From contig JAGBNC010000025.1 of assembly GCA_017634595.1 (NCBI GenBank), forward strand, positions 1 to 64,000: 64,000 nucleotides of DNA. The letters run 5' to 3'. Shown here piece by piece: positions 1 through 64,000 of the stretch (position 1 is the stretch's first letter; each line of letters begins with the position of its first letter). The notes under the pieces are model-generated. The model worked only from the letters and a program-made list of their open reading frames with translations, had not been told where the DNA came from and made no database searches. The DNA comes from Bacteroidales bacterium (GTDB lineage Bacteria; Bacteroidota; Bacteroidia; Bacteroidales; UBA932). A program made the position numbers and the translations under genes.

Positions 1-25
1 CCGTGGTTGACGATGCAAATATAAC

Positions 26-58
26 AACTTTACTGAACAATGCAAACTTTATTGAACA
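26..58. promoter_or_regulatory. Direct repeat upstream of XRE regulator, possible operator
   Basis: Two near-identical 14-nt blocks, AACTTTACTGAACA at 26-39 and AACTTTATTGAACA at 45-58, lie 19 bp apart just before the XRE-type regulator gene. Paired sites about two helical turns apart in front of a regulator gene often bind that regulator. A loose -7-like box (GATTTTTG, 68-75) follows. The repeat is seen directly; the operator role is inference. Confidence 0.35.
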
Positions 59-91
59 TTATTTACGGATTTTTGTAAACTTTTTTAGACA

Positions 92-421
92 ATGAGAATT
101 GACAGACTTAACGTTTTGATTAAGAATAGCGCCCTTAACAAAACCCAAATCGCCGAACAAAGTGCGATTTCCCGCACTACTCTTGACAACATACTCGCTG
201 GTTCCGACGCAAAGGTTAGCACAATCGAAAATTTGTGTCGCGTCCTGGGGGTCAGCGCTTCATATTTGTTTGAGGGCGAATCAATCAGCATCGGCCAAAT
301 ATCAGGGAATGGGGCTGGCGTCAATTCTGTTAACAACGACCCAGACATTATCAACCGCTTCCTCTCCATCATAGAAGAGAAGGACCGGCAGATTTCCGAG
401 TTGATTTCAAAGTTGAAATGA
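92..421 (+). CDS. XRE-family helix-turn-helix transcriptional regulator
   Basis: A 109-residue protein whose first 65 residues form a Cro/C1-type DNA-binding domain (KTQIAEQSAISRTTLDNIL is the helix-turn-helix, then STIENLCRVLGVSASYLF). The last 25 residues (IINRFLSIIEEKDRQISEL) look like a short coiled coil that could dimerise. It is the first gene of an AT-rich group with three small proteins of unknown function, so it probably controls that group, perhaps through the direct repeat upstream. There is no Shine-Dalgarno sequence, as usual in Bacteroidota. The family is clear; the target genes are inference. Confidence 0.85.
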   Translation: MRIDRLNVLIKNSALNKTQIAEQSAISRTTLDNILAGSDAKVSTIENLCRVLGVSASYLFEGESISIGQISGNGAGVNSVNNDPDIINRFLSIIEEKDRQISELISKLK

Positions 422-434
422 AGTCACCAGACTT

Positions 435-890
435 ATGATAATATATAATGATAAATCAATCCTTGATTGCGCAGTAGCCCGTTATGTCAATTACATTCTA
501 TTGGTCGTGCTGCTTGGTTCCTCATTCGGAATCAATACCGACCTGCCGTTTATCTGGTGCTTTATCTCCCTTCCGGTTTGTATATCTCTTTCAGCCCTAT
601 TGACACATATTGCAGTAAAGAACACGGTATTCTATGTGTGGGACAAAAGCGAAGCAAACAAACGTATATTTTTCAAAGATGCCTATTTGATAGTCAGCTT
701 GTTTTTCAGTGGCTGCGTTGCTTTGAGTTTGATTGTCGGGATAAAGATGTTCAATACAGTCCAGAGCGGCTTTCGCGCTCTATTGTTTCTCCCGACCATA
801 TTATTCATAATCAACCTCCTTAATATTCCAACATTACATTATTGGCTATTTGAAGATTCACTAACAACAAAAGTAAAGCGGTTTAATTAG
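435..890 (+). CDS. Hypothetical membrane protein, about four TM segments
   Basis: A 151-residue protein I do not recognise. It has four hydrophobic stretches that look like transmembrane helices, near residues 15-35, 40-60, 75-105 and 115-135, and a basic C-terminus (KVKRFN). It starts 13 bp after the XRE regulator and uses AT-rich codons, unlike the GC-rich genes from 1811 onward, which suggests horizontal acquisition. It ends in TAG, showing that TAG works as a normal stop in this genome. With the next gene it may form a membrane pair; no function can be assigned. Confidence 0.6.
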   Translation: MIIYNDKSILDCAVARYVNYILLVVLLGSSFGINTDLPFIWCFISLPVCISLSALLTHIAVKNTVFYVWDKSEANKRIFFKDAYLIVSLFFSGCVALSLIVGIKMFNTVQSGFRALLFLPTILFIINLLNIPTLHYWLFEDSLTTKVKRFN

Positions 891-940
891 TTTGTTTTGT
901 TTGGATTGGCAGATTGGATTACAAATCATATCCTCATAAT

Positions 941-1408
941 ATGAAAACAATCAAAATACGACACTATGCTGGGAATGCTTTTGTTATGATTGCGTTGGTT
1001 CTTTCCTTCATAACAAAAGATACTGGCTGGGTCTATACATTTAGGCTTGCTGCCATCTGCTTATCTTTTATCCTGCTTTTTGAACCGGACAAGAACGAGT
1101 ATTTGAACTCCTTGAAAAAAGAGTATTTCAAACTGACCGAACGCAATTACATTGACCTGCCGACGAAGTATTTCGAGACGAAAGATATATATAGCATAGC
1201 CAGCGCCCCGACAGTTATATGTGGGCTATTGTGCGGTTACCTTTTGCGGCCAGAACTAACGGGCGTAACAGGCATCATTAGTTCCTTTATCGGCTTGGGA
1301 TTCTTTGCGTTTATGACCAATGTGCGGGATAGGGTCGGCCTCTCAGCGCGCGCACTTTCGCTTGCCAAGGAAGAAGCTGAAGAATTATTAAGAAACCAAA
1401 ATTCATAA
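941..1408 (+). CDS. Hypothetical membrane protein
   Basis: A 155-residue protein from the ATG at 941; an in-frame TTG at 914 would add nine residues but is less likely. Two N-terminal hydrophobic segments (about residues 10-25 and 30-48) are followed by a charged stretch (PDKNEYLNSLKKEYFKL). Two more hydrophobic segments lie near residues 90-105 and 110-130, and the C-terminus is acidic and helical. I know no family for it. It shares the AT-rich composition of its neighbours and lies 50 bp after the previous membrane protein, so they are probably co-transcribed. Confidence 0.55.
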   Translation: MKTIKIRHYAGNAFVMIALVLSFITKDTGWVYTFRLAAICLSFILLFEPDKNEYLNSLKKEYFKLTERNYIDLPTKYFETKDIYSIASAPTVICGLLCGYLLRPELTGVTGIISSFIGLGFFAFMTNVRDRVGLSARALSLAKEEAEELLRNQNS

Positions 1409-1433
1409 CAAGAACCGAGTTACAAAGCAACGT

Positions 1434-1745
1434 ATGAACACCAAAGAACAATTTTTAGAAGAGACCTTCAAGGTCTTGCGAGAGAACCCCGGCATCGAGC
1501 GAGCCGAGTGGGCCGACGCTATGGCCAGCTGTTATCCAAAACTCGTCAAAGAACTGCTCGGGAGCGACAGAGGAACTCTTGCAAGGCTGGAGGACTTCTG
1601 GGACTGCGAAGAATACACAGATCCCGTCACGGGCATTAGTTTGTCCATTGATGAATGGGCATCCTTCTTTGCCGGGAACAATGCAAACTGGATATACGAT
1701 GAATTAAGGCTCAAGATTCAGCAATTAACGGCCCTTGTCCCTTAA
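1434..1745 (+). CDS. Hypothetical small soluble protein
   Basis: A 103-residue acidic protein without signal peptide or membrane segment. It has aromatic-rich blocks (LEDFWDCEEYTDPVTG and SIDEWASFF) but no motif I recognise. It starts 25 bp after the previous gene and closes the AT-rich group. The strongly expressed-looking peptide transporter gene follows after a 65-bp gap. Coding status is supported by the full-length open frame, the spacing and a plausible protein composition. Function unknown. Confidence 0.55.
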   Translation: MNTKEQFLEETFKVLRENPGIERAEWADAMASCYPKLVKELLGSDRGTLARLEDFWDCEEYTDPVTGISLSIDEWASFFAGNNANWIYDELRLKIQQLTALVP

Positions 1746-1810
1746 TCGTCCCCCAAAGATTTAGAAAATACTATAAACAATTAATAATTAAATACATAGG
1801 AGAAATATCT

Positions 1811-3493
1811 ATGTTCAAAGGACAGCCTAAAGGCTTATTCGCTCTGGCACTCGCCAACACCGGCGAGCGCTTTGGCTACTACACAATGCTAGCCATATTC
1901 CTGCTTTTCCTGCAGGCCAAATTCGGTTTCTCCGCCGCTGCGGCGGGGCAGTTTTACGCCATTTTCCTCGCGGCCGTGTATTTCATGCCGGTCATAGGAG
2001 GGTGGCTCGCCGATAAAATTGGTTTCGGCAAATGCGTCATCACCGGCGTTTGCGTCATGTTCACAGGTTATCTGTGCCTTGCCATCCCCACCGATGCATT
2101 TGCTGCAAGAGGCTTCGCCCTTGCCCTCATGATTGGAGCACTGCTGCTGATTGCAGTAGGCACCGGATTGTTCAAGGGCAACCTGCAAGTGCTTGTAGGA
2201 AATCTTTATGACGATCCGAAATACGCAGCAAAGAGAGATTCGGCATTCAGCCTGTTCTACATGGCCATCAACATCGGCGCCATGTTCGCACCTACTGCAG
2301 CCACCGCCCTTACCAACAGCCACCTGGCCAAGGCCGGCCTTATCTACAAGGCCGACATCCCTGCTCTCGCCCACCAGTACCTCGGCGGCACCCTTGCCGA
2401 TACCGGGATTCTCGAGAGCCTCAAGGCAGCCATGCCCGGCTCCAACATCGCCGCAATGGACCTGGGCACATTCAGCCAGTACTACATTAACAATCTTTCT
2501 ACCGCATATAACCTCGGATTCGCAGTCGCCTGCGTGTCCCTGATAGTATCTATCGCCATCTATCTCAGCTGCCGCAGCTGGTTCAAGCATGCCGACGTCA
2601 ACGCCAAGCAGGCCAAGACATCGGAGGGAGCACCCGTTGCCGAGCTCACCCCCAAGCAGACGAAAGACCGCATCACAGCCCTCATCTGGGTATTCGCAGT
2701 AGTCATCTTCTTCTGGATGGCGTTCCACCAGAACGGCTCCTCGCTGACCTATTTTGCACGTGATTATACTCAGACCACAGTGACAGGTCCGCTCAAGATA
2801 GGCTTCAACATCTGGGCTCTCGCCCTGATTGCCGTATCGGTGTACACTCTCTTCAGCACCTTCCAGTCAGAGACCGCCAAAGGCAAGACCATCAGCGGCG
2901 TAGTGACCGTGGCCCTGTGGGTCGGCGCATTCCTTCTCTACAATGGAATGGATCCTCAGATCAGCATTCTGCCCCAGCAGTTCCAGCAGTTCAATCCTTT
3001 CTTCGTCGTGGCCCTCACACCTATTTCTATGGCTATCTTCGGAGCGCTTGCCAGCAAAGGCAAGGAGCCTTCGGCGCCGAAGAAGATCGGTCTCGGAATG
3101 TTCGTCGCTGCACTCGGTTATCTCATCATGCTCGCTGCGTCCAAAGGCCAGCCGGCTCCGTCGGAACTTATCAACGTGGGCGGCGTATCACCTGACCCCG
3201 TCGTGCCTACCTATCTGATTTCCACCTACTTGGTTCTCACTTTCGCTGAGCTGCTGCTCTCCCCTATGGGCATCTCGTTCGTGTCCAAGGTAGCACCTCC
3301 CAAATACAAAGGTCTCATGATGGGTCTGTGGTTTGCAGCCACCGCAATAGGCAACTACCTCAGCTCCATTCCTTCCATGCTCTGGAACAATGTACCCCTC
3401 TGGGTCAACTGGTGCGTCCTCATGGCCCTGTGCATCATTTCCGGAGTCGTCATGTTCTCAATGCTTAAGAAACTCGAAGCAGCAACCGCATAA
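1811..3493 (+). CDS. dtpT: POT/PTR-family proton-dependent peptide transporter
   Basis: A 560-residue inner-membrane protein of the proton-coupled oligopeptide transporter family, which imports di- and tripeptides. The N-terminus (GERFGYYTMLAIFLLF) carries the family's ExxERFxYY-type helix-1 motif. The second signature, FYMAINIGAMFAP, lies near residue 147. Twelve to fourteen hydrophobic segments are visible. The start follows a purine-rich AGGAG. It is the first gene of a packed operon that continues with a secreted protein (2-bp gap), a TIGR02757 protein, a P-loop kinase, TldD and TldE. Peptide import beside the TldD/E protease pair hints at a shared peptide-handling role, but that link is inference. 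The gene symbol follows the family, not proven orthology. Confidence 0.9.
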   Translation: MFKGQPKGLFALALANTGERFGYYTMLAIFLLFLQAKFGFSAAAAGQFYAIFLAAVYFMPVIGGWLADKIGFGKCVITGVCVMFTGYLCLAIPTDAFAARGFALALMIGALLLIAVGTGLFKGNLQVLVGNLYDDPKYAAKRDSAFSLFYMAINIGAMFAPTAATALTNSHLAKAGLIYKADIPALAHQYLGGTLADTGILESLKAAMPGSNIAAMDLGTFSQYYINNLSTAYNLGFAVACVSLIVSIAIYLSCRSWFKHADVNAKQAKTSEGAPVAELTPKQTKDRITALIWVFAVVIFFWMAFHQNGSSLTYFARDYTQTTVTGPLKIGFNIWALALIAVSVYTLFSTFQSETAKGKTISGVVTVALWVGAFLLYNGMDPQISILPQQFQQFNPFFVVALTPISMAIFGALASKGKEPSAPKKIGLGMFVAALGYLIMLAASKGQPAPSELINVGGVSPDPVVPTYLISTYLVLTFAELLLSPMGISFVSKVAPPKYKGLMMGLWFAATAIGNYLSSIPSMLWNNVPLWVNWCVLMALCIISGVVMFSMLKKLEAATA

Positions 3494-3495
3494 TC

Positions 3496-4596
3496 ATGAA
3501 GCGTTTCCTCAGTATCATAGCAAGCATCTTCATCGGTGCAGCCGCTCTTGCGACAGAACTGCCGGATTCGGTTTACGTGGCTGTGAAAGACGGTCACGTG
3601 CAGGGCATCGCCCTCGACAGGGAGAAAGGTTACATGTACTTCTCCTTCACAAGTTCATTCATCAAGACCGACCTGCAGGGCAACATCCTTGGCACCATCA
3701 GCCGCATTCAGGGACATCTCGGGGCCATGACCATGGGCCCGGACGGCCGCGTGTACGCTTCGCTTGAATGTAAAGACGATGTTATCGGACAAGGCATCTC
3801 CAAGCGTCTCGGCGTAGAGAACCTCAGCCACGAGAATTCTGTATTCTATATTGCCATAATTGATGTGGATCGCATAGACCGCATAGGCATGGATCCGGAG
3901 AAAGACGGAGTCATGACCACCGTCTGCATACGGGAGGCATGCAAGGACTATGTCGGGCACACTTATGGCTGCTCCGGGATTGACGGAGTGACCTTCGCCC
4001 CCGGTATGGGCAAATGCAGCAAGAAACTGTACCTCTATGTAGCTTATGGAATCTACGGCGACAATGCCCGCACCGACAACGACAACCAGGTGCTGCTGTG
4101 CTATGACATCAAGAACTGGAAACGCAAGTACGAAACTCCAGTGGTGTTCGGGACCGTTCCCACGAACGGCCCCGAGAAACCGCTGCATAAGTATTTCATA
4201 TATACGGGCAACACCACCTGGGGCGTACAGAACCTCGGCTATGACGCCCACACCGGCCGCATCTTCATGGCCGTGTACAAAGGCAAGAAAGCTCAGTACC
4301 CTAACTATCCCCTATTCTCCATTGACGTGGCGCAGAAGCCAAGGAAAGCAATTCCCTCGGGCCTGAGCGAGCGTCACGAGACCTTGCAACTTTCGCAAGA
4401 CGGTCTCTTCGATCAGGCGAGCGGCGTGCGTGGATGGCAGTTTAAATGGGGTTCTACCGGGCTCTGCCCGCTCGGAGACGGACTTTGGTACATATCCGAG
4501 AACCATAAGGACAAGGCGACCGGCATACAGAGCTGCACGGCGCGGCTCTATCGCTGGACAGGCCTTGGAGACCAACCGTTTAAAGCAGCTAAATGA
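3496..4596 (+). CDS. Secreted hypothetical protein, possible beta-propeller
   Basis: A 366-residue protein with an N-terminal signal peptide (RFLSIIASIFIGAAALA). The mature part has repeated strand-turn patterns such as VQGIALDREKGYMYFSF and LGAMTMGPDGRVYASL, which resemble blades of a beta-propeller like those of SMP-30 or NHL proteins. No catalytic motif is evident. It starts 2 bp after the peptide transporter and overlaps the next gene by 4 bp, so it is translated within the operon. It probably sits in the periplasm or on the surface. The fold is a guess from the repeat pattern; the function is unknown. Confidence 0.7.
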   Translation: MKRFLSIIASIFIGAAALATELPDSVYVAVKDGHVQGIALDREKGYMYFSFTSSFIKTDLQGNILGTISRIQGHLGAMTMGPDGRVYASLECKDDVIGQGISKRLGVENLSHENSVFYIAIIDVDRIDRIGMDPEKDGVMTTVCIREACKDYVGHTYGCSGIDGVTFAPGMGKCSKKLYLYVAYGIYGDNARTDNDNQVLLCYDIKNWKRKYETPVVFGTVPTNGPEKPLHKYFIYTGNTTWGVQNLGYDAHTGRIFMAVYKGKKAQYPNYPLFSIDVAQKPRKAIPSGLSERHETLQLSQDGLFDQASGVRGWQFKWGSTGLCPLGDGLWYISENHKDKATGIQSCTARLYRWTGLGDQPFKAAK

Positions 4597-5285
4597 CTCG
4601 CAAGACAGTAGAACAGATGATAGCGTGGGCCGAGCAGTACAACGACCCGCGCTATTTCGAGGAAGACCCGCTGGCTTTTCCGAAGGAATTCGTGCGCAGG
4701 GGCTCATCCCTGCAAGATATCGAGATTGCCGCCGTATTCTCCTCTCACCTCGCCTGGGGGCGAAGGTCCATGATTGTACGCGACTGCACCCGACTTTTCG
4801 ACGAGATGGAGTGGAGGCCCTACGACTACGTCATGGCTGGATCGTATCGCGATGACGAGACTTCACTGCACCGTACTGTAAAATGGAGCGAGGCTGCCGG
4901 CATATGCGGCCGCCTGCGCGAGTGGTACACATGGCACAAGAGCCTGGAAAGCCTTTCGGCCAAGGAAATCCGCGCCATTGTGTTCAGGCGCAAGGAGGAC
5001 CCCTCCGCTCCCGACAAGAAAATCAACCTCATGCGAAGGTGGCTGGTACGGCGTGACGGCAAAGTGGACCTGGGACTCTGGACTAACACTGACCCAGCAT
5101 CGCTACTGGTTCCTCTCGATGTCCACGTACATGCCCAGGCAAGCGCACTGGGCCTGACCAAAAGACGTTCCAAGGACATGAAGACAGCCTTGGAAATAAC
5201 AGACCGTTTCCGCGAGATATGGCCTGAGGACCCCCTGCTCGGCGATTTCGCTTTATTCGGTTACGGGGTAACTCACAGTAAATAA
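4593..5285 (+). CDS. TIGR02757 (DUF2400) family protein
   Basis: A 230-residue cytoplasmic protein matching TIGR02757/DUF2400, common in Bacteroidota and of unknown function. Recognised features are the N-terminal YNDPRYFEEDPLAFP, the block LQDIEIAAVFSSHLAWGRRSMI, NLMRRWLVRRDGKVDLGLW near the middle and PLDVHVHAQASALGLTKR near the C-terminus. Those last blocks resemble the helix-hairpin-helix side of DNA glycosylases, but I cannot confirm the catalytic residues. The start ATG overlaps the previous stop by 4 bp and the stop overlaps the next ATG (TAATG), so translation is coupled in the operon. Confidence 0.85.
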   Translation: MTRKTVEQMIAWAEQYNDPRYFEEDPLAFPKEFVRRGSSLQDIEIAAVFSSHLAWGRRSMIVRDCTRLFDEMEWRPYDYVMAGSYRDDETSLHRTVKWSEAAGICGRLREWYTWHKSLESLSAKEIRAIVFRRKEDPSAPDKKINLMRRWLVRRDGKVDLGLWTNTDPASLLVPLDVHVHAQASALGLTKRRSKDMKTALEITDRFREIWPEDPLLGDFALFGYGVTHSK

Positions 5286-5863
5286 TGCCGCGACTTTTCA
5301 TCCTCTCGGGATGCAACGGTGCCGGGAAAACCACTGCGTCTTACTCATTTCTTCCGGAAATCCTTGACTGCCACGAATTTGTCAATTCCGACGAGTTCGC
5401 CAAGAGCCTGTCGCCCTTCGACCCTTCGTCGGCATCGGTGTCGGCCAGCCGATACATGCTCATGCGAATACAGTACCTGCTCGACCAATGCGCCGATTTC
5501 AGTATCGAGACCACGCTGGCCACCAGGTCGCTGGTATCAATAATCAGACAGGCCAAGGAAAAAAATTATAAAATCACCCTGATTTACCTCTGGCTGCAAA
5601 GCCCCGAACTTGCTATCCAGCGGGTGCGCAGCCGCGTTGCGAGCGGCGGGCACAATATACCTGAGGAGGTGCTCCGGAGACGATACAAAATGGGGATCTC
5701 ATATCTGTTCAATACCTACATGTCGCTATGTGACAACTGGATAATTGCAGACAATACCCATCCGCCTTTCACCGTGATAGCTGAAGGCAACAGCGAGCGT
5801 ACGCTGATCAAGGACGACGTCACGTTCAAGAAAATCAGGAAACTGCTTGAAGATGAACAATAA
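5285..5863 (+). CDS. Zeta-toxin-like P-loop kinase
   Basis: A 192-residue nucleotide-binding protein with a Walker A motif (GCNGAGKTT, about residues 9-17) and the zeta-toxin landmark IETTLATRS near residue 77. Zeta toxins phosphorylate UDP-N-acetylglucosamine and are normally neutralised by a small epsilon antitoxin. No antitoxin-like gene is next to this one. Instead it is translationally coupled to a TIGR02757 gene and overlaps tldD by 11 bp, inside what looks like a housekeeping operon. It may therefore be a domesticated kinase rather than a toxin. Family assignment is fairly firm; substrate is unknown. Confidence 0.75.
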   Translation: MPRLFILSGCNGAGKTTASYSFLPEILDCHEFVNSDEFAKSLSPFDPSSASVSASRYMLMRIQYLLDQCADFSIETTLATRSLVSIIRQAKEKNYKITLIYLWLQSPELAIQRVRSRVASGGHNIPEEVLRRRYKMGISYLFNTYMSLCDNWIIADNTHPPFTVIAEGNSERTLIKDDVTFKKIRKLLEDEQ

Positions 5864-7259
5864 ACTGGATCTGTTCGGGCTGACCCGGACACAACTTCGC
5901 GCCATAGTGAATGAAGGATTGAAGGGAGGAAGTTGGTGCGATTTATATTTTGAACAGACAATATATAACGACCTGCTGCTCCGCGACTCCGTAGTAGCTT
6001 CCGGTGGATTCCACCTCGACTACGGCTGCGGCATAAGAGTGCTTAACGGAGAGAAGACAGGCTACGCATATTCGGAGTCTACCGATTTCAACTCGCTCAT
6101 GGATGCCGCCAGGGCTGCAACCGCCGTAGCCGGCAAGCCCGGTTCTTTCAAAGCCGGGACTACCCCTGAGCCATCTCATGACGCTCCATACTTAACAGAG
6201 CTGGAATGGGACGGAGCCGACAAAAAAGAGCTCGCCGCCTGGCTCGGCAAGCTCGAGAGCGCGATCCGGAGCCGTGAAGGACGCACGGCCAAAGTCATAG
6301 CGTTGCTATCATGGTCAACAAGCGACATCCTGATGTACAACTCCCTAGACCAGCTCTGCTCAGACAGGAGGCCGCTTGGGAACGTGACGGTCACGACCAT
6401 ATTCAGCCAGTCCGGCAGTACCGAACAAAGGAATGTCTCGCGAAGCTTCCGATGCGGACGGGAAATGCTCACGGACAAGCTGATAGAAGAGCTTGCCAAC
6501 GAGGCGGTCGCAGGTCTGGACGACAGTTTCGCAGCGCGCCGTCCCAAAGGAGGCCGCATGCCGGTGGTCATGGCGGCAGGAGCCTCCGGAATTTTGCTCC
6601 ACGAGGCCATGGGACATGCATTTGAGGCCGATTTCAACCGCAAAGGGCAGTCGATTTTCTGCGACCGCATGGGCAAGCGCATCTGCAAGAAGGGCATCAA
6701 CATTGTGGACGATGCCACCATCCCCGGCAACCGCGGGTCAATGATGTACGACGACGAAGGCGTACCGGGTCAGAAGACCTACATGGTGCGCGACGGAGTG
6801 CTGAACTCATATCTGCATGACAGGATTAGCGCAGCATGGTACGGCGTCTCCCCTACCGGCAACGGACGCAGGGAGTCTTTCCGCTACAACCCCATCCCGC
6901 GCATGCGCACAACATACATGGAAAGCGGCACTGACGGCACCCTGCAGGACTTGATATCAAGCGTACGGAAAGGCATATACGTAGATAAGTTCGCCAACGG
7001 TGAGGTCAAGATAGGCGAGGGCGATTTCACGTTCTACGTCAACCGCGGATACCTGATCGAGAACGGACGCCTGACCATGCCCGTCAAGGACATCAACATA
7101 ATAGGCAACGGCCCCAAAGCGCTGGCCGACATAGAAGCTGTAGCCGGTGACCTCAAGATTGACAACGGCACCTGGACCTGCGGCAAAGAACAGAGTGTTG
7201 CCGTGTCCTGCGGCATCCCCAGCGTACTTATAAAGAATCTGACAGTAGGAGGAGAATGA
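5853..7259 (+). CDS. tldD: TldD metalloprotease subunit
   Basis: A 468-residue protein of the TldD/PmbA family. TldD and TldE form a heterodimeric zinc protease that in Enterobacteria cleaves unfolded peptides, matures microcin B17 and helps degrade CcdA. The metal-binding motif is HEAMGHAFEAD near residue 250, which marks this as the catalytic TldD subunit. The ATG at 5853 is preferred over an in-frame TTG at 5847. It overlaps the kinase gene by 11 bp, and its stop overlaps the tldE start (ATGA), so the two subunits are coupled. No RiPP precursor is visible nearby, so the substrate is unknown. Confidence 0.92.
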   Translation: MNNKLDLFGLTRTQLRAIVNEGLKGGSWCDLYFEQTIYNDLLLRDSVVASGGFHLDYGCGIRVLNGEKTGYAYSESTDFNSLMDAARAATAVAGKPGSFKAGTTPEPSHDAPYLTELEWDGADKKELAAWLGKLESAIRSREGRTAKVIALLSWSTSDILMYNSLDQLCSDRRPLGNVTVTTIFSQSGSTEQRNVSRSFRCGREMLTDKLIEELANEAVAGLDDSFAARRPKGGRMPVVMAAGASGILLHEAMGHAFEADFNRKGQSIFCDRMGKRICKKGINIVDDATIPGNRGSMMYDDEGVPGQKTYMVRDGVLNSYLHDRISAAWYGVSPTGNGRRESFRYNPIPRMRTTYMESGTDGTLQDLISSVRKGIYVDKFANGEVKIGEGDFTFYVNRGYLIENGRLTMPVKDINIIGNGPKALADIEAVAGDLKIDNGTWTCGKEQSVAVSCGIPSVLIKNLTVGGE

Positions 7260-8602
7260 TTACACAGGAAGAGAAAGAATTGGCGCGTGAGTGCCTGGGC
7301 TTCGCTATCGAAGCCGGTGCCAAGGATGCACGTATCACACTCACAAAGAGCACGGAAGACCTCATCGCGACGCTCGACGGCGAGGTCGATAAAGTAACCC
7401 GTTGCGCCGACCGTTCGCTCAGCATTGCGGTCTTTGCCGGCGGCAGCTTCGGCAGCTTTTCCAGCAACAAGATAGAAAGAGACAGTCTGCGCTGCTTCAT
7501 AGGCGATGCCGTACGAACAGTAAAAATGCTTGCGGCCGACCCGTTCCGGCGCCTGCCGGATACGGAGCGCTACTGCAGACAGGCACTCAGCGGACGCGAA
7601 ATGGAAATCTATGATGATGCCTATGCAGGGATCAGCTCCGATTTCCGCAGACGCGCTGCGCTGGATGCTGCAGTATTCGGGAAAGAGTCTGCCGTGCTTC
7701 CCGGAGGAGCAGCGCTGATATCCGAAGAAGGCGAATACAGCGACTCCGAATATGACGTCTATGTAGTAGATACTCAAGGGCTTGAGTGCCGCCACACCGA
7801 GACCTCGTTCGACTATGGAGTAGAAGTGACGATACAAGACGCCGGCGGCAACAAATACAGCGACTACTGGTGGACAGCCTCGCCTAAGCTCAAGGACTTC
7901 GACCCTTCGGAATGCGGACTCACAGCTATCAGAAGAGCATGCTCACAGATTGGATCGGAGCCATGCCAAAGCGGGAAGTACAATATGGTAGTAAGCGCCA
8001 ACGTGGCCTCGCGGCTCGTCAGCCCTCTGCTGAACGCTCTCAATGCATACTCTATCCAGCAAGGAAACTCTTTTCTGGTCGGCAGCATGGACAAATGTCT
8101 GTTCTCCGAGCGTCTGACCATAATTGACGAGCCCTGGCGCAAAGGCGAATCCGGTTCCAAGCTATTCGATTCGGAAGGCGTGGTCACATGCGAAGCTCCG
8201 ATTGTCGAAGGGGGCACGGTAAAGCGCTACTTCGTCAACACTTACATGTCCGGGAAGCTGGGGATGCCGCCCACAGGAGAAGATGCCGTGCGTCCCCGTC
8301 TGTGCGCAAGCCCTCAACCTGGCCTCGACTGCGACTCCCTCATGGAGCTTTGCGGCGACGGCATATTGGTCAACGACTTCAACGGCGGCAACTGCAATAT
8401 GGCAACGGGCGATTTTTCCTATGGTATTTCGGGGCAACTGTTCCGGAACGGCAAAGCAGTACAGCCGGTCAGCGAAATGCTAATCACGGGGAACTTCTTG
8501 TCGCTGTGGAAGAATCTCATTGCAGCAGGCGAAGACTACCGTTCGTGCGCTACCAAGCTCATCCCTTCCCTTGCTTTCTCAGGAGTAGATTTCAGCGGGT
8601 AA
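7256..8602 (+). CDS. tldE: TldE/PmbA, non-catalytic partner of TldD
   Basis: A 448-residue PmbA/TldE-family protein, the partner that completes the TldD active-site cavity. It lacks the HExxxH motif, as expected. Its C-terminal blocks (NCNMATGDFSYGISGQLFRNG, then PVSEMLITGNFLSLWKNL) are typical of the family. Its ATG overlaps the tldD stop. It is the last gene of the operon that begins at 1811. A stem-loop follows at 8614-8633 but lacks a T-tract on this strand, so it may only partly terminate the operon. Confidence 0.9.
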   Translation: MITQEEKELARECLGFAIEAGAKDARITLTKSTEDLIATLDGEVDKVTRCADRSLSIAVFAGGSFGSFSSNKIERDSLRCFIGDAVRTVKMLAADPFRRLPDTERYCRQALSGREMEIYDDAYAGISSDFRRRAALDAAVFGKESAVLPGGAALISEEGEYSDSEYDVYVVDTQGLECRHTETSFDYGVEVTIQDAGGNKYSDYWWTASPKLKDFDPSECGLTAIRRACSQIGSEPCQSGKYNMVVSANVASRLVSPLLNALNAYSIQQGNSFLVGSMDKCLFSERLTIIDEPWRKGESGSKLFDSEGVVTCEAPIVEGGTVKRYFVNTYMSGKLGMPPTGEDAVRPRLCASPQPGLDCDSLMELCGDGILVNDFNGGNCNMATGDFSYGISGQLFRNGKAVQPVSEMLITGNFLSLWKNLIAAGEDYRSCATKLIPSLAFSGVDFSG

Positions 8603-8606
8603 CAAC

Positions 8607-8633
8607 AAAAAAAGGCGTCGCAGCAGCGACGCC
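8607..8633 (-). terminator. Rho-independent terminator of tRNA-Glu
   Basis: A perfect 8-bp stem GGCGTCGC/GCGACGCC (8614-8621 and 8626-8633) with loop AGCA is followed on the - strand by seven T residues (8613-8607). It begins 4 nt beyond the tRNA CCA end, as expected for an intrinsic terminator of the tRNA transcript. On the + strand it follows tldE but has no T-run. Confidence 0.8.
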
Positions 8634-8636
8634 TCT

Positions 8637-8711
8637 TGGTAGTGGGTAGGAGAATCGAACTCCTATTGCGAGATTGAGAATCTCGAGTACTAACCGTTAT
8701 ACGAACCCACC
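8637..8711 (-). tRNA. tRNA-Glu (anticodon CTC)
   Basis: On the - strand the sequence folds into a full cloverleaf. The acceptor GGTGGGT pairs with ACCCACT (first pair G-U), the anticodon stem CGAGA/TCTCG encloses the loop TTCTCAA with anticodon CTC, and the T-arm is AGGAG-TTCGATT-CTCCT. The CCA end is encoded at 8639-8637. It decodes GAG. It lies between the tldE gene and a divergent secreted oxidoreductase gene. Confidence 0.95.
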
Positions 8712-8722
8712 GATTGGGAGTG

Positions 8723-8730
8723 CAAAGATA
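8723..8730 (-). promoter_or_regulatory. Promoter -7 box of tRNA-Glu
   Basis: On the - strand TATCTTTG fits the Bacteroidota -7 consensus TAnnTTTG exactly and ends 11 nt before the tRNA 5' end. Transcription would therefore begin about 5 nt upstream of the mature tRNA. Confidence 0.65.
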
Positions 8731-8750
8731 TGAAGTTTTTTTGATTCGCC

Positions 8751-8781
8751 AAATATTTTGACAAAATATTTCATATCTTTA
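8751..8781 (+). promoter_or_regulatory. Palindrome plus -7-like box before the FAD oxidoreductase gene
   Basis: A perfect 9-bp inverted repeat AAATATTTT-GAC-AAAATATTT (8751-8771) is followed by TATCTTTA (8774-8781), one base off TAnnTTTG. The ATG lies at 8790. A start of transcription about 6 nt after the box would leave almost no 5' leader. The palindrome would cover the space between the -33 and -7 regions, so it could be an operator; that is inference. Confidence 0.4.
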
Positions 8782-8789
8782 TAGTCGTT

Positions 8790-11072
8790 ATGAAACTCTG
8801 TGTCCTCGCATTTCTGTCTTTTCTTGCTTTTTCGGCACCCGGTGCTGCACAACAACACGTGCTGGTGGAAGCGGAACAATTCGAATCATACGGAGGCTGG
8901 TCACTTGACCAGCAGTTTATTGGGCAGACCGGCTCGGCATATCTTCTGGCCCACGGGGCCGGAGTCCCAGTTCAGGATGCCGTCACGACCGTCAGTATCC
9001 CGAGAAGCGGACGCTGGTATGTCTATGCCCGCACCTATAACTGGATGTCCCCTTTTGCTCCCGGCGAGGGACCTGGCAAGTTCAGGCCGGTGATCAACGG
9101 CAAGGCCCTCAAGCCTGTGGGCTGCACGGGAGAGGCGTGGGAGTGGCAGCAGGCAGGCAGAATACGGCTCCGAAAAGGCACATGCAGAATCAGCCTCCAA
9201 GATATGAGCGGCTTCGAAGGACGATGCGATGCCTTGCTTCTGTGCAAGAAGCCGCTGAGCGCGCATCAGGCCGCCTCGCTGCGCCCCTTCCCCACTCCTG
9301 CGGCTCCAGCCGAAGATGGCGGTCACTATGATTTTGTTGTAATTGGCGCCGGTTATTCAGGCATTTGTGCCGCAGTTGCCGCTGCCAGGCAAGGCCTTAA
9401 AGTGGCCCTTATACAAGATCGTGCAGTGCTGGGCGGCAACAACTCCTCGGAAATAAGGGTGCAGCTTGGCGGCGCGATAGACTGTCAGCCGTACCCCAAC
9501 CTGGGCAATCTGCTCAAAGAATTCGCCCCTACTCGCAAGGGGAACGCCATGCCGCCGGATTACTATGGAGACGATGCTAAAATGGCCATTGTCCGTGCCG
9601 AGCCCGGCATAAGCCTGTTTACACTGACCAAAGTGCTTGAAGTAGAGACACATGACAGCCACATTGTATCGGTCACTGGAAGGAATGTGGTAAGCGGGCA
9701 GAGGCTGCGCTTCACCGCACCCCTCTTCGCTGATTGTACAGGCGACGGCACCGTAGGCGTGCTGGCCGGAGCCGATTACACCATGGGGCGTGAAGGGCGC
9801 AGTGACTACGGAGAATGGATGGCTCCGGAGCAAGGCGACAACATGGTCCTTGGTGCTTCTCTCCAGTGGAGTTCCAAGAAAGACCCACAGCCAAGCAGCT
9901 TCCCTCTTTTCGAATATGGCATCAGCCTTAGCGAGGACAGTTTCCAACGCATGACCAAGGGCTCATGGACCTGGGAGACCGGTATGTTCCAGAACCAGAT
10001 AGTCGAGGCCGAGCAGATACGCGATTATGGTATGCTCGCCATCTACGCCAACTGGTCCTATCTCAAGAACAAGGCTTCGTGCCGCAAGGACTTCGAAAAG
10101 CGCAGCCTTGACTGGGTCTCCTACAACAGCGGCAAGCGCGAGAGCCGCAGGCTGCTGGGCGATTACGTTCTGACAGGCAACGACATACTGCACAACGTCC
10201 AGTTCCCGGACGGCACCTGTTCCACATCATGGTCCATTGATATACACTACCCCGAGCCGGAGAACCACCACTTCTTCCCTGGACGCGAATTCAAGAGCGT
10301 CTGCGACCAGGAAGAGACTCCTGTCAGCCCTATCCCCTACCGCTGCTTCTACTCCCGCAACATCGACAATCTGTTTATGGCAGGGCGCGATATAAGCGTC
10401 ACCCACATTGCTCTTGCATCCGTGCGTGTGATGCGCACCTGCGCCATGATGGGAGAGGTTGTGGGACTTGCTGCAAAGGTATGCACCGACTGCAATTGCA
10501 AGCCTCGTGCCCTATGGCCTTTGCATTTTGACAAGCTGAAGGCGCTCATGGAAAAAGGCGCGGGCAACCCTGACGCACCTAACCTCCAGATGACCAATGT
10601 CGGGCGCAACGCCCACCATTTCTTTGAGAAGCCTTTGACCCAAAAGGCCACTCCTGCTCACCAGCTGAAGGAAGCCGACTGGCAGACGGAGATCAAGGGC
10701 ATAAGGCTCGAGATGGTTCTGGTCGAAGGGGGCAGTTTCATGATGGGTGCCGACGGACGTGCCGAATTCACCCACGCAGACGAAAAGCCAGCTCATAAAG
10801 TCACGCTGGATAGTTATTATATAGGACGCTACGAGGTCACGAACGCATTGTGGAATGCGGTCATGGGAGTGGAGTCGAAGCTCAACACAAGCGAAGAAGA
10901 AGCCTGTCTGCCGGTACAGCGGCGCACAAGGACGGAAATCAAGGCTTTCTGCGCTAAACTGAAGGAGCTTACTGGCAAGAGTTTCCGCCTGCCTACGGAA
11001 GCGGAATGGGAGTTCGCCGCCAGAGGAGGACGCTATTCCAAAGGATACCTGTATAGTGGAAGCGACGACTAG
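8790..11072 (+). CDS. Secreted Golvesin-like/FAD oxidoreductase/FGE-sulfatase fusion, stopped by TAG
   Basis: A secreted protein (signal peptide LAFLSFLAFSAPGAAQ) of 760 residues up to an in-frame TAG. Residues about 25-155 look like a Golvesin-type beta-sandwich (VLVEAEQFESYGGW, RWYVYARTYNW). Residues about 175-600 are an FAD-dependent oxidoreductase of the type often misannotated as xanthan lyase: dinucleotide-binding VVIGAGYSG near residue 183, then LGGNNSSEIRVQLGG and the C-terminal FMAGRDISVTHIALASVRVM. From about residue 637 an FGE-sulfatase/SUMF1-type domain begins (MVLVEGGSFMMGA, FRLPTEAEWEFAARGG). It breaks off at SGSDD. The rest of that domain continues in the same frame at 11073-11378. 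The full length would be about 862 residues. The stop may be a nonsense mutation, a sequencing error or, less likely, read through. Substrate unknown. Confidence 0.8.
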   Translation: MKLCVLAFLSFLAFSAPGAAQQHVLVEAEQFESYGGWSLDQQFIGQTGSAYLLAHGAGVPVQDAVTTVSIPRSGRWYVYARTYNWMSPFAPGEGPGKFRPVINGKALKPVGCTGEAWEWQQAGRIRLRKGTCRISLQDMSGFEGRCDALLLCKKPLSAHQAASLRPFPTPAAPAEDGGHYDFVVIGAGYSGICAAVAAARQGLKVALIQDRAVLGGNNSSEIRVQLGGAIDCQPYPNLGNLLKEFAPTRKGNAMPPDYYGDDAKMAIVRAEPGISLFTLTKVLEVETHDSHIVSVTGRNVVSGQRLRFTAPLFADCTGDGTVGVLAGADYTMGREGRSDYGEWMAPEQGDNMVLGASLQWSSKKDPQPSSFPLFEYGISLSEDSFQRMTKGSWTWETGMFQNQIVEAEQIRDYGMLAIYANWSYLKNKASCRKDFEKRSLDWVSYNSGKRESRRLLGDYVLTGNDILHNVQFPDGTCSTSWSIDIHYPEPENHHFFPGREFKSVCDQEETPVSPIPYRCFYSRNIDNLFMAGRDISVTHIALASVRVMRTCAMMGEVVGLAAKVCTDCNCKPRALWPLHFDKLKALMEKGAGNPDAPNLQMTNVGRNAHHFFEKPLTQKATPAHQLKEADWQTEIKGIRLEMVLVEGGSFMMGADGRAEFTHADEKPAHKVTLDSYYIGRYEVTNALWNAVMGVESKLNTSEEEACLPVQRRTRTEIKAFCAKLKELTGKSFRLPTEAEWEFAARGGRYSKGYLYSGSDD

Positions 11073-11378
11073 GCAGATGTGGCATGGATAAACTTAACTT
11101 CCGGCGGGGTCATGCATCCCGTGGGCACTAAACTGCCAAATGAACTGGGCATTTACGATATGAGCGGAAATGCTTGGGAACTGTGCTCCGACTTGTACGG
11201 TCCATACTCACCGGCATCGGTCTCCAACCCCACCGGAGCGGCCAAAGGCGCATACGCAGTGGTGCGTGGCGGAGGCATTTTCGGCGGCACCAACAGCTGC
11301 AGAGTAAGCTACCGCAGCTTCGACGCTCCCGAGAGCAATCTCGTCATCAACGGTTTCAGGATAGTTATGGATTACTGA
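11073..11378 (+). pseudogene. C-terminal part of the FGE-sulfatase domain, severed by TAG
   Basis: This is the in-frame continuation of the gene ending at 11072. It reads ADVAWIN, then MHPVGTKLPNELGIYDMSGNAWE, a classic FGE-sulfatase block, then CRVSYR and GFRIVMDY, the usual family end. Only the TAG at 11070-11072 separates the two parts, and no frameshift is needed. Translation could restart at the GTG at 11079, but the fragment lacks a signal peptide and could not fold alone. The intact coding pattern after the stop means that the mutation is recent, that the stop is bypassed, or that the base is miscalled. Confidence 0.8.
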
Positions 11379-11387
11379 TTTTTTTCT

Positions 11388-11395
11388 TATATTTG
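11388..11395 (+). promoter_or_regulatory. Promoter -7 box of aqpZ
   Basis: TATATTTG matches TAnnTTTG exactly. It lies 24 nt before the aquaporin ATG and follows the end of the FGE-domain remnant, so aqpZ probably has its own promoter. Confidence 0.6.
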
Positions 11396-11419
11396 TGAAA
11401 ACCATAAACCAATTTGCTT

Positions 11420-12100
11420 ATGAAGAAGTATTTAGCTGAGTGTCTCGGCACATTTGTCCTGACATTCCTTGGTTGTGGAACAGCAATGTTCCTGGGCTGC
11501 GGCAGCCCCGCAGGCGTGGTAGGAACCGCTATCGCATTCGGTCTCGCTGTGGTAGCCATGGCCTACACTATCGGAGGCATCAGCGGATGCCACATCAACC
11601 CTGCCATTACCCTCGGCGTGGCTCTGTCCGGAAGGATGAGCTGGAAAGACGCCTGTGGCTATTGGTGCGGTCAGTTCATCGGCGGTATCATCGCCGGCGC
11701 CCTGCTGCTCCTCCTCGTCAATGTGACCGGCGCTCCTGGCGCCATGGGTGAGCCGGCAGGTCTTGGAGCCAACGGCGTGGCCAATGCAGGCGGCCCCTGG
11801 GGCGCTGCTCTCGTGGAAGTCATCGCCACATTCCTCTTTGTGCTCGTAGTACTCGGCACAACCGATCCCAAGGTCGGAGCAGGCAACTTCGCCGGTCTTG
11901 CAATCGGCCTGAGCCTGATTCTGGTGCACCTGGTCTGCATCAACCTCACCGGCACTTCGGTCAACCCCGCCCGTTCGCTGGGTCCCGCAATCTTCGCCGG
12001 CGGCGATGCTCTCAAAGATGTGTGGGTATTCATTTGCGCCCCTCTTGTGGGCGGTGCACTGAGCGCCTTCTGTTGGAAAGCCCTTGCTCCCAAGGAGTAA
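11420..12100 (+). CDS. aqpZ: Aquaporin, MIP family
   Basis: A 226-residue inner-membrane channel of the MIP family, with six hydrophobic segments. It carries both pore-loop motifs: NPAIT near residue 58 (canonical NPA) and NPARS near residue 180. The N-terminal AECLGTFVLTFLGCGTAM and the GTSVNPARSLGP block match water-selective AqpZ more than the glycerol channel GlpF. The ATG at 11420 is preferred to an in-frame TTG at 11414. It is a single-gene unit, convergent with rpmE2 around a strong terminator. Confidence 0.93.
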   Translation: MKKYLAECLGTFVLTFLGCGTAMFLGCGSPAGVVGTAIAFGLAVVAMAYTIGGISGCHINPAITLGVALSGRMSWKDACGYWCGQFIGGIIAGALLLLLVNVTGAPGAMGEPAGLGANGVANAGGPWGAALVEVIATFLFVLVVLGTTDPKVGAGNFAGLAIGLSLILVHLVCINLTGTSVNPARSLGPAIFAGGDALKDVWVFICAPLVGGALSAFCWKALAPKE

Positions 12101-12118
12101 AGAACAGTCCACAAATTT

Positions 12119-12151
12119 AAAAGCCCGGGGTTCCTTGAACTCCGGGCTTTT
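12119..12151. terminator. Bidirectional terminator between aqpZ and rpmE2
   Basis: The 10-bp stem AAAAGCCCGG/CCGGGCTTTT (12119-12128 and 12142-12151) has a run of T on each strand. It lies 18 nt after the aqpZ stop and 19 nt before the end of the convergent rpmE2, so it can serve both genes. Confidence 0.85.
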
Positions 12152-12170
12152 CCTATCTCTTGGCAAGAAA

Positions 12171-12422
12171 TTATTTCTTGCGGGCTTTGTAGCGCTGGTA
12201 GAACTGGTCCACACGGCCGGCGGTATCGACGATCTTCATCTTGCCGGTGTAGAAAGGGTGAGATGTGTTGGAAATCTCAAGCTTCACGAGAGGATATTCA
12301 ACGCCCTCGATAGTTATCGTCTCCTTGGTGTTGGCGCAACTACGGGTGATGAATACGTCTTCGTTGGACATATCCTTGAAAGCTACAAGTCGGTAGGTTT
12401 CGGGATGAATTCCTTGTTTCAT
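12171..12422 (-). CDS. rpmE2: 50S ribosomal protein L31 type B
   Basis: An 83-residue protein starting [20 protein letters not shown] and ending in [25 protein letters not shown], the family landmarks of L31. It has no CxxC zinc ribbon, so it is the zinc-independent type B form, standard in Bacteroidota. It is a single gene with a clear TAnnTTTG promoter and a shared terminator. Confidence 0.97.
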
Positions 12423-12447
12423 AAAACTAGTTTTAAAAAATCGGCCG

Positions 12448-12478
12448 CAAATATAGCACTTTTCTGGTAATAAACAAA
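12448..12478 (-). promoter_or_regulatory. rpmE2 promoter
   Basis: On the - strand TTTG (12478-12475) and TATATTTG (12455-12448) are separated by 19 nt, fitting the Bacteroidota -33/-7 pattern TTTG-N19-TAnnTTTG. Transcription would start near 12443, giving a 20-nt leader to rpmE2. Confidence 0.7.
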
Positions 12479-12488
12479 GGAATAATAA

Positions 12489-15032
12489 CTATTCTTCCAG
12501 CCAGGCGCCTAGTTCGGTATAAATCTTTTCAGCCATGAACTTCATGGCCTGCGAGCCGGGATGGCAGCCGCCCACATCGCCGCTGTAATCGTGCTTGGGC
12601 ATATTGGGCTGGGTGCCCTTATTGGACAGTGATTCAGGGCTGTAGCCGCCCAGATCGTTGAAGCCGTTGACACGGAACAGATTGACTGTCTTGGCTCCGT
12701 AGTGGGCTGCAATATCAAGCACTGACTGTTCAATACTCTGGCTCAGGTAGTCGCCTATTATGCAGACCACCTTGCACTTAGGATAACGTTCCCTAATCTG
12801 GCAGAGCAGCTTGACATAAGCCTCGCAGAAGCTTCCGTCGGGCAGGGCGTTGATCTCGCTGCGAGTTTTGGCGGCATCGGCCTTGCTGTAGATAGCATTC
12901 ATTATCGTCGCAGAAGGAGCTGAGCCGCCATAGATATTGGAAGCATCGTTGCGTATCGCCACTCCAGGAGCGAGAGGGTCGGCGTTGTGGGCCCAGTCGT
13001 TGGTACCGCCATGGATAAGAATGATATCGGGGCGTCCGCATCCTCCGCACTCTGCGAAGCGGGTCGAGAAATCCTTCTTGAACCATGCATTGGAAGCAGT
13101 GCCGTATTTGGCCTTGTAATTCGCATCGGTAGTATTAGTTACGGTCGAACCGGAGAAAGAAATATTGGTATCGAACTCGCAGTCCTTCATGTAATCGTGG
13201 GCCAGGCGATACCAATAGGTCTCGTTAACCAAAGTAAGAGTACCGTCAACAGCAGGATAATGAGCACTGTAACCTGCAGGAATCCAACCCTTGAAAGTAG
13301 AGATGGAGTCGCCAATGACGCTCAGGCGCTTTGCTGCCTTGGGCTTGACATTGGGATCGGCGGGAAGGCCCTGGATGGTAGGGAGCCCGTTAGCTCCTGC
13401 AATCCATGTCGTGCCGTCAGCAGTGGCCTGCAGCTTGGAGAGCAAGGTTCCGTCGGAAAGCTGGGCGGTGGTAAGGGACTCATTGCCGCTCTCGGTAGTC
13501 TTCCCTTCGTCAGGACCGATCTGCAGCATAGCCTCATCCCAGAAGCAGTTACGCACAGTGGTGGGCTGGGTGCAGCGGGCATAGATAGCGCCGTAGAAGC
13601 AAGTGCCATCAACATCGGTCACTCTCTCGCCACGGTTGAGGACGCTGACAGGAGTAATGGTGGAATAGCAGTTCTCATAGACAGTGTTGCCAGTGCAGTT
13701 CTGGTATCCGCTTATGCCGCCAATCGCGCCGCGGTTGCCCACTGAAGTGGTCTGCACAAGCGAAGGAGCAGCATAGCAGCCCTTGATGGTGGTTGTTCCG
13801 CTGCCGTGTGTCCAGCCGCACAGACCTGTCACAAGGGAATATGCATTGCTGCCGCCGTTATTGCCGGTTGCTGTTATTTCTGCTCCGATTGAGGCACAGT
13901 TGGAAATAGTAACCGGCTTGGTGGCATTGCCTATCTTAAGGCTGCTGGTAAGGAAACCTGTGTATCCGACCACGGCTCCTACAGAGTACTGGCCGCTGAC
14001 TACGCCATACACAGCGCACTTATCGATAACTATCTCATGCACAGGCACTGCCGCACCTACGATACCGCCCACGAAGTACTTGTCGGAGCCCATCTTGCCA
14101 TAGCTTCCGAATACGCACTCCTCGACGCGGCCGCCCTTGAGTTCTCCCACTATACCGCCAAGTATGTACCCGACATTGGTAAGGTTGCCTTCAAAGGAGC
14201 AGCCCTTGACCAGCATGTCAGCACCCTCGGCTACGCCCACGAGGCCTCCGGCCCAGTGATAGTAGATATTGATAGTGTTTTCCTTGGTCACACGGCAGCC
14301 TTCTATGGTAGAATTCTTGGCATAGCCTACCAAGCCGCCGGAGAACTTTCCATAGAACGTTGCATCTCCGTCGAGAGTACAATTCTTAAGCGTCGTGTCA
14401 TCCATCCAGCCCACCAGGCCGCCCGAATAGCCGGCGTTGGCATCGGAGCCAATGGATATATCCTTTACGTACTGACGCACTTGTCCTGTAACGGTACAAT
14501 TCTCTATGGTGCAGGATTTTGCATAGCCAACCAAAGCTCCGCAATATACATACTTTGCGTCAATAGAAGCATCTGTCAGGTTTAGATTCTTGAGCGTAGC
14601 ACCGGTACCCTTGGCGATGAAACCGGAAGGCTTGCCGGCCGCAGTATTCAGGGACAAATGTGCAATAGCATGGTTACCACCGTCATATACGCCTTTGAAT
14701 TCACCTGGCTCAGCCAATGGCTTTATGGCCTTGCCCTGCATGTCTATATCAGCAGTCTGCTTATAGTATGCACTGCAGAAAAAATCTGACTTGACCGAAT
14801 TTGTATAGAAAGAGAGGGAGTCCAGATTCTCAGCTGTAGCTATCTCGAAAGGCTCCGCTTCTGTGCCCTTCCCGCCGGAGAAATGCCAGACCGTCGGTTC
14901 GGGTTCGGGCTTAGGCTCCGGTGTAGGAGTCGGGGTGGGCGTCGGCTCCGGTTTGGGTGCCGGCGGCTCCGGTTTCTCACAAGAAAAAACCACAAGCGCC
15001 AATGAGGCGAATAAAAGTGCAATCTTTTTCAT
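12489..15032 (-). CDS. Surface lipoprotein with GLUG-type repeats and SGNH hydrolase domain
   Basis: An 847-residue predicted lipoprotein (lipobox ALVVFSCEK). A proline-rich linker with a run of TP repeats at about residues 20-47 likely spans the surface layer. Residues about 50-540 contain many repeats of the form GGLVGYAKNSTIEGC or GGIVGELKGGRVEEC, which match the GLUG motif and would form a parallel beta-helix. The last 280 residues are an SGNH hydrolase: nucleophile block VIGDSIST near residue 572, HGGTNDW near 674 and the Asp-His block VGGCHPGSQ near 820. It is probably an esterase acting on an acylated surface glycan; the substrate is unknown. It starts 2 bp after the NamZ-like gene and ends the glmM operon. 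Confidence 0.82.
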   Translation of the reverse strand: MKKIALLFASLALVVFSCEKPEPPAPKPEPTPTPTPTPEPKPEPEPTVWHFSGGKGTEAEPFEIATAENLDSLSFYTNSVKSDFFCSAYYKQTADIDMQGKAIKPLAEPGEFKGVYDGGNHAIAHLSLNTAAGKPSGFIAKGTGATLKNLNLTDASIDAKYVYCGALVGYAKSCTIENCTVTGQVRQYVKDISIGSDANAGYSGGLVGWMDDTTLKNCTLDGDATFYGKFSGGLVGYAKNSTIEGCRVTKENTINIYYHWAGGLVGVAEGADMLVKGCSFEGNLTNVGYILGGIVGELKGGRVEECVFGSYGKMGSDKYFVGGIVGAAVPVHEIVIDKCAVYGVVSGQYSVGAVVGYTGFLTSSLKIGNATKPVTISNCASIGAEITATGNNGGSNAYSLVTGLCGWTHGSGTTTIKGCYAAPSLVQTTSVGNRGAIGGISGYQNCTGNTVYENCYSTITPVSVLNRGERVTDVDGTCFYGAIYARCTQPTTVRNCFWDEAMLQIGPDEGKTTESGNESLTTAQLSDGTLLSKLQATADGTTWIAGANGLPTIQGLPADPNVKPKAAKRLSVIGDSISTFKGWIPAGYSAHYPAVDGTLTLVNETYWYRLAHDYMKDCEFDTNISFSGSTVTNTTDANYKAKYGTASNAWFKKDFSTRFAECGGCGRPDIILIHGGTNDWAHNADPLAPGVAIRNDASNIYGGSAPSATIMNAIYSKADAAKTRSEINALPDGSFCEAYVKLLCQIRERYPKCKVVCIIGDYLSQSIEQSVLDIAAHYGAKTVNLFRVNGFNDLGGYSPESLSNKGTQPNMPKHDYSGDVGGCHPGSQAMKFMAEKIYTELGAWLEE

Positions 15033-15034
15033 GT

Positions 15035-16093
15035 TTATTTTATTCTATAAGGTGAATCCTCATAAAGCAGGAAGCGCTTGGCTTTGCGTATCCACTTCTG
15101 TTCTTCTATTTTGACGTGTTCCTGCACTATATCGAATGTAATACCACCTTTGAGATACTCGGAAATGACGGGATCATTGATCTTTTCCAGCAGTTCTTCC
15201 GTGATCTCGAAGCGTGAATCCCTGTCGGCGAACCAGCGCATGAGCTGCACCGTATGGAGCAGCGAGTGGTACTCGGCCCCTGGGAGAATGATAATCTGAT
15301 ACCCGCGGCACTCCTGTCCTGAATAGATGCCGTATGCCGGAGTAAAAGAGCAAGGACGCATGAGCACGCCGGCGGGGCTGGGAGGCAATGCCGAATTGCT
15401 CATGAAAGGCGCTCCTATGTATTCGTAAGGACGCGGAGTACCCGTCCCGGGACAAATTGCTGTAGCAGACCATAGACCGCCGCCGCTGTACATCTGGCAG
15501 GTGAACAGGCCCGGGAAATCCGGTGCCGGGGGAATGGTCCAGGGGAGCATATCCTTCCCCACCTCGCTGCATAGGGCAGAAATAATGTGCAGCGGGAAGC
15601 GGGCACCTATTTCTGAGCAGTATAGATTGCAGAGCTCCGCCAGCGTCAGCCCGTGCCTATGGGCCACTTTAGGAGTCCAAAGATCCGGTTCCAGGACAGG
15701 GATAGTGCCCTCCACTACCCTGCCGGCGGGGTTAATGTGGTCGATGATATAAATGGACGGACCTTCCTCCATACGGGCACGGAAACTCAGAAGCCTCAGC
15801 ACATCCCTTGTGTAAGGGAAATACCTTGAGCCAACGTCCTGTATATCAACCACCACAGCATCCAGCCCCTCAAGATCTTCGATCCCGAAGTCAATGTGGC
15901 CGGCATCCGGCGAGAATTCGGGGGCCACAGGGCTGAACACCCGTGCAAGGTTCCCTCTGGAGCGGAAAAAGTCCACCAGATATTCTCCTGTTGCAGAATT
16001 CCAGGAAGACGGTGTGCAAAAACATGCTACGCGTCCTTCTGTCAGGCCCTTGTCGAGCTGTTCTGATATAGCTGTGGTGCGGAAACTAAACAT
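15035..16093 (-). CDS. Divergent DUF1343 (NamZ-like) protein without signal peptide
   Basis: A 352-residue protein related to the DUF1343 family, whose founding member NamZ removes N-acetylmuramic acid from peptidoglycan ends. Shared blocks include DAVVVDIQDVGSRYFPYTRDVLRLL near residue 85, IIDHINPAGRVVEG and HGLTLAELCNLY. The other family member in this window (34576-35853) has SPEHGFRGAADAG where this one reads SPVAPEFSPDAG. The conserved Glu-His-Gly is therefore lost, and this copy also lacks a signal peptide. It may be inactive as a muramidase or work on another substrate in the cytoplasm. Its start overlaps the glmM stop by 8 bp, so it is coupled to amino-sugar metabolism. Confidence 0.75.
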   Translation of the reverse strand: MFSFRTTAISEQLDKGLTEGRVACFCTPSSWNSATGEYLVDFFRSRGNLARVFSPVAPEFSPDAGHIDFGIEDLEGLDAVVVDIQDVGSRYFPYTRDVLRLLSFRARMEEGPSIYIIDHINPAGRVVEGTIPVLEPDLWTPKVAHRHGLTLAELCNLYCSEIGARFPLHIISALCSEVGKDMLPWTIPPAPDFPGLFTCQMYSGGGLWSATAICPGTGTPRPYEYIGAPFMSNSALPPSPAGVLMRPCSFTPAYGIYSGQECRGYQIIILPGAEYHSLLHTVQLMRWFADRDSRFEITEELLEKINDPVISEYLKGGITFDIVQEHVKIEEQKWIRKAKRFLLYEDSPYRIK

Positions 16094-17504
16094 TGCCTAT
16101 GATGTTGTCTGCCAGTTTGATCACTTCCTGGGCCAGAGCTTCGGCCTGGGCCTCGGTGGGCGCCTCGGAGTATATGCGGATTATAGGTTCGGTATTGGAA
16201 CGGCGCAGATGCACCCAGCTTCTGGACTCCTCGAAATCTATCTTCACGCCATCGATGGTATTGATCTTTTCATCCTTATAATGCTCCTTCATAGCATTCA
16301 GGATGCGGTCTATCATGGCACTGTCACTGAGGTCGATGCGGTTCTTGGCAATGAAATACTGGGGCAACGTGGCTTTGTAGGCGCTGGCACTCAGCCTCTT
16401 GTACGCGAGCTGGCTGAGGAACAGGGCCACGCCAACCATAGCGTCGCGGCCGCAGTGAGAGGCAGGATAAATGACCCCGCCGTTACCTTCGCCACCAATT
16501 AGAGCTCCCACCTCGTGCATCTTGGTGGTGACATTGACTTCGCCAACGGCTGCCGCGTAATAGGTGCCGCCATGGGCTTCGGTAACATCGCGCAGGGCGC
16601 GGCTTGAACTTAAATTGGACACAGTGCACAATGGTTTCACGCCCCTGCGGACTGCATCGTCAAGCAGATAATCGGCGACGCTTACCAATGTATATTCTTC
16701 GACAAAAGGCTCACCGTTCTCGCAGATAAAAGCCAGGCGGTCCACGTCGGGATCAACGCTGATACCCAGATCGGCCTTCTCCGCCACCACTGTCCGGCTC
16801 AGATCCGTCAAGTTCTTGGGCAGCGGTTCGGGATTGTGTGCAAAGTCGCCGGTAGGATTGCCATTCAGGGTTATACATTCCACGCCAAGCCGTTTGAGAA
16901 GGCGAGGCATAATGATTCCGCCCACTGAATTGATAGCATCCAGCACGACCTTGAAGCCCGCCTTGCGTATGGCTTCGGCATCGACTGCTTCCAGTTTGAG
17001 GACAGCATCGATATGTTCATCGGTATAGTCGTGGTCTTCAACGCAGCCAAGCTCATCGACAGGGGCGAAATCGAAGCCCCCGGCCTCGGCACAGTCGAGG
17101 ATGGCCTGACCCTGGGCCGCGGTAAGGAACTCCCCATGTTCGTTCAGAAGCTTGAGGGCATTCCACTGCCTGGGGTTGTGGCTTGCAGTAATTATAATAC
17201 CGCCGTCAGCTCCGGAGAATGTCACCGCCAGCTCTGTAGTGGGAGTACTGGCAAAGCCGCAGCGGACCACGTCCACGCCACAGGCGACGAGCGTGCCCAC
17301 CACTAGCGACTCCACCATCTCGCCGCTGATGCGGGCGTCACGTCCGACCACCACCTTGTAGCGGTCTTCGTTGGGAGCCTTGCGGTCACGCAGGCATTTG
17401 CAATAAGCGTATGTGAATTTTACAATGTCAACTGGTGTAAGATTGTCTCCGTCGGCACCACCTATAGTGCCCCTTATACCGGAAATAGATTTTATAAGTG
17501 CCAT
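16086..17504 (-). CDS. glmM: Phosphoglucosamine mutase
   Basis: A 472-residue alpha-D-phosphohexomutase. GlmM converts glucosamine-6-phosphate to glucosamine-1-phosphate for UDP-GlcNAc and cell-wall synthesis. Visible features are SISGIRGTIGG at the N-terminus, the phosphoserine loop IITASHNPRQWNALK near residue 100, the metal-binding SVDPDVDRLAF near 245, GGEGNGGVIYP near 325 and the phosphate-binding RRSNTEPIIRIYSEA at the C-terminus. Start chosen at the ATG (17504); a TTG three codons upstream is also in frame. It heads a - strand operon with the NamZ-like and SGNH genes. Exact sugar specificity cannot be proved from sequence. Confidence 0.88.
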   Translation of the reverse strand: MALIKSISGIRGTIGGADGDNLTPVDIVKFTYAYCKCLRDRKAPNEDRYKVVVGRDARISGEMVESLVVGTLVACGVDVVRCGFASTPTTELAVTFSGADGGIIITASHNPRQWNALKLLNEHGEFLTAAQGQAILDCAEAGGFDFAPVDELGCVEDHDYTDEHIDAVLKLEAVDAEAIRKAGFKVVLDAINSVGGIIMPRLLKRLGVECITLNGNPTGDFAHNPEPLPKNLTDLSRTVVAEKADLGISVDPDVDRLAFICENGEPFVEEYTLVSVADYLLDDAVRRGVKPLCTVSNLSSSRALRDVTEAHGGTYYAAAVGEVNVTTKMHEVGALIGGEGNGGVIYPASHCGRDAMVGVALFLSQLAYKRLSASAYKATLPQYFIAKNRIDLSDSAMIDRILNAMKEHYKDEKINTIDGVKIDFEESRSWVHLRRSNTEPIIRIYSEAPTEAQAEALAQEVIKLADNIIGNV

Positions 17505-17510
17505 AATGTA

Positions 17511-17533
17511 CAAATTTAATTATTATCTTTACA
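17511..17533. promoter_or_regulatory. Compact divergent promoters of glmM and the M20 peptidase gene
   Basis: The two genes are only 31 bp apart. On the - strand TAAATTTG (17518-17511) fits TAnnTTTG and ends 6 nt before the glmM ATG. On the + strand a TATCTTTA box lies a few nt before the ATG at 17536. Transcription starts expected about 5-7 nt after each box would fall at or next to the start codons, so both mRNAs may be nearly leaderless. Their -33 regions would lie inside each other's genes. Confidence 0.5.
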
Positions 17534-17535
17534 AA

Positions 17536-18900
17536 ATGAAAAAGTACATCGAACAAAATAAAGAAAGGTTCTTTCAGGAACTTTTCTCCTTGCTGAGGAT
17601 TCCATCCATAAGCGCCAAAGCTGACCACAAACCCGATATGTATGCATGCGCCGAGCGTATTGCGGAGCTTCTTACCGAAGCAGGCGCTGACAGTGCCGGC
17701 TTGTGGGAGACAAGCGGCAACCCTGTAGTTTTCGGACAGAAGACAATTGATCCCAAGGCTCCAACCGTGCTTGTGTACGGGCACTATGACGTACAGCCTG
17801 CGGAGCCGTTGGAGAAATGGCGAACCGATCCTTTCGAGCCTGTGCTTGGGCCCGATCCGGCTACCGGCCAGGAAGCCATCTGGGGGCGAGGCGCCAACGA
17901 TGACAAAGGACAGCTGTTCATGCACATCAAAGCATTTGAGTACCTGCTCGCCAGCGGACAGCTCAGGCACAACGTAAAGTTCATGTTCGAGGGAGAAGAA
18001 GAAATAGGCAGCCCGTCCCTGCCGGCTTGGATCAAAGCGCACAAGAGGATGCTGGCCGCGGATATTTGTCTTGTGAGTGACACTACTATGATAAGCGAGA
18101 AAGTACCCTCGATCAACTGCGGGATGCGTGGTCTGAGTTACCTGGAAGTCAAAGTCACCGGGCCGAACAAGGACCTTCACTCCGGCCATTACGGCGGAGC
18201 CGTAGCCAACCCCATCCAGGTGCTCTGCGAGATGATATCCAAGCTGATTGACCCGGAAGGACGCGTAACGGTGCCTGGTTTCTATGACAAAGTGGTAGAG
18301 TTGTCAAGAGCTGACCGCAAGATGCTCGCCCGCGCTCCTTTCAACCTGAAAGAGTACAAGGAGTTTCTCGATGTACGCGATGTACGCGGCGAGAAAGGTT
18401 ATACTACCCTTGAGCGTACAGGCATCAGGCCATGTCTTGATGTGTGCGGCATCTGGGGAGGCTACACTGGAGAGGGCGCCAAGACCGTACTGCCTTCGGA
18501 GGCCCACGCCAAGATATCCATGAGGCTTGTCCCCAACCAGAGAAGCAGCGAGATCACCAAGCTGTTTGCCAGCTATTTCAAATCAATAGCTCCCAAATGC
18601 GTAAGGGTTGAAGTAAAGCCATGCGAGGGTGGAGACGGATTCCTGATTCCCATAAGCAGCAGCGCCTACAAGGCTGCAAGCCGTGCTATATCAGAGGTTT
18701 ACGGAGTGGAGCCTGTTCCGGCCAGGGGCGGCGGCAGTATCGCTGTTCTGGCGGAGGTTCAGAAGATTCTCGGCATCGATCCCCTCCTGATGGGATTCGG
18801 GCTCGAAAGGGATACCATCCACTCGCCCAATGAGAGTTACCTCCTGAAACAGTTCTTCGGAGGAATGGAAAGCATTGCACTTTTTTACAAATACTGGTAA
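17536..18900 (+). CDS. M20-family dipeptidase/metallopeptidase
   Basis: A 454-residue cytoplasmic zinc peptidase of the M20/M28 group. Metal and catalytic motifs are GHYDVQPAEPLEKW (about residue 82), WGRGANDDKGQLFMH (about 117) and EGEEEIGSPSL (about 153, with the general base Glu). Later blocks KDLHSGHYGG and the C-terminal ARGGGSIAV fit the dimerisation and catalytic domains. Members hydrolyse dipeptides or N-acylated amino acids. A longer frame from 17413 would overlap divergent glmM, so the ATG at 17536 is chosen. The next gene starts 1 bp after its stop. Confidence 0.9.
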   Translation: MKKYIEQNKERFFQELFSLLRIPSISAKADHKPDMYACAERIAELLTEAGADSAGLWETSGNPVVFGQKTIDPKAPTVLVYGHYDVQPAEPLEKWRTDPFEPVLGPDPATGQEAIWGRGANDDKGQLFMHIKAFEYLLASGQLRHNVKFMFEGEEEIGSPSLPAWIKAHKRMLAADICLVSDTTMISEKVPSINCGMRGLSYLEVKVTGPNKDLHSGHYGGAVANPIQVLCEMISKLIDPEGRVTVPGFYDKVVELSRADRKMLARAPFNLKEYKEFLDVRDVRGEKGYTTLERTGIRPCLDVCGIWGGYTGEGAKTVLPSEAHAKISMRLVPNQRSSEITKLFASYFKSIAPKCVRVEVKPCEGGDGFLIPISSSAYKAASRAISEVYGVEPVPARGGGSIAVLAEVQKILGIDPLLMGFGLERDTIHSPNESYLLKQFFGGMESIALFYKYW

Positions 18901-18901
18901 T

Positions 18902-19852
18902 ATGAAATTCTTGAGAGTTCTATGCATGGCCCTGACTGTACTCTCGGCCATATCATGTTCAGCCACCAAAGAAGTATCAATCCTGTACTGGAACATCCAG
19001 AACGGCATGTGGGCCGATCAGGGCAACAATTACGACAATTTCGTGGGCTTTGTCAATGAGATCAACCCGGATGTCTGCATCTGGTGCGAGGCTGAATCCC
19101 GCTATATTACTGACTCTGATAAGAAAATGCAGATGCCCGAAGATCAATATCTTCCATGGAACTGGGACATGCTGGCATCAAGATATGGCCACAAGTATGT
19201 CCTTATCTGCGGCAAGCGGGACACATTCCCACAGGTCATCACTTCCAAGTACCCTCTCAGGATCGTCAAGAGGATCAATGGAAACGGAGAAGATGTGGTT
19301 GTAGTGCATGGAGCCGGCTGGGCTAAAGTGGAGATTGAAGGGAAGGAGATCAATCTGGTGACCTTGCATACCTATCCTTTCAAATACGCCTACGGTGCTG
19401 AAGACCAGGCACTCAGCAGTGCTGAAAACGGCGGCGACCGTTTCCGCGCCAAGGAAATGCAATATATCTGCGAGCAGACTGTAGACCAGGAACCACAGGC
19501 CGCAAATCAGCTGTGGCTTATGACCGGAGATTTCAATGCCATCTCTTCAGTAGATAATTTCCACTACAAACGTGATTTGTCCGACCCCGCGTTCTTGGTG
19601 CACGACTACGTGAGGAACAACACTCCATATATCGACCTGATAGAGCACCTGCACCCCGGGGAATTTCACAAAAGCACACTATCCGGCAGGAGGATAGACA
19701 TGGTATATGTCACTTCCCCGCTGCTCAAGATGGTGTGCTCTGCAGATTATTTGTACGAGGGCTTCCCTTCGGCCGTACGCGACTCTTCAATCAAGAAATT
19801 CTGCCGTCCTTCGGATCATTACCCTGCACTGATCAAACTTAAGCTCCGGTAA
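18902..19852 (+). CDS. Endonuclease/exonuclease/phosphatase-fold lipoprotein
   Basis: A 316-residue predicted lipoprotein (lipobox LSAISCS). The mature part has the EEP-superfamily motifs: ILYWNIQNGMW (Asn), a Glu in CIWCEAESR, TGDFNA near residue 211, IDMVYVTS and the terminal SDHYPALI with the catalytic His. Such secreted members act as phosphodiesterases or nucleases outside the cytoplasm. The start at 18902 places the signal peptide at the N-terminus. It is probably co-transcribed with the M20 peptidase gene. The substrate cannot be told from sequence. Confidence 0.82.
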   Translation: MKFLRVLCMALTVLSAISCSATKEVSILYWNIQNGMWADQGNNYDNFVGFVNEINPDVCIWCEAESRYITDSDKKMQMPEDQYLPWNWDMLASRYGHKYVLICGKRDTFPQVITSKYPLRIVKRINGNGEDVVVVHGAGWAKVEIEGKEINLVTLHTYPFKYAYGAEDQALSSAENGGDRFRAKEMQYICEQTVDQEPQAANQLWLMTGDFNAISSVDNFHYKRDLSDPAFLVHDYVRNNTPYIDLIEHLHPGEFHKSTLSGRRIDMVYVTSPLLKMVCSADYLYEGFPSAVRDSSIKKFCRPSDHYPALIKLKLR

Positions 19853-19855
19853 GGA

Positions 19856-20848
19856 TTACAGCTCGCGGAACTTCTCAGAAGATATCTTCTTGTCTTTCAG
19901 AGTGATGGTCTCCTTGATCTTTTCAATGACTTTGCGGTCTTCGACCTGCTCTGAAAGACGCTCCAGCTGACGGCGGTCCTTCATTACGTTGGCCACGGCC
20001 TCGGTGATCATGTCTTCGGGCACGTTGCCGATACCGTACATAGCGTACTGATAGGTAACATATGCCTTAGCTGCCTCCAGAATATCCTCATGCTCGACCT
20101 TGAAGCCGAACTTCTGCATAAGGTGACCGCGTACAAGCTGCCACTTGAAATCTTCGCAGAATCCTGAGAAATCCTTCTCAATATCTTCAGCGGTGAGTTT
20201 GCCCTGGTTGGCGGCAAGCAGCCACCTCTTCAAAAATGCCTCAGGCAGGGTAATGCCGGCCTTGGCCACGTAGAAGTCACGCAGGTCCTTGTTAAGGCGC
20301 CATTCGGCCTCCTGACGGTGCTCTTCCTTAAGGCGCTCGGTAACGTCTTTCTCAAGCTCTTCATCGCTGAGGGCTTCCTCTTTGCGGTCTTCGCGGTATT
20401 TCTTGAGATTCTCGATCATCGTGGACTTCTCCTTAGCCGTAGAAGTAATGGAATACTTGCTGACGGTATCGGAAGCCTCTACATCAACATTCACTTCGGG
20501 CGAAAGAGCTGCATCGAAGACAAAGGTAAAGCTGTTGCCGTCTTCCCACACAATCTCGGGCTGGCTTTCGCTGCCGAGAGGCTCTCCCAGAAGATGAAGG
20601 TTGTTGTCGCTGATATATTTGTCTAGCGAAGTGGTAATAACATCATTGACGGCATCAACGAGCACCTGCTCACCATAAACCCTCTTGATCAATGATGCAG
20701 GCACCATTCCCTTGCGGAATCCTTTGAACTCAGCATTGCGCCTGCGTTCGGAGAGTTTCTTCTTTACTTCTTCTGCATAATCCTCAGGAGCAATCTCAAG
20801 AGTAAGCTCGATATTGAGGTCGTCGATCTGTTTTTTGGTAAGGTTCAT
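19856..20848 (-). CDS. tig: Trigger factor lacking the PPIase domain
   Basis: A 330-residue ribosome-associated chaperone. The N-terminal ribosome-binding signature EFKGFRKGMVPASLIKRVYG is intact near residue 40. The C-terminal chaperone arms are present (ERLKEEHRQEAEWRLNKDLR to about residue 290). The FKBP-type prolyl isomerase domain, about 100 residues that normally follow residue 145, is absent; the sequence passes through a short charged linker (KYREDRKEEALSDEEL). Typical Bacteroides trigger factors are about 450 residues. The frame is open throughout, so this is a domain loss, not a break. It ends the gyrB-AOS-SDR-pgpH run, 4 bp after pgpH. Confidence 0.85.
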   Translation of the reverse strand: MNLTKKQIDDLNIELTLEIAPEDYAEEVKKKLSERRRNAEFKGFRKGMVPASLIKRVYGEQVLVDAVNDVITTSLDKYISDNNLHLLGEPLGSESQPEIVWEDGNSFTFVFDAALSPEVNVDVEASDTVSKYSITSTAKEKSTMIENLKKYREDRKEEALSDEELEKDVTERLKEEHRQEAEWRLNKDLRDFYVAKAGITLPEAFLKRWLLAANQGKLTAEDIEKDFSGFCEDFKWQLVRGHLMQKFGFKVEHEDILEAAKAYVTYQYAMYGIGNVPEDMITEAVANVMKDRRQLERLSEQVEDRKVIEKIKETITLKDKKISSEKFREL

Positions 20849-20852
20849 TGTA

Positions 20853-22877
20853 TTATAATTTTAAAAATTTTTTTCTGCTTGACGGATACTCTACCCTTCC
20901 GTGATGAACTTGGGCAAGATATCCCTTTATAGCTTCCTTTATCCCGGAAAGCTCCTTGATAGATATATCAGCATTGTCAAACTGCCCCTGGTCCATCTTG
21001 CCTTGAACTATCTTCTCGACAAAATTGGAGAAGGCCTGGGGGGTATAGTCAGTAAGCGTACGCGAGGCCGCTTCTATGCTGTCGCAGAGCATGAGGATAA
21101 TCTGTTCCTTGGTCGTAGGCGCCGGCCCTGGGTACCTGAAATACTTGCTGTTGGCCGGATCGCCTTTCTGGGACAAATACTTGCTCCAGAAATAACCTGT
21201 GAGGGTCGTCCCGTGGTGGGTGCTTATGAAATCAACCACCACGTCCGGAAGTCTGTGCTTGCGTGCAAGTTCCACACCGTCCGATACATGCTTTATAATA
21301 TCCTCCGCGCTCTGCTGGGCAGAAAGACCGGTATGATACTTCTGGTCCTCACTCTTGTTGAGCAGCGACTCGTTTTCCACGAAGCACATAGGGTTATTCA
21401 TCTTGCCTATGTCGTGATACAAGGCGCCGACCCTGAGCAGCAGAGGGTTGACATCTATGGACCTGGCTGCGGCATCGGCCATGTTCATGACCTGAAGCGA
21501 GTGCTGGAATGTGCCAGGAGCCTTCTGCTCAAGCTCACGCAGGAGTTTGCTTGACGTATCTGCCAGCTCAGCCAGACGCGAATTCGACACCAGATTGAAA
21601 ACTTTCTCGAACAGGTAGATCAGCGGATAGAATGCAACGGCAAGCAATGAAGCTATGAAGAGTCGCAGCAAATCCTGTAAAATCAATCCGTTGACTGCTC
21701 CTACCAGCCTTAGTGCCAAATACGTAAGGGCCATGCTGATGAAAGTGATCAACGCCAGCAGGAACTGCTTCCACCCTTTTCCGAGTGTCGGGAAGCCCCA
21801 GATAGCAACCATACCTCCTACAAGGAAGATAACGAACAAGGCTGAACCGTGGTCGGCATAAATCAGCAGAGGCAGCAGGGATATGATATAAACCGGGATA
21901 ATGACCCTTCCGCGGACGAACGCCTGCAAGTAAAGGGCAGCAAGCGTAAGCGGAGTAAGGAAGAGCCAATAGGAGTTGAACCTGGTGATGACCAGAATCG
22001 CCACCGCAGCCAAAGTAAAGACGAACAGCAGATAGTAGTACCTGGTGTCACTGAAAATGTCGGGGTTGCTGTAGTAAATAACCAGCACCAGCAGGCAAAG
22101 CAGTATCAATGCTACCAGGAGATTGCCCAGAAGCTCGATATAAACGGAGCGGGTCGATCCGATATTGGTCTCATATTCTTTTTTATAAGAATCCAGGATC
22201 TGCGCTATTTCCGCCGTAACTATCTCTCCTTTTGAAACTATAAGCTGACCGGCAGATACAAAACCGCTGGTAGGCGAAATACGGGATGCGGCATCGGCAT
22301 TGACGGCATTTGTGGTCTCCGCGTCGAACACAAGGTTGGGGACGACAAGATTGTACACCGAATATGCTCTGAGCAAGGAATCGACCGACACGGAATCAAT
22401 ACTTGCCTGCAACTCGCTCAATAGCTTGCCGCGGGCGGCCGAGAGTCCCAGGATATTGTCGGAAGGCAACTTAAGGGCTCTTTTGTCCCTTTGGACATAG
22501 ATTACCCCTTCGTTCTCGGGATAAGAATCGTCCGATACGACTCCCCGGTCCAATATGCTGCCCAGCACAGCCGCGACCTCCTTCCCGTAACCGTCGAGGT
22601 GCAATGCGGATACTTTCTTCAGGCTGGAAGCCGTTACTTCCGGAAGATAATTATAGTAAGGCACATACAGATCAGCCGAGTTGTTCATCTCCTCCTGAAT
22701 CTGCTCCGTGGTTTTCAACACGGGGAAATCGAAGGGAGCAAACAAGGTCTCATAGTCCCAGGTGCTGCCCTTCTTGTACTCATACTCGAATCGGACCGTT
22801 CGCGGAGCGACGGCCATCAGCAGCAGAGCGGCAAAGATCAGGGGCAGGAGCTTATTTAAACGGACTGTCTGTTTCAC
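20853..22877 (-). CDS. pgpH: PgpH-type 7TM-HD cyclic-di-AMP phosphodiesterase
   Basis: A 674-residue inner-membrane protein of the 7TMR-HD family. After an N-terminal membrane segment comes an extracytoplasmic 7TMR-HDED domain (about residues 30-260), then about seven hydrophobic helices (about 265-430), then a cytoplasmic HD domain: HSLQVMNMADAAARSI near residue 459, HDIGKMNNP near 487 and STHHGTT near 553. Relatives hydrolyse cyclic di-AMP to pApA. Its start overlaps the end of the SDR gene by 26 bp. Activity is by family analogy. Confidence 0.87.
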   Translation of the reverse strand: MKQTVRLNKLLPLIFAALLLMAVAPRTVRFEYEYKKGSTWDYETLFAPFDFPVLKTTEQIQEEMNNSADLYVPYYNYLPEVTASSLKKVSALHLDGYGKEVAAVLGSILDRGVVSDDSYPENEGVIYVQRDKRALKLPSDNILGLSAARGKLLSELQASIDSVSVDSLLRAYSVYNLVVPNLVFDAETTNAVNADAASRISPTSGFVSAGQLIVSKGEIVTAEIAQILDSYKKEYETNIGSTRSVYIELLGNLLVALILLCLLVLVIYYSNPDIFSDTRYYYLLFVFTLAAVAILVITRFNSYWLFLTPLTLAALYLQAFVRGRVIIPVYIISLLPLLIYADHGSALFVIFLVGGMVAIWGFPTLGKGWKQFLLALITFISMALTYLALRLVGAVNGLILQDLLRLFIASLLAVAFYPLIYLFEKVFNLVSNSRLAELADTSSKLLRELEQKAPGTFQHSLQVMNMADAAARSIDVNPLLLRVGALYHDIGKMNNPMCFVENESLLNKSEDQKYHTGLSAQQSAEDIIKHVSDGVELARKHRLPDVVVDFISTHHGTTLTGYFWSKYLSQKGDPANSKYFRYPGPAPTTKEQIILMLCDSIEAASRTLTDYTPQAFSNFVEKIVQGKMDQGQFDNADISIKELSGIKEAIKGYLAQVHHGRVEYPSSRKKFLKL

Positions 22878-23670
22878 GGGCTATGTATTTGTATGTCAGT
22901 TTATCCGTAAGGCGCGGGAACAAGCGGTGCGCCCACACGGTGGCTTTGCCGAGGCCGGTTAGTATCACCTCCGACTTACGCCGGGCAAGGCCTCGGGCGA
23001 GATACTCTGCACATTTTTCTGCGCTCATGAGCTTGTCCTCGTCAAGAGGAGTTTCGCCCTGGGCGCTTCCATCGGCTGTCAGCGCCGCGTTGCGCACGTT
23101 TGACGAAGTATAACCGGGTGCGAACACAAGCACACCCAAGCCGTCTTTCATATGCTCTATGCGCAGCGTGTCAAGGAAGCCGCGGATGGCATATTTGGAA
23201 GAACTATAGCCCGTGCGCGCAGGAAGTGCCGAGTAGCCGGCAATGCTGATAACACCGACTACCTGTCCCTTGCTTTTCAGCAGCCACGGAAGGGCGAACT
23301 TAGTGCAGTTAACCGTCCCCCAGAAGTTTACATCCATCAGTCTATGTATGACACTTAAGTCAAGGTCCTTGAACATTGCACGCATGGAAAGTCCGGCATT
23401 GTTGACCAGAATGTCAATGCGTCCAAAGGTCTTGACAGCAGCCTCAACAAGCTGCTTGCAGTCTTCTTCGGAGCTCACGTCGCAACGAACGGGAAGCACG
23501 CTGCCTGAAGGCCCGACTGAAGGAGCCAGGGAGCAGAGCTTATCGTAAGAACGGGCTGCCATCACCACCTTGGCGCCGAGACGGCCGAACAGCCGACACG
23601 AAGCCAGGCCGATTCCGGAACTGGCACCGGTGACTATAATAACCTTGTCTTTAAAATATGTCTCTTTCAC
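22852..23670 (-). CDS. Short-chain dehydrogenase/reductase, possibly 3-ketosphinganine-type
   Basis: A 272-residue classical SDR. It has the cofactor motif TGASSGIG near residue 14, NNAG near 91, the active-site YSSSK near 155 with an upstream Ser (SIAGYSA) and a basic residue after the second strand (AARSYDK) that suggests NADPH. The C-terminus (LTDKLTYKYIA) is amphipathic and may touch the membrane. It lies 61 bp after an alpha-oxoamine synthase gene on the same strand. That pairing suggests reduction of a 3-keto long-chain base made by the synthase, as in sphingolipid or sulfonolipid synthesis. The SDR call is firm; the substrate is inference. Confidence 0.85.
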   Translation of the reverse strand: MKETYFKDKVIIVTGASSGIGLASCRLFGRLGAKVVMAARSYDKLCSLAPSVGPSGSVLPVRCDVSSEEDCKQLVEAAVKTFGRIDILVNNAGLSMRAMFKDLDLSVIHRLMDVNFWGTVNCTKFALPWLLKSKGQVVGVISIAGYSALPARTGYSSSKYAIRGFLDTLRIEHMKDGLGVLVFAPGYTSSNVRNAALTADGSAQGETPLDEDKLMSAEKCAEYLARGLARRKSEVILTGLGKATVWAHRLFPRLTDKLTYKYIARETDSPFK

Positions 23671-23731
23671 AATAACTGATGAAGTTAAACGATGTGTGGC
23701 GCCCTCCGGGGACCTTTCCCTCGTTAATAAA

Positions 23732-27033
<3,302 letters not shown>

Positions 27034-27043
27034 CACAAAAAAA

Positions 27044-28630
27044 TCACAAACTCAGGCTGGCACCAACTATAACGGACGGGCCGCATTCGCTGATAAGAGG
27101 ACTTATGCGAATATCGTGGCCGAGTAGATTGTCGCCCTTCAGCCAGAAACTCAGCTTGTGGTTGTATTTATATTCTCCGTACAGTCCAACATTGACGTAA
27201 CCAGGCATCTTAGGGGTCGTGCCCCCGAGCCTTGCCTTGCGCGACGATCCCATATCCACGGAAAGTCCGGCGTAAATACGTTTGTTCCAGTTATATGTTC
27301 CCTTCACTGTACCGGTGACGGCGGACGGGGCAAACACGGCCTCATCTACACCGGCGGGAATATTGACATAGTGGATGCCGCCGTCCAGATTGAAGCGCTC
27401 TGACGCCCAGGCCAGCAGCGCGTCTACATGCAGAATATTGCAGTCCTGGAAATAAAGGGCTTCGTGGCCGGTAGTAGATATAGCCCAGAACGGAGCATCT
27501 TTCATGAAGCGGTAGCCAGCCCTGAAATCGTATTGGAGACCGATATCGGCATGGCCGCGGAAGCCGAGGAACAAGTCGGCGATTTCACGGACCGGACGAG
27601 GATCACCGTAAGTGGCATAATAGCGGTGCGCCCTTGACTTGTAGTCCCAATAAGTCATCATGTGGTCCTGACCGTCAGCTCCGGCATAAATGTCGAAGTA
27701 GTCCTTGAACAGATGCAGCGTGGCGGTGAGTGCAGGATGAGCGGTGAGCTGTCCTGTAAACCAGCCCAGGCGTGCTCCGGCGTCGAAATCGACCTTGCCC
27801 ATGCGGAACAGCGCGTGCGGATGCATACTGAATGCTGAATAGAACGAAGTGTACATCCAGTTGACATCCACCGACAGGTTATACATTGTGGACACGAATG
27901 GAGTCAGGGTCGCATCTATTTTGAACTCATTGTCGCGTACCGGAGTCTGGCCGTTGAGCCAGTCATAGACATGACGATAATGCGCTCCAAGCGACAGGAT
28001 ATAAGAATCCTGCTTACCATAAGCCAGGCGCGCCGAGACATAAGGAGCATGGCAGTTATCCCTGTGATAAATCTCATGACCGGTGTAAATACCGTCGTAA
28101 CCGGCTTCGGCACGGATCACGAAGTCCTTTATGTTGAAACGGGCGTCGGCACCGACTGATGTACCGAAGTCCCAGCCCTTGTCGAACTGCTTCTTGGCAA
28201 GCTCAAAGGAACCAGGCACGATGTGCCGGTAATTGCCATAGTAGCCATTGCCCGATGCGAATACATTAACTGCACTGCGTTTTTTGTCCACTGCAGCCCA
28301 CACAAGATCAAGCTCCGGCTTGAAAGTGTAACCAAGGCCTCCGCGCAGATAAAGTTTGCGTCCGTCGTAGGGCCTGGCCTCGGGGGTAATAGTCACCGAG
28401 TACGGCGAAAACTCATAGGACCCCTTGTACGGCGAATCGAACACAGAATAGTCGAAATGATAATCGAAACGCAGCAAGGAGTCGGGGACCTTCATGTCGG
28501 GCCCGAGCTTCGAGGCGTCACCCATGCGGGTCTGGTACTCGTTAGTTACCTGCACCTCAGGATTGAGGTTCTGGGCTGCGAGCCCAAAAGGGAGCAACGC
28601 TGCTGCCAGCATTATAATGTGTTTATTCAT
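27044..28630 (-). CDS. Outer-membrane beta-barrel protein, TonB-receptor-like
   Basis: A 528-residue secreted protein (signal peptide MLAAALLPFGLAAQ). After about 70 residues it consists of alternating polar and hydrophobic strands rich in aromatics, such as KLYLRGGLGYTFKPELDLVWA and DYFDIYAGADGQDHMMTYW. It ends in a strand with IVGASLSL, typical of an outer-membrane barrel. No plug domain or TonB box is visible, so it is not a full TonB-dependent receptor. Its start overlaps the stop of the large TPR gene (ATGA), so the two probably form one envelope system. Ligand unknown. Confidence 0.72.
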   Translation of the reverse strand: MNKHIIMLAAALLPFGLAAQNLNPEVQVTNEYQTRMGDASKLGPDMKVPDSLLRFDYHFDYSVFDSPYKGSYEFSPYSVTITPEARPYDGRKLYLRGGLGYTFKPELDLVWAAVDKKRSAVNVFASGNGYYGNYRHIVPGSFELAKKQFDKGWDFGTSVGADARFNIKDFVIRAEAGYDGIYTGHEIYHRDNCHAPYVSARLAYGKQDSYILSLGAHYRHVYDWLNGQTPVRDNEFKIDATLTPFVSTMYNLSVDVNWMYTSFYSAFSMHPHALFRMGKVDFDAGARLGWFTGQLTAHPALTATLHLFKDYFDIYAGADGQDHMMTYWDYKSRAHRYYATYGDPRPVREIADLFLGFRGHADIGLQYDFRAGYRFMKDAPFWAISTTGHEALYFQDCNILHVDALLAWASERFNLDGGIHYVNIPAGVDEAVFAPSAVTGTVKGTYNWNKRIYAGLSVDMGSSRKARLGGTTPKMPGYVNVGLYGEYKYNHKLSFWLKGDNLLGHDIRISPLISECGPSVIVGASLSL

Positions 28631-31584
28631 ACTTCCTGGTTGTTAAGTTTGTAAAGCCTCGACTGCACAAGATCCTGGATGTCGTCATCAGCCTTTTCGG
28701 CCGTATAACCGTCACGGATACTCTCAAGAGTGGCTTTGGCCTGTTCCTTCTTGCCTATCTGCACAAACGTGTCGGCAAGGGTGATATATGCACGTGCAAG
28801 CCAGTAGTTCTGGCCTCCCGACTTGTCCGAGAAGTCAAATACAGCCTTCTGTACGGCGTCGTAATCAGCACGGTCATAAGCATCCTGGATTATGATGTAG
28901 CGGGCTTCGGCACCCTCATCAGTAGAAGGCTGCGAGGACAGGCTGCGGAACATTGCGAGCGCCTCGTCACGACGGCTTGTGGCCATGAAAGACTTGGCCT
29001 TGATGTAATCAGCCTCACGCTTAAGCTCGGGTGTTACGCCAGCCGAAACAGCCACTTCCGAGGCCGCAAGTGCAGCTTCGTCATAATTGTGGGCCTTGTA
29101 TGCCGAACGCATCATCCCGTTCAGAGCCTCCTTGCGGTTCTCTTCCATCTTGCCCTGGTTGCGGAGCTTGGAATAGGCGTCGTAGGCCTTGCCGTAGCGC
29201 TCGAGGCTGTAGTTCAGCTGTCCGAGATGCAGCAGGGAGGATTCTACGAAGGAACTACCCTCGCCAGACTGCGAGACACGCTCGTAGTAGTCACATGCCT
29301 TCTCCTTGTTGCCGAGAGCTGAATAAGACTCGGCCAGATAGAACAGGGCATTGGTGGTATGGGCACCGTTGGGATAGGTGTCAAGGTATTTCTGCAGCGA
29401 CGAAGCGGCCTGGAGGTAGTTGCCGGACAGGAACACCTGCTCGGCGGTATTGAAATAAAGCTCCTCCTTGTCGGAATCGGACTTGCCGGCTGCAAGATTG
29501 TTGTTCTCAATGTATTCCAGATATTTCTCGGGCTCCTGACGGGTCTGGTAGATAGACTCGATGGCATAGAGCGCATCGTCGGCATACTGACTGCCGGGAA
29601 GGAGTTTGACGACTTCCTTGTAGCAGACCAGCGCCTTGTCGTAATCTGAAGAATTGCGATGTACCATGCCCATGCCAATCAGAGCCTTGGCACGAGTCTC
29701 ACGGTCGGTTGAAGCGTCCCTGAGGATGGTGAACGCCTCCAGGGCCTTAGGATTGTCGGAGATGTCCATATTGGCGCGCCCAAGTTCATAGAGGCCTTCC
29801 TCATACATGGGAGTGCCGGGATCCGACTGCAACACGTAGCCAAGCACGTCAGCCTTGGCATTTTTGTCTCCAGACAGACCGTAGGCCATGGCAAGCTGAC
29901 AGTAAGGATAGAGGTCATCTTTGACCCCGATTTCCTTGGTAGCGCTGCGGTAGCTCTCAATTGCGCCCTTGTAGTTGCGGAGGGCAAAATCGCAGTCGCC
30001 GCGGCGCACAAGCGCATCTTTGCGGCACACTTTCCCGCCTTCGGACAGATAGATGTCGAACCAGCGTGAGGCTGAAGTGTAGTCGCCGGCTTTGAAATGC
30101 GAGAATGCCACGTTGTATGCCAGAATATCACCTTCCTCTTCGCCCTCGAGGGCAGACATGTTATAGAGGTCGGCAAAAAGCCTGGCCGAACTATCGTAAT
30201 TCTCCGACCTGTACTCCGACTCTGCCTGCCAGTAACGGGCGAGCTGCCCCAGGCGGTCCTGCTTGGGCAGGTAGTATGCAGCAGCCCTCAGGCACGGGAC
30301 AGCGTCGCGGTAAGCGCCGCTTTCAACAAGCTGCTGTCCCCTAAGGTAATAGGCCTTGACATAATTGCTGCGCTGAGCGTCATCCAGCTCGTCTATCTTG
30401 TCGTATGCCTCGACAGCTGCCGCGTAATCACGGTTGTACAAAGAAGCAAGGGCAATGTAGCTGTAAATCTCATCGCCTCTCTTGGAAGTGTTGTAACGGG
30501 CAATGTAGCGATTGAACGCCGAAGTATCTTTGTTGAGGTCGAAAGCAAGCTTGGCGTAATTGAACATTGCATCCTCCTGCATCACCGGGTTCCATTCCTG
30601 CTCCGAGGCTTCTTTGAACGAATTCATGGCGGCAATGTTGTTGCCGGTGTTCAGATATGCGTTGGCAAGCTGGTAATTGGCAATCTGGCCCAGGGAGTCG
30701 GTGCGGTCGGTCATCTTCTGGAAATTGCTGATGGCACCCTTGTAATCGTCCACTGCATAGAGCACCGATCCGGCGTAGAAATAGTCGGAGCGGGTCATGT
30801 TGTCCTTGGAAGTGGCCGCATAGTACTCTTTAGCCTTCTCTTTGTCGCCTTTCACCAGATAAGACTCCGAGATAATCCTGGCAAGGTGGGTCTTGCGCAC
30901 CCCGGGCTGGTCCTTAAACAGCGATACACCCTTGGAGAGCACGTAGTCGTAGTCTTTCTGCATGAAGCGGCAGTCCACCAGATAGAACGAAGACAACTCC
31001 GAGAAACGGGGGTCGGTGGCGGAAAGCTCGAACCACTTCTGGGCCTCATGGAAATCCTTTTCGCAATAGGACATGTATCCAAGAGCGTATCTCGAAGGAG
31101 CCTTGTAGTCCGACATGGGAAGTTCCTCTACCTCGTAAAACTCGGGACGGGCCTTTGAATACAAGCCGCGTATGAAGTCCGAATAGCCCTTCTTGAACGC
31201 AAGCTCGGGATAATTGGAACCATCGAGATATTTTTTCTCCACATTGGAGAAACGGCGTGAGGCCTCATCGTATCGGCCGCGGTCGAACAGTACGAGCGCG
31301 TATTCGTAATCGATGACGTTGGAGATGGAAGACTTGTGCCAAGTACGCTCGTACTCGCGCAGGCGCTCCTCGAAGCCGTCGCTCTGCATCTTGATTGCGC
31401 ACAGCACAGCATAACCGTCGCTCATCGGGTCCCCGTGGATTTTGTCCAGCAGATTGGCAGCGCGCTCATACATGCCGTGTTCGTAAAGATTTACGGCCCG
31501 GCGGTAGATTTCAGTACGCTCGTCCGGCGCCGCATACACCACTGCAGAAAGCAGAACGGCAGCCATTATCAGTTTCACTCGCAT
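28627..31584 (-). CDS. Large periplasmic TPR-repeat protein
   Basis: A 985-residue protein with a signal peptide (LIMAAVLLSAVVYAA) and about twenty tetratricopeptide repeats over nearly its whole length. Examples are YEHGMYERAANLLDKI, YTSASRWFDIYLSEGG, SDYDKALVCYKEVVKLLPGS and YADDALYAIESIY. Such proteins are protein-binding scaffolds. The coupled downstream barrel (27044-28630) suggests a periplasmic partner for an outer-membrane channel or assembly system. No enzymatic domain is visible. It is divergent from the ftsE-like gene and has its own TAnnTTTG promoter. Confidence 0.88.
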   Translation of the reverse strand: MRVKLIMAAVLLSAVVYAAPDERTEIYRRAVNLYEHGMYERAANLLDKIHGDPMSDGYAVLCAIKMQSDGFEERLREYERTWHKSSISNVIDYEYALVLFDRGRYDEASRRFSNVEKKYLDGSNYPELAFKKGYSDFIRGLYSKARPEFYEVEELPMSDYKAPSRYALGYMSYCEKDFHEAQKWFELSATDPRFSELSSFYLVDCRFMQKDYDYVLSKGVSLFKDQPGVRKTHLARIISESYLVKGDKEKAKEYYAATSKDNMTRSDYFYAGSVLYAVDDYKGAISNFQKMTDRTDSLGQIANYQLANAYLNTGNNIAAMNSFKEASEQEWNPVMQEDAMFNYAKLAFDLNKDTSAFNRYIARYNTSKRGDEIYSYIALASLYNRDYAAAVEAYDKIDELDDAQRSNYVKAYYLRGQQLVESGAYRDAVPCLRAAAYYLPKQDRLGQLARYWQAESEYRSENYDSSARLFADLYNMSALEGEEEGDILAYNVAFSHFKAGDYTSASRWFDIYLSEGGKVCRKDALVRRGDCDFALRNYKGAIESYRSATKEIGVKDDLYPYCQLAMAYGLSGDKNAKADVLGYVLQSDPGTPMYEEGLYELGRANMDISDNPKALEAFTILRDASTDRETRAKALIGMGMVHRNSSDYDKALVCYKEVVKLLPGSQYADDALYAIESIYQTRQEPEKYLEYIENNNLAAGKSDSDKEELYFNTAEQVFLSGNYLQAASSLQKYLDTYPNGAHTTNALFYLAESYSALGNKEKACDYYERVSQSGEGSSFVESSLLHLGQLNYSLERYGKAYDAYSKLRNQGKMEENRKEALNGMMRSAYKAHNYDEAALAASEVAVSAGVTPELKREADYIKAKSFMATSRRDEALAMFRSLSSQPSTDEGAEARYIIIQDAYDRADYDAVQKAVFDFSDKSGGQNYWLARAYITLADTFVQIGKKEQAKATLESIRDGYTAEKADDDIQDLVQSRLYKLNNQEV

Positions 31585-31603
31585 AAAATTACTTTTTAAC
31601 TTA

Positions 31604-31631
31604 CAAATTTACTCAATTTAAGTTATATTTG
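31604..31631. promoter_or_regulatory. Divergent promoters of the TPR gene and the ftsE-like gene
   Basis: TAAATTTG on the - strand (31611-31604) serves the TPR gene starting at 31584, and TATATTTG on the + strand (31624-31631) serves the ftsE-like gene starting at 31654. Both match TAnnTTTG exactly and give leaders of about 15-20 nt. Confidence 0.65.
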
Positions 31632-31653
31632 CAGAATCTAAGGGCAGTTTTTT

Positions 31654-32322
31654 ATGAAAAATGTCATTATTTTTAAAGATGCCGATATAAGCAGTGGTGA
31701 GAGCACTGTTGTGTACGGACTCAACATGGAGGTAAAAGAAGGCGACCTTGTGTACATTGTAGGCAAAGTCGGCACAGGGAAAACATCCATCATCCGCACC
31801 ATCATCGCTGAGAATCAGCTTGAAAAGGGCTTCGGAGAAGTGTGCGGGCAGGATCTGACCAAGCTTCGCTCCAAGGATATCCCCATGCTCCGCAGGCGCC
31901 TGGGGGTTGTATTCCAGGACTTTCAGCTGCTGATGGACCGCAGCGTGGAGGACAATCTTGACTTCGTGCTCAAATCTACCGGATGGAAAGACCGCGAAGC
32001 CATGGACAAGCGCATAATGGAAGCCCTCGAGGCCGTAGGCATGCAGACCAAAGCGCACAAGATGCCTCACCAGCTTTCCGGAGGCGAGCAGCAGCGTGTA
32101 GCTATTGCCCGCGCCATCCTCAACGAGCCGGAGCTCATCATCGCAGACGAGCCCACGGGCAACCTGGATGCAGAAACGGCCGACGGCATACTCCAGCTGC
32201 TCCTCCAGATCAACAAAGAGCGCGGCACTGCCATTGTGATGATTACTCATAACAAAGCCATAATAGAAAAATATCCCGGGCGCGTTTTTGAGACAAAGAA
32301 CGAAACTTGCATCGAAATATGA
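31654..32322 (+). CDS. ftsE: FtsE-like ABC transporter ATP-binding protein
   Basis: A 222-residue ABC ATPase: Walker [11 protein letters not shown] near residue 36, Q-loop VFQDFQLL, signature [14 protein letters not shown] near 142, Walker [13 protein letters not shown] and the H-loop ITHNK. It is closest in pattern to FtsE, which with FtsX controls peptidoglycan hydrolases at the septum. No ftsX permease lies next to it; the gene is coupled (ATGA) to a phosphosugar mutase. It could be FtsE with FtsX elsewhere, or another MacB/LolD-type ATPase. The ATPase call is certain, the FtsE call likely. Confidence 0.82.
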
Positions 32323-33980
32323 AAGAATTTGAAGCCAGAGTGCAGAGCTGGCTCGAAGGAGACTTCGACCAGGCCACCAAAATGCAAATCCTGAAAATGC
32401 GTAACGAAGACCCCGCCGGTCTGGAAGATGCTTTCTACAAGAATCTTGAATTCGGCACTGGCGGTCTGAGGGGCATCATGGGCGTAGGCACCAACCGCAT
32501 GAACAAATACACGGTGGGTATGGCCACACAGGGCCTGGCCAACTACATTCTGAAGCACTGCAGCGGCGACGACCTCAGGGTGGTAATATCCTACGACTCC
32601 CGGCTGGGCAGCAAGGACTTCGCCAAGATTGCCGCCGACGTATTGTCTGCAAACGGGATACATGTTTTCATTTTCGACAATATTCGTCCCACACCCGAGA
32701 TGAGTTACGCCGTAAGGCTGAAGGGAGCCGTGGCCGGCATTATGATCACAGCATCGCACAACCCTAAAGAGTACAACGGCTACAAGGTATCATGGTCCGA
32801 CGGCGGACAGGTAACATCCCCAATAGACAAGGAAATCGTTGCGGAGGTGGCAAAGGTCACCGACCCGTCCCAGGTGAAATTCAAGGCGGGCTTGCACTGC
32901 GGAGAGATTGAAGCTATGGGCGCGGACGTTGATGAATTGTACCTGCGCGACCTGCTCTCGCTGCGTCTCAGCCCAGAAGTGTGCGCAGATCACTCCGACC
33001 TCAAGATAGTTTACACCCCCCTGCACGGCTGCGGAGTAAGGCTTGTCCCGGAAATCTTGCGCAGAAGCGGTTTCCGCAACATTATCCATGTTCCCGAGCA
33101 GGACATCTCCGACGGCAACTTCCCTACCGTCATCTCACCCAACCCTGAAGAGCCTGCCGCCCTTAAGCTTGCCATCGAAAAAGCTGAGCAGACTGGCGCC
33201 GACCTGGTGATCGGTACCGATCCCGATGCCGACAGGGTGGGCATAGCAGTACGTAACGACAAGGGCGAAATAGTCCTTTTCAACGGCAACCAGACAGCAT
33301 CCATGCTTACATATTACATCCTCACAAGATGGAAGGAACAGGGCCGGCTGGACGGACGCAAGTACGTGGTCAAGACCATTGTCACCACGGAGCTCATAAC
33401 CGAGATCTGCAAGAGTTTCGGGGTCCCGGTGTACAATGTGCTGACAGGTTTCAAGTACATAGCCGAGGTGGTTAAGCGCAAGGAGGCCGAAGGATGGGAA
33501 TTCATCTGCGGAGGCGAAGAGAGCTACGGCTTCAATGTAGGCGAATTCGTACGCGACAAGGACGCTCCCGTAACTTGCATGATGATTGCAGAATGTGCTG
33601 CCTGGGCTGCAGGCAAGGGCATGACTCTGTACCAGCTTATGCAGCAGATTTACAATGAGTTCGGCTACCGCAAGGAGGGCCTTGTAAGCCTTGTCCGCAA
33701 GGGCATAAGCGGAGCGCAGGAGATACAACAGATCATGTCCGGCCTGCGCACTGCTCCCCCGGCAGAGCTTTGCGGATCAAAAGTCTGCAAGGTGATTGAT
33801 TACCTGGAGCCGGAGAAAACGGGACAGCCCAAATCGAACGTCCTGCAGTTCTTCGATGAAGACGGCGACGTGGTATCTGTACGTCCTTCAGGCACCGAGC
33901 CCAAGATAAAGTTCTATTTCGGAGCCAAGGGGCCGGATGCCGATGCCAAGATTGAAAAGCTTAAACAACAATTCACATAA
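32319..33980 (+). CDS. Phospho-sugar mutase (phosphoglucomutase/phosphomannomutase)
   Basis: A 553-residue alpha-D-phosphohexomutase that interconverts hexose-1- and hexose-6-phosphates. It has the active-site serine loop MITASHNPKEYNGYK near residue 142, the metal site GTDPDADRVGIAV near 300, the sugar loop CGGEESYGF near 400 and the phosphate loop SVRPSGTEPKIKFYF near 523. The length and the N-terminal LEFGTGGLRGIMGVG fit the PGM2/PgcA type rather than GlmM. The ATG at 32319 overlaps the ftsE-like stop. It is distinct from the glmM at 16086-17504. Confidence 0.92.
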   Translation: MKEFEARVQSWLEGDFDQATKMQILKMRNEDPAGLEDAFYKNLEFGTGGLRGIMGVGTNRMNKYTVGMATQGLANYILKHCSGDDLRVVISYDSRLGSKDFAKIAADVLSANGIHVFIFDNIRPTPEMSYAVRLKGAVAGIMITASHNPKEYNGYKVSWSDGGQVTSPIDKEIVAEVAKVTDPSQVKFKAGLHCGEIEAMGADVDELYLRDLLSLRLSPEVCADHSDLKIVYTPLHGCGVRLVPEILRRSGFRNIIHVPEQDISDGNFPTVISPNPEEPAALKLAIEKAEQTGADLVIGTDPDADRVGIAVRNDKGEIVLFNGNQTASMLTYYILTRWKEQGRLDGRKYVVKTIVTTELITEICKSFGVPVYNVLTGFKYIAEVVKRKEAEGWEFICGGEESYGFNVGEFVRDKDAPVTCMMIAECAAWAAGKGMTLYQLMQQIYNEFGYRKEGLVSLVRKGISGAQEIQQIMSGLRTAPPAELCGSKVCKVIDYLEPEKTGQPKSNVLQFFDEDGDVVSVRPSGTEPKIKFYFGAKGPDADAKIEKLKQQFT

Positions 33981-34453
33981 TGAATAGCCAAAAGATCAAT
34001 ATCGAGTATCAGGAGTTCAGTTCTATAGAAGAGCTAAACGCCGAGGACCGCGAGCTTGCGCAGGCCGCTATCGAAGGCATGCGCGGGTCTTATGCACCAT
34101 ATTCCCATTTCAACGTGGGCGCTGCCGTCAGGATGTCCAACGGTCAGATAGTGCGCGGTGCCAATCAGGAGAACGCCGCATTTCCGTCAGGGCTCTGTGC
34201 AGAGCGTACGGCAATGTTTGCAGCGGGAGCCAAGTATCCCGACAAAGACATGCTCAGTATAGCTGTTGCAGGCGGTGTGTACGGCCATATTACCGATGAT
34301 CCGGCGACTCCCTGCGGAGCTTGCCGTCAGGTTATGGCCCAGTATCAAGCCAAATCCGGCAAACCTATGTCCGTCATTATGGTCGGAGGCAAAAAGATCT
34401 GGAAATTCGAGAAAGTTGACGATATTCTGCCTTTGATCTTCGACAGTATCTGA
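33980..34453 (+). CDS. cdd: Cytidine deaminase
   Basis: A 157-residue zinc enzyme that deaminates cytidine and deoxycytidine to uridines for pyrimidine salvage. The zinc site is complete: CAERTAMF near residue 73 (Cys and catalytic Glu) and TPCGACRQV near 113. SYAPYSHFNVGAAV near residue 35 is the usual substrate-binding N-terminal block. It overlaps the mutase stop by 1 nt (TAATG), ending this operon before the SRP RNA gene. Confidence 0.95.
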   Translation: MNSQKINIEYQEFSSIEELNAEDRELAQAAIEGMRGSYAPYSHFNVGAAVRMSNGQIVRGANQENAAFPSGLCAERTAMFAAGAKYPDKDMLSIAVAGGVYGHITDDPATPCGACRQVMAQYQAKSGKPMSVIMVGGKKIWKFEKVDDILPLIFDSI

Positions 34454-34461
34454 TTTTTTTA

Positions 34462-34469
34462 TATATTTG
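34462..34469 (+). promoter_or_regulatory. SRP RNA promoter -7 box
   Basis: TATATTTG matches TAnnTTTG and ends 4 nt before the predicted 5' end of the SRP RNA. This is a well-placed example of the Bacteroidota promoter in the window. Confidence 0.75.
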
Positions 34470-34473
34470 CAAC

Positions 34474-34570
34474 GGGAAAGTCGTACACGACCAGCTCCCT
34501 CAAAACTCCCCCAGGGTCGGAAGGCAGCAAGGGTATGAGGTCGTAGCGGTGCGATGTGCTAAGCTTTCCC
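34474..34570 (+). ncRNA. ffs: Signal recognition particle RNA, small bacterial (4.5S-like)
   Basis: A 97-nt RNA whose ends GGGAAAG (34474-34480) and CTTTCCC (34564-34570) pair to close one long hairpin. The apex contains GGTCGGAAGGCAGCAAGGG, the conserved SRP Alu-less domain IV core that binds Ffh. It is followed directly by seven T residues that, with the closing stem, form the terminator. It guides membrane and secreted proteins to the translocon. Confidence 0.93.
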
Positions 34571-34575
34571 TTTTT

Positions 34576-35853
34576 TTATTGCTCCGGATATAACAGGTAT
34601 GGGCGGCGGAGAACTTTAAAAGCCTCAACATCTGAAGCCCAGCAAGCCTTGATCTCAGACGCAGATCTGCCGGCAAGCAGCATATCCCTCACGTAAGACA
34701 CTCCGATTTGCAGTTCGAAATGATTGGTCGGGCCGAAGAAGGCCAGGCTGTCAGGCATGTGCCGGATAGCATCAAGCATGTAATCCAGATTTATCTGCTC
34801 CCGCCATATCTCGTCCAGAGGTTTGTACCTAAGGTCAACTCCATAGCAGATCTGGTCAAGGTATCTTGGGTTCTTTGCCCCAGGGATGCTGCGAGGGATG
34901 AATGAGAATCCCCTGTCAGCCATCTGAGGGTGTCCGTACACTTCGAAAGGGAAAGACGTTCCGCGGCCAGCGGTCACAATGGTGCCCTCAAAGAAGCAGG
35001 TCGAGCTATAGAGATAGATGGAACGCATATCTTTGAGGTTCGGAGAAGGAGCTATCACCAAAGTACAATGCATAGAATGATTGTAGCCCTTGCACGGAAT
35101 CACAGTCAGATCGCAGTGCAGGCCATCACCAAGCCAGCCTTCGCCGTTGATCATTAAGGCAAGCTCGCCCATCGTCATTCCGTGCACCATAGCTATCGGG
35201 AGAGCACCGATGCCGGATTTATACTGCATATCGAGAATCGGTCCGTCAACGTAGAAGCCGTTGGGATTGGGCCTGTCCAGGACTATTACCTGCTTTCCAT
35301 TCGCTGCGCAGAGCATCATCATCCTGAGCATTGTCACATAGTATGTGTAGTAACGCAGGCCTACGTCTTGTATGTCCACAACCAGCACGTCGAAGCGGTC
35401 CATGTCGGCATCCGACACCGCTTCCCTTCCGCGGCCGTACAAGGAAATAATAGGGACGCCGGTTTTGTCGTCCACGCTGGAACTGACATGTTCTCCTGCA
35501 TCGGCGGCGCCCCGGAAGCCATGCTCGGGCGAGAACACAGCTCTCACATCAATGCCCTTATCTATCAACACGTCAAGCAGATGAGGGCCATAAGCCACCG
35601 CATTTGCAGTATCAGAAGGGTGTCCAAATGGCACCCCTACGGTCTCCGGCGTCACTTCGCTTCCACCCTCGAGGCACCAGTTGTAAACTTTGTCGCCTAC
35701 TATTCCACTTTGGTTGCTAAGGATCGCCACCCTGCGCCCTTCGAGCAGGGGCAGGTATTCCCCGAAGCGTTCATCGCCAAGCGTCACCACCTTGCGGCCC
35801 GGGCTGCAAGACAGGCAAGCGAACACAGCCAGAAGCAGACATAGCTTTCTCAT
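34576..35853 (-). CDS. namZ: DUF1343/NamZ-type exo-muramidase lipoprotein (GH171)
   Basis: A 425-residue predicted lipoprotein (lipobox FACLSCS). It belongs to the family of NamZ, which releases terminal N-acetylmuramic acid from peptidoglycan fragments. The blocks VAILSNQSGIVG, VRAVFSPEHGFRGAADAGE near residue 110, DVLVVDIQDVGLRYYTY, VLDRPNPNGFYVDGP and AMVHGMTMGELALM are all intact. Lipid anchoring suggests the periplasm or surface as site of action. It is the last gene of the yhhQ-queF-CBM9-like operon and abuts the CBM9-like gene. A second, degenerate relative lies at 15035-16093. Confidence 0.87.
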   Translation of the reverse strand: MRKLCLLLAVFACLSCSPGRKVVTLGDERFGEYLPLLEGRRVAILSNQSGIVGDKVYNWCLEGGSEVTPETVGVPFGHPSDTANAVAYGPHLLDVLIDKGIDVRAVFSPEHGFRGAADAGEHVSSSVDDKTGVPIISLYGRGREAVSDADMDRFDVLVVDIQDVGLRYYTYYVTMLRMMMLCAANGKQVIVLDRPNPNGFYVDGPILDMQYKSGIGALPIAMVHGMTMGELALMINGEGWLGDGLHCDLTVIPCKGYNHSMHCTLVIAPSPNLKDMRSIYLYSSTCFFEGTIVTAGRGTSFPFEVYGHPQMADRGFSFIPRSIPGAKNPRYLDQICYGVDLRYKPLDEIWREQINLDYMLDAIRHMPDSLAFFGPTNHFELQIGVSYVRDMLLAGRSASEIKACWASDVEAFKVLRRPYLLYPEQ

Positions 35854-36501
35854 CTAGCCAAGGATAAACTCTCCGAAAAACTCTGGCCTATGGAAGTCAG
35901 GGGCCGGTGTTCCTACCGGAGCCCACGTGACATAATGAGGATGAGCAGTGAGGTCACCGCATTTGTAGATATTGCCAAGCAGCTTTGAGGGCGCCTCTTC
36001 AAGTCCCAGAACCTCGAATGGAATAATCAACAGCACACGCCAGTTCCAGATACCTCCTTCATAGTTCAGGGGCACATTGATAAGGGGCACTCCATCAACC
36101 GAGCTTATGCGCACGATCTTCCCGAAGTCCTCGTCCGACAATGCCGTCCTGCCGGCACGTCCGGCACCCCGGGCGGCAACAAGGCGCCCTGCTGGATTGA
36201 CTTCGAAATTGAAATACTCCTCGCTTCCGGGAACCTGGACAAAGAACTCGCAAGCACTGTCTTCCCAAATACGCTCCTTATCCGACAGTCCCTGAACGCG
36301 CAGATCCAGACCGCTGACACGGAAATCTATCAGCAGCGATTCCTCGGTGTGTGCTATCCTTCCGCAGCAGAAAGGAGAATACGGATACTCACTGGGCCAA
36401 TTGACCACATCCACTTTAAAAGGCTCACCACCAAGCTCGATGGCGGTGTCAAGGTCCTGCTCTTCCAGATTCTGCAGGAGAGGGATACGTAAAGATTTCA
36501 T
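35854..36501 (-). CDS. CBM9-like carbohydrate-binding protein
   Basis: A 215-residue protein without signal peptide. Blocks such as LLIDFRVSGLDLRVQGLSD, IWEDSACEFFVQVPGSEEYFNFEVNPAGR and the terminal HYVTWAPVGTPAPDFHRPEFFGEFIL match the stand-alone carbohydrate-binding family 9-like group common in Bacteroidota. CBM9 modules of xylanases bind sugar reducing ends. The role of this cytoplasmic version is unknown. It lies between queF (3-bp gap) and namZ (no gap), so a link to amino-sugar or cell-wall recycling is possible. Confidence 0.72.
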   Translation of the reverse strand: MKSLRIPLLQNLEEQDLDTAIELGGEPFKVDVVNWPSEYPYSPFCCGRIAHTEESLLIDFRVSGLDLRVQGLSDKERIWEDSACEFFVQVPGSEEYFNFEVNPAGRLVAARGAGRAGRTALSDEDFGKIVRISSVDGVPLINVPLNYEGGIWNWRVLLIIPFEVLGLEEAPSKLLGNIYKCGDLTAHPHYVTWAPVGTPAPDFHRPEFFGEFILG

Positions 36502-36504
36502 GTT

Positions 36505-36963
36505 TTATTCGTGATTTTCGAAACGCTTGACGGCCAGTTCTTCCCAGCTGGTGCCGGGACGTCCGTAATTGGCATAAGGGTATATGCTTATGCCCCCTCG
36601 CGGCACGAACAGGCCAGTGACTTCCAAGTACTTGGGGTCCATCAACTTGACCAGGTCCTTCATAATTATGTTGACGCAATCTTCATGGAAAGCGCCCTCA
36701 TCGCGGAAGCTGAAAAGATAGAGCTTCAAGCTCTTGCTCTCAACCATGCGCTTGTCAGGGACATAACTTATGCGAATTTCAGCAAAATCGGGCTGCCCGG
36801 TGATGGGGCACAAACTTGTGAACTCAGGGCAGTTGAAGCGTACCCAGTAATCGTTGTCAGGGTGCTTGTTCTCAAAGGTTTCCAGCGCCGAAGGATCGTA
36901 AGTGCTTTTATAGACCGATTTATGGCCGAGGGATTTCAGCCCCTCCGATTTTCTTTCTTCCAT
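36505..36963 (-). CDS. queF: 7-cyano-7-deazaguanine reductase
   Basis: A 152-residue enzyme that reduces preQ0 to preQ1 with NADPH in queuosine synthesis. The signature [23 protein letters not shown] (about residues 73-95) contains the QueF motif. The catalytic Cys lies in [16 protein letters not shown] near residue 52. The short length fits the unimodular type. It overlaps the yhhQ stop by 1 nt, and both may be controlled by the element at 37641-37680. Confidence 0.95.
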
Positions 36964-37640
36964 TAAATATCTCCTATTTTGAAGGGATTGTACGATATGT
37001 TCGTGTCATAGGTATCTACCTGCTCGGCTGCCTTAACCTTGCGTACCACAAGTGACGTGACTGGCAGAATAATAATCTCATAACACACCTTGAATGTAAC
37101 CTGAGCGAGCATCATGGAGGCCAGCGTTTTCAATGGCGTGCCCCAGAAAGCTATCGGCATGAAAATCAGGGAGTCAAGCAACTCTCCGGCAAGCGAAGAA
37201 AGAATGGCGCGGACTCCGAAGCGACGTCCCTTGTCTGCGACTTTCATCTTACTGAGCACCAGCGAGTTAAGATGCGAGCCGGCAAGGAAGGCCAGAAGAG
37301 AGGCAGCCGCGACACGTGGAGCCATGTTGAACATGAAGTCAAAGTGCTCAGCACCGTTCCAGAATGAAGCTGCGGGCAGCCAGACCAGCAACTGGCCCAG
37401 TATGACTACCAAGAAATTCATGAAGAATGCAGTCCATATCACGAAGCGGGCCTTTTTATAGCCCCACACCTCGGATATACAGTCATTCAGAATGTAGGAC
37501 AGGGGGAAAATAATCACAGCCCCCGGCAGATTGATTCCCCACAGGCTTATAACCTTGGTGGCGAATAAATTAGAAGTAATGAGACAGACCGTGAAAAGCA
37601 CGGCCATCAACAAAAATGTTGCGGAAAACTTTTCTTTCAT
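36963..37640 (-). CDS. yhhQ: Queuosine precursor transporter, YhhQ/DUF165 family
   Basis: A 225-residue inner-membrane protein with about six hydrophobic segments. It belongs to the YhhQ/VUT_1 family, which imports queuosine precursors such as preQ0 and preQ1. Family landmarks include [36 protein letters not shown] near residue 45, and [16 protein letters not shown] near 165. Its partner queF follows with a 1-nt overlap. An upstream leader has the shape of a preQ1-I riboswitch. Confidence 0.92.
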
Positions 37641-37680
37641 CTTTGCAGTTTTTATAGTGGTACCTGTTACACTTGACTCT
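37641..37680 (-). promoter_or_regulatory. Candidate preQ1-I riboswitch before yhhQ-queF
   Basis: The - strand leader ends 5'-AGUG-UAACAGGUAC-CACU-AUAAAAACUG, then CAAAG and the ATG. AGUG/CACU forms a short stem (37673-37670 with 37659-37656). CAG in the loop (37666-37664) can pair with CUG after the A-rich tail (37648-37646) as an H-type pseudoknot. This is the layout of preQ1 class I riboswitches, whose tail is typically AUAAAAAACUA. The pseudoknot would cover the ribosome entry site and repress translation. The downstream genes are preQ1-related. The stem is only 4 bp, so the call is tentative. Confidence 0.55.
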
Positions 37681-37701
37681 GCACCGTGCAGAATCTCGCT
37701 G

Positions 37702-37709
37702 CAAAGATA
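37702..37709 (-). promoter_or_regulatory. yhhQ operon promoter -7 box
   Basis: On the - strand TATCTTTG matches TAnnTTTG. Transcription would begin near 37697, giving a leader of about 57 nt before the yhhQ ATG, which contains the candidate preQ1 element. Confidence 0.6.
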
Positions 37710-37738
37710 GACAAATTAGCCGACTCTGCAAAAAGCTG

Positions 37739-38146
37739 TCAAAGCGTATCTACAATGGCCTTGTACAGCTGCGGGAAGCGGTCAGCAAGTACAACCGGAC
37801 GTCCAGCGTCAAGGAAGCAGTGGGTACTGGTAGCGGTGCACACTATCTTGCCTGCCACGCGCATGTTGTACTTAAAACTGATCTTAAGCTCCGACATTTC
37901 ATCCACAAGCACCTCTATCTCAATCACATCCTTGAATGTTGTCGTACGCTTGTAGTTGCAACTCAGAGAGACCACAGGCGACACAATTCCTTCGGCTTCC
38001 ATCCTTTCGAAGCCATAGCCCAGCTGGTCCATCCAGTCGATACGGGCTTCTTCCATGAAACGGATGTAGTTGGAATGGTGGGTTACGCCCATCCTGTCGC
38101 ACTCATAATACTTAACTTCGTGTTTGTAAGGCTGTATCTGACTCAT
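37739..38146 (-). CDS. YbgC-like acyl-CoA thioesterase (hotdog fold)
   Basis: A 135-residue hotdog-fold protein. The active-site block YYECDRMGVTHHSNYIRFMEEAR near residue 13 carries the catalytic Asp followed by the HxxY pattern of 4-hydroxybenzoyl-CoA thioesterase/YbgC proteins. It should hydrolyse acyl-CoA or acyl-ACP thioesters in the cytoplasm. It is coupled by a 4-bp overlap to the upstream ABC exporter half, as the last gene of that operon. Confidence 0.88.
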   Translation of the reverse strand: MSQIQPYKHEVKYYECDRMGVTHHSNYIRFMEEARIDWMDQLGYGFERMEAEGIVSPVVSLSCNYKRTTTFKDVIEIEVLVDEMSELKISFKYNMRVAGKIVCTATSTHCFLDAGRPVVLADRFPQLYKAIVDTL

Positions 38147-39924
38147 AATTTACCTCCTGTATATAATTCCCAATACTTTCCATGGCTTTCAAGCAGTTCG
38201 AAGTGCTTTCCGGCCTCAATAATGTGTCCTTTTTCGAGGACGACTATATAATCAGCATCACGCACGGTAGAAAGCCTGTGCGCTATTACGAAGCTGGTCC
38301 GGCCCTTCATGATGCTGTCCATACTCTTCTGTATCAATTTCTCCGTGCGGGTATCAATAGAAGATGTGGCCTCGTCAAGCACAAGCACGGGGGGATCGGC
38401 TACAGCTGTACGCGCTATACTTAGCAGCTGCCGCTCTCCGGCGCTCAACGATCCGCCGTCCCCTTCAATGAAGGTATTGTAGCCATCAGGAAGACGCATG
38501 ATGAAAGAGTGGGCGCACGCGAGTTTTGCAGCCTCAATGCACTCCTCGTCGCTTGCATCCAGACGTCCGAAACGGATGTTGTCCATCACCGTCCCGCTGA
38601 AAAGGTCGGTCTGCTGGAGCACTATTCCAAGCGAGCCGCGCAGCGACGGCTTCTCGATGTCAAACACATTGAAACCGTCAATTCTGATCTCTCCGTCAGA
38701 GATATCGTAGAAACGGTTGATCAGATTGGTAATGGTGGTCTTCCCTGCCCCGGTGCCGCCGACGAAAGCAATCTTCTGTCCGGGATATGCAGTGAGCGTA
38801 ATGTCGTAAAGCACCTGTTTCTCAGGGACATAGGCAAAATCCACATCTTTCAGGCTCACAAGCCCCTTCTGCGGCACCAGCTTATCCCCGTCCTTCCAGA
38901 ACCAACCGTCGGCGCCGGACTTGACCAGCTTCACCCGCCCGTTATCGGTCTCCGGGACCTCATCCAACAGGTCATAGACCCGGTCTGCGCCCGCGGATGC
39001 CATGGCTATATTGTTGACTTCCTGACTTATCTGGGCAATCGGACGCGAGAAATTCTTATGCAGTGTAAGGAACGACACGAGAGTACCTACTGTAAGGGCT
39101 GCAGTCCCGTAATGAAGTGAAATATAAGCACCGGCTATGGCTATCAGCACGTAGCCCAAGTTTGCGATGCCGGCATTTATCGGCATGACGGTATTTGCCA
39201 CGCGGTTAGCCTTGAACACACTCTGGAACAGATCCTTGTTGATATCGGCAAAGCCCCGGGCCGCCTGCGCCTCGTGACTGAAAACCTTCACCACTTTCTG
39301 CCCCGACACCATCTCCTCAATATACCCGTTCACACGCGCCATGTTCTCCTGCCTGCCCTTAAAATAGCGGCGCGAGAACTTGGACATGGTGACGGCCACC
39401 ACCATTGCTCCAGCTGCGCACAGCAATGAAAGAGCCGTGAGCGGGATGCTCAGCACAATCATGCTTACAAACGTAGAGACCAGGGTGATAGCAGCGCTGA
39501 AAAGATGCGGCAGCGTACGGCCCACCATCTGGCGGAAGGTGTCCATATCGTTGGTAAACACCGACATGACGGCTCCATGCGAATGTGAGTCGAAATAACG
39601 CAACGGCAGACTCATCAGGTGGTTGAACGTGTCGGTCCGGAGCTGCTTGATGGTACCCTGTTCCACTTTGATCATCAAGAAGTTATAGAAGAACGACGCT
39701 GCCGTGCCGAGCAGCAGCACCGCAGCCAGTTTGAGCAGCGCCACTCCGAGCGGAGTAAAATCAGGGGCATCCTGCGCCGAAAGAGGAAGGATGTACCCGT
39801 CTATGAGCGTACGCGTGAACAGAGTCATGGCAAGGGTACAGAGAGTCGAAATCACAATCAGCACCGCCACCGTGAGCAGCGTCCATTTCCAGTCCCTGAA
39901 CATATGTTTCAGAAGCCGTTTCAT
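38143..39924 (-). CDS. ABC exporter half-transporter, catalytically complete half
   Basis: A 593-residue protein with an N-terminal six-helix ABC transmembrane domain (about residues 15-310) and a C-terminal ATPase. Walker A is GGTGAGKTT near residue 392, the signature LSAGERQLLSIAR, and Walker B is VLVLDEATSSIDTRTE with the catalytic Glu. It is preceded by a second half-transporter whose Walker B ends in Asp, so the two likely form a heterodimeric exporter of drugs or lipids like TM287/288. The overlap is 4 bp on both sides. Confidence 0.9.
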   Translation of the reverse strand: MKRLLKHMFRDWKWTLLTVAVLIVISTLCTLAMTLFTRTLIDGYILPLSAQDAPDFTPLGVALLKLAAVLLLGTAASFFYNFLMIKVEQGTIKQLRTDTFNHLMSLPLRYFDSHSHGAVMSVFTNDMDTFRQMVGRTLPHLFSAAITLVSTFVSMIVLSIPLTALSLLCAAGAMVVAVTMSKFSRRYFKGRQENMARVNGYIEEMVSGQKVVKVFSHEAQAARGFADINKDLFQSVFKANRVANTVMPINAGIANLGYVLIAIAGAYISLHYGTAALTVGTLVSFLTLHKNFSRPIAQISQEVNNIAMASAGADRVYDLLDEVPETDNGRVKLVKSGADGWFWKDGDKLVPQKGLVSLKDVDFAYVPEKQVLYDITLTAYPGQKIAFVGGTGAGKTTITNLINRFYDISDGEIRIDGFNVFDIEKPSLRGSLGIVLQQTDLFSGTVMDNIRFGRLDASDEECIEAAKLACAHSFIMRLPDGYNTFIEGDGGSLSAGERQLLSIARTAVADPPVLVLDEATSSIDTRTEKLIQKSMDSIMKGRTSFVIAHRLSTVRDADYIVVLEKGHIIEAGKHFELLESHGKYWELYTGGKL

Positions 39925-41657
39925 AGATTGTCGAAATCGGCCTCCCCTCCGGATGTCTGCATGTCGTAGATTTCTTTGTAGATGCCGCCGCCGGCAAGAA
40001 GCTGCTCATGAGTACCTACTCCGCAAATCTTGCCATCGTCCATAACCACTATTCTGTCGGCATCCTTGATGCTAAGAATGCGCTGCGAGATAATCAGCAG
40101 AGTCGTCTCCGGAATACGGCTGGCAAAAGTACGGCGTATGCGTTCGTCCGTAGCAGTATCTACGGCACTAGTTGAATCGTCCAGCACAAGCACCTTAGGA
40201 TGACGCAGCAGAGCACGCGCTATGCACAGGCGCTGCCTCTGGCCTCCGGACAAGTTTGCACCGCCCTGGTCAATAATGGTACCGAGTCCCTGGGGCAGTT
40301 CGCCTACAAAGTCTGCGGCCGCAAGTTCACAGGCTTCGAGGCACTGCTGCTCAGTGGCTTCAGGATCTCCCCAGCGTAAGTTTTCAAGCACGGTGCCGCT
40401 GAACAAAGTATTGTTCTGGAGCACAACGCCCACAGCCCCGCGTATTGCATCGAATGAATACTCCTTTACGTCATGTCCACCCACTTTCACTACCCCGCTT
40501 CCGGCATCGTACAGGCGGCTGATTAAGTTGACAAGAGTCGATTTCCCGCTGCCGGTGCCGCCTATAATCCCTATCCTTTCGCCGGCGGATATGTGCAGGT
40601 CGATATCCATGAGCGCAGGGTTGCCTCCGTCAGCATAAGAGAAGCTTACATCCTCAAAATCGATGCTACCTGAAGGAACCTCAGTCAAAGGATTCTCCGG
40701 CTCTTTCATGCAAGGCTCGTGCTCCAGCACTTCGGCAATACGTCTGCCGCTGGCTACGCTTTGAGTAAGCATGACGAAGATCATAGACAGCATCATCAGC
40801 GAGCTCAGAATCTGCATCTGATAGGTAAAGAGCGAAGTCAGCTGGCCGGTGGTAAGCGAACCGCCCACAATGAACTTTGCACCGAACCACGACAAAACTA
40901 TCATGGAGGCATAGGTCACTATGTTCATCACTGGCTGGTTGAAGCTGATGATTGTCTCTGCCGCTACATTGAGGCGGTAGATTACTTCTGCCGCGGCCCT
41001 GAAACGCAGTCCCTCATGCTTCTCGCGCACGAACGACTTGATGACCCTTATGCCTGCGGCGCCTTCACGCACAACATTGTTAAGGTCGTCATATTTATGC
41101 ATCAGTTCTGTGAAAATCTTCATCGAACGGGACACGATGAAATACAAAGCAATGGCAAGAAATGCCATCGCCCCCACGAACACCAGGCTCAGGCGAAGGT
41201 TGATAAACAAGCTCATGAACATGCCCGCCAGCACATTAAGGGGCGCCCGGACACTGATGCGCAACAGCATCTGGAAGGCATTCTGGATATTGGCCACATC
41301 GGTGGTCATGCGCGTGACCAGACCGGCGGTGCTGAACTTGTCGATATCGGCAAAGCCGAAGGTCTGAATCTTGTCGAACATGGCACCGCGAAGGTTCATG
41401 GCGAGACCGGCGGAGCTGCGGGCGGACTCCCTCCCCGACATAATACCGAAGAACAGACTCACCGCGGCGATCCCAACCATTATAGCCCCATATTTCCAAA
41501 CTGCGTCTATATTGCCAGCCATGAGGCCCTTATCAATTAGAGACGCCGTGACATATGGAATCAACACGCCCATTAGAACTTCAAGGGCAGTCCAAAGCGG
41601 CGCCATCAAGGCGGAGCGTTTGAATTGCCCTACATAAGCTAGTATCGTCCTCAACAT
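39921..41657 (-). CDS. ABC exporter half-transporter with degenerate Walker B
   Basis: A 578-residue half-transporter with a transmembrane domain (about residues 15-310) and an ATPase: Walker A GGTGSGKST, signature LSGGQRQRLCIARAL, Walker B VLVLDDSTSAVD. The residue after the Walker B Asp is Asp instead of the catalytic Glu, the pattern of the degenerate site in heterodimeric exporters. A longer frame to 41879 has no homology upstream and overlaps the divergent pncA, so the ATG at 41657 is chosen. It is the first gene of the exporter-thioesterase operon. Confidence 0.9.
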   Translation of the reverse strand: MLRTILAYVGQFKRSALMAPLWTALEVLMGVLIPYVTASLIDKGLMAGNIDAVWKYGAIMVGIAAVSLFFGIMSGRESARSSAGLAMNLRGAMFDKIQTFGFADIDKFSTAGLVTRMTTDVANIQNAFQMLLRISVRAPLNVLAGMFMSLFINLRLSLVFVGAMAFLAIALYFIVSRSMKIFTELMHKYDDLNNVVREGAAGIRVIKSFVREKHEGLRFRAAAEVIYRLNVAAETIISFNQPVMNIVTYASMIVLSWFGAKFIVGGSLTTGQLTSLFTYQMQILSSLMMLSMIFVMLTQSVASGRRIAEVLEHEPCMKEPENPLTEVPSGSIDFEDVSFSYADGGNPALMDIDLHISAGERIGIIGGTGSGKSTLVNLISRLYDAGSGVVKVGGHDVKEYSFDAIRGAVGVVLQNNTLFSGTVLENLRWGDPEATEQQCLEACELAAADFVGELPQGLGTIIDQGGANLSGGQRQRLCIARALLRHPKVLVLDDSTSAVDTATDERIRRTFASRIPETTLLIISQRILSIKDADRIVVMDDGKICGVGTHEQLLAGGGIYKEIYDMQTSGGEADFDNL

Positions 41658-41663
41658 GAGGAG

Positions 41664-41701
41664 CAAATGTAAGAAAAATCTTGTGATTTTTGCTATATTT
41701 G
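41664..41701. promoter_or_regulatory. Divergent promoters of the ABC exporter operon and pncA
   Basis: On the - strand TACATTTG (41671-41664) ends only 6 nt before the exporter ATG, so that mRNA may be almost leaderless. On the + strand TATATTTG (41694-41701) gives pncA a leader of about 10 nt. Both fit TAnnTTTG. Confidence 0.6.
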
Positions 41702-41717
41702 TGGAAAATACACAGCT

Positions 41718-42263
41718 ATGGCAAAAAGAAAGATATTGCTTGCAGTTGACCTGCAAAAGGACTTTATAGACGGCACGCTTACAGTCCCGGGAGCTTATAC
41801 CGTCATACCCGAAATCAATCGCATCAAGAAAGATTTCGACCTCGTTTATTTCACCTTGGACTGGCACCCGCTGAATCATTGCTCATTCAAGGATCAAGGT
41901 GGACCCTGGCCGGTGCACTGCGTACATCATACCGTGGGGGCTTCAATCCCCGATGAGGTGTTCGAGGGCCTGGACGAAAGCCGGATTCGCTTCATCCTTA
42001 AGGGCCGCCGCCCCGAGCGCGAGGAATATGGTGCATTTGTTGACTTCGACCCTGAGAATCAGGATCTTTTCCAGCCCGGCGACGAAGTGGTCGTATGCGG
42101 AATTGCCGCTGAATACTGTGTGCTTGAGACTCTGAAGAAGCTCTATGAGATCAGCCGCCAGATAGGATTCACTGTCAAGGTATTCCTTGGCGGCACTGCC
42201 AAGTTCGAGAGCCACGATACCGTTGTAGCGTTTATGGCAGAAAACGGCATTAAGGTCTGGTAG
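41718..42263 (+). CDS. pncA: Nicotinamidase
   Basis: A 181-residue isochorismatase-fold amidase that converts nicotinamide to nicotinate for NAD salvage. The catalytic Asp lies in VDLQKDFIDGTL, the metal-binding residues in TLDWHPLNHCSF and WPVHCVHHTVGA, the Lys in FILKGRRPEREEYGAF, and the nucleophile Cys in CGIAAEYCVLETL near residue 134. It stands alone with its own promoter and ends in TAG. Confidence 0.94.
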   Translation: MAKRKILLAVDLQKDFIDGTLTVPGAYTVIPEINRIKKDFDLVYFTLDWHPLNHCSFKDQGGPWPVHCVHHTVGASIPDEVFEGLDESRIRFILKGRRPEREEYGAFVDFDPENQDLFQPGDEVVVCGIAAEYCVLETLKKLYEISRQIGFTVKVFLGGTAKFESHDTVVAFMAENGIKVW

Positions 42264-42313
42264 CAATTTTACTTTTATCTCATAAGACAGTCTAAATAGT
42301 AAAAGATTGTTTT

Positions 42314-44209
42314 ATGAGAAAAGTTGTTTTTTCCTTAGCGATAATTCTCTGCAGCACCCTGGCAGGCGCCCAGGGGAGAATAGTGTGTGACGAAAGCTGC
42401 GACATCGACTCAGCCGCCGACCATAACGGCACTGCCGGTTATGCAGTGGTATCCCCTGTCGGATACGGCACTGTACCCATGATTCAGCAGGCCCCGAGAC
42501 TCAACACGCTCAGCGGCAAAACTATTGCTGTGGTGGGCGTGAGTTTCATGACGTCTGTCACTCATCCCGAAATCAAGCGGCTTATACTTGAAAACTATCC
42601 CGATGCCAAAGTGCTCCTGCTTGACGAGATAGGAGCCGCAGGCGTATATCCGGCACCCGGCATCACCCGTAAGGCCAAAGAGGACTTCCAGCGCAAGCTC
42701 TTGGAAATGAAGGTTGACGCTGTGATCTCGGGCAACGGAGGCTGCGGTCTCTGCACACCCAAGGAGACTGGTTCTTGCATAGCGGCAGAGTATCTAGGTA
42801 TTCCGTCAGTCATTATAGCGGGCCCGGGCTTTGCCGATCAAGCGCGTTATACGGCCCTAAACAACGGAGTGCCGGTGATGCGTGTCGCCGAGTATCCCGG
42901 AGCTTTTGCAGCGCAGACCCAGGACGAATTGATACGCAATACCCGCGAAATCACATGGCCCCAGATAGTTGATGCCCTTACCAGGCCTATTAGCGAGGAA
43001 GAGCTCAAAGCCGGAATATCGGCGGACCACGGCGACTTACGCGACGACGTATTCTTCGGCACGCTCGATGAAATCGATGCATATTTCAAAGAGATGAACT
43101 GGAGCGACGGGCTCCCCATCGTGCCTCCGACCTTCGAACGGGTGCAGGAATTCCTGCGTTTCACCGACCGCAAATGGGATGAAACTGTAGCCGTGCTGCC
43201 AATCGCCCACCGCAACACCACCGTGTGGCATGTGGCGGTAAACGGTGTCATGGCAGGCTGCAAGCCGGAGTACATGCCCATTCTGATTGCCATGACACAG
43301 GCTATGGGAGGTCCCGATTTCCGCCGCACCCTTGCCAGCACCCACGCCTGGATACCTTACAGCTGGCTCAACGGTCCCGTTGCACGCCAGCTCGGGATAG
43401 ACAGCGGGCAGGGGCAGATCAACGAGAAAGCCAACATTGCTATAGGGCGTTTCATGAATCTGGCGCTCATGAACTTGGCTGGATACTATGTCAAGCAGGA
43501 CAGGATGGGCACCTTCGGCTATCCCATGTCCTGGTGCATGGTGGAAGACGATGCGGCATGCCTCAGGGTAGGCTGGAAGCCCTACCATGTACGCAATGGT
43601 TACAATATCAATGAAAGCACTGTCACTACAGGTTCCACCCTCCTGTGGGGCAACAACATGGCTCCATCCACCACCGACCCGCAGAAAGTCATGGAACTGC
43701 TTGCCTGGGACATTTCTGAGCGCTGCCAGTTTGCTCTGGGAAGCGGGCGGCAGTACACGTTCAGGACCATACTCATGACCGAACCGGTTGCAGCGATTCT
43801 CGCATCCAAGTACCGCAGTCCGGAGGCTCTGGACAAAGCACTGGTGCAGAATTCGAGGCGTCCTGTCAAAGAGCGGGCATTTGCCAACTACTACGCCAAT
43901 CCCGGGAGCGCCAAGGATGGCGGCGAGCACACACTCAGACAGTACACCGGGCATATTCGCAAGGACGAAGGCGGGAAAATGACACCCACCGCCCCCTGGT
44001 ACGACTCGCCAGAGAGTGAACAGATGACAATCCCCACCATGAAGCAGGGCATGACGGCATATCTTATCACAGGTGACGCAGCCCGCAACAAGGTGCAGAC
44101 CATGCCGGGCGGAGGTTACTCTACCATTGCCATCGAGCTGCCCAAGGATTGGGACAAACTCGTCGCCGAGCTCGGCTACCAGCCAATAGAAGAATTCTAC
44201 CTCCGGTAA
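42314..44209 (+). CDS. Secreted UGSC-like two-domain protein of unknown function
   Basis: A 631-residue protein with signal peptide (FSLAIILCSTLAGAQ). Residues about 50-210 resemble the UGSC family, a Rossmann-like domain with a redox-type UGSC or CGSC motif; here the site reads GGCGLCTPKETGSC near residue 143. Residues from about 255 on begin MNWSDGLPIVPPTFERVQEFL. This matches a second domain that I recall as a frequent neighbour of UGSC proteins, here fused in one chain. The rest is rich in conserved-looking Trp and Asn blocks (HAWIPYSWLNGP, GYPMSWCMVED). Function is unknown; a thiol or metal chemistry is conceivable. It stands alone, 50 bp after pncA. Confidence 0.6.
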   Translation: MRKVVFSLAIILCSTLAGAQGRIVCDESCDIDSAADHNGTAGYAVVSPVGYGTVPMIQQAPRLNTLSGKTIAVVGVSFMTSVTHPEIKRLILENYPDAKVLLLDEIGAAGVYPAPGITRKAKEDFQRKLLEMKVDAVISGNGGCGLCTPKETGSCIAAEYLGIPSVIIAGPGFADQARYTALNNGVPVMRVAEYPGAFAAQTQDELIRNTREITWPQIVDALTRPISEEELKAGISADHGDLRDDVFFGTLDEIDAYFKEMNWSDGLPIVPPTFERVQEFLRFTDRKWDETVAVLPIAHRNTTVWHVAVNGVMAGCKPEYMPILIAMTQAMGGPDFRRTLASTHAWIPYSWLNGPVARQLGIDSGQGQINEKANIAIGRFMNLALMNLAGYYVKQDRMGTFGYPMSWCMVEDDAACLRVGWKPYHVRNGYNINESTVTTGSTLLWGNNMAPSTTDPQKVMELLAWDISERCQFALGSGRQYTFRTILMTEPVAAILASKYRSPEALDKALVQNSRRPVKERAFANYYANPGSAKDGGEHTLRQYTGHIRKDEGGKMTPTAPWYDSPESEQMTIPTMKQGMTAYLITGDAARNKVQTMPGGGYSTIAIELPKDWDKLVAELGYQPIEEFYLR

Positions 44210-44218
44210 CAGTCACCA

Positions 44219-44310
44219 CCTTCGGCAGGGTTATTACCTTCTGCAGGGGACAAGCCATCAGCAACAGACACCATCCTCGGCAGGGGTCCATGCCTTCAGC
44301 AACGGTTCCT
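44219..44310. repeat. Imperfect tandem repeat, about 18-bp period
   Basis: About five imperfect copies of a CCTTCxGCAxxGG unit start near 44219, 44237, 44255, 44275 and 44293: CCTTCGGCAGGG, CCTTCTGCAGGGG, CCATCAGCAACAG, CCTCGGCAGGGG and CCTTCAGCAACGG. A related CTTTCGGCAGC lies near 44334. They fill the 216-bp gap between two convergent genes. A hairpin with GAAGAC/GTCTTC arms (near 44361-44391) follows. No gene is seen here. Confidence 0.5.
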
Positions 44311-44425
44311 GCCGTTCTAAAATAGTCCTAAACCTTTCGGCAGCACCCCTCTACACCAGCGAAGACAAAAAAACACCACCGTTTTAGTCTTCGCCACGCG
44401 CCACAGGCCTCGAGGAAGGTTCCTG

Positions 44426-45478
44426 TCAATAGCTTTCGATGTTGTACCGGGTAAGAATGTCCATATGCATGTAGTTGTCGCGACGCAAAGGCTTTTTACC
44501 GAGAACTATAAAGTCAAAAAGGGCCTGAATGCCCATAGCCACTTGTTCGTCTGGGTGTTGGGCAATCAGTGCGGAGACCGTCCCCCTCGAAAGGGCATTC
44601 AAGTTTGCTGTCAGATTGTCGAATCCCACCACCCGCCTGACCTGAGCCGGGTGCCTTTCCAACCATGGGGCAATCAAATAGATACGGGAGTTGAACATAG
44701 CCACGTGCGTAGTCCCGGGGAAGGCCTCGAAGAAGGAGTTCAGTTCCTGATCGGTCCGGACCGGATCGTCAGGGTCGATAAACAAACTGCGCACCGTACA
44801 ATCGGGATAGTGTTCATGCATGTAGTCAAGGAAACCGGCCCGGCGTATGATAGTTGGGTCCGACTGGCGGAACGGATCGCGCTTGATTCGAACCACAAGC
44901 ACTTCAGAAGCACTTCTGTCAATGGTCAGTTGATCGGCACAGAGATACCCGCTTTTGTATTCCGGCAGCCCGAAATAAGCCAGGTAGCCTTCATCATCTT
45001 GTTTGGTATCGAAGAAAACATAGGGGATTGACTTCCGGCGCAACTCAGCGGTAAGCATCTGTACGCCCAATCTGAACATGGGCGCCACTACCACTCCCGA
45101 AGGCGAACTTGCTAGCAGTCGGTTGCAGGCATCCTGGAACGATGCAGCATCGCTTGGATTGTACTGAAACAGTTCGGTGTCCACCCCAAGCGGGCCAATA
45201 GTATCTGAAGCCTTGCCTATTCCCATGAGAGCAAGTTCCCAATACGAACCGGGGCCATACTCTGGTATGAGAACCGCAATTCGGGGAGACACTCCCCTGG
45301 CAAGGGCAGAGGCAAACACATTAGGCTCATAGCCGAGCTCCTTAATCACAGACATCACCTTGTCGTAGCTCTTGCGCGATACTTCACCCCTGTTGTGAAG
45401 AACTCTGTCCACCGTGCCCTTGGACAATCCCGACATGTGGGCAATATCCATAATGGTGGGTTTTTCTTTCTGAAGCAT
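44426..45478 (-). CDS. LacI-family transcriptional regulator of the pectin locus
   Basis: A 350-residue LacI/GalR regulator. Residues 7-58 form the DNA-binding domain (TIMDIAHMSGLSKGTVDRVLHNRGEVS, then the hinge LGYEPNVFASALARG). The rest is a periplasmic-binding-protein-like sugar sensor (IAVLIPEYGPGSYW, VVVAPMF, RRVVGFDNL). It is divergent from the GH28 gene that opens the pectin locus, and the shared region holds two direct repeats that are good operator candidates. Its inducer may be galacturonate or a derivative. Pectin loci in well-studied Bacteroides usually use hybrid two-component or ECF regulators, so a LacI regulator is notable. Family firm; target inferred. Confidence 0.88.
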   Translation of the reverse strand: MLQKEKPTIMDIAHMSGLSKGTVDRVLHNRGEVSRKSYDKVMSVIKELGYEPNVFASALARGVSPRIAVLIPEYGPGSYWELALMGIGKASDTIGPLGVDTELFQYNPSDAASFQDACNRLLASSPSGVVVAPMFRLGVQMLTAELRRKSIPYVFFDTKQDDEGYLAYFGLPEYKSGYLCADQLTIDRSASEVLVVRIKRDPFRQSDPTIIRRAGFLDYMHEHYPDCTVRSLFIDPDDPVRTDQELNSFFEAFPGTTHVAMFNSRIYLIAPWLERHPAQVRRVVGFDNLTANLNALSRGTVSALIAQHPDEQVAMGIQALFDFIVLGKKPLRRDNYMHMDILTRYNIESY

Positions 45479-45498
45479 AACACCCTTGTTTTCAATTG

Positions 45499-45506
45499 CA
45501 AATATA
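45499..45506 (-). promoter_or_regulatory. lacI-type regulator promoter -7 box
   Basis: On the - strand TATATTTG matches TAnnTTTG. Transcription would start near 45493, 15 nt before the regulator ATG. The -33 region would fall near 45526, inside the first operator candidate. Confidence 0.65.
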
Positions 45507-45517
45507 ATAATTTTTAA

Positions 45518-45560
45518 TTTTTCCGTTACCGTGCACGATTTTTTCCGTTACCGTGCACGG
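45518..45560. promoter_or_regulatory. Tandem operator candidates for the LacI regulator
   Basis: The 20-bp unit made of five T and CCGTTACCGTGCACG occurs twice without mismatch, at 45518-45537 and 45540-45559, with a 22-bp period (two helical turns). Each copy contains the palindromic core CCGTGCACG, complete as CCGTGCACGG in the second copy. Copy 1 covers the -33 region of the regulator's own promoter and copy 2 that of the GH28 promoter. A dimer on each could shut both promoters, with the two dimers on the same face of the helix. Confidence 0.75.
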
Positions 45561-45576
45561 AATTCAAAAATTATTG

Positions 45577-45584
45577 TATATTTG
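45577..45584 (+). promoter_or_regulatory. Pectin locus promoter -7 box
   Basis: TATATTTG matches TAnnTTTG. Transcription would begin near 45590, 19 nt before the GH28 ATG. No other clear TAnnTTTG promoter is seen in the short gaps down to uxaA, so this may drive the whole 18-kb operon. Confidence 0.65.
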
Positions 45585-45608
45585 CAACACACACTATATT
45601 AATAATCA

Positions 45609-47078
45609 ATGAAATTGTTTCGTACACTCTTAATGGTTATAGCGCCGGCAGCCGTCTGTGCCCTCTCAGCATGCTCCAGCGAAGGTTCCAAGGCATACGG
45701 AAACGAGCTCCCTTTCGAGATGCCTGAGGTCGTCTATCCTTCAATACCCGAGCGCAGCGTCAGCATCACCGACTTCGGCGCCATTGGCGACGGACAGACT
45801 CTTTGTACCGAAGCCTTTGCCCAGGCCATCGGAAGCCTAAGCGGCAAAGGGGGCGGCCGGGTTATTGTACCTGCCGGAATATGGCGCACCGGTCCCATTA
45901 CATTACAAAACAACATAGAGCTCAACCTGGACAAGAATGCAATTGTGGTCTTCGATCCCGACCAGTCGCTCTACCCCATCATCGATACAAACTTCGAAGG
46001 GCTTGACGTTCGCCGCTGCCTCTCCCCTATCAACGCCGAGGGCGTGCATGACATCGCGATCACCGGCGGTGGCGTGATTGACGGAAGCGGAGAAGCCTGG
46101 CGCGAGGTCAAGCGTCGCAAGGTTTCGGATGACCAGTGGAAGCGCATAATAGCCCGCGGTGGCATGATCAGCCCCGACGGGAAGGGGTGGTATCCCGACG
46201 AGGGTTATTACAAAGCCCGCCTCACTGCCGGCAGCCTCAACTTCCCCGACCCGTCACTGGACGAGCAGGAGATCAAGACATTCCTCCGCCCCGTAATGGT
46301 GTCGCTTCGCAATTGCGAGAGGGTGCTTCTGGAAGGCTGCACATTTCAGAACTCGCCTTGCTGGAACATTCATCCCCTCTATTGCAAGAACCTAATAATC
46401 AAAGGTATAACCGTCCGCAACCCGCATTATTCCGCAAACGGAGACGGCATTGACATCGATGCCTGCGAGAATGTACTGCTCACCGGATCCAGTTTTGACG
46501 TGGGCGACGACGCCATCTGCATCAAGTCCGGCAAGGACGAAGACGGCCGCCGCCACGGAAAGGCCTGCCGCAACCTCGTCATCACCGATTGTACCGTTTA
46601 CCACGGACACGGAGGCTTCGTGGTTGGCAGCGAGATGTCCGGTGGAGTGGAAAATATCGTAGTGCGTGACTGCCGCTTCCTGGGCACCGACGTCGGCCTG
46701 CGCTTCAAGAGCACCCGCGGGCGCGGCGGCCTGGTTAGGAATATCTGGTGCGAGCGCATCTACATGAAAGACATTGTTTCTTACGCAGTTATCTTCAATC
46801 TCTACTATGCCGGAGTAGCCGCCACCGAGATGCCCGAAGGCCGCGTGGAGCCTGTCGTACAGGTGGATGAAACCACCCCCGAGTTCAAGGACATTCACTT
46901 CGACGCCATAACATGCGCCGGTGCCGGCCAGGCCATATACATCAACGGTCTGCCGGAGCTCCCCGTGAGCGCCGTGAGTTTCAGCAACAGTTGTTTTACT
47001 GCAAGCAAGGGGGTTGAAATCAACTACGCCAAGGACATCACATTTGACAACGTCAGCGTCAACGGAGAATCATTATGA
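45609..47078 (+). CDS. GH28 polygalacturonase lipoprotein
   Basis: A 489-residue predicted lipoprotein (lipobox VCALSACSS) of glycoside hydrolase family 28, a right-handed beta-helix that hydrolyses alpha-1,4-galacturonosyl bonds of pectin by inversion. All active-site blocks are present: NGDGIDID near residue 277, GDDAICIKSG near 298, GHGGFVVGSE near 333 and RFKSTRGRGG near 365. The N-terminal DFGAIGDGQT is also typical. It opens the pectin locus and is coupled by a 4-bp overlap to the esterase fusion. The exact mode (exo or endo, galacturonan or rhamnogalacturonan) is not decidable. Confidence 0.93.
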   Translation: MKLFRTLLMVIAPAAVCALSACSSEGSKAYGNELPFEMPEVVYPSIPERSVSITDFGAIGDGQTLCTEAFAQAIGSLSGKGGGRVIVPAGIWRTGPITLQNNIELNLDKNAIVVFDPDQSLYPIIDTNFEGLDVRRCLSPINAEGVHDIAITGGGVIDGSGEAWREVKRRKVSDDQWKRIIARGGMISPDGKGWYPDEGYYKARLTAGSLNFPDPSLDEQEIKTFLRPVMVSLRNCERVLLEGCTFQNSPCWNIHPLYCKNLIIKGITVRNPHYSANGDGIDIDACENVLLTGSSFDVGDDAICIKSGKDEDGRRHGKACRNLVITDCTVYHGHGGFVVGSEMSGGVENIVVRDCRFLGTDVGLRFKSTRGRGGLVRNIWCERIYMKDIVSYAVIFNLYYAGVAATEMPEGRVEPVVQVDETTPEFKDIHFDAITCAGAGQAIYINGLPELPVSAVSFSNSCFTASKGVEINYAKDITFDNVSVNGESL

Positions 47079-48730
47079 TAAAGAAAGTTTTCCCTCTTGC
47101 CACTTTGGCTCTTTGGTTAGTGCTGAGTTCTTTCACCATCCATCTGATGGGCGACAGCACAATGGCTGAAAAGGACCTGTCGAACGGCAATCCCGAGCGC
47201 GGCTGGGGAATGATGTTCCAGAATTTTCTGGACGATGGGGCGACAGTCATCAACTACGCACAGAACGGCCGCAGCACCAAGAGCTTCATAGACAAAGGCT
47301 TATGGGACAAAGTACATAGCGCCGTCAAGCCGGGCGATTACGTATTCATCGAATTCGGGCACAACGACTCCAAGGAGTCGGACCCCGAACGTTACGCTGC
47401 CCCATGGGGCGCATATCAAGACAATTTGAAGCTGTTCATCGACGGAGTGCGCGAGAAAGGAGGCACGCCGGTGCTTCTCACACCTGTGGCACGCCGCTGG
47501 TTCAAGGGAGGGAAGCTCGACCGCGGATGCCACGGCGACTACCCCGCTGCCATGAAACAGGTGGCCGAGCAGACCGGCACACCCCTGCTGGATGTTACTA
47601 CTGCCACTCTTGACTGGCTGGAAAAGCTGGGCGACGATGCCTCCAAGGCATATTTCATGATCTCCACAGGCAAGAACGACAACACCCATACAGTAGCCTG
47701 CGGAGCCCGTGAAGTTACAAAGATCGTCTGCTCACTCATAGAGAAGCTGATTCCGCAGATAGCTGAGCATCTGATCCATTATGATATAGTTGTTTCCGCC
47801 GACGGTCACGGAGACTACATGACAGTTCAGGAAGCTGTAAACGCTATACCCGACTACAGCCACGCAGAAATAACTAAAGTGCTCATACGTAAAGGCATAT
47901 ACAAGGAAGAAGTCATCATTCCCCACTCCAAATTCCGCGTGCACTTCATAGGAGAGGATGCTGGTAGCACCGTGATTACCTACGACAAATATGCAAAGAA
48001 GCTCTGGCCCGGGCGCGAGTTTCCCATAGGCACTTCGGGAAGCGCAAGCATCTACATCCACGCCAGCTACATCACTTTTGAGAACATCACCTTCGAGAAC
48101 AGCGCAGGCGAAGGAAAGGACATCGCGCAGGCGGTTGCCGTATTCACCGACGGAGACTTCCTATTCTTCAAGGGATGCCGCTTCATTGGCAACCAGGACA
48201 CACTTTACACTTACGGGCGCTTCGGCAAAGAAGGAGGAATCAAACGCAACTACTTCCTCGACTGCTACATAGAAGGCACCACCGACTTCATCTTCGGACC
48301 AAGCATCGCTTACTTCGAAAATTGCACTCTCCACTCCAAAAAGAACAGCTATGTCACTGCCGCTTCCACACTTAAAGGTCAGAAATACGGCTATGTGTTC
48401 AAGAACTGCAGACTCACAGCCGCACCCGGCATTGACAAAGTCTATCTCGGGCGGCCCTGGGGCGCATACGCCAAGACAGTGTTTATAGACTGCGAACTCG
48501 GGGCGCATATCGTACCTGAAGGATGGCACGACTGGGAGAAAGAAGGCAAGCCGAATACCAAGAAGAACTCATTCTACGCCGAATACGGAAGCACCGGGCC
48601 TGGAGCCTCGGGCCCGAGAGTTAAATGGGCGCACAAACTCAGCAAACGGAAAGTCGCTGAATACGATTTCGACAAAGTAATGTTCCAAAAAGAAGACGGC
48701 ATCATATGGAATCCATACGACAACCGATGA
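47075..48730 (+). CDS. CE12-CE8 fusion: pectin acetylesterase and pectin methylesterase
   Basis: A 551-residue secreted protein of two esterase domains. Residues about 20-235 are an SGNH esterase of the rhamnogalacturonan acetylesterase type (CE12): nucleophile MGDSTMA near residue 25, GRSTKSF, FGHND, and the Asp-x-x-His replaced here by NDNTHTVACGA. Residues about 240-545 are a CE8 pectin methylesterase beta-helix: GNQDTLYTYG near 371, CYIEGTTDFIFG near 400 and YLGRPWG near 457, which hold the two catalytic Asp and the Arg. It removes acetyl and methyl groups so that lyases and hydrolases can act. It overlaps GH28 by 4 bp. Confidence 0.92.
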   Translation: MIKKVFPLATLALWLVLSSFTIHLMGDSTMAEKDLSNGNPERGWGMMFQNFLDDGATVINYAQNGRSTKSFIDKGLWDKVHSAVKPGDYVFIEFGHNDSKESDPERYAAPWGAYQDNLKLFIDGVREKGGTPVLLTPVARRWFKGGKLDRGCHGDYPAAMKQVAEQTGTPLLDVTTATLDWLEKLGDDASKAYFMISTGKNDNTHTVACGAREVTKIVCSLIEKLIPQIAEHLIHYDIVVSADGHGDYMTVQEAVNAIPDYSHAEITKVLIRKGIYKEEVIIPHSKFRVHFIGEDAGSTVITYDKYAKKLWPGREFPIGTSGSASIYIHASYITFENITFENSAGEGKDIAQAVAVFTDGDFLFFKGCRFIGNQDTLYTYGRFGKEGGIKRNYFLDCYIEGTTDFIFGPSIAYFENCTLHSKKNSYVTAASTLKGQKYGYVFKNCRLTAAPGIDKVYLGRPWGAYAKTVFIDCELGAHIVPEGWHDWEKEGKPNTKKNSFYAEYGSTGPGASGPRVKWAHKLSKRKVAEYDFDKVMFQKEDGIIWNPYDNR

Positions 48731-49971
48731 AGAAGTTATTGATAATAACGGCATTAGCCTTGACCGCATGCACGGCCAAGGCTCCGTTGTATCAAGAGGT
48801 CGTTCGTTCCGAGATGTCACGGCACCCTGAGGCGTCGTACATAGACGGCCAAGAAGGCAACTTAAAATGGAACTACACCACCGGCCTGGAACTCAAGGCC
48901 ATGCTCGATGCAGTCATTGCAGAAGCTGCATCAGTGGTTGCTGAAGACGCTCCAGCCGTCTTTGGCCCTTACGAACAGGAGGCCGGAGCATCTTCCACAA
49001 CCACAGCAAAAACGGTCTTAAAGTACGTAAACGACTGGTACGATGCCATCATAGACTCCACAGGAGCAATTGGCGGAAAATACAAGAAAAGCAATTACTC
49101 CCTGGACCACATCTGCCCCGGATGCACCCTTTTCCAACTTTACGACCTCACAGGCAAGGAAAAATACCGTGCGGCCATAGACACCCTGTACCTTCAGCTC
49201 AAAGAGCAGCCGCGCACTGCCGACGGCGGATTCTGGCACAAGAAAGTGTATCCTGAACAGATGTGGCTCGACGGCCTCTACATGGCCCAGCCTTTCTACG
49301 CTGAATACACAATGCGTTACATCCCCGAGCCCCAGCGCCAAGAGAATATAGACGACATAACTAGACAGTTCGCCCTTGCATTCGAGCACTGCTATGATAC
49401 CAACACGAAGTTGCTCCGCCATGCCTGGGACTCCTCACACTCCATGTTCTGGTGCGACCCTGCCACAGGCCAGTCTGCTCACGCATGGGGAAGAGCCATG
49501 GGCTGGTACTGCATGGCGCTGGTCGATGTTATCGGCATCCTCAGCAAGGACAGCTGCCAAGAACTTATAGGGATACTGACCAAAGTGCTCGATGCACTTA
49601 GAGACAATGCAGCCCCCTCGACAGGGCTCTGGTACCAAGTGCTCGACCGCCCCGGCGAGGAAGGCAACTACCTGGAAGCCACTTGCAATGCCATGTTCAG
49701 CTACGCATTCTCGAAAGCAGTGACGCTCGGCATCAGCAAAGACAAACGCTATGCACGCAGGCTCTACAAGAGCATGGTGCGGACCTTCGTGACCACAGAC
49801 AATGACAACGATCTTGTCAACCTGGAACAATGCTGCGAAGTAGCCGGCCTGGGAGGCAAGCAAAACCGCAGCGGTGACTACGAATATTATATACACGAGC
49901 GCGTGCGCGCGAACGACCCCAAAGGTATAGGTCCTCTGATCTGGGCATCAATAGAATACGAGAAATTATGA
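48727..49971 (+). CDS. GH105 unsaturated rhamnogalacturonyl/galacturonyl hydrolase
   Basis: A 414-residue predicted lipoprotein (lipobox ITALALTACTA) of family GH105, an (alpha/alpha)6 barrel that removes 4,5-unsaturated uronic acids left by pectin lyases. Recognised blocks: WNYTTGLELKAML, YSLDHICPGCTLFQLY, FWHKKVYPEQMWLDGLYMAQPF near residue 179 with the catalytic Asp, and AHAWGRAMGWYCMAL near 251. The ATG at 48727 gives a proper lipoprotein signal; an ATG at 48706 does not. Between LKAMLDA and VLKYVNDWYD the protein has about 26 extra residues including FGPYEQE (79-85). These are encoded by a palindromic element that also occurs in uxaA. The gene overlaps the PL1 gene by 4 bp. Confidence 0.92.
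   Translation: MKKLLIITALALTACTAKAPLYQEVVRSEMSRHPEASYIDGQEGNLKWNYTTGLELKAMLDAVIAEAASVVAEDAPAVFGPYEQEAGASSTTTAKTVLKYVNDWYDAIIDSTGAIGGKYKKSNYSLDHICPGCTLFQLYDLTGKEKYRAAIDTLYLQLKEQPRTADGGFWHKKVYPEQMWLDGLYMAQPFYAEYTMRYIPEPQRQENIDDITRQFALAFEHCYDTNTKLLRHAWDSSHSMFWCDPATGQSAHAWGRAMGWYCMALVDVIGILSKDSCQELIGILTKVLDALRDNAAPSTGLWYQVLDRPGEEGNYLEATCNAMFSYAFSKAVTLGISKDKRYARRLYKSMVRTFVTTDNDNDLVNLEQCCEVAGLGGKQNRSGDYEYYIHERVRANDPKGIGPLIWASIEYEKL
48934..49004. repeat. Palindromic mini-element copy 1, inside the GH105 gene
   Basis: Inverted arms of 24 nt (48934-48957 and 48981-49004, 20 of 24 pairs) enclose a 23-nt loop (48958-48980) containing TTTGGCCCTTACGAACAGGA. The loop differs at one base from that of copy 2 in uxaA (62233-62255) and is read in the same frame as FGPYEQE. 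The arms show only weak likeness to those of copy 2. The element roughly matches an in-frame expansion of the enzyme relative to family members. Confidence 0.75.
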
Positions 49972-51857
49972 GATTTAATTACATCATACTCGCAGCAGCC
50001 ATTCTCATGGGCACGTCTGCATGCGGCCATCAAGATTCCTCCGAAGAGCCCAAGTCTCCGGCAGTGCCTTCCGGAGTAAGCCTCCACAACGCCACGGAAA
50101 CCTCCCTTACCTTCAAATGGAGCCAGGCTGAAGGAGCCGAATCTTACGAATGGCGTCTCCGCCAGGGGGCCAAAGAGGCAGGCCACGGGACAGAGGTCAA
50201 GCGCAATGTGGTCATTCCCGACCTATCCCCTGCCACCACCTACAAGTTCTCGGTGCGCAGCATTGCCGGATCGGCCGCCTCAGAATGGTCGCAGGACATT
50301 GAGGCTGCCACCAAAGACAACAGTTCCAATCCGGACATTCCCGACGACCCCGCTCCCGAAGCCAAGATCAAATATGCCGACTTCAAGATTCCGGCCCCGG
50401 AAGATGAAGACGGAGCCGCCCGCGCATTCCCCGGCGCCGAAGGCTGCGGGATGTTCACCACAGGAGGCCGCGGAGGCAAGGTGATCCATGTGACCAGCCT
50501 CGCCGACAGCGGCACCGGTACACTGAGGGCCGCCCTGAGCGAGAGCGGCAACAGGACCATCGTATTCGATGTCGCCGGACGAATAGACCTCAAATCCAAC
50601 CTTGCGATCAAGCGAGGAGACGTTACGATAGCCGGGCAGACTGCCCCAGGAGACGGGATCTGCATCAGCGGGTGGTCCACCCAAGTGTCTGCTGACAACC
50701 TGATTATAAGGTTTGTACGTTTCCGCATGGGCGACGAAGGCGCAAAGGCGTACAAGGCTACTATGACTGAAGAACAATGGGCGAAGCTCTCCTCCATACC
50801 CATGGAAGACTGCATCTGGGGGCGTGAGCAGAAAAACATCATTCTCGACCATTGCTCAATGAGCTGGTGCATCGACGAGTGTTCATCGTTCTACGACAAT
50901 GACAACTTCACCATGCAGTACTGCATACTCGCAGAGAGCATGAACAAATCATTCCATCCCAAGGGAGCGCATGGCTACGGCGGCATCTGGGGTGGCCACG
51001 GAGCCACATTCTCCCACAACCTTATCGCTCACCATACATCACGCACCCCGCGCCTGTGCGGCAGCCGCTACACAGGGAAACCGGAGAACGAAAAGACCGA
51101 AATCATCAACAACGTTTTCTACAACTGGGGCCCAACCAACGGCGGATATGCCGGCGAGGGCGGGTCTTTCAATTTCATCAACAACTACTACAAGCCAGGC
51201 CCGTCCACGGTCACCAAGAATTCGCTTGTAAACCGCATCTTCTCGCCCAATGCCGACGACGGTTCCAACAAGAACGTCAAAGGGCTCTGGGGCACTTTCT
51301 TCCTGAGCGGCAATTACTTCGACAGCAGCAGTTCCTCTCTCAAAGAGGATCAGAAGCCCCTATGCGACAAAGTCAATGCAGACAATTCAGCCGGTCTGCA
51401 TCCGAACGGAACTCCTTCGGGGTCAATCATTGCAAGCTCCCGTTTCGATATAAGTGCTGGCGGCAGCAGCATCCATGAGCACAGTGCCTCCGATGCTTTC
51501 GAAACCGTCCTGACCAATGCGGGAGCCAGCCTCAGCCGCGACAGCGTGGACGAAAGGATTGTAAGCGAGGTGCGTTCCGGCACAGCGCCCAACGGCACCC
51601 GCGGCATCATTGACACGCAGTCCCAAGTAGGAGGATGGCCCGAATACAAAGCCACCGAAGAGCAGATTGCCAAAGCATCGCTCGACTCCGACGGTGACGG
51701 CATGCCCGACTGGTTCGAAGAAGAAGCCGGCTTGAACAAGACCAATCCTTCAGACGGAGCGGCTTACGGACTCGATCCCAAAAAGCGCTATACCAATCTG
51801 GAAATGTATCTCCACTATCTTGTACGCGACATTGTTGCAGCACAATACTCTAGATAA
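49968..51857 (+). CDS. PL1-family pectate lyase lipoprotein with FN3 domain
   Basis: A 629-residue predicted lipoprotein (lipobox LMGTSACG). Residues about 33-115 form a fibronectin type III domain (VPSGVSLHNATETSLTFKWSQ). Residues about 145-480 form a beta-helix of polysaccharide lyase family 1: AFPGAEGCGMFTTGGRGGKVIHVTSL, IVFDVAGRIDL, ILDHCSMSWCIDECSSFYD and the Arg-bearing HHTSRTPRLCGSR. The C-terminus contains DSDGDGMPDWFEE near residue 575, a calcium-binding-like loop frequent in Bacteroidota PL1 enzymes. It cleaves homogalacturonan by beta-elimination at the surface, making the unsaturated ends that GH105 removes. Confidence 0.92.
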   Translation: MRFNYIILAAAILMGTSACGHQDSSEEPKSPAVPSGVSLHNATETSLTFKWSQAEGAESYEWRLRQGAKEAGHGTEVKRNVVIPDLSPATTYKFSVRSIAGSAASEWSQDIEAATKDNSSNPDIPDDPAPEAKIKYADFKIPAPEDEDGAARAFPGAEGCGMFTTGGRGGKVIHVTSLADSGTGTLRAALSESGNRTIVFDVAGRIDLKSNLAIKRGDVTIAGQTAPGDGICISGWSTQVSADNLIIRFVRFRMGDEGAKAYKATMTEEQWAKLSSIPMEDCIWGREQKNIILDHCSMSWCIDECSSFYDNDNFTMQYCILAESMNKSFHPKGAHGYGGIWGGHGATFSHNLIAHHTSRTPRLCGSRYTGKPENEKTEIINNVFYNWGPTNGGYAGEGGSFNFINNYYKPGPSTVTKNSLVNRIFSPNADDGSNKNVKGLWGTFFLSGNYFDSSSSSLKEDQKPLCDKVNADNSAGLHPNGTPSGSIIASSRFDISAGGSSIHEHSASDAFETVLTNAGASLSRDSVDERIVSEVRSGTAPNGTRGIIDTQSQVGGWPEYKATEEQIAKASLDSDGDGMPDWFEEEAGLNKTNPSDGAAYGLDPKKRYTNLEMYLHYLVRDIVAAQYSR

Positions 51858-51898
51858 TACATAATAACACCAACATTAATTACTAACAACAAAATTCC

Positions 51899-54800
51899 AT
51901 GAAAAATCAAGCAAAGAAACTCTTTATTACTCTGCTTGGAATGGCCTTGGCAGTCTCGCTATCGGCGCAGAATACCATCACCGGTATAGTGACCGACGAG
52001 AGCGGCGAACCCCTCATCGGGGCCGGCGTTCTCATTGAAGGGACAACCAACGGCACCATCACCGGTATGGACGGCGACTACATGATCGTCGTACCTGAAG
52101 GTGCAGCCAATCTGGTGTTTTCGTTCATCGGTCTCACCGAACAGGTGGTTCCCATCAACGGACGCACCAAGATTGACGTAGTCCTGGCAGCCAACAACAC
52201 CGTCCTAGACGAAGTTGTTGTCGTGGGTTATGCCACTGTAAAACGCCGCGACCTCCTCGGCTCTGTATCCTCCGTGAGTTCCGACAAACTCACCGAGCAG
52301 CCGGTGACTTCGGTCAGTCAGGCGCTTGCCGGTAAAATGGCCGGTGTATCCGTAACCACGACTGAAGGTGATCCCGATGCCGACATCAAGATCCGCGTGC
52401 GCGGAGGCGGCTCCATCACCCAGGACAACTCTCCCCTGTACATCGTTGACGGCTTCCCCGCCGAATCCATCAACGATATATCCGCATCCGAAATTGCATC
52501 TATCGATGTACTCAAGGACGCTTTCTCAACCGCTATCTACGGTAGCCGCGGCGCCAACGGTGTCGTCATCGTCACCACCAAGAGTGCCGACAAGGGCGAG
52601 AAGGTATCGGTAAAATTCAACGCATACTATGGGCTCAAGACCATGGCCAACAAGAAGGCCATCCAGCCCATGAACGTATCCGAATTCGTTAAGTTCCAAT
52701 ATGAGAAGGCCCTCGTCCTCAACCGAGTCAGCAATGACTACATGCCTTACTACGGCAACTTCTCCGAGCTGGACCAGTACCAGGGCATGGTGGGGAACGA
52801 CTGGATCGACGCCGTATTCGGCAACACCGGTTCTTCCTTCTCCGCCGACTTCTCCGTGTCAGGAAGCAATGAGGGTGTCAACTGGACCTTGGGCTATGCC
52901 CACATGGGCGACAACGCCATCATGTACGGCTCCAACTATGTCAGGGACAACCTCAACCTCAAGACCAACTTCAAGACATCCAAGACCACAAGCATTGATG
53001 CCAGCATACGCTATGCACGCGTGAATGTACGCGGCGCCGGCGCCAACAGCCTCAATGACAAAGGTTCTACATCAGGCAATGGCCGTCTGAAGCATGCAGT
53101 GCAGTTTGCTCCCATCCCCGTGAACACCATGAGCATTGAAGATGAGGAAGCAGAACTCTATGGAGACAACGTCCAGCCCCTGCGCAGCGTTGCCGACAAT
53201 GACAGCAAGCGCTTACGTACCGTTCTTAACGCCAATGCTGCATTCAACTGGAAGATTACCAGCAACCTCCGTCTCAAGATCGAAGGCGGCATGGAAGACT
53301 GGCGCCAGAGCGACGACCGCTTCTACGGTCTTTCTACAAAGCTCAGCGCACAGGACAGCAAAGTACCCGGAACTCCATCCAGCAACCACAAAGAGGCGTT
53401 CCGCACCAAGTACCGCAATACCAACACTTTGAACTTTGATTTCAAAGATATCCTTAAAAACGAAGACCACCAGCTGACTGCCCTCTTGGGCGAGGAGTTG
53501 ACACTCACCAATTCCAACACCATAGACATATTGGTTGACGGCTTCCCCACTTTCTTCGATTCTCAGCTCGCATGGAACTTCATGTCTTCCGCCTCCGGCA
53601 ACCTCATCGGCGACGTAGTGGCGAACAACACTGAAGTAAGCAACAAATATGCAGCCCACGACGCCCTGCTTTCTTTCTTCGGGCGCGTGAACTACGACTA
53701 CAAGCACAAGTACTCGCTGGGTGCCACCCTCCGTGTGGACGGTTCTTCCAAGTTCAGCAACCCCTGGGGCTTCTTCCCATCGGCCGCCGTGTCGTGGAAC
53801 ATCTCCAATGAGCCCTGGATGGACAACAGCCACAGCTGGCTCGACCAGCTCAAACTCCGCTACAGTTTCGGTACCGCCGGTAACAACAACATTCCGTCCG
53901 GCCAGCTGCTCAGGGAATATGAGTCACACGCAAGTTCTTACATCAGCCCGGGCGGATCATACATGTCCACCAAGATCACTGACGGCAAGCTTGTAATGAA
54001 CAATCCCGACCTCAAATGGGAGACCACATATACCCACAATATCGGTCTGGACTTCAGTTTCTGGCAGTCAAAACTCAACGGTAGTATCGAGGTGTACCAG
54101 AACGACACCAAGGACCTGCTCATCAACTTCCCCATCTCGGGTGCGGGCTACCAGAGGCAGTTCCGCAACGCCGGTTCCACCCGCAACCGCGGTATCGAGC
54201 TCACGCTCAACGCCCCTATCGTCACCAAGAAGGATTTCTCCCTCAACATCAGCGGCAATATTGCCTACAACAAGAATGTGGTCACCGACCTGGGCGGACT
54301 GAATGAGATATCTTCCGACTCCGGCTGGGCTTCCTCGGAAATCAGCGGCGACTACCTTGTGATGAAAAACCAGCCCCTCGGCAACATGTACGGTTATGTC
54401 AGCGACGGCTTCTATACCGTTGATGACTTCGAGGGCTATATCGGAGGCAAATGGGTCCTCAAAGAAGGTGTAGCCAACGACAAGGACATCATCGGCGAAA
54501 GATATGTCATGCCTGGCGCACTCAAGCTCAAGAACGTTGACGGATCTGAAGACAATTTGATTTCCGCCAGCGATATCACCAAGATTGGCAACGCGCTGCC
54601 CGACTTCACCGGAGGGTTTGCACTGAGCGGATTCTACAAAGGCTTCGACTTCAGCGCCAACTTCAACTTCATGCTCGGCAACCAGGTGTACAACGCCAAC
54701 AAGATTGAATTCACATCTTCCCGCAAGGACAGCTACATCAACCGCAACCTCATCAACATGATGAACGTTGATAACCGCTGGACCGTGGTAGATTGGAACA

Positions 54801-55156
54801 CAGGCGAGCTCATCACCGATGCTGAAGCACTTCGTTCCCTCAACGCCGGGAAGACCATGTGGAGTCCCCTCGTCAACAAGGCCGTCTTCACCGACTGGGC
54901 TGTTGAAGATGCTTCTTTCCTCCGCCTGCAGAGCGCAACTATCGGTTACACTCTCCCGGAGTCCCTCACTCAGAAGGTCAAGCTCAAGAAGACCCGCATC
55001 TATGTCACAGGTACCAACCTGTTCTGCCTTACCAAGTACTCCGGATATGATCCCGAAGTGGATACCAGGCGCAGCACCCCGCTTACTCCGGGCGTTGATT
55101 ATTCCGCCTATCCTAAGAGCATAGGTTTCGTAGCAGGTCTGAATCTCACTTTTTAA
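51899..55156 (+). CDS. SusC/RagA-family TonB-dependent outer-membrane transporter
   Basis: A 1085-residue TonB-linked importer. After the signal peptide (ALAVSLSAQ), residues about 25-105 are a carboxypeptidase-like regulatory domain (ITGIVTDESGEPLIGAGVLIEGT). A TonB box-like VLDEVVVVGYATVKRRD and the plug (ALAGKMAGVSV, PLYIVDGFP, GSRGANGVVIVTTK) follow. The rest is a 22-strand barrel. With the SusD-like protein it imports glycan fragments, here presumably pectin oligosaccharides. A 41-bp gap without clear promoter separates it from PL1. Confidence 0.95.
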   Translation: MKNQAKKLFITLLGMALAVSLSAQNTITGIVTDESGEPLIGAGVLIEGTTNGTITGMDGDYMIVVPEGAANLVFSFIGLTEQVVPINGRTKIDVVLAANNTVLDEVVVVGYATVKRRDLLGSVSSVSSDKLTEQPVTSVSQALAGKMAGVSVTTTEGDPDADIKIRVRGGGSITQDNSPLYIVDGFPAESINDISASEIASIDVLKDAFSTAIYGSRGANGVVIVTTKSADKGEKVSVKFNAYYGLKTMANKKAIQPMNVSEFVKFQYEKALVLNRVSNDYMPYYGNFSELDQYQGMVGNDWIDAVFGNTGSSFSADFSVSGSNEGVNWTLGYAHMGDNAIMYGSNYVRDNLNLKTNFKTSKTTSIDASIRYARVNVRGAGANSLNDKGSTSGNGRLKHAVQFAPIPVNTMSIEDEEAELYGDNVQPLRSVADNDSKRLRTVLNANAAFNWKITSNLRLKIEGGMEDWRQSDDRFYGLSTKLSAQDSKVPGTPSSNHKEAFRTKYRNTNTLNFDFKDILKNEDHQLTALLGEELTLTNSNTIDILVDGFPTFFDSQLAWNFMSSASGNLIGDVVANNTEVSNKYAAHDALLSFFGRVNYDYKHKYSLGATLRVDGSSKFSNPWGFFPSAAVSWNISNEPWMDNSHSWLDQLKLRYSFGTAGNNNIPSGQLLREYESHASSYISPGGSYMSTKITDGKLVMNNPDLKWETTYTHNIGLDFSFWQSKLNGSIEVYQNDTKDLLINFPISGAGYQRQFRNAGSTRNRGIELTLNAPIVTKKDFSLNISGNIAYNKNVVTDLGGLNEISSDSGWASSEISGDYLVMKNQPLGNMYGYVSDGFYTVDDFEGYIGGKWVLKEGVANDKDIIGERYVMPGALKLKNVDGSEDNLISASDITKIGNALPDFTGGFALSGFYKGFDFSANFNFMLGNQVYNANKIEFTSSRKDSYINRNLINMMNVDNRWTVVDWNTGELITDAEALRSLNAGKTMWSPLVNKAVFTDWAVEDASFLRLQSATIGYTLPESLTQKVKLKKTRIYVTGTNLFCLTKYSGYDPEVDTRRSTPLTPGVDYSAYPKSIGFVAGLNLTF

Positions 55157-55162
55157 TTGTCT

Positions 55163-57010
55163 ATGAAGATGAAAAAGATATTCAACCTTATCCTTTGTAT
55201 CGCAGTAACCGCTGCTCTGGCATCTTCCTGCGACAATCTGCTCAAGCCCGAATCTCCTTCTTCATTTGAAGAGGAGGCCGTGTTCTCAAACTACAACCTC
55301 GCTGAGAGCGCCATATTCGGCATTATACACACATTCGGTATCGACAAGTCTTACAGAAACCGTTTCCTCCCCTGGTACGGCTACAACACTGATATCGAGT
55401 GGTACAACACCTTCACTCCCGGTGATTCCAAGTCCGACATCGGCACCTACAACTGCTTGCCGAACAACTCTCAGCTCAACGAGGCCGAAGGTTGTTACAC
55501 CCTTATGTACACCGCCATCGAGCGCGCCAACCTGGCCATCGAAGGCCTGCGCAAGTTCGGTAAAGTGGAAGAGAATGCCGATATGGCATACCTGCTCGGA
55601 GAGGCCCTGACTCTGCGCGCCATGGTGTACTACGACCTCTGCAAGGCCTGGGGAGACGTACCCGGACGTTTCGAGCCCGTCACCTCGGAGACCATTTATA
55701 TGAGAAGAACCAACCGCGACGAGATTTTCAAGCAGATACTCAAAGACCTTGAAGAAGCTTGCAACTACCTGCCTTATCCCGGTGTCACGGCCAACACCCA
55801 GCGTACCGACCGCATCAACAAAGTGTTCGCAGAGGGCTTGTACGCCCGCATCGCGCTCATGGCATCAGGTTATGCCCTCCGTCCCGACGACGGCCAGGTG
55901 GGCAACCATGACCTCGGCTCCGTGCGTCTGTCCAGCGATCCCGAGCTCCAGAAGAGCGTTCTTTATCCCAAGGCTCTTGCTTACCTCAAGGATGCTATCG
56001 CCAACGGCGGGTGCAAACTCGACCCCGACTACGAAGCCTACTGGAAGCGTTTCAACGCCAAGGAAAACCTGGCTTTTGACGGAGAGACCTTGTATGTCAT
56101 TCCCTTCAGCGAAAACCGCGGACAGTGGAACAACTACTACGCACTCCGCGTCGAAGCCGGATCCCGTTACAACACCTATACCGGAGCACGCGGCGGTTCT
56201 ACCGGCCCCGTCCCCAGCTTCTGGTGGAAGTATGATGAAAATGATGTACGCCGCGACCTCACTTGTGTCAATTACAAGTGGGACGGCGAGAGCGACGAAC
56301 TGGTACCGGCCGGTATAGCCAGCTGGTATTTCGGCAAGTACCGTTTCGAATGGTGCAAAGCTCCTGCAAGTCAGGCTGACGACGGTGTCAAGCCCGTGGT
56401 GATGCGTTATTCCGACGTACTCCTGATGGCCGCCGAAATCGAAAATGAGCTCAACGGTCCCAGCGCCGATGCCAAGAACTGGTTGCTCCAGGTCCGCAGC
56501 CGCGCATTCAAGAACAATGAAGAGGCTGCCGAGACCTACGTCAACAGCCTGTCCGGCAAAGAAGCCTTCTTCAACGCCATCGTTGACGAGCGTGCCTTCG
56601 AGTTCTGCGGTGAAATGCTCCGCAAAGCCGACCTCATCCGCTGGAATATGCTCAAGAGCAAGCTCGACGAAGCCAAGGCCGATCTCCGCGCCCTGCGCGA
56701 CCACACCGGCAAGTTCGCCGGCCTCGGCGATGATGTATATCATCAGTATGACGAAGGCACTCAGACCTTAAAGATCTACGGTTTCAAGGTGGGCGAAACT
56801 ACACGTCCCGCCGGTGCCTGGGAGAAAGACGGCAACTACTTCTCCAAGATCGTTGACAACAGTGGTAAAGCCACCGGACTTTACGATGGCCGTATCGACG
56901 GTATCTACTCCAACGGTGACCAGATGGAATGGTACATGTACTGGCCCATCTTCGCCACCCAGATATCCAGCAGTCAGAAATATCTCGTAAACGACTACTA
57001 CTATGAATAA
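55163..57010 (+). CDS. SusD/RagB-family surface glycan-binding lipoprotein
   Basis: A 615-residue lipoprotein (lipobox ALASSCDN) that forms the lid on the SusC channel and binds the glycan. Family blocks include the TPR-like ALTLRAMVYYDLCKAWGDVP near residue 150, MRYSDVLLMAAEIENEL near 410 and the terminal region with FFNAIVDERAFEFCGEMLRKADLIRW near 470. The ATG at 55163 is taken; a TTG at 55157 is in frame. It overlaps the next gene by 8 bp. Confidence 0.94.
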   Translation: MKMKKIFNLILCIAVTAALASSCDNLLKPESPSSFEEEAVFSNYNLAESAIFGIIHTFGIDKSYRNRFLPWYGYNTDIEWYNTFTPGDSKSDIGTYNCLPNNSQLNEAEGCYTLMYTAIERANLAIEGLRKFGKVEENADMAYLLGEALTLRAMVYYDLCKAWGDVPGRFEPVTSETIYMRRTNRDEIFKQILKDLEEACNYLPYPGVTANTQRTDRINKVFAEGLYARIALMASGYALRPDDGQVGNHDLGSVRLSSDPELQKSVLYPKALAYLKDAIANGGCKLDPDYEAYWKRFNAKENLAFDGETLYVIPFSENRGQWNNYYALRVEAGSRYNTYTGARGGSTGPVPSFWWKYDENDVRRDLTCVNYKWDGESDELVPAGIASWYFGKYRFEWCKAPASQADDGVKPVVMRYSDVLLMAAEIENELNGPSADAKNWLLQVRSRAFKNNEEAAETYVNSLSGKEAFFNAIVDERAFEFCGEMLRKADLIRWNMLKSKLDEAKADLRALRDHTGKFAGLGDDVYHQYDEGTQTLKIYGFKVGETTRPAGAWEKDGNYFSKIVDNSGKATGLYDGRIDGIYSNGDQMEWYMYWPIFATQISSSQKYLVNDYYYE

Positions 57011-60000
57011 GATTAGATTCGCAATATTGGGCCTGGCCGCTCTCGCCGCCGTCTCCTGCATGAACAAGGAGTTCGAAGAGATAACCACAGTGCCCCTCAA
57101 GCGCTGTCTGGAGCCAATGAATCTGTCGGCCAAGGTAGATGCCAACTCAGGCGTGCAGACCACTTTCAAGTGGGATGTCACAAGTGATGCCGAGCAGTAC
57201 ATCCTCGAAGTGCTTACAGAAGATGGCAAGAGCGTTCTGTACGACACTCTCGCCCCTGCACAGGTTCCTTTCGTAACAGAGCTTGAAGCCGACGGCGTGT
57301 ACACTTTCAACGTCCGCGGTATTTCCTCCAAGCTGGATGATTCCAATCTGGCTGAATACGGCGAGACATTCAAGACCTACGCTATCAAAGACAACCTCTA
57401 TCTGGCACTCACAGGCAAGACTTCCGAATCCGTGTCCTTGAGCTGGTCAAAAGAAGTGTCCGACTACATGGATGTGTCGCACATCGAAGCTAAGCCCGTG
57501 TCTGGAGGCAAAGCAGTGACCCTTGACATAGAGAACAACGAAGCTGTCAAGACAGCGGCCGCCGCCACGCTTACCGGCCTCACACCTTCTACCGAGTACA
57601 ACATCGTGCTTTATTTCAAGAGCGCCAGCCGCGGAGCCCTGACTGTATGGACCAGCCCCGCGCCCGGCACCCTTACCAAAGTAACCACGTCCGACGCTCT
57701 CAAGGCCGCAATGACAGCAGGCGATGACGTGTACGTTGGCGCCGAAGGATCCCCCTACTCTGTAGGCAGCATCACTCCGGCCAAGGGTTTCCGCATGCTC
57801 GGTGAGCCCGATGCTTCAGGCAACGCTCCAGTAGTCAGCGCCGACCTTGTTCTTGACGCCGGTTTCACCGGAGACCTGTATTTCGAGAACATCAGTTTCG
57901 ACGGAACAGGCCGCGACCGCATTATCAACCACAAGGGCGGCGAGATGCAGATCGGGAAGATCAGCATAGTCAACTGCGTGATTGCCAACTACAACGCCGG
58001 TATCTATTACGACAACTCCGGAGACAAACTCGATCTGGGTGAATTCTTGATCGAAGGATGCGACATACATGACATCCTCGGTTCCGGCGGCGACGGCTTC
58101 GATGTACGCAACAACTCCGCTATCAGCAAGATTACCTTCCGCAACAACACGGTGTTCGACAGCTTCAGGTCATTCTTCCGCATTGACGACAAGAGCACGT
58201 CCCTGGAGGAAATAGTGTTCGAAAACAACACAGTAAAGAACATCGCCGTCAACGACAAGGGCATCTTCTACATCCGCGCTCCCTGGAAGAAGTTCACCAT
58301 CAACAAGAACCTCTTCATGTTCCAGCAAGGAGAGAAAGCAGTCATTGCCACCACCAACAATGTGGACAATGTGCCTTCCGACATCACTGCTGCCGACAAC
58401 TACTACTACAACGTGGGAGAAAAGTTCTTCGGTGAATCAAAGAACTTCACTGCCGCACAGATCAGCGCCAAGGCACTCGCCGCCGATCCTTGCTTCAACT
58501 CCAAAGGCAACTTCTTCAACCTTGCCAACGAGGAACTGCAGGACAAGAAAGTAGGTGCAGCCAAATGGCTCAATGCTTACGTAGAGCCCAAAGAGGACCT
58601 TACGCTCGGACTTACCGAGGCTCCCCACACTTGGGACCTCACCGACGCCACCCTCTTTGCAGCCGACCTCACCAAATCTAAGGTACGCGACGGTCTGCTC
58701 ATGGTAGCATCAGAGGCCTGCCCCATGAATCTTGACGGTGCCATAAGCTTCATGGCAGCATCGGCCAAGAACAAGAAAGGCGTGCCCACCGACGGTTACA
58801 TTGCATTCAAGGTCAATACTCCGGGTTCCGTAGTACTGAAGGTTGATGATCCTAAGGCTCTCGGAAGCCAGGTCGTAGTCGCTACCGGAGATGTGGACGG
58901 TGCCGCCGCCACCATCAAGGGAGGAGCTGTGGCCAATGCTGACGGTTCCCTTCAGAAAGTCGTGCTCAACGGCATCAAAGGTGAGACCATGGTCTATCTG
59001 TATGTCACCGGCGCAGCCAAGATCAGCACCCTTGCATGGTCGCCCGACACGGCAGGCGTGAATACCTCACTCGAGGCTCCCAAGCCTGCCATCAGCGTCG
59101 AGACCATAACCAAGGGCGACGCTACCGAGATCGTAGTGAGCTGGGCTGCCGTTCCAAATGCAGCAAGCTACACTGTGACATTCAACAAAGCCAAGACCAC
59201 TACCGAAGATACGAGCTTCGTCATTGATGCCGAGACAGCAGCCGGCCTTGACGCCGGCAGCTATACAGTCTCCGTGGTCGCAAACCCTGCCGACACTGAC
59301 ATCTACAACACTGCTTCCGAAGCCGGAGTTGCAGCATTTGCCGTGCTCGCAGCAGGCGGCGGCGAAGATACCGTGGAAGTCACACTCACATGGGACTTCA
59401 GTTCCTCTGAGTGGCAGGCCGAACTTGGCAGGCTTGGCGCGTCCGGTTCCGACATCACAGGAATCGACATGACCTACGACGGACTCACGTTCTACTCAAG
59501 TTCCAAGTCAAAATATGGCGCCAGCTACATCCAGTTCGGAGGTGCCGGTCTGAACAAGACCTCCGGAGAACTTGACCGTTACTTCAAGTTCACGGCTCCC
59601 GCTGGCGGTACCCTCAAGGTCACTGCCTCCAATACCGGCAGTTCTGAAGATCTGACCCGCATGGTTTACACCAAAGTCGGCGACAATGTACAGCAGCTCC
59701 CCGGCGGATACTCCTCCACTGCTGCACAGGCCGTCGAATTTGAGGTTCCTGCAGGCGAGGTTTACATCTCCAGCGCAGGAAACGGCCTTCGTTTCTATAA
59801 GATGGAGTTCACCTACACTACCACAAGCGGCGGCAGCGGCAAAACTCCGGTCGAGTATGACTGGAACTTCAGCTCTGCCGAGTGGCAGTCCGAACTTGGC
59901 AGGCTTGGAGCATCAGGTTCCGACATTACCAGCATTAACATGACCTACGACGGGCTCACGTTCTACTCCAATCCAAAGTCAAAGTATGGTTCAAACTACA

Positions 60001-60293
60001 TACAGTTTGGTGGAGCCGGTCTGAACAAGACCTCCGGAGAACTCGACCGTTACTTTATGTTTACTGCTCCCGAGGCTGGAACCCTCAAGGTCACCGCCTC
60101 CAATACAGGCAGCTCCGAGGACCTTACACGCATGGTTTACGTCAAAGTCGGCGACAATGTACAGCAGCTCCCCGGCGGATACTCCTCCACTGCTGCACAG
60201 GCCGTCGAATTTGAGGTTCCCGCAGGCGAGGTTTACATAGCCAGCGCAGGAAACGGCCTCCGTTTCTACGAAATATATTACACCAACCAGTAA
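57003..60293 (+). CDS. Surface glycan-binding lipoprotein with FN3, beta-helix and duplicated C-terminal modules
   Basis: A 1096-residue lipoprotein (lipobox ALAAVSCMN) in the position of a SusE/SusF-type surface glycan-binding protein. Two FN3-like domains occupy about residues 35-225. Residues about 225-510 look like a beta-helix of the DUF4957/DUF5123 type known from pectin loci (FENISFDGTGRDRIINHKGGE, FRNNTVFDSFRSFF). Next come a beta-rich module (about 530-700) and another FN3-like domain (about 705-780). Two nearly identical modules follow, residues about 797-940 and 954-1096, starting WDFSSSEWQAELGRLGASG and WNFSSAEWQSELGRLGASG. They may be carbohydrate-binding modules. No catalytic residues are evident. 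Confidence 0.85.
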   Translation: MNKIRFAILGLAALAAVSCMNKEFEEITTVPLKRCLEPMNLSAKVDANSGVQTTFKWDVTSDAEQYILEVLTEDGKSVLYDTLAPAQVPFVTELEADGVYTFNVRGISSKLDDSNLAEYGETFKTYAIKDNLYLALTGKTSESVSLSWSKEVSDYMDVSHIEAKPVSGGKAVTLDIENNEAVKTAAAATLTGLTPSTEYNIVLYFKSASRGALTVWTSPAPGTLTKVTTSDALKAAMTAGDDVYVGAEGSPYSVGSITPAKGFRMLGEPDASGNAPVVSADLVLDAGFTGDLYFENISFDGTGRDRIINHKGGEMQIGKISIVNCVIANYNAGIYYDNSGDKLDLGEFLIEGCDIHDILGSGGDGFDVRNNSAISKITFRNNTVFDSFRSFFRIDDKSTSLEEIVFENNTVKNIAVNDKGIFYIRAPWKKFTINKNLFMFQQGEKAVIATTNNVDNVPSDITAADNYYYNVGEKFFGESKNFTAAQISAKALAADPCFNSKGNFFNLANEELQDKKVGAAKWLNAYVEPKEDLTLGLTEAPHTWDLTDATLFAADLTKSKVRDGLLMVASEACPMNLDGAISFMAASAKNKKGVPTDGYIAFKVNTPGSVVLKVDDPKALGSQVVVATGDVDGAAATIKGGAVANADGSLQKVVLNGIKGETMVYLYVTGAAKISTLAWSPDTAGVNTSLEAPKPAISVETITKGDATEIVVSWAAVPNAASYTVTFNKAKTTTEDTSFVIDAETAAGLDAGSYTVSVVANPADTDIYNTASEAGVAAFAVLAAGGGEDTVEVTLTWDFSSSEWQAELGRLGASGSDITGIDMTYDGLTFYSSSKSKYGASYIQFGGAGLNKTSGELDRYFKFTAPAGGTLKVTASNTGSSEDLTRMVYTKVGDNVQQLPGGYSSTAAQAVEFEVPAGEVYISSAGNGLRFYKMEFTYTTTSGGSGKTPVEYDWNFSSAEWQSELGRLGASGSDITSINMTYDGLTFYSNPKSKYGSNYIQFGGAGLNKTSGELDRYFMFTAPEAGTLKVTASNTGSSEDLTRMVYVKVGDNVQQLPGGYSSTAAQAVEFEVPAGEVYIASAGNGLRFYEIYYTNQ
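59391..60290 (+). repeat. Tandem duplicated C-terminal module, 471-bp period
   Basis: The segment starting at 59391 repeats from 59862 with a 471-bp offset (157 codons). A stretch of 78 nt is identical in both copies (59672-59749 and 60143-60220), including synonymous positions, which points to a recent duplication or gene conversion. Confidence 0.9.
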
Positions 60294-60303
60294 TATACCC
60301 CTT

Positions 60304-60333
60304 GGGGAGCCGGGCCTGACCGCCCGACTCCCT
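60304..60333 (+). other. Intra-operon hairpin between surface and cytosolic genes
   Basis: GGGAG-C-CGGGC pairs with GCCCG-A-CTCCC around the loop CTGACC: ten pairs, one mismatch. It lies in the 65-bp gap before uxaC. It is followed by CCCAAATTT, not a T-run, so it is more likely an mRNA-stabilising or processing structure than a full terminator. The role is inference. Confidence 0.55.
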
Positions 60334-60358
60334 CCCAAATTTAAAACAATACAATAAT

Positions 60359-61774
60359 ATGAGCTTTATCAACAAAGACTTTATGCTCCAGACGGAGACA
60401 GCGCGCAGGCTCTACCATGAGCATGCCGAGAACATGCCCATCATCGACTACCACTGCCACCTTGTGCCGCAGCAGATTGCTGAGAACATCCAGTTCCGCG
60501 ACATTACCCAGCTCTGGCTGGTGGACGGCCACTACGGGGACCATTACAAATGGCGTGCAATGCGTGCCAACGGAGTATCGGAAGACTATCTCACAGGGGG
60601 CAAATACAGCGCCTGGGAGACTTTCGAGAAATGGGCGGAGACAGTCCCATATACCATGCGCAACCCCCTCTACCACTGGACGCATCTTGAGCTCAGCCGT
60701 GTGTTCGGCATAGATAAGCTCCTTTGCCCGGCGACGGCCCGCGAGATTTTCGATGAGTGCAACGCCAAACTCGCCACCCCCGAATTCCGCGGACAGGCGC
60801 TCATAAAGAGGTTCAATGTAGAGACTGTCTGCACCACCGATGATCCGGCAGATGACCTGCGCTGGCACAAAAAGATTGCCGCAGAGCCATTTGGCGTCAA
60901 GGTTATACCTGCATGGAGACCGGACAAAGCCATGGCAATCGAGAATCCCAAAGCCTACAAGGAGTATCTGAAAGTCCTTGGCGAGGCTGCAGGGATGGAA
61001 ATAGATTCATATACCGACCTCCAGGAAGCCCTCCAGAAACGGCACGATTTCTTTGCCGAAAACGGATGCAAGCTTTCCGACCATGGGCTGGAGAACTTCT
61101 ACTCATGTGACTACAAGGAAGTGGAGATCGAGCTCATTTTCAAGAAGGTTCTGATGGGAATCGCCCCAGGCCCCAAGGAACTGGAGAAATTCCGCAGCGC
61201 ATTCCTCCACGACCAGGCAGTAATGGATGCCGAGGCTGGCTGGGCCCAGCAGTTCCATATCGGAGCCATACGCAACAACAACTCTCTGATGTTCGAAAAA
61301 GTAGGTGCGGACACAGGCTACGATGCTATCCATGACCAGGAGATAGCGGCAGCAGGGCACCGTTTCTTCGATCGCCTCACACGCGAGGGCAAGCTGGCCA
61401 AGACCATCCTTTATTGCCTCAACCCCAAGGATAATGCCGTCATGATGACCATGGCATACACCTTCAACGACGGCACCGTGCCCGGCAAGATGCAGTTCGG
61501 CTCGGGCTGGTGGTTCCTCGATCAAGAGGTGGGGATGCGCCGCCAGATGGACTCCTTGAGCAACCTCGGCCTTATCAGCCGCTTCGTAGGCATGCTCACC
61601 GACAGCCGCAGTTTCATAAGCTACCCCCGCCACGAGTACTTCCGCCGCATACTTTGCGACGTATTCGGCCGCGACATCGAACAGGGAAAACTCCCCGCCT
61701 CCGAGTTTGACTTCATCGGTAAGATGGTCGAAGACATCTGTTACAACAATGCCAAGCATTACTTTGATTTCTGA
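60359..61774 (+). CDS. uxaC: Uronate isomerase
   Basis: A 471-residue cytoplasmic enzyme of the amidohydrolase superfamily that converts D-galacturonate to D-tagaturonate and D-glucuronate to D-fructuronate. Landmarks are MPIIDYHCHLVPQQIAENIQFRDITQLWL near residue 24 with the metal His pair, GDHYKWRAMRANGV near 60, VCTTDDPADDL near 160, HIGAIRNNNSLMFEKVGADTGYD near 300 and the terminal SYPRHEYFRRILCDVFG. It takes the monomers released by the surface enzymes. Its stop overlaps the uxaA start by 1 nt (TGATG). Confidence 0.97.
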   Translation: MSFINKDFMLQTETARRLYHEHAENMPIIDYHCHLVPQQIAENIQFRDITQLWLVDGHYGDHYKWRAMRANGVSEDYLTGGKYSAWETFEKWAETVPYTMRNPLYHWTHLELSRVFGIDKLLCPATAREIFDECNAKLATPEFRGQALIKRFNVETVCTTDDPADDLRWHKKIAAEPFGVKVIPAWRPDKAMAIENPKAYKEYLKVLGEAAGMEIDSYTDLQEALQKRHDFFAENGCKLSDHGLENFYSCDYKEVEIELIFKKVLMGIAPGPKELEKFRSAFLHDQAVMDAEAGWAQQFHIGAIRNNNSLMFEKVGADTGYDAIHDQEIAAAGHRFFDRLTREGKLAKTILYCLNPKDNAVMMTMAYTFNDGTVPGKMQFGSGWWFLDQEVGMRRQMDSLSNLGLISRFVGMLTDSRSFISYPRHEYFRRILCDVFGRDIEQGKLPASEFDFIGKMVEDICYNNAKHYFDF

Positions 61775-63318
61775 TGAAACACATTAAAATCAACCCCGAC
61801 GACAACGTAGCTGTAGCCCTTCAGGACCTGAAGGCCGGAGACGTCGTGGAGGGCGTAAGCTTGAAGTGCGACGTGCCCCGCGGCCACAAGGTGGTCCTCC
61901 GTGACCTTTCCGAAGGCGAAAATGTCATCAAATACGGCTTCCCCATCGGACATGTCACCCGCCCCGCGCAGGCAGGCACAATGGTTGACCACAACTGCAT
62001 CAAGACCAACCTGGAAGGCCTGCTGGAGTACAGCTACTCCCCCGCCCTGGTGGACATTCCCGAGGCAGCGCAAAAGCGCACTTTCAGCGGCTTCCGCCGC
62101 GCCGACGGGCAGGTGGGCATACGCAACCAGATCTGGGTGATCCCCACTGTCGGCTGCGTAAACGGTATCTGCGAGGAGATCGTCCGCCGCTTCAAGGCAG
62201 AACTGGCCGGGAAAGGGGAACTGCCCCTGAGCGACTTTGGCCCTTACGAACAGGAGCCCAGGGGCAGTTCCCCTTTCGCCGAAAGCTCCGTTGATGCAAT
62301 CGTCGCTTTTCCCCACAACTACGGCTGTTCGCAATTAGGTACCGACCACGAGAACACCCGCACTGTGCTCGCAGACATGGTACATCACCCCAATGCCGGA
62401 GGCGTCCTGGCAGTGAGCCTGGGCTGCGAGAACAATCAGCTCGACGCATTCCGCGAGCTCGTCGGCCCAGTTGACGAAGGCCGTGTACGCATGTTCGTCA
62501 CCCAGAAGGTCCAAGACGAAGTCGAATATGGGCTTCAGCAGCTGCGCGAGATTTACGCTATCTGTTCTAAGGACAAACGTGAGGATGTCCCCGTCAGCGA
62601 ACTGCGTGTAGGTCTCAAATGTGGAGGCTCGGACGGACTTAGCGGCATCACTGCCAATCCTCTGCTAGGCGTCTTCTCCGACCGGATCGTAGCCCAGGGC
62701 GGCACAACTGTACTCACGGAAGTGCCGGAAATGTTCGGAGCAGAGACCATCCTCATGAACCGTTGCCAGGACAAAGCGACTTTTGACAAGACAGTCAGCC
62801 TGATCAACGACTTCAAAGACTACTTCATCAAGCAAGGCATGCCCGTGTATGAGAATCCATCCCCGGGCAACAAAGCCGGAGGCATCAGCACTCTTGAAGA
62901 AAAGAGTCTCGGCTGTACGCAGAAGTGCGGCAAGAGTATAGTCCGAGGCGTACTCAAATATGGTGAGCGTCTGAGTGTCAAAGGCTTGAACCTGCTGAGC
63001 GCTCCCGGAAACGACTTGGTGGCATCAACCGCTCTGGCTGCATCAGGCTGCCAGATAGTGCTCTTTACCACAGGCAGAGGCACACCATTCGGGAGCTTTG
63101 TCCCCACAATGAAAATATCCACTAACACTCCTCTGTTCGAGAACAAACCGGGCTGGATAGATTTCAATGCCGGAGTACTGGCCCAGGACACGCCCATGTC
63201 CGAAGTCTCCGAGCGTTTTATCGACACCGTGCTTGCAATAGCCAGCGGCAAGCATGTCAACAACGAGAAAAACGGCTATCGTGAAATTGCGATCTTTAAA
63301 TCTGGTGTAACTTTATAA
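61774..63318 (+). CDS. uxaA: Altronate dehydratase, carrying a palindromic insertion
   Basis: A 514-residue iron-dependent enzyme that dehydrates D-altronate to 2-keto-3-deoxygluconate. The N-terminal SAF-like domain (KINPDDNVAVALQDLKAGD) and the catalytic part are complete: RRADGQVGIRNQIWVIPTVGC, HNYGCSQLGTDHENTRT, GLKCGGSDGLSGITANPLLG, EVPEMFGAE and the terminal KISTNTPLFENKPGWIDFNAG. Between RRFKAELAGKG and VDAIVAFPHNYG there are about 25 residues including FGPYEQE (155-161) that I do not expect in this family. They are encoded by a palindromic element also found in GH105. UxaB, which links UxaC to UxaA, is not in the window. Confidence 0.95.
   Translation: MKHIKINPDDNVAVALQDLKAGDVVEGVSLKCDVPRGHKVVLRDLSEGENVIKYGFPIGHVTRPAQAGTMVDHNCIKTNLEGLLEYSYSPALVDIPEAAQKRTFSGFRRADGQVGIRNQIWVIPTVGCVNGICEEIVRRFKAELAGKGELPLSDFGPYEQEPRGSSPFAESSVDAIVAFPHNYGCSQLGTDHENTRTVLADMVHHPNAGGVLAVSLGCENNQLDAFRELVGPVDEGRVRMFVTQKVQDEVEYGLQQLREIYAICSKDKREDVPVSELRVGLKCGGSDGLSGITANPLLGVFSDRIVAQGGTTVLTEVPEMFGAETILMNRCQDKATFDKTVSLINDFKDYFIKQGMPVYENPSPGNKAGGISTLEEKSLGCTQKCGKSIVRGVLKYGERLSVKGLNLLSAPGNDLVASTALAASGCQIVLFTTGRGTPFGSFVPTMKISTNTPLFENKPGWIDFNAGVLAQDTPMSEVSERFIDTVLAIASGKHVNNEKNGYREIAIFKSGVTL
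62211..62277. repeat. Palindromic mini-element copy 2, inside uxaA
   Basis: Arms of 22 nt (62211-62232 and 62256-62277) pair at 21 of 22 positions, the outer 19 without a break, around a 23-nt loop (62233-62255) containing TTTGGCCCTTACGAACAGGA. The reading frame through the loop is the same as in copy 1. A perfect 19-bp stem inside a coding region is very unlikely by chance. Confidence 0.8.
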
Positions 63319-63329
63319 TTTATAAAACC

Positions 63330-63467
63330 ATGACAAAGCACACATACACTGCACCGCAGACAAAACTGCTCGAAGTCTTCAACGCCATGGACTTCCTTGT
63401 AGAGAGCCCCGGCGGGACAATCCCCGCCCTCGAAGAAGAACCCGGATTTGGACAGGACATTTGGTAA
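63330..63467 (+). CDS. Short peptide of 45 residues, function unknown
   Basis: A 45-codon frame starts 11 nt after the uxaA stop and ends 16 nt before the next lipoprotein gene. It begins MTKHTYTAPQTKLLEVF and ends EEEPGFGQDIW. Short proteins starting M(K/T)K-x-Y-x-x-P are common in Bacteroidales directly before fimbrillin-type or other surface lipoprotein genes. The C-terminal half is acidic and rich in Gly and Pro (ESPGGTIPALEEEPG). It has no signal peptide. The tight spacing on both sides supports translation; function is unknown. Confidence 0.6.
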   Translation: MTKHTYTAPQTKLLEVFNAMDFLVESPGGTIPALEEEPGFGQDIW

Positions 63468-63483
63468 TAAGGAGGAAATCATC

Positions 63484-64000
63484 ATGAAAAAGACATTATT
63501 ACTTGCCCTCTCCATGGTTCTTGCGCTTATTGCAACTTCATGTAACAAGAACGCGGCACCTGAAGCCCCAGGCTTCATTACCAAGACCTTCTCCGTCACG
63601 GCGCCCGAAGGCACCAGGACAGAACTCTCCGGCCCCACTTCCGTGGTATGGTCAGAAGGTGACGAAATCAACATCATTGCCAAAACCTCCGGCAATCAGT
63701 ACACTTTCACTATCAAGTCTGGAGCGGGCACTGCAAGTGCAAAGTTTGAAGGCAGCATAGCAGAAACCGACAAGGACGAGACAGAATTCTACGCTCTCTA
63801 TCCCAATGTTCCCATCCGCATAGAAGAGACCAATGACAAAGGCAATCGCTGGGCTCTTGACCTCGGTCAACTGGTTATAGATGAGGCCATTAGCAGTCAG
63901 CAAGCCGTCAAAGAGGGATTCCCCGTCACACAGGCCTACATGACCGCAGTAGCCGACGAAGAAGGCAATTTGGCTTTCCGCCATGGTGCTGCTTATTTCA
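63484..64000 (+). CDS. Fimbrillin-like surface lipoprotein, runs off the window
   Basis: The frame starts at ATG 63484 and is still open at the end of the window (172 codons seen). It has a lipoprotein signal (lipobox LIATSCNK) and then TRTELSGPTSVVWSEGDEINI near residue 45 and EFYALYPNVPI near 98. This is the pattern of fimbrillin-family (Mfa/FimA-like) lipoproteins of Bacteroidales. The start has a good Shine-Dalgarno sequence, GGAGG at 63471-63475, which is unusual for this group. It may be a pilus subunit or anchor, or a surface protein linked to the pectin locus. Confidence 0.75.
   Translation, partial: MKKTLLLALSMVLALIATSCNKNAAPEAPGFITKTFSVTAPEGTRTELSGPTSVVWSEGDEINIIAKTSGNQYTFTIKSGAGTASAKFEGSIAETDKDETEFYALYPNVPIRIEETNDKGNRWALDLGQLVIDEAISSQQAVKEGFPVTQAYMTAVADEEGNLAFRHGAAYF

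Follow-up and report, generated by a model that had tools for sequence, protein, structure and literature searches.

The hairpins inserted in frame in the GH105-like and uxaA genes of the window (the whole 64,000-nucleotide stretch of Bacteroidales DNA that was analysed) belong to a real family of in-frame palindromic mini-elements that combine a fixed tip with a free stem and that are undescribed as far as the searchable literature shows. The accepted family comprises 60 copies that represent 32 insertions, all from uncultured gut Bacteroidales. Searches of the open-licence PMC literature found no prior report of this family and no mention of the loop 13-mer or of four encoded peptides, in agreement with an earlier note on this DNA, which knew of no such family in Bacteroidales.

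Copies in the window and their host genes

The features of the two copies, in positions of the window, are the following.

48706..49971, plus strand: GH105-like host gene (Pfam Glyco_hydro_88), with the insert read through in an open frame
48907..48932, plus strand: small second hairpin, GATGCAG...CTGCATC, directly left of the GH105 element (from the sequence; included in the fold)
48934..49004, plus strand: hairpin element in the GH105 gene (sequence and fold; match of model R1 at 48936-49002)
48934-48957 and 48981-49004, plus strand: arms of the GH105 hairpin (sequence and fold)
48960..48978, plus strand: 19-nt core of the GH105 copy, CTTTGGCCCTTACGAACAG, read FGPYEQE (exact match)
61774..63318, plus strand: host gene uxaA (altronate/galactarate dehydratase family), with the frame open across the insert
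62207..62281, plus strand: hairpin element in uxaA, 23 pairs (match of model R1 at 62211-62277)
62235..62253, plus strand: 19-nt core of the uxaA copy, read FGPYEQE (exact match)

The GH105 hairpin, described in the earlier note as 24-nt arms around a 23-nt loop, is confirmed by both the sequence and the fold (-34.8 kcal/mol). The recurrence of the loop in uxaA with one base changed also holds: the two 23-nt loops differ by a single base (GTC/GAC), and a loop 20-mer recurs at 62236-62255, so that the window contains two exact matches compared to 0.01 expected in shuffles. Both copies read FGPYEQE in the host frame, as had been noticed, and both host frames are open throughout. The uxaA hairpin is the strongest of the five found in an inverted-repeat scan of the window (23 pairs); the GH105 hairpin, with its imperfect arms, fell below the threshold of that scan. 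The Pfam family of the GH105 host is Glyco_hydro_88 (PF07470), which we take to span GH88 and GH105. Elsewhere in the window, an AT-rich intergenic stretch contains an inverted repeat around a direct repeat, TTTTTCCGTTACCGTGCACG (45500-45581).

The core is present in 3 of 30 GH105 orthologue loci, the window locus among these, and the interval from KWNYTTGL to DHICPG in the three is 86 (window), 108 and 123 residues long. This interval measures 53-66 residues in 22 of the other loci and 44 in one, and is unreadable in four. The GH105 host carries an insertion of roughly 20-33 residues, judging by the excess of its 86 residues over the 53-66 of the 22 loci; the estimate of about 26 extra residues in the earlier note falls within this range, and the alignment of orthologues that it proposed places 22 of 30 loci without the extra residues (53-66 compared to 86). 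The second hairpin at 48907..48932 lies within the extra residues as well. In uxaA, where 29 of 30 loci could be read, the core is present in three, one of them in the opposite orientation, and the corresponding interval is 60-62 residues with the core versus 37-47 in most of the others (two measures).

Size, distribution and anatomy of the family

At up to 3 mismatches, the source genome contains seven matches to the loop (none in the reversed control), and all seven are hairpins that have the tip in common and differ in the arms. Further copies, for which the earlier note had proposed to search, were found in unrelated genes, each as a hairpin with the same loop. The near matches comprised 72 distinct sequences, 12 of which were removed for low pairing; one (L058) was restored after folding, giving 61, and L159 was then removed as doubtful, giving 60. 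The 32 insertions were grouped by hand, with the oppositely oriented uxaA copy and three copies in one TPR-type gene counted separately. A scan of genome contigs for the 17-mer GGCCCTTACGAACAGGA gave 46 exact matches in 44 stretches. In 30 of these, 14-19 of 19-20 arm positions are complementary, three more fold with a bulge, and the titles of all 33 hairpin-forming matches name Bacteroidales or Bacteroidia. No hairpin is formed by the remaining 13 (3-11 of 20 positions complementary), of which 12 are not titled Bacteroidales; such unpaired matches are unsurprising because, by our own arithmetic, about 30 matches to a 17-mer are expected by chance in 257 billion bases.

Within the genus, 23 of 400 genomes match the core at up to 2 mismatches, some of them by chance. 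Ten 3-mismatch matches that were checked, including two from another family of the order, form no hairpins (1-7 of 20 positions). The covariance model, run on 200 genus genomes as a looser search with strict filters that added few decayed copies, found matches in 13, with 7 in the source genome and 12 in genome G071; the match in G018 looks unlike the family by eye, and the matches in G176 belong to a sister family, 1b. A ygiQ tree of 24 genomes places the 13 that carry the core on one side of a branch with support 100/99, which is to be read as clustering and not as a census because the 11 core-less genomes were taken from earlier hit lists. Viral carriage was rejected, the exact 19-mer matching no stretch in viral contigs. 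Rfam gave nothing at gathering score for 14 loci that included both window copies, and the three sub-threshold matches all come from a single locus (L194).

The elements are roughly 65-100 nt in size, with a long stem under the apical motif CGAC-TTTGGCCCTTACGAACA-GGAG; the form of the motif common to the copies is CGACTTTGGCCCTTACGAACAGGAG. Below the tip there are one or two opposed GA/GA steps and beyond these the stem, which extends over 12 to at least 40 positions (counting ended at 40). Among the 15 columns of TTGGCCCTTACGAAC, 10 are invariant and the remaining 5 are at least 90% conserved across the 32 insertions, represented by one copy each, a conservation that is partly built in because the core itself was the query with which the copies were found (at 0-3 mismatches). 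Subfamilies can be told apart by the tip edge (TTT..CAG, CTT..CGG, ATT..CTG and TTTT..CAT), where the second pair is T-A, A-T or C-G.

The stem is conserved as pairing and hardly as sequence, and only the tip is conserved in sequence. Over 20 positions, the arms of the same copy pair at 81% by the Watson-Crick rule (85% with G-T), compared to 37% for arms swapped between insertions (48% at most in 1000 swaps). Paired cells make up 83.6% versus 48.9% in shuffled alignments, cells with double changes number 287 versus 103.5, and the covariation score is 0.830 versus 0.211, a value that none of 500 shuffles reaches and slid versions approach only to 0.224 at most. The count of pairs changed on both sides is not discriminating (23 of 24 observed, 22.0 in shuffles, 140/500). 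Between insertions, left arms have 34% identity, versus 29% expected by composition; the arms have a GC content of 70%, compared to 53% for the window, and show a faint positional pattern, with C at k 8-11 and a purine at k 15-16. The idea of a palindromic element family put forward in the earlier note thus stands as far as the recurrent hairpin goes, but sequence conservation is confined to the tip and the arms are nearly unrelated.

The host genes are diverse. By Pfam, they encode GH88/105, galactarate/altronate dehydratase, MFS, TsaD-like, Mur ligase, DNA polymerase I, RNA methyltransferase and GHMP kinase proteins; the TsaD-like host is presumably TsaB and the GHMP kinase presumably ispE, and the names ygiQ, hutI, GH3, GH92, aroDA-like, TPR and YfhO-like are likewise our assumed assignments. 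No Pfam family was found for the YfhO-like host. Among the 61 rows, 51 are genic (32 sense and 19 antisense), with reading-frame counts of 16, 11, 5, 18, 1 and 0; the sixth frame, in which the core holds a TAA stop, is used by no copy. The host frame was taken as the longest open one, except in L046 and L076, to which the known uxaA frame was assigned manually. The ten intergenic or uncertain rows come from a hand list that still includes L159. The same core nucleotides encode five different peptides and, given the five frames and both orientations, it is the nucleotides that are conserved and not a peptide. The earlier view of an in-frame element that enters coding genes is borne out in many genes but has to be widened to five frames, both orientations and the 10 of 61 rows that are intergenic or uncertain. 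A role in translational bypassing or as an mRNA signal is unlikely because both orientations occur in genes.

Insertion sites and related palindromes

Empty, flipped and decayed versions of the element sites are found among related species. At sites that are shared between genomes, 16-19 of the 19 core positions are identical, and 4-fold synonymous sites are 34-87% identical. Between unrelated insertions, arm identity has a mean of 14.4 and a maximum of 25 (of 40 positions). Arms at shared sites are alike in same-orientation uxaA pairs (31-38 of 40), tsaB (35), YfhO site 2 (33), rsmE (26-39), one GH92 pair (32) and one GH3 pair (29), and unlike in hutI (18-24), GH105 (10-22), polA (14-19), ispE (11-18), the murE pair (20) and the other GH92 pair (18). 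There is no clock in this divergence: uxaA arms can be identical at 38 of 40 positions with 41% 4-fold identity, and those of the GH105 loci L061 and L083 at 10 of 40 with 63%. Drift alone would leave such a pattern unexplained.

Opposite orientations occur at seven shared sites (uxaA, GH105, GH3, polA, ispE, and YfhO sites 1 and 2). At six of the seven, the arms are no more alike than those of unrelated insertions, so most of these sites may represent separate insertions; at YfhO site 1, arm identity is 26 of 40 versus the between-site maximum of 25, and a flip in place appears to be supported at this site only, barely above the maximum. The sister genomes G023 and G071 (99/97 in the ygiQ tree) have several sites in common, among them the aroDA copy, which is intact in the former and has lost much of the right arm in the latter. 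Tandem repeats of the left arm plus half the tip are present in L042 and L061, and neighbouring copies in L007 and L182. Taken together, the history of the shared sites and the arms of the sister family 1b point to common descent with nearly free evolution of the stem, although the two-way behaviour of the arms leaves room for arms newly made at insertion.

With regard to the origin of the arms, the inner arm sequence is absent from empty uxaA and GH105 orthologues, so the arm is not simply old target, and inverted duplication of the target was rejected as the sole origin. For the one uxaA arm, out of seven, that was tested, a search of the source genome allowing 3 mismatches found neither a second copy with the same arm nor any other source; recent transposition is therefore not visible in the source genome.

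Two further sets of palindromes are present in these genomes. Family 1b (L267, L277, L286-L289 (G176), L284 (G004)) has the CGACTTTG...CAGGAG base in common with family 1 and differs in the apex, AAATTGCGAGCGAAGGCGAAGCAATTTTGTAG. The six of seven G176 copies that were read have nearly fixed arms with uncompensated changes, perhaps the trace of a young burst, and these fixed arms resemble the faint arm pattern of family 1. An unrelated second family in the same genus has 17 copies (L227, L228, L226, L229, L291, L047, L068 and others) and consists of variable arms of 14-34 pairs around a branched module, GTGGCC..GGCCAC-GGGAGGGGCCC-hairpin-GGGAGGG. In the first hairpin of this module, the loop covaries with the strand behind it, which makes a pseudoknot likely (5 pairs, 2 with double changes, with all cells paired in 11 distinct of 17 sequences). 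Family 2 is found in ygiQ in both orientations, and ten loci that carry it or stand at the ygiQ site gave no Rfam match. Other small palindromes occupy the same gene sites in relatives, namely uxaA (L116-L118, L121-L123), GH105 (L084, L093), ygiQ (L218-L247) and hutI (L194, L201, L203, L209, L211), and include TCATTCTGAGCGAAGCGAAGAATCT (HSERSEES), CCGGGAATC-type repeats and a hairpin with arms of about 28 bp. Such palindrome-rich gene sites look like tolerated or preferred landing sites.

Possible modes of movement and known systems

The copies are dispersed, cluster in one clade, tolerate different frames, and are conserved in fold and tip. From the dispersal and the presence or absence between species we infer that the element is mobile, or once was, as the earlier note proposed; no transposition event was seen. 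The reading that we favour by a small measure is that of a non-autonomous palindromic mini-element that would move in trans as a folded single strand, either ssDNA at the replication fork or an RNA copy. A putative trans-acting enzyme would recognise the tip and the fold, so that these alone would persist from copy to copy. After landing, template switching during replication would copy one arm onto the other, which would keep the arms complementary and could flip the tip. Copies would survive in genes because five of six core frames are open and the insertion sites tolerate extra residues. No ends of the element, target duplication, parent transposon or enzyme were found in these sequences, among which no empty site is a close enough relative at the nucleotide level to show a target duplication. 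Template switching has been reported to homogenise arms and invert spacers, in coding DNA too (PMC8604942), and to create and mend stems (PMC8794818).

Among the alternatives, the one that we take most seriously, while considering it doubtful, is that only the tip of about 26 nt moves and that a fresh pair of arms, inverted copies of one another, arises at each insertion through fold-back synthesis or template switching. The arms would then be born different, with no divergence required, consistent with arms that are nearly unrelated between insertions and yet can stay alike for long once inherited, as well as with the lack of a second source for the tested uxaA arm; on the other hand, the inner arm is missing from empty orthologues of uxaA and GH105, and the faint positional arm pattern resembles the fixed arms of family 1b. 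A host function of the hairpin, either as a binding site for a host protein or at the RNA level, with selection on the host maintaining it, would account for the 16-19 of 19 identical core positions at shared sites whose synonymous positions are nearly saturated, but this is an unlikely explanation considering that matches are limited to 23 of 400 genus genomes (some by chance) with few copies per genome, that both orientations occur in genes and that the element is missing from most orthologous sites. Neither chance nor coding constraint nor an artefact of assembly is likely to be responsible: five peptides are encoded by the same nucleotides, the shuffled and reversed controls are empty, and the copies come from MAGs of differently named projects.

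Mobilisation of a REP-like element by RAYT (Y1) nucleases is a natural possibility, given that Y1_Tnp matches are present in 39 of 43 genus genomes at E <= 0.001 (35 above the cut-off) and that in G136 the RAYT gene is followed after 311 nt by a hairpin (L297) of the looser motif GCGACTTT..CAGGAGC. Nevertheless, this origin is very improbable. RAYT genes were sampled from 15 core-bearing genomes, and the 19-nt core, with 3 mismatches allowed, is absent from every one of the 41 neighbourhoods, of which 40 contain a RAYT by our own profile; there is a single 15-nt near match in L324. The tag GT[AG]G is found 0-2 nt from the hairpin foot in 1 of 59 copies (2.8 expected), [CT]GTC at the foot also in 1 of 59, and the source genome has a single sub-threshold Y1_Tnp match (a 139-aa frame) and no RAYT by the RAYT profile. 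Linkage to RAYT was accordingly rejected, the core being absent from all 41 neighbourhoods and the REP foot tags missing. As separate observations, the hairpin behind the G136 gene has a different apex and adjoins further palindromes, and RAYT-like genes are common in the genus (L298-L316, L318-L337), many with short palindromes of their own at one or both ends.

MITE ends are the conserved terminal repeats of a parent transposon; the present element is MITE-like in being non-autonomous, dispersed and of inverted-repeat form, but its arms are not conserved (34% versus 29% by composition). The palindromic elements of Rickettsia (RPEs) are short palindromes of about 150 bp, located in frame in unrelated protein genes and encoding a conserved peptide (PMC10969869). 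The parallel with RPEs drawn in the earlier note is apt for palindromes in frame in unrelated protein genes, with 51 copies in open frames here, and fails for the peptide: the copies, in both orientations, encode five different peptides, and what is fixed is the tip, with the stem nearly free. Judged by description, the element may be said to work like RPEs. Small dispersed hairpins, some of them intragenic, are a trait in common with REPs and REPINs; however, a REP carries a tetranucleotide tag at its foot and has a stem typical of its family, whereas here the tag is absent, the tip is the conserved part, and no sampled RAYT neighbourhood holds the core (0/41). Some GTAG and CGTC repeats lie within genes, and the CGTC type is present in Bacteroidetes (PMC3733652). 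TnpA-REPs with atypical structures have been described in Bacteroidetes, and REP insertions that preserve the reading frame have been reported inside the genes of a tnpA-REP subclass abundant in this phylum, subclass 2.4 (PMC6006769). Arm homogenisation and spacer inversion are reported for template switching in quasipalindromes (PMC8604942). In the present family the arms are homogenised, and opposite orientations occur at seven shared sites, with arm identity slightly above the between-site maximum at YfhO site 1 only; template switching of this kind, however, is a mutation process and not a mobile element, and does not explain a common tip that is dispersed.

A broader view, which we put forward tentatively and with less confidence than the preferred mechanism, is that families 1, 1b and the larger pseudoknotted family 2 form a class of mobile elements defined by fold and not by ends, in which a structured tip would be all that has to be copied and the stem rebuilt or re-randomised, moving as folded ssDNA or RNA with a putative enzyme and repeatedly adding segments to proteins, some of them essential. 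Because in-frame REP insertions are already in print (PMC6006769), what is new is the architecture and the breadth of hosts. Copies sit in many unrelated genes, mostly without breaking them, and in-frame palindromes have entered genes such as those for DNA polymerase I, Mur ligase and a TsaB-like protein. It is usually through conserved ends or feet that palindromic repeats and MITEs are recognised; with the stem and ends free and the tip fixed, the recognition rule must differ here. Dozens of independent stems around one tip amount to a natural experiment on the parts of template switching and selection in the upkeep of pairing, and altogether, the family hints at a new route by which very small pieces of DNA may spread.
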